From Thermoleophilia bacterium (GTDB lineage: Bacteria > Actinomycetota > Thermoleophilia > RBG-16-64-13), in assembly GCA_016929985.1 (NCBI GenBank), contig JAFGIH010000688.1:1-9471 (forward strand): a stretch of DNA of 9,471 nucleotides, in the 5' to 3' direction. Below, piece by piece: positions 1-9,471 of this stretch. Numbering within the stretch: the stretch's first letter is position 1; each line of letters opens with the position of its first letter. Under the pieces are notes generated by a model that did not search any database, was not told where the DNA came from, and was given only the letters and a program-made list of their open reading frames with translations. The translations under genes and the position numbers were made by a program.

Positions 1-10
1 GGCCAGGAAC

Positions 11-1333
11 CTATCTCCGCTTGCGGCTCTTCGGCACCAACGGGGCGTCCTCGCGTTTGTCTATCGGGACATAGTCGCGCTGGGCCTCCCCGACGTACAC
101 CTGGCGCGGGCGGTAGAGGGCCGTTCCCGAGTCGTGCACCTCTCGCCAGTTCGCGATCCAGCCAGGCATGCGGCCCATGGCGAACATCACCGTGAACATG
201 TTCACCGGTATCCCCATGGCCCGCAGTATGACGCCGGAGTAGAAGTCCACGTTGGGATACAGCCGGCGCTCGATGAAGTAGGGATCGTTCAGAGCCACGT
301 CCTCCAATCTCTTTGCGATCTCGAGCAGGGGATCAGCGGCCTTGAGTTTGCCGAGCAGCTTGTCGGCCGTCTCCTTCATGATCGCGGCGCGGGGGTCGTA
401 GTTCTTGTATACGCGGTGGCCGAAGCCCATGAGGCGCAGCGGCGAATTCTTGTCTTTCACCTGGGAGATGTAGTCGTTCAGGTCGACATTGTCGTCGTGC
501 AGTTGTTGCAGCATCTCCACCACCGCGGCGTTGGCTCCCCCGTGCAGCGGTCCCCACAGCGCGCACACGCCGGCTGCGCAACTGGCGAACATGTTCGCGC
601 CCGAGGAAGCGACCATCCGGACGGTGCTCGAAGAGCAGTTCTGTTCGTGATCGGCGTGCAGGATGAGGATCAACTGCAGGGCGGCCACGGTCTCGGGATC
701 GGGTTCGTAGTCGCTGAAGGGTAGGGAGAACATCATGTGCAGGAAATTCGAGCAGTAGTCGAGGTGTGGCTTGGGGTAGATGATCGGCTGGCCGATGGAC
801 GCCTTGTACGCGGCGGCCGCGATGGTGCGGATCTTGCTGATGAGCCGGGCGGCCGCGATGAGGAAGGTCCGCGTGCTCTCCATCTCCATGAGGTCGGGCT
901 CGTAGCAGCTCATCGCGTTTATCATGGCCGACAATATGGCCATGGGGTGCCCCGTCGCGGGGAACCCGTCGAAGTGGTGATAGAGCCCCTCGTGGATCAT
1001 CTCGTACTTGGTGAAGAGGCCGCTCCAGGCCTTGAGTTGCTCACGGGTGGGCAACTCCCCGGTGATGAGCAGCCAGCACGTCTCCACGAAGGTGCTCTTC
1101 ACCGCCAGTTGCTCGATGGGGATGCCACGGTAGCGCAGGACGCCCTTCTCGCCGTCTACAAAGGTGATGGCTGAGCGGCACGAACCGGTGTTCATGTAGC
1201 CCTCGTCGAGCGTCACGCAGCCGGTGGCATCTCGCAATCCTGTGATATCGAGACCACGATCGCCTTCCGAGCCTGAGACGACCGGGAGCAGGTGCGTCTT
1301 GTCGTTGATGATGAGCTTGGCGGTCTCTGTCAT
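11..1333 (-). CDS. gltA: Citrate synthase (hexameric GltA type)
   Basis: A complete 440-residue citrate synthase, which condenses oxaloacetate with acetyl-CoA in the cytoplasm as the entry step of the TCA cycle. The expected active-site residues are present: His264 in GPLHGG, His306 in GFGHRVYK and Asp363 in NVDFYSG. HADHEQN (226-232), YDPRA (312-316) and the arginine-bearing GRMPGW and RPRQVYVG segments are also present. About 430 residues is the usual length for the bacterial GltA family, so it is intact; the C-terminus ends in a basic PKSRKRR tail. The ATG start is supported by a purine-rich GAGAGGGG (1342-1349 on this strand) eight bases upstream. It is divergent from korA1 across 176 bp, which suggests co-regulation with the ferredoxin-linked oxidoreductase. 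The family is certain; which citrate synthase isozyme this is in the organism cannot be told. Confidence 0.96.
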   Translation of the reverse strand: MTETAKLIINDKTHLLPVVSGSEGDRGLDITGLRDATGCVTLDEGYMNTGSCRSAITFVDGEKGVLRYRGIPIEQLAVKSTFVETCWLLITGELPTREQLKAWSGLFTKYEMIHEGLYHHFDGFPATGHPMAILSAMINAMSCYEPDLMEMESTRTFLIAAARLISKIRTIAAAAYKASIGQPIIYPKPHLDYCSNFLHMMFSLPFSDYEPDPETVAALQLILILHADHEQNCSSSTVRMVASSGANMFASCAAGVCALWGPLHGGANAAVVEMLQQLHDDNVDLNDYISQVKDKNSPLRLMGFGHRVYKNYDPRAAIMKETADKLLGKLKAADPLLEIAKRLEDVALNDPYFIERRLYPNVDFYSGVILRAMGIPVNMFTVMFAMGRMPGWIANWREVHDSGTALYRPRQVYVGEAQRDYVPIDKREDAPLVPKSRKRR

Positions 1334-1411
1334 GTGTGCTGCCCCTCTCGTCCCGACCGTGTGCCTCCAGCCCGCCCGGCATCCGTCGCCGAAGCCGTTT
1401 GGCGCTCCTTC

Positions 1412-1417
1412 AGTCTA
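1412..1417 (-). promoter_or_regulatory. Possible -10 box of the citrate synthase promoter
   Basis: Read on the minus strand this is GGCTAGACTG, containing a TAGACT hexamer like the one before korA2. Transcription would start near 1405 and give a leader of about 70 bases that includes the ribosome binding site at 1342-1349. No convincing -35 is seen 16-18 bases upstream, and there is no TG extension, so this rests on the recurrence of the motif in the window. Confidence 0.3.
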
Positions 1418-1440
1418 GCCGATTGCCGGCAGCAGGCCGC

Positions 1441-1450
1441 TTCGGAGGGT
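1441..1450 (+). repeat. Shared korA leader box, copy 1 (TTCGGAGGGT)
   Basis: TTCGGAGGGT lies 69 bases before the korA1 start and is followed by TGCCCC at 1454-1459. The same ten bases, again followed by TGCCCC, lie 65 bases before the korA2 start. The sequence between this box and the -10 element is otherwise poorly conserved, so the box may be a retained regulator site upstream of the promoter. It could also be a chance remnant of the duplication. Confidence 0.35.
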
Positions 1451-1489
1451 GTTTGCCCCATGCCATTCCGGTCCGGGCGGGTCCGTGGA

Positions 1490-1498
1490 TGCTAAACT
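1490..1498 (+). promoter_or_regulatory. Extended -10 promoter of the first kor module
   Basis: TGCTAAACT fits an extended -10 element (TGn followed by TAAACT, four of six consensus bases). It ends 11 bases before the korA1 ATG, and the paralogous korA2 has TGCTAGACT with 10 intervening bases. The bases between the box and the ATG hold no Shine-Dalgarno-like sequence. If this is the promoter, the transcript would begin only a few bases before the start codon, or at it. No good -35 hexamer is seen, which an extended -10 can tolerate. Confidence 0.5.
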
Positions 1499-1509
1499 CA
1501 CCGTTACAC

Positions 1510-2688
1510 ATGGAACAATGGCATAGCCACCTACTGCGCGAAAGAGTCGACCAGAGCAGCCTGCTGATACAGGGCAACCGTGCCTGCGCTGTGGGCGCCC
1601 TCGATGCTGGGGTCCGTTTCTTTGCGGGCTATCCCATCACTCCGAGCTCCGAGATCATGGAGGCCATGGCCGAAGAGCTGCCCAAGATCGGGGGGGTCTT
1701 CGTGCAGATGGAAGACGAGATCGCCTCGATCTGCGCCTGCATCGGGGCGTCGCTGACTGGCGAACTGGCCATGACGGCGACCTCGGGTCCGGGTTTCTCG
1801 TTGATGCAGGAAGCCATCGGTTACGCCATCATGGTCGAGACGCCTCTACTCATCGTCAACGTCATGAGGGCGGGACCATCGACCGGCCGTCCCACCGCCC
1901 CGTCGCAGGGCGACGTGATGCAGGCGCGCTGGGGCACACACGGTGACCATCCGGCCATCGTTCTGGCTGCGTCCAACGTCGCCGACATGTACCGGTTGAC
2001 TATGGCGGCTGTGCGCTTCGCTCAGCGTTTCCGCACCCCCGTGATCCTTCTGGCCGACCAGTTGGTGGGCCAGATGCGCGAGAGCTTCTCGCCCGAGTTG
2101 ATCGGCCGCTATCGTCTGACGAGCGGCGACTTCGACTTCACGCCGGGCTATATCCACCCCGACTTGGCGCGGGAAGTCCGGCCCCCACACGTCCTCGGCT
2201 CGGGGAGCAACCCGCACGTGACGGGGCTGTACCATGACGAGACCGGTTTTCCCAACAACGATCCCGAGAGAAGCAGCGACTTCTTGCGCGAGCTCTACAA
2301 CAAGGTGGCTCATCACCGTGGCGAGCTCTGCCTGTACGACGTGAAGAACGAGGGCAGGGGCCGGGTGTGCATCGTGGCCTACGGGTCGTGCGCGCGCACG
2401 GCACGAGCCGCTTGGAGGCTGGCCGAGCAGGAGGGCCTGCCGGTGGAGGTGCTACACCTCTATACGCTGTTCCCTCTTCCGGTGGAGATCATCCAGACGG
2501 TGGCCCGTCGCGTGGAGTTCATGCTCATCCCTGAGTTGAATCTGGGGCAGTACGCCCATGAAGTGCGCAAGATGGCCGAGCAATGGACCACGGTCATCGG
2601 CATGGGCAAGATCGACGGCACCCTGTTCACGCCGCGGGAGATCCTCGACCGCATCGCCGAGCTCATCGGCAAGTACGAGAGCGTGTAG
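1510..2688 (+). CDS. korA: 2-oxoacid:ferredoxin oxidoreductase alpha subunit, copy 1 (KorA type)
   Basis: Alpha subunit (392 residues) of a thiamine-pyrophosphate 2-oxoacid:acceptor oxidoreductase, probably the 2-oxoglutarate enzyme: 2-oxoglutarate + CoA + oxidised ferredoxin to succinyl-CoA + CO2 + reduced ferredoxin. Family signatures are YPITPSSE (41-48, substrate region), ATSGPGFSLM (90-99), GPSTG (122-126) and SQGDVMQARWGTHGDHP (132-148), the last typical of KorA rather than pyruvate enzymes. The frame stays open back to 1336 and offers an ATG at 1489. The start at 1510 is chosen because similarity to the paralogue at 4301 begins exactly there (MExWHSHLLRE), both proteins are then 392 residues long, and the upstream frame is not conserved. 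There is no ribosome binding site. korB1 follows after three bases. Substrate assignment is inferred from motifs and from citrate synthase next door. Confidence 0.92.
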   Translation: MEQWHSHLLRERVDQSSLLIQGNRACAVGALDAGVRFFAGYPITPSSEIMEAMAEELPKIGGVFVQMEDEIASICACIGASLTGELAMTATSGPGFSLMQEAIGYAIMVETPLLIVNVMRAGPSTGRPTAPSQGDVMQARWGTHGDHPAIVLAASNVADMYRLTMAAVRFAQRFRTPVILLADQLVGQMRESFSPELIGRYRLTSGDFDFTPGYIHPDLAREVRPPHVLGSGSNPHVTGLYHDETGFPNNDPERSSDFLRELYNKVAHHRGELCLYDVKNEGRGRVCIVAYGSCARTARAAWRLAEQEGLPVEVLHLYTLFPLPVEIIQTVARRVEFMLIPELNLGQYAHEVRKMAEQWTTVIGMGKIDGTLFTPREILDRIAELIGKYESV

Positions 2689-2691
2689 CCT

Positions 2692-3567
2692 ATGCCTCTG
2701 GAGTTCGAAGAGTTACTGCACAGCGAGCGGCTGCCGCACATCTGGTGCCCGGGTTGCGGACTCGGTATCGTGACGGCCGCCTTCTTGCGGGTCGTCGTGG
2801 AACTGGGCCTCGAGCGCGAGAACACGGTGGTGGTGAGCGGCATCGGTTGCTCCAGCCGCGCTGCCAACTACCTCGACCTAGGCACCGTGCACTCCATCCA
2901 CGGCCGCGCGCTGGCGGTCGCCACGGGTGTCAAGATGGCCCGTCCCCACTTCGATGTGGTGGTGTTCACGGGCGACGGCGACGGGGCAGCCATCGGAGGC
3001 AATCACTTCATCCACGCGTGCCGGCGCAACATCGATCTCACCTGCATCCTCTTCAACAACCAGACTTACGGCATGACCGGGGGCCAGACAGCGCCCACCA
3101 TGAACGTGGGTGACCGCTCCACCACCGCCCGCCACGGCCAGGTGGAGCCTCCTTTCGATCTGTGCAGGTTGGCTGAGGCAGCGGGGGCGAGTTTCGTGTC
3201 CCGGGGCATAGCGGCCAACGTCCGTGAGATGGAGAAGCTCATCAAGCGGGGCATCGAGCACCGCGGGTTCTCCTTCATCGAAGCGGTGGTGCCGTGTCCC
3301 ACCGAGTTCGGACGGCGCAACGGCAAGTCGAACGCCATTGACATGCTCGAGGACGAGCGTGCCCGCGCGGTGTCGGTGGCCAAAGCTGCGAAGATGTCGC
3401 ATGAGGAGTTGGCCGGCAAGATCGTGACGGGTGTCCTCCACGAAGACCAGTCGGCTCCCGAGTTCCAGCAGGCCTATGCTGCGAAGGCCCTCGAGCAGGC
3501 CAAAGCTGCCAAGGCCCGCGTGAAGATGGCGACGCCGGCCAAGCCGCCGGTGGGGGAACAGAAGTGA
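2692..3567 (+). CDS. korB: 2-oxoacid:ferredoxin oxidoreductase beta subunit, copy 1 (KorB type)
   Basis: Beta subunit (291 residues) that carries thiamine pyrophosphate and an iron-sulfur cluster. The TPP/Mg motif is GDGDGAA (94-100) with the NN pair at 122-123. Cys19 and Cys22 in WCPGCG, Cys53 in IGCSS and Cys202 in VPCPTEF match the four positions that ligate the [4Fe-4S] cluster in this family. The C-terminal tail (about 263-291) is an Ala/Lys-rich low-complexity extension with a net positive charge. The ATG follows the korA1 stop by three bases, so the two are translated together. The last bases overlap the korC1 start (GTGA). No ferredoxin-like delta subunit accompanies it, so electrons must leave to a ferredoxin encoded elsewhere. 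Confidence 0.93.
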   Translation: MPLEFEELLHSERLPHIWCPGCGLGIVTAAFLRVVVELGLERENTVVVSGIGCSSRAANYLDLGTVHSIHGRALAVATGVKMARPHFDVVVFTGDGDGAAIGGNHFIHACRRNIDLTCILFNNQTYGMTGGQTAPTMNVGDRSTTARHGQVEPPFDLCRLAEAAGASFVSRGIAANVREMEKLIKRGIEHRGFSFIEAVVPCPTEFGRRNGKSNAIDMLEDERARAVSVAKAAKMSHEELAGKIVTGVLHEDQSAPEFQQAYAAKALEQAKAAKARVKMATPAKPPVGEQK

Positions 3568-4217
3568 GCACCCGCCCAAAGGCGTCGGACAGACACGCGC
3601 CCGCCACGGGTGCCGCGCCACAGAGCGAAGTAGTGCCCGTCCGCACGGGCTTGTTGGCAGACCACCATTTTGTGGAGGCCCGCTTCGGCGGAAGCGGCGG
3701 CCAGGGCGTGGTGCTCATGGGGATCATCCTGGCGACGGCCGCCAACTACGACCGCCGCTGCGTGGTACAGACTGAGTCATACGGACCTGAGGCCCGCGGA
3801 GGCTACAGCCGCAGCGATGTGATCATCTCCGACCAGCCCATCGACTACCCCAAGATCGACCACTACGACCTGCTGGTGGCACTCTCCCAGGACTCCGCGG
3901 TGGGCTACGTAAAGAACCTGCGCCGCGACGGCATCCTCATCTACGAGTCGGACAAGGTGACGACGCTCCCCGCATTCTACGGGACGAAGGTCGGCGCACC
4001 CTTCACTCGCTGGGCGCAGGAGGAGACCGGCCGCATACAAGCGGCCAACGTCGTTGCTCTTGGCGCCGTGGTGGCTGTGACGGGCATAGTCTCGGCTGAA
4101 TCGCTGCAGAGGGCCGTCGCCGAGGCCGTCCCCGCGGGTACGCAGGAAGCCAACCTCCGCGCGCTGGCAAGGGGCCTTGCCCTCGAGCCGGCCGATCAGG
4201 GAGCCACGCCCGCCTAA
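3564..4217 (+). CDS. korC: 2-oxoacid:ferredoxin oxidoreductase gamma subunit, copy 1 (KorC type)
   Basis: Gamma subunit of 217 residues. Canonical motifs are intact: FGGSGGQG (41-48) and QTESYGPEARGG (69-80), followed by YSRSDVIIS. About 37 residues precede the first motif, rich in Ala, Pro and Arg, whereas many family members begin only a few residues before it; the paralogue has a similar extension sharing the GLLA segment. The GTG start overlaps the korB1 stop as GTGA and has GGGGGA at 3552-3557, six bases upstream, so the start is well supported. It closes the first module. A short CAGG/CCTG hairpin at 4221-4232 follows the stop, but it is too weak and lacks a T-run to count as a terminator. 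Confidence 0.92.
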   Translation: MSTRPKASDRHAPATGAAPQSEVVPVRTGLLADHHFVEARFGGSGGQGVVLMGIILATAANYDRRCVVQTESYGPEARGGYSRSDVIISDQPIDYPKIDHYDLLVALSQDSAVGYVKNLRRDGILIYESDKVTTLPAFYGTKVGAPFTRWAQEETGRIQAANVVALGAVVAVTGIVSAESLQRAVAEAVPAGTQEANLRALARGLALEPADQGATPA

Positions 4218-4235
4218 CACCAGGGTGCCCTGCCG

Positions 4236-4245
4236 TTCGGAGGGT
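4236..4245 (+). repeat. Shared korA leader box, copy 2 (TTCGGAGGGT)
   Basis: Ten bases identical to 1441-1450, followed by TGCCCC at 4250-4255 and placed 65 bases before the korA2 start. Together with the downstream TGCTARACTC these are the conserved islands in otherwise diverged leaders, which suggests that both modules answer to the same signal. It contains a GGAGG, but no start codon at a suitable distance opens a frame conserved between the two copies. Confidence 0.35.
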
Positions 4246-4281
4246 TGCCTGCCCCGGCGCTCTGTTGCGCCGTCTCCGCGG

Positions 4282-4290
4282 TGCTAGACT
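4282..4290 (+). promoter_or_regulatory. Extended -10 promoter of the second kor module
   Basis: TGCTAGACT, equivalent to TGCTAAACT before korA1, with ten bases between the box and the korA2 ATG. As in copy 1 there is no Shine-Dalgarno sequence in that gap. This suggests that the second module and the activase have their own leaderless or nearly leaderless transcript, rather than depending only on read-through from the first module. No clear -35 is seen. Confidence 0.5.
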
Positions 4291-4300
4291 CGATAGCGCG

Positions 4301-5479
4301 ATGGAACTCTGGCACAGTCACCTGCTGCGCGAGAAGGTCGATCAGAGCAGTCTGCTGGTCCAGGGAAACCGCGCCTGTGCTCTCGGTGCGCTCGACGCGG
4401 GGGTCCGTTTCTTCGCCGGATATCCCATCACGCCCAGTTCCGAGATCATGGAGACCATGGCCTACGAGCTACCCCGGGTGGGCGGTGTCTTCGTACAGAT
4501 GGAGGACGAGATCGCCTCTATCTGCGCGTGCATCGGGGCGTCGGTGTGCGGGCGGATGGCCATGACGGCGACCTCCGGCCCGGGCTTCTCGCTGATGCAG
4601 GAGGCTATTGGCTACGCCATCATGGTCGAGGCGCCGCTGGTGATCGTGGACGTCATGCGCGAGGGGCCGTCCACAGGCCGGGTGAGTGTACCTTCACAGG
4701 GCGACGTGATGCAGGCCCGCTGGGGCACGCATGGCGACCACCCCGCTATCGTGCTGGCAGCCTCCAACGTGGCCGACATGTACCGGCTGACCATGGCGGC
4801 CGTGCGCTTCTCCCAACGCTTCCGTACCCCGGTCACCCTTCTCTCCGACGAGGTGGTGAGCCACATGCGCGAGAGCTTCTCTCCGGAGTTGGCGGAGCGC
4901 TACCGCCTGACGAGCGGCGATTTCGACTTCACGCCCGGCTACGTGCATCCCGACCTGGTGCGCGAAGTGCATCCGCCCCATGTGCTGGGCTCGGAGACGA
5001 ATCCTCACGTCACGGGGTGCACCCACGACGAGACCGGCTTTCCCACCAACGACGCAGGAAAGAGCGAGAAGTTCCTGCGGGAGCTGTACGACAAGGTGAC
5101 TAACCACCGCGACGAGCTCTGTCTCTACGACATGAAGAACGAGGGCAAGGGCCGGGTTTGCATCGTGGCCTACGGGTCGTGCGCCCGGAGCGCCCGGGCT
5201 GCCTGGAGGCTGGCCGAGCGGGAGGGGCTGCCGGTGGAGGTGCTGCATCTCTACACGCTGTTCCCGCTGCCGGTGGAGGTCATCCAGCAGGTGGCGAGAA
5301 GGGTGGAGTTCATGATCATCCCCGAGCTCAACCTGGGCCAATACGCTCGCGAGGTGCGCAAGCTGGCCGAGAACTGGACCACGGTGGTCGGCATCAACAA
5401 GATCGGTGGGAATCTCATCACCCCCCGAGAGATCCTCGACGAGGTGACCCGGCTGATCGGCAAGTACGAGAGCGTGTAG
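4301..5479 (+). CDS. korA: 2-oxoacid:ferredoxin oxidoreductase alpha subunit, copy 2 (KorA type)
   Basis: Second alpha subunit, also 392 residues and ungapped against copy 1 with 65 differences. YPITPSSE (41-48), TSGPGFSLM (91-99), GPSTG (122-126) and SQGDVMQARWGTHGDHP (132-148) are all kept, so catalytic competence and the same substrate class are expected. Changes cluster at 81-86, 112-130, 179-189 and 251-256. The frame extends upstream to a TTG at 4265, but the ATG at 4301 is taken because similarity to copy 1 starts there. korB2 follows after three bases, as in module 1, and the end of both genes encodes the same LIGKYESV. It is read as a diverged duplicate serving a parallel complex; whether its alpha can pair with the beta of module 1 cannot be judged. 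Confidence 0.92.
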   Translation: MELWHSHLLREKVDQSSLLVQGNRACALGALDAGVRFFAGYPITPSSEIMETMAYELPRVGGVFVQMEDEIASICACIGASVCGRMAMTATSGPGFSLMQEAIGYAIMVEAPLVIVDVMREGPSTGRVSVPSQGDVMQARWGTHGDHPAIVLAASNVADMYRLTMAAVRFSQRFRTPVTLLSDEVVSHMRESFSPELAERYRLTSGDFDFTPGYVHPDLVREVHPPHVLGSETNPHVTGCTHDETGFPTNDAGKSEKFLRELYDKVTNHRDELCLYDMKNEGKGRVCIVAYGSCARSARAAWRLAEREGLPVEVLHLYTLFPLPVEVIQQVARRVEFMIIPELNLGQYAREVRKLAENWTTVVGINKIGGNLITPREILDEVTRLIGKYESV

Positions 5480-5482
5480 CCC

Positions 5483-6364
5483 GTGACCCTCGAGATCGAA
5501 CAGTTCCTGCATACCGAGCGGCTGCCGCACATGTGGTGCGCGGGATGCGGCATCGGCATCGTCACGGGCGCGTTCTTGCGGGTGCTGGTCAAGCTTGGCC
5601 TGAAGCGCGAGGAGACGGTGGTGGTCGGCGGGGTGGGGTGCTCCAGCCGGGCGGCCGGTTATGTGGATGTGGGCTCCATGCACACCATCCATGGCCGGGG
5701 GCTGGCCTTCGCCACCGGCATCAAGATGGCGCGGCCGGAGTTCACGGTGGTTGTGTTCACGGGCGACGGCGACGGGGCGGCCATCGGAGGCAATCATCTC
5801 ATCCATGCCTGCCGGCGCAACATCGACATGACCTGCATCTTGTTCAACAACCAGGTGTACGGCATGACCGGGGGGCAAGTGTCGCCCCTGGCCGGCTGGG
5901 GCGACTTGGCGACCACGGCCCCGTACGGCCAGGTGGAGGAGCCGTTCGATCTGTGTGGACTGACACGAGCCGCCGGCGCCACCTTCGTGGCCCGGGGCAC
6001 CGCGGCCGACATCGAGCCCCTGCAGGACATGATCGAACAGGGCGTCAGGCATCCCGGCTTCTCTTTCGTAGAAGCGGTCGTGCCGTGTCCCACAGAGTAC
6101 GGGAAACGAAATATACCGGGGGGCGTGCTTGCCATGCTGGACGACGAGAAGCGGCGGTCGATATCCGCAACCGAAGCTGGGCGGCTGGGACCTGAAGAAC
6201 TGCGAGGTAGGATCATCACCGGTATCCTGCACCATGACACCGGCCGGCCGGAGTTCCAGCGGTCGTATGCGACCATCATCGAAAGGGCACAGGCAGAGGC
6301 GGCCGCCGAAGTCGGGGCCGCGGCCGCGGCCGGGCAGGGCGACAGACAGGGGGATGAGGGATGA
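5483..6364 (+). CDS. korB: 2-oxoacid:ferredoxin oxidoreductase beta subunit, copy 2 (KorB type)
   Basis: Beta subunit of 293 residues with GTG start, three bases after the korA2 stop. GDGDGAA (94-100), NN (122-123) and the four cluster cysteines Cys19, Cys22, Cys53 and Cys202 are present, so TPP and [4Fe-4S] binding should be retained. Two things differ from copy 1. The WCPGCG motif reads WCAGCG, with the normally conserved proline replaced. The C-terminal tail (about 264-293) is Ala/Glu/Asp-rich with a net negative charge, where copy 1 is positive. The 131-148 segment is also changed. The tail DNA is a GC-rich GGCCGC-like run near 6314-6332. The stop overlaps the korC2 start as ATGA, so the subunits are translationally coupled. 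Confidence 0.92.
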   Translation: MTLEIEQFLHTERLPHMWCAGCGIGIVTGAFLRVLVKLGLKREETVVVGGVGCSSRAAGYVDVGSMHTIHGRGLAFATGIKMARPEFTVVVFTGDGDGAAIGGNHLIHACRRNIDMTCILFNNQVYGMTGGQVSPLAGWGDLATTAPYGQVEEPFDLCGLTRAAGATFVARGTAADIEPLQDMIEQGVRHPGFSFVEAVVPCPTEYGKRNIPGGVLAMLDDEKRRSISATEAGRLGPEELRGRIITGILHHDTGRPEFQRSYATIIERAQAEAAAEVGAAAAAGQGDRQGDEG

Positions 6365-7008
6365 GCGAGATCGGTCCGAGCGGATTCAGTCAGCCGGCTA
6401 TCGGGACGGGCCCCGCTCCGGCACGCGCCGGTCTGTTGGCGGAGCGCGACTTCCTTGAAGTTCGCTTTGGAGGTACCGGGGAGCAGGGCGTCATACTGAT
6501 GGGAGTCATCTTGGCCATGGCGGCGACCTTGGACCATCGCTATGTGGCGCAGACGCAGACCTACGGTCTGGGAGAGCGGGAGGGCTACGGTCACAGCGAC
6601 GTCATCATCTCCGACTACCCTATCGACTACCCGGAGATCGAGGGTGCGGATGTTCTTGTCGCCCTATGCCAGGACGCGGCGGACGGGTACGTGGACCTTC
6701 TACGGCCGAGCGGCATCCTCATCTACGACCCGGACGACGTCGCAGTGCCGCTGAGGTTCAGAGGCACGACGTTCGGCGTTTCCTTCAACCGGCTATATTC
6801 TGAGATGACCGGCCGGCCCGAGACAGCCAGCGAGGTCCTCGCGCTGGGGGCGGTGGCCGCTATCACCGGCGTGGTGTCGCAGGTCTCGCTGCGCAAGGCA
6901 ATGCTGAGCACGGTGGGGGCAGGCGTGAAAGGCGTGAACGAAAAAGCTCTGGCCCGGGGACTGGACCTCGACCCGGCAGAATGGCGAAAGGACGGCACAT
7001 GCTCGTAG
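6361..7008 (+). CDS. Divergent 2-oxoacid oxidoreductase gamma subunit, copy 2 (KorC-like)
   Basis: A 215-residue gamma-type subunit, clearly homologous to korC1 (74/130 identical over an ungapped stretch) but altered in both family motifs. FGGSGGQG has become FGGTGEQG (36-43), with the second glycine of the GGQG loop replaced by Glu, and QTESYGPEARGG has become QTQTYGLGEREG (64-75). The following DVIISDYPIDYPEIE segment and the fold-forming hydrophobic pattern are kept, and the frame is intact to 7008, so it looks functional rather than decaying. The start ATG overlaps the korB2 stop and has AGGGGGATGAGGG just upstream. Its 3' end overlaps the activase gene by ten bases. A changed partner or electron route is inferred; the family is sure, the function less so. 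Confidence 0.85.
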   Translation: MSEIGPSGFSQPAIGTGPAPARAGLLAERDFLEVRFGGTGEQGVILMGVILAMAATLDHRYVAQTQTYGLGEREGYGHSDVIISDYPIDYPEIEGADVLVALCQDAADGYVDLLRPSGILIYDPDDVAVPLRFRGTTFGVSFNRLYSEMTGRPETASEVLALGAVAAITGVVSQVSLRKAMLSTVGAGVKGVNEKALARGLDLDPAEWRKDGTCS

Positions 7009-7781
7009 CGGGCATCGATGTAGGGGCGAAGAACGTACATGTCGTGCTGATCAAGGACGGCGAGCTGGTGGCGAGGGCGGCGGTGGCCTCGGGCTTCGAT
7101 CACGAGGATTCAGCCGAGCGGGGCCTGGCCGAGGCGGCTCGTATCGCCGGGGTGAAACGCGAGGACATCGGGCGGGTGGCGGCCACGGGCGCAGGTCGGA
7201 AGGCGTTGGCCTTCGCGGCGGAGCAGCCGACCGAGATCGCGGCCGACGCGCGCGGGGCTTTCGACCTGTACCCGGGGGCCCGAACGGTCGTTGATGTTGG
7301 CGCTGATGAGGCCCGGGCCATCAAGGTTGGCGAGGGCGGCAAGGTCGTTGACTTCGCTATCAACGAGAAATGTGCGGCAGGCGCCGGAGCCTTCGTGGAG
7401 GCCATGAGCCGGGCGCTCGAGATGCCGCTCGACGAGTTCGCCAAGGCCTCCCTGGACTCGACCGAGACCATCCCCATGAACGCGCAATGCACGGTCTTCG
7501 CGGAGTCGGAGGTGGTGAGCCTCATCCACGCCAACACGCCGCCCGGCGACATCGCCCGGGCGGTGCACGATGCGATGGCGAGCCGAGTGTCGACCATGGT
7601 CCGGCGTATCGGGGTCGAGGACCCCGTGGTGCTGGGAGGCGGGGCGGCACTGAACGTGGGATTCGTGAAGGCTCTGTCGGAGGCGCTGGGCGGGGTGGAC
7701 ATCCACGTCCTTACCGACGCGGAATATCTAGGTGCCCACGGGGCGGCTCTTATCGCCTGGGAGGCGGCGCTGAAGGGGTGA
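6999..7781 (+). CDS. BcrA/BcrD/HgdC-type ATPase (CoA-ester dehydratase/reductase activase)
   Basis: A 260-residue ASKHA-fold ATPase of the family that activates 2-hydroxyacyl-CoA dehydratases and benzoyl-CoA reductases. Such proteins form a dimer sharing one [4Fe-4S] cluster and couple ATP hydrolysis to low-potential electron transfer. Features: phosphate-1 motif GIDVGAKN (5-12); phosphate-2 segment VVDVGADEARAIKV (97-110); Cys125 in NEKCAAGAG and Cys164 in QCTVFAESEV, the expected cluster ligands; GGGAALN (213-219) near the adenosine site. Length matches HgdC. DVGADEARAI lacks the GGQD of HgdC and, from memory, is closer to the BcrD/BzdQ branch. The ATG at 6999 is preferred over 6981 because GGA at 6990-6992 is six bases upstream and the family starts just before GIDVG. 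It overlaps korC2 by ten bases, so it belongs to the second module's operon. No dehydratase or reductase partner is in view. Confidence 0.88.
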   Translation: MLVAGIDVGAKNVHVVLIKDGELVARAAVASGFDHEDSAERGLAEAARIAGVKREDIGRVAATGAGRKALAFAAEQPTEIAADARGAFDLYPGARTVVDVGADEARAIKVGEGGKVVDFAINEKCAAGAGAFVEAMSRALEMPLDEFAKASLDSTETIPMNAQCTVFAESEVVSLIHANTPPGDIARAVHDAMASRVSTMVRRIGVEDPVVLGGGAALNVGFVKALSEALGGVDIHVLTDAEYLGAHGAALIAWEAALKG

Positions 7782-7791
7782 GGGTCCCCTT
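7773..7791 (+). terminator. Weak hairpin at the end of the activase gene
   Basis: AAGGGG (7773-7778) pairs with CCCCTT (7786-7791) around a seven-base loop that contains the stop codon. There is no real T-run after it (TCCCTAC), so it would be a poor intrinsic terminator. It may protect the 3' end of the message instead. Confidence 0.25.
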
Positions 7792-7833
7792 TCCCTACAA
7801 CGGAACCCCTGTGCCCCGGGCGCTAAATATGAG

Positions 7834-7839
7834 TATACT
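7834..7839 (+). promoter_or_regulatory. Promoter-like -10 box (TATACT) before the hairpin region
   Basis: TATACT matches five of six bases of the -10 consensus and sits in a locally AT-rich patch (GCTAAATATGAGTATACTT) that stands out in GC-rich surroundings. Transcription would start near 7846. The first ATG there (7846) is followed by a stop after three codons, so the product would more likely be an RNA than a protein. No -35 hexamer is evident at 16-18 bases. Confidence 0.4.
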
Positions 7840-7891
7840 TCGGCCATGAATGGATGATCCCTAGACCTGTGGGGCGGAGGTTTTGTGGACC

Positions 7892-7900
7892 GAGTCTATT
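7892..7900 (+). repeat. 9-bp direct repeat, left copy (GAGTCTATT)
   Basis: Identical to 8140-8148. The two copies bracket a 239-bp segment that holds all the hairpins, as a target-site duplication would. The read-inward ends are loosely inverted: TGGGCACACTC from 7902, against TGGGTTCGCTC on the opposite strand from 8136, matching at eight of eleven positions. On the minus strand the repeat reads AATAGACTC, so a shared -10-like box is an alternative explanation. Confidence 0.4.
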
Positions 7901-7904
7901 GTGG

Positions 7905-8130
7905 GCACACTCAAGCGGCGGATTTGAGCCTCCAACCAGCGAAGTCTGGCTGGGGAAGGCCGGAGCTCGTCATTCTGGTTCGGAGCATGCCAGAAGAAGC
8001 TGTGCTGACAGGCTGCAAGACCAGTCTGACGGCTGGCTCTGGCCACAACAACTGGTGCGTTAACCCCGGCAGTCAGCAGGCCTGCAGCGCAGTAAGCGGC
8101 TCTTAGCTCGAAAGGACAAGCGGGAGAGCG
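7905..8130 (+). ncRNA. Candidate structured RNA (hairpin series), family unknown
   Basis: Successive stems can be drawn by eye. CTCAA 7910-7914 pairs with TTGAG 7924-7928. CCAG 7936-7939 pairs with CTGG 7946-7949 inside a CCT/AGG outer stem (7929-7931 with 7957-7959). TTCTGG 7973-7978 pairs with CCAGAA 7990-7995. The longest is CAGGCTG 8009-8015 with CAGTCTG 8022-8028, extended past an A-A mismatch by GCTG 8004-8007 with CGGC 8030-8033. CTGC 8082-8085 pairs with GCAG 8089-8092, and GCTCT 8099-8103 with AGAGC 8125-8129. The 11-bp stem uses two G-U pairs on the plus strand, and a promoter-like box lies 60-70 bases upstream. No known RNA family is recognised. A small immobile remnant or MITE-like element is the main alternative, and GC-rich DNA forms stems easily. 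Confidence 0.35.
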
Positions 8131-8139
8131 AACCCAGTT

Positions 8140-8148
8140 GAGTCTATT
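8140..8148 (+). repeat. 9-bp direct repeat, right copy (GAGTCTATT)
   Basis: Second copy of GAGTCTATT. It contains the stop codon of the ABC exporter gene (8144-8146). If it is a target-site duplication, the element inserted at the very end of that gene and left its frame intact. Confidence 0.4.
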
Positions 8149-9471
8149 CGCGCGGATCGGACTGTACGCCGTACGCCCGCGCCTGCACCTCGTACATCTC
8201 CGCATAACGCCCACCCAGCGCCATCAGCTCATCGTGCGTGCCGCTCTCGATGATGCGTCCCTGATCGAAGATGTGGATGCAATCGGCGGTGCGCACCGTT
8301 GAGAAGCGGTGGCTGATCAGCACCACCGCACGTCCCCTGGCGAGCTCCTTGATGTGTTGGAACACGTCCCACTCGGCCTGCGGGTCGAGGGCGCTGGTCG
8401 GTTCGTCGAACACCAGGATCTGCGCATTCCGGACGAAAGCCCGCGCAAGGGCGATCTTCTGCCACTCCCCCACGCTCAACTCCTCACCGTCGTCGAACCA
8501 CTTGCCGAGTACGGTGCTGTAGCCATGGCGGAGGCGGTGGATGAAATCGTCGGCCCCGGCATCCCGAGCCGCGGTTTCGATTGCGCTGTCAGCCTCGTTC
8601 AGCATCACGTTCCCCAACCGGATGTTCTCCCGGACCGTCAGCTGATACTGGGCGAAATCCTGAAAGATGACGCTCATGTTGCGGCGGAGATCCAAAACGT
8701 CGAACTCGCGTATGTCTGTGCCGTCGACGGTGATGCTGCCGCTGGTGGGGTCGTAGAGCCGGCAGAGGAGCTTGACCAGCGTGGTCTTGCCCGAACCGTT
8801 GGGGCCGACGAACGCGGTCACCTCTCCCGGCCTGATAGCGAGAGAGACCTCTTGAAGAGCCGTGCGCTCGGTGTCCGGATAGCTGAAGACGACGTTGTCG
8901 AAGCGGACGCCCTCGTCAATCTGCTGCGGCACCGGCACCGGCTTCTTCGAAGGGATAATGCGCGGCTCGAGTGCCATGAACTCGTCGAAATAGGATAGGA
9001 AAAGGCTGTCCTCGTAGAGGGTGGCGAATCCGCGCAGGACCGCCTGCAGCGAGCCCAGACTGGTCTGGAAGGCCTGGTAGTAGGCCATCATGTCGCCCAG
9101 GGTGATATCGCCCTGGATGGCCCTCCAGGCCACATAGGCGAACGTCCCGAACACCGCCAGCACGGCCGCAGCGCCCGCGCCCAGTTCGGCCAGCGAGCGC
9201 CAAGCCACTAGGCCGATGAGTTCGCGGCGTAATCTCTGCCGCAGGCTCCGATGCCAACTACGGAAACGGTCGCCGAGGCCGAAGAGGCGCATCTCCTTGG
9301 CGTGGCCGCTGTCGGTGAGGAGCCAGTGGGCATAGTACGACTGGCGCTCCGTCTCGGTGCGGCGCCGTTGCCAGGCGAAGAGCCTGCGCGAGTAGAGGAA
9401 TCGCACCGCTGCTCCGGGGATGGCGGCTGCAAGCACGATCAGACCCACCACCCAATGCAGCGAGAGCAGCA
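8144..9471 (-). CDS. ABC exporter, fused membrane and ATPase domains (partial, 5' end outside window)
   Basis: C-terminal part of a type I ABC exporter half-transporter. The frame is open to the window edge (at least six sense codons lie upstream of the GTG at 9451), so the N-terminus and first membrane helices are missing. Numbering from 9451: a basic intracellular stretch, the coupling segment AKEMRLFGLGDRF (51-63), a hydrophobic helix around 90-110, then the nucleotide-binding domain. That domain has A-loop Tyr191, Walker A GPNGSGKTT (216-224), Q-loop Gln264, signature LSVGEWQ (325-331), Walker B ILVFDEP with Glu350, D-loop SALD and switch His381. All catalytic residues are present. The signature is LSVGE rather than LSGGQ, a known variant in peptide/lipid exporter-like proteins. 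The cargo cannot be inferred. It converges on the kor-activase operon and has no evident link to it. Confidence 0.93.
   Translation of the reverse strand, partial: LLSLHWVVGLIVLAAAIPGAAVRFLYSRRLFAWQRRRTETERQSYYAHWLLTDSGHAKEMRLFGLGDRFRSWHRSLRQRLRRELIGLVAWRSLAELGAGAAAVLAVFGTFAYVAWRAIQGDITLGDMMAYYQAFQTSLGSLQAVLRGFATLYEDSLFLSYFDEFMALEPRIIPSKKPVPVPQQIDEGVRFDNVVFSYPDTERTALQEVSLAIRPGEVTAFVGPNGSGKTTLVKLLCRLYDPTSGSITVDGTDIREFDVLDLRRNMSVIFQDFAQYQLTVRENIRLGNVMLNEADSAIETAARDAGADDFIHRLRHGYSTVLGKWFDDGEELSVGEWQKIALARAFVRNAQILVFDEPTSALDPQAEWDVFQHIKELARGRAVVLISHRFSTVRTADCIHIFDQGRIIESGTHDELMALGGRYAEMYEVQARAYGVQSDPRE

Follow-up and report, generated by a model that had tools for sequence, protein, structure and literature searches.

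The genomic association of a 2-oxoacid:ferredoxin oxidoreductase (Kor) with an ATPase of the CoA-ester-reductase family raises the questions of which electron-activating system the ATPase belongs to and which enzyme would receive its electrons. In the window (the whole 9,471-nt stretch of DNA analyzed here), open reading frames, family profiles and sequence agree on the overlapping korA2-korB2-korC2-ATPase string at 4301-7781 reported in a preliminary description (Table 1). KorA2 and KorB2 are spaced by 3 bases, KorB2 and KorC2 overlap by 4 bases, and KorC2 overlaps the ATPase by 28 or 10 bases, depending on whether the latter starts at ATG 6981 or ATG 6999; 57 of the 120 homologs among the matches listed are 260 aa long, which agrees with a start at 6999. 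The alpha, beta and gamma subunits of Kor are present with their TPP and 4Fe-4S motifs (PF01855, PF17147, PF02775, and PF01558), and the substrate is probably 2-oxoglutarate. As that description had also stated, no ferredoxin or delta subunit lies between Kor and the ATPase; by open reading frames and family profiles neither of these, nor a dehydratase or reductase subunit, is encoded within the window. A promoter scan of the window gave 0 sites, and its five terminator-like sites (mean of 2.2 in shuffles) included none judged informative.

Table 1. Features of the window, with the evidence for each assignment
Feature	Coordinates	Strand	Evidence
Citrate synthase	11..1333	-	NF004126, 609 bits (cut-off 505); divergent neighbor of kor string
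KorA1, 2-oxoacid:ferredoxin oxidoreductase alpha, copy 1	1510..2688	+	NF006412, 471.6 bits (cut-off 411); match scored from 1480, start 1510 set by homology
KorB1, beta subunit (TPP, 4Fe-4S)	2692..3567	+	PF02775; NF007207, 290.8 bits, under cut-off of 364
KorC1, gamma subunit	3564..4217	+	PF01558; motifs GGSGGQG and ESYGPEARGG
KorA2	4301..5479	+	NF006412, 469.6 bits (cut-off 411)
KorB2	5483..6364	+	Family profiles; cysteines and TPP motif retained
KorC2, divergent gamma subunit	6361..7008	+	PF01558, 78.6 bits
ATPase in BzdP position of BzdPQ electron activator	6981 (or 6999)..7781	+	TIGR00241, PF01869; N-O-P-Q order in relatives
ABC transporter, MsbA-like	8144..9451	-	PF00005; frame runs past window edge

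The ATPase is the predicted BzdP half of a BzdPQ pair

The window ATPase scores 155.2 bits against PF01869 (cut-off 31.5) and 204.9 bits against TIGR00241 (cut-off 125.4), and possesses the 4Fe-4S cysteines C131 and C170, both of which are found in 80/80 aligned rows, comprising the window and 79 of 80 ATPase loci. Where at least 2.7 kb of upstream sequence is available, bzdN or bzdO is found 5' of the ATPase in 44/60 loci, and where at least 4.5 kb is available downstream, a Q-type ATPase gene lies at most 400 bases 3' of P in 55/57. Because of this N-O-P-Q gene order of its relatives, we assign the window ATPase as BzdP, predicted to make up, together with BzdQ, the electron activator that serves class I benzoyl-CoA reductase (for the roles of BzdPQ and BzdNO, see PMC11971306). 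The second ATPase usually follows bzdP directly in the relatives, and that of L007 is a BzdQ (TIGR03192, 434.7 bits; cut-off 380.2); in most of them a 97-aa Fe-S protein is encoded 3' of BzdQ. BzdQ was not found within the window, but in the two closest relatives, G001 and G002, bzdQ occurs ~6 kb and ~10 kb downstream, respectively. The earlier assignment as a BcrA/BcrD/HgdC-type ATPase is thus right as to the family but not as to a complete HgdC-like activase: relatives have it at the head of a P-Q pair, none of the Kor-linked loci showed a dehydratase gene next to it, and the one-gene layout of HgdC or HadI is rejected. In 7/7 Kor-linked loci the BzdV-like protein is without its NAD(P)H domain; since the domain is equally missing in L008 and L009, we reject Kor linkage as the cause of its loss.

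Conservation and duplication of the Kor module

KorABC lies directly 5' of bzdP in 8 of the 12 bzdP-bearing genomes of a single order of uncultured Thermoleophilia/Actinobacteria, in the place occupied by N-O elsewhere. Seven of these cases come from the 80 ATPase loci compared, of which they are the seven closest, and the eighth is G047. Since the linkage recurs in this manner, it is not due to chance; the preliminary description had linked a Kor module to a CoA-ester-reductase ATPase and named confinement to one strain as a refutation, and the eight genomes bear the linkage out across species. In none of the other 73 loci is KorC encoded within 1.2 kb upstream of the ATPase. Kor-alpha-like genes (22-40% identity) do lie 6-10 kb from bzdP in seven of these 73, and hence a looser Kor-bzd neighborhood is not unique to the order. 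Searches of viral contigs returned four pattern matches and no relative of the string. By synteny, the citrate synthase also adjoins the kor string in L001-L004 and G047 and lies ~2.5-2.8 kb from it in L006 and L007; an ABC transporter is again found 3' of the ATPase in L001 and L002, there between bzdP and bzdQ.

The 'second module', previously suggested to be a dedicated unit, is a tandem duplicate whose complete form was seen in two cases only, the window and L001; each of the remaining Kor-linked relatives has a single A-B set. The copies have diverged unequally, with 83% identity between KorA2 and KorA1, 62% between KorB2 and KorB1, and 53% between KorC2 and KorC1. KorA2 is under purifying selection (dN/dS 0.06 versus L001), and within the string constraint is strongest on bzdP (dN/dS 0.04 versus L001). 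The motifs of KorC2 are degenerate: it displays GGTGEQG and QTYGLGEREGY in place of GxGGQG and SYGPEARGG, which we take to be the canonical gamma-subunit motifs and which are retained in KorC1 and the KorC proteins of L003-L007. KorC2 may pass electrons straight to BzdP, consistent with L002, where KorC2 is retained next to bzdP while KorA2 and KorB2 are missing; against this, L003-L007 manage with a KorC of normal motifs. Direct contact between Kor and the ATPase is possible but not needed, as most relatives encode the small Fe-S protein after BzdQ.

Kor-linked genomes and the benzoyl-CoA pathway

In Thauera, KorAB supplies benzoyl-CoA reductase (PMC9973337), and the preliminary description had pointed to aromatic degraders of this type as a precedent. 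The Kor-linked genomes do not fit that scenario: BzdN exceeds the cut-off in 0/8 of them and in only one (G009) of the 18 genomes of the order (of the two catalytic subunits, BzdN was the one searched with its own model over the genomes), and the 6-oxocyclohexene-1-carbonyl-CoA hydrolase Oah (TIGR03200) likewise exceeds its cut-off in 0/8. Oah is detected in 7/18 genomes of the order, including all four bzdP genomes without Kor linkage (0/8 versus 4/4, Fisher 0.002, shared ancestry ignored). With both BzdN and Oah absent from all eight, the Kor-linked pump therefore seems severed from benzoyl-CoA degradation. The PF06050 proteins of these genomes sort by tblastn into a pair that we term D3ab, a DCCP-type protein, and an HA/HB pair (G002 and G004) that scores 45-65 bits against the BzdN model (cut-off 453.8). 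As to a normal dehydratase partner operon elsewhere, which had been held to count against a dedicated unit, no BzdN-type operon was found, but further HGD-D proteins do occur in G002 and G004 (the other pair) and in G005 and G007 (the DCCP-type protein), with an adjoining activase in G004 and G005; these proteins could be the acceptor in those four genomes.

D3ab as the candidate acceptor

The best candidate for the acceptor of the BzdPQ electrons, going by its distribution and cysteines, is D3ab, a lineage-restricted HGD-D heterodimer pair encoded away from bzdPQ, in keeping with the earlier suggestion of a remote acceptor; no D3ab was found beside bzdPQ. It is present in 11/12 bzdP genomes of the order and is the sole HGD-D pair in three of the eight Kor-linked ones (G003, G006, and G047). 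D3b occurs in 12/18 genomes of the order, 11 of them shared with bzdP (Fisher 0.004, shared ancestry ignored), and among 199 genomes drawn from the class, D3b and bzdP (63-92% identity) are each found in 12, with 11 common to both (Fisher 4e-16, shared ancestry ignored). We infer the window organism's own bzdQ and D3ab from these relatives. The co-occurrence is confined to the one order: outside it, a single D3b match of 30% identity was recovered in 50 bzdP genomes tested. G001 has bzdPQ without D3ab and is possibly an incomplete MAG, since a two-domain ATPase present in 16/18 genomes is missing from it as well; conversely, the 1.2 Mb G093 has D3ab without bzdP. Genomes with Oah carry D3ab too, and the D3b of G053 is divided between two frames. 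The two-domain PF01869 protein is unsupported as a specific D3ab activator, as five of the 16 genomes bearing it are without D3ab.

In alignments, D3a has the six double-cubane cysteines of BzdN, all present in 10/10 complete rows (of 12, two being cut fragments), but most of the middle domain of BzdN is missing from it; D3b keeps the three BzdO-type cysteines. The predicted structure of D3a, of modest quality (pLDDT 72, TM ~0.6), matches DCCP and BzdN, DCCP best. That of D3b matches HadB and BzdO, and because the dehydratase alpha subunit fits slightly better than BzdO, D3ab could be a dehydratase. In such a reading, Kor-fed BzdPQ would inject electrons only rarely, to start catalysis by a 2-hydroxyacyl-CoA dehydratase, as HgdC does for HgdAB; the dehydratase would be D3ab or, in G002 and G004, HA/HB. 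We consider this unlikely, though less so than the other alternatives below: HadB is the best match of D3b in score as well as in fold, and 5/6 neighborhoods of D3ab contain a gene pair of CoA-transferase type (the domain assignment being made in one, and the sixth contig ending 3.8 kb after D3b), but of the six cysteines in the double-cubane pattern of D3a two are missing from HadC, a mere starter would hardly call for a Kor of its own, and HA/HB in G004 have their own adjoining activase.

Proposed electron flow and alternatives

We propose that the string supplies an ATP-driven low-potential reductase that descends from the class I (bzd-type) benzoyl-CoA reductase, with D3ab rather than BzdNO as the acceptor, a reading to which we give an even chance. 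KorABC would oxidize a 2-oxoacid, probably 2-oxoglutarate, and the resulting low-potential electrons would pass through the small Fe-S protein to the BzdPQ ATPase dimer, which would use ATP to deliver them at a still lower potential to D3ab, whose cysteines match an [8Fe-9S] double cubane in D3a and a [4Fe-4S] cluster in D3b. D3ab would in turn act as the reductase of some CoA ester different from benzoyl-CoA. The pump thus probably drives another, unstudied iron-sulfur enzyme. More tentatively, this may be a new keto-acid-fueled reductase system, in which BzdPQ, freed from aromatic degradation and coupled to KorABC, drives the D3ab heterodimer with its predicted clusters on a non-aromatic substrate, the duplicated Kor with the degenerate KorC2 in the window and L001 being specialized for the task.

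Alternatively, Kor and BzdPQ might serve a BzdNO missed in the MAG assemblies, as in Thauera or Chloroflexi, with aromatics being degraded. Kor is a known donor of benzoyl-CoA reductase (PMC9973337), korAB and bzdV are listed alongside the bzdNOPQ of Chloroflexi as the system that regenerates ferredoxin (PMC5736913), and the sister genome G009 has bzdNOPQ; but given the lack of both BzdN and Oah in all eight genomes, the assignment of their PF06050 proteins to other groups, and Kor standing in the N-O position, we judge this improbable. Still less probable is that Kor is a TCA-cycle enzyme that came before bzdPQ upon loss of bzdNO, with no dedicated electron link: citrate synthase does lie on its other side, and Kor-alpha orthologs of at least 80% identity occur in G013 and G024, two genomes without bzdP, and at sites apart from this gene in G008, G009, G053, and G074, but the genes overlap in the window, the linkage is kept in 8/8 genomes despite changed Kor copy number, and bzdP is the most constrained gene. 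The activating enzymes of corrinoid proteins are presumably kin of the BadF/BcrA-type ATPase family. A Kor-fed target outside the HGD-D family, such as a corrinoid enzyme, is nevertheless very improbable, for although ATP-dependent activating enzymes reactivate corrinoid proteins (PMC6739815) and G001 has bzdPQ without D3ab, P and Q accompany HGD-D partners in 44 of the 60 loci with room to see them, and D3ab tracks bzdP.

Returning to the proposed Kor-BzdPQ-D3ab flow, it resembles the BzdNOPQ system of Aromatoleum sp. CIB in that both ATPases, P and Q, carry the bridging-cluster cysteines, their genes stand in the order P-Q, and an Fe-S protein is encoded after Q, but differs in that KorABC stands at the place of N-O and neither BzdN nor Oah was found in the eight Kor-linked genomes. 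With the KorAB-supplied benzoyl-CoA reductases found in Thauera aromatica and certain Rhodopseudomonas palustris strains it shares a 2-oxoacid:ferredoxin oxidoreductase as the presumed source for an ATP-driven CoA-ester reductase; those organisms, however, possess both the catalytic reductase and the pathway for aromatics, neither of which was found here, and Kor here comes as individual A, B, and C genes that form a string with bzdP. A Kor-fed benzoyl-CoA reductase is hence already known from Thauera, and the variant without a detected BzdNO and Oah is new here; we found no description of Kor-bzdPQ linkage without bzdNO, or of D3ab, in the open-access literature searched, where papers on Thermoleophilia and benzoyl-CoA reductase included none on this topic by title. 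DCCP/DCCP-R likewise combine a same-family ATPase with the double-cubane cysteine pattern, but DCCP is a homodimer, whereas D3ab is a two-gene pair without an adjoining activase. 2-Hydroxyisocaproyl-CoA dehydratase HadBC shares the fold and three cluster cysteines of D3b, but is activated by a homodimer.

Few nitrogenase-like routes to extremely low redox potentials exist, ATP-driven double-cubane enzymes being among them, and a pump kept beside its Kor feeder, with the catalytic half not found in the Kor-linked genomes, suggests that such pumps can be re-targeted. D3ab offers a specific, readily recognized candidate whose substrate can be sought, and bzdP-type genes alone are no sign of aromatic degradation. 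As a matter of annotation, one source labels many bzdP-type genes 'benzoyl-CoA reductase subunit D'.

The ATPase and its gene neighborhood

The preliminary description had claimed a tight korA2-korB2-korC2-ATPase string, and this is borne out by the open reading frames, family assignments and junction lengths, with korA2 and korB2 separated by 3 bases, korB2 and korC2 overlapping by 4 bases, and korC2 and the ATPase by 10 (or by 28, should the ATPase begin at its upstream ATG). The profile matches of the ATPase include no P-specific model, and on the BzdQ model (TIGR03192) it scores 155.8 bits (cut-off 380.2). We assign it as BzdP, the partner of BzdQ in the electron activator of class I benzoyl-CoA reductase, via the gene order of its relatives: a search matched 428 stretches, of which 270 were confirmed and the best 80 kept (loci L001-L080). 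In their common arrangement, bzdN and bzdO (the catalytic half) come before the window-type ATPase, and after it lie in turn the genes for another ATPase, for an Fe-S protein of 97 aa and, in many cases, for a BzdV-like flavoprotein. Leaving out 20 of these 80 loci as too short (<2.7 kb upstream), bzdN or bzdO lies upstream of the ATPase in 44/60, KorC in 7/60, and neither in the remaining nine (L008, L017, L021, L031, L035, L047, L052, L054, and L063). Among those of the best 80 of 270 with at least 4.5 kb downstream, a second ATPase follows within 400 bases in 55/57, the exceptions being the window's two closest relatives, L001 and L002. The second ATPase of L007 passes the BzdQ model (434.7 bits; cut-off 380.2), and the N and O proteins of L009 pass TIGR03190 (567 bits) and TIGR03191 (584 bits), respectively. 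In the related genomes G001 and G002 the Q gene is located ~6 kb and ~10 kb downstream of bzdP, beyond the ABC transporter that is also found after the window's ATPase. Both cluster cysteines of P are present in all 80 aligned rows (window and 79 of 80 loci), and those of Q in 72/72 and 71/72 rows. BzdP-type ATPases display a G-A-(E/D)-E motif (G107 in 80/80 rows, E110 in 78/80) where BzdQ has GGQD (72/72 rows); judging from these motifs, the P subunit may handle nucleotides differently.

Gene features in the window and its relatives
Feature	Source	Coordinates	Remark
Citrate synthase	Window		Minus strand
korA1B1C1, then korA2B2C2	Window		
BadF/BcrA-family ATPase	Window	6981-7781	One copy in window
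ABC transporter	Window		Partial; after ATPase
KorC2 still adjoining bzdP	L002	8453-10010	KorA2 and KorB2 missing
Large Fe-S proteins preceding bzdP	L031 (Chloroflexi)	Upstream of 7589	HdrA/MvhD-like by eye
BzdV-like Fe-S protein	L001	17837-19171	No NAD(P)H/flavin domain
BzdV-like Fe-S protein	L009	12063-13205	No NAD(P)H/flavin domain
Kor-alpha-like gene	L015, L030, L033, L040, L046, L062, L070		6-10 kb from bzdP
Protein with two PF01869 domains	G002-G009, G013, G024, G030, G041, G047, G053, G074, G098		

Conservation and history of the Kor linkage

KorABC genes occur immediately 5' of bzdP in L001-L007, all from uncultured Actinobacteria/Thermoleophilia MAGs with P proteins 70-92% identical to that of the window, and likewise in G047. 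The order of G001 is covered by 18 genomes, 12 with bzdP; the linkage is seen in eight of these 12 (G001-G007 and G047), and the other four (G008, G009, G053, whose contig is also L017, and G074) possess bzdPQ with a Kor-alpha orthologue at another site. None of the 73 remaining loci of the best 80 of 270 has KorC within 1.2 kb upstream of bzdP; seven have a more distant Kor-alpha-like gene (22-40% identity), which fits the Kor-bzd association already known. KorAB as the supplier of benzoyl-CoA reductase is established in Thauera (Dorner and Boll, 2002, as cited in PMC9973337), and korAB and bzdV are listed together with bzdNOPQ for Chloroflexi (PMC5736913). Here, Kor directly adjoins bzdP without BzdN or Oah, the ring hydrolase of the pathway; what is new is this direct linkage, seen in eight genomes, together with a specific candidate for the acceptor. 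P-Q genes without upstream N-O are also seen in other phyla, including L031 and the Syntrophomonadaceae loci L052 and L054, where acyl-CoA-ligase-like genes (named by eye) precede bzdP.

Two Kor sets are present in the window and L001, L002 retains A1-B1-C1-C2, and the other Kor-linked loci carry a single set. The tree places A2 with KorA from the single-copy loci L005-L007, and A1 with L001-L004. Most simply, the window and L001-L004 would descend from an ancestor in which the Kor genes were duplicated in tandem, and later losses would each time have spared a Kor gene beside bzdP. The adjacency could alternatively reflect inertia. Every gene compared between the window and L001 shows purifying selection, strongest on bzdP (dN/dS 0.04). 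KorC2 no longer has the GxGGQG or the PEARGG motif, and similarly degenerate gamma subunits are interspersed with normal ones among the 120 homologues listed. That KorC2 of L002 outlived KorA2B2 beside bzdP hints at a role apart from its own A2B2.

Apparent loss of the benzoyl-CoA pathway and a candidate acceptor

BzdN exceeds its cut-off in only one of the 18 genomes of the order (G009) and Oah in seven (G008, G009, G030, G041, G053, G074, and G093); BzdO was covered through a PF06050 census of HGD-D proteins, sorted by tblastn. Oah is over cut-off in none of the eight Kor-linked genomes vs all four other bzdP genomes (Fisher 0.002, kinship ignored). Gaps in a MAG might account for a single absence, but eight are hard to explain in this way; hence, the electron activator of the Kor-linked lineage seems to have persisted beyond the loss of its usual acceptor and pathway.

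In this census the putative heterodimer D3ab (D3a and D3b) supplies the only HGD-D proteins of G003, G006, and G047; it is accompanied by another HGD-D pair in G002 and G004, and by a DCCP-type protein in G005 and G007. G001 has bzdP without D3ab, its sole HGD-D protein being of the DCCP type (NF040772, 480 bits; cut-off 350), and G093 has D3ab without bzdP. Of the order's 18 genomes, 12 have D3b, and 11 of those 12 also have bzdP (Fisher 0.004); D3b is split over two frames in G053, and Oah-bearing genomes carry D3ab too. In an even sampling of the class (199 genomes), D3b occurs in 12, bzdP at 63-92% identity in 12, both in 11, and any ATPase match at 1e-40 in 16. Beyond the order, one of 50 bzdP genomes (50 taken of 70 such loci) has a match, at 30% identity. 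A protein search (best 7998 candidates scored) recovered at least 190 homologues, the 120 listed being 74-99% identical. D3ab was not found adjoining bzdPQ; a CoA-transferase-type gene pair lies near it in five of six neighborhoods compared (domains assigned in one).

In Aromatoleum BzdN the [8Fe-9S] cluster is bound by C36, 73, 100, 263, 293, and 327 (as described in PMC11971306). Aligned with L009 BzdN, D3a has all six such cysteines in 10 complete rows of 12, the other two being cut fragments; HadC lacks two and MbdN three (alignments read by eye). D3b has cysteines aligned to C96, C132, and C392 of L009 BzdO in 12/12, 12/12, and 11/12 rows, which presumably correspond to the ligands C95, C128, and C380 of Aromatoleum BzdO. 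D3a is missing most of the BzdN middle domain, and its predicted model (8 sequences, pLDDT 72) best matches DCCP (E 2e-12) and BzdN (2e-11) at TM ~0.6; that of D3b (15 sequences, pLDDT 83) matches HadB (E 8e-18, TM 0.78) and BzdO (1e-14, 0.77). D3ab could also be a dehydratase.

Proposed electron path

From the gene content, with all BzdQ and D3ab evidence coming from relatives of the window's organism, the path is most likely Kor to Fe-S protein to BzdPQ to D3ab. Kor would oxidize a 2-oxoacid, the Fe-S protein encoded after bzdQ would carry the electrons onward, BzdPQ would use ATP to give them greater reducing power, and the acceptor would be a CoA-ester enzyme of the double-cubane type, with D3ab the most likely candidate. 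In other phyla the BzdV-like protein contains an NAD(P)H/flavin domain (845 aa in L011), and among loci with enough downstream sequence this form occurs in 40/50 non-Kor vs 0/7 Kor loci; versions without the domain are 380-445 aa. Since the non-Kor loci L008 and L009 likewise lack this form, direct NAD(P)H input seems to have been abandoned by the order as a whole, making Kor a natural electron source.

The order's Oah-bearing bzdP genomes (L008, L009, L172 from G053, and L173 from G074) encode a further HGD-D protein or pair ~6-8 kb from bzdPQ, 25-29% identical to BzdN/O, which is possibly another BzdPQ target. The long protein with two PF01869 domains, with open frames mostly >1000 aa, is present in 16/18 genomes of the order.
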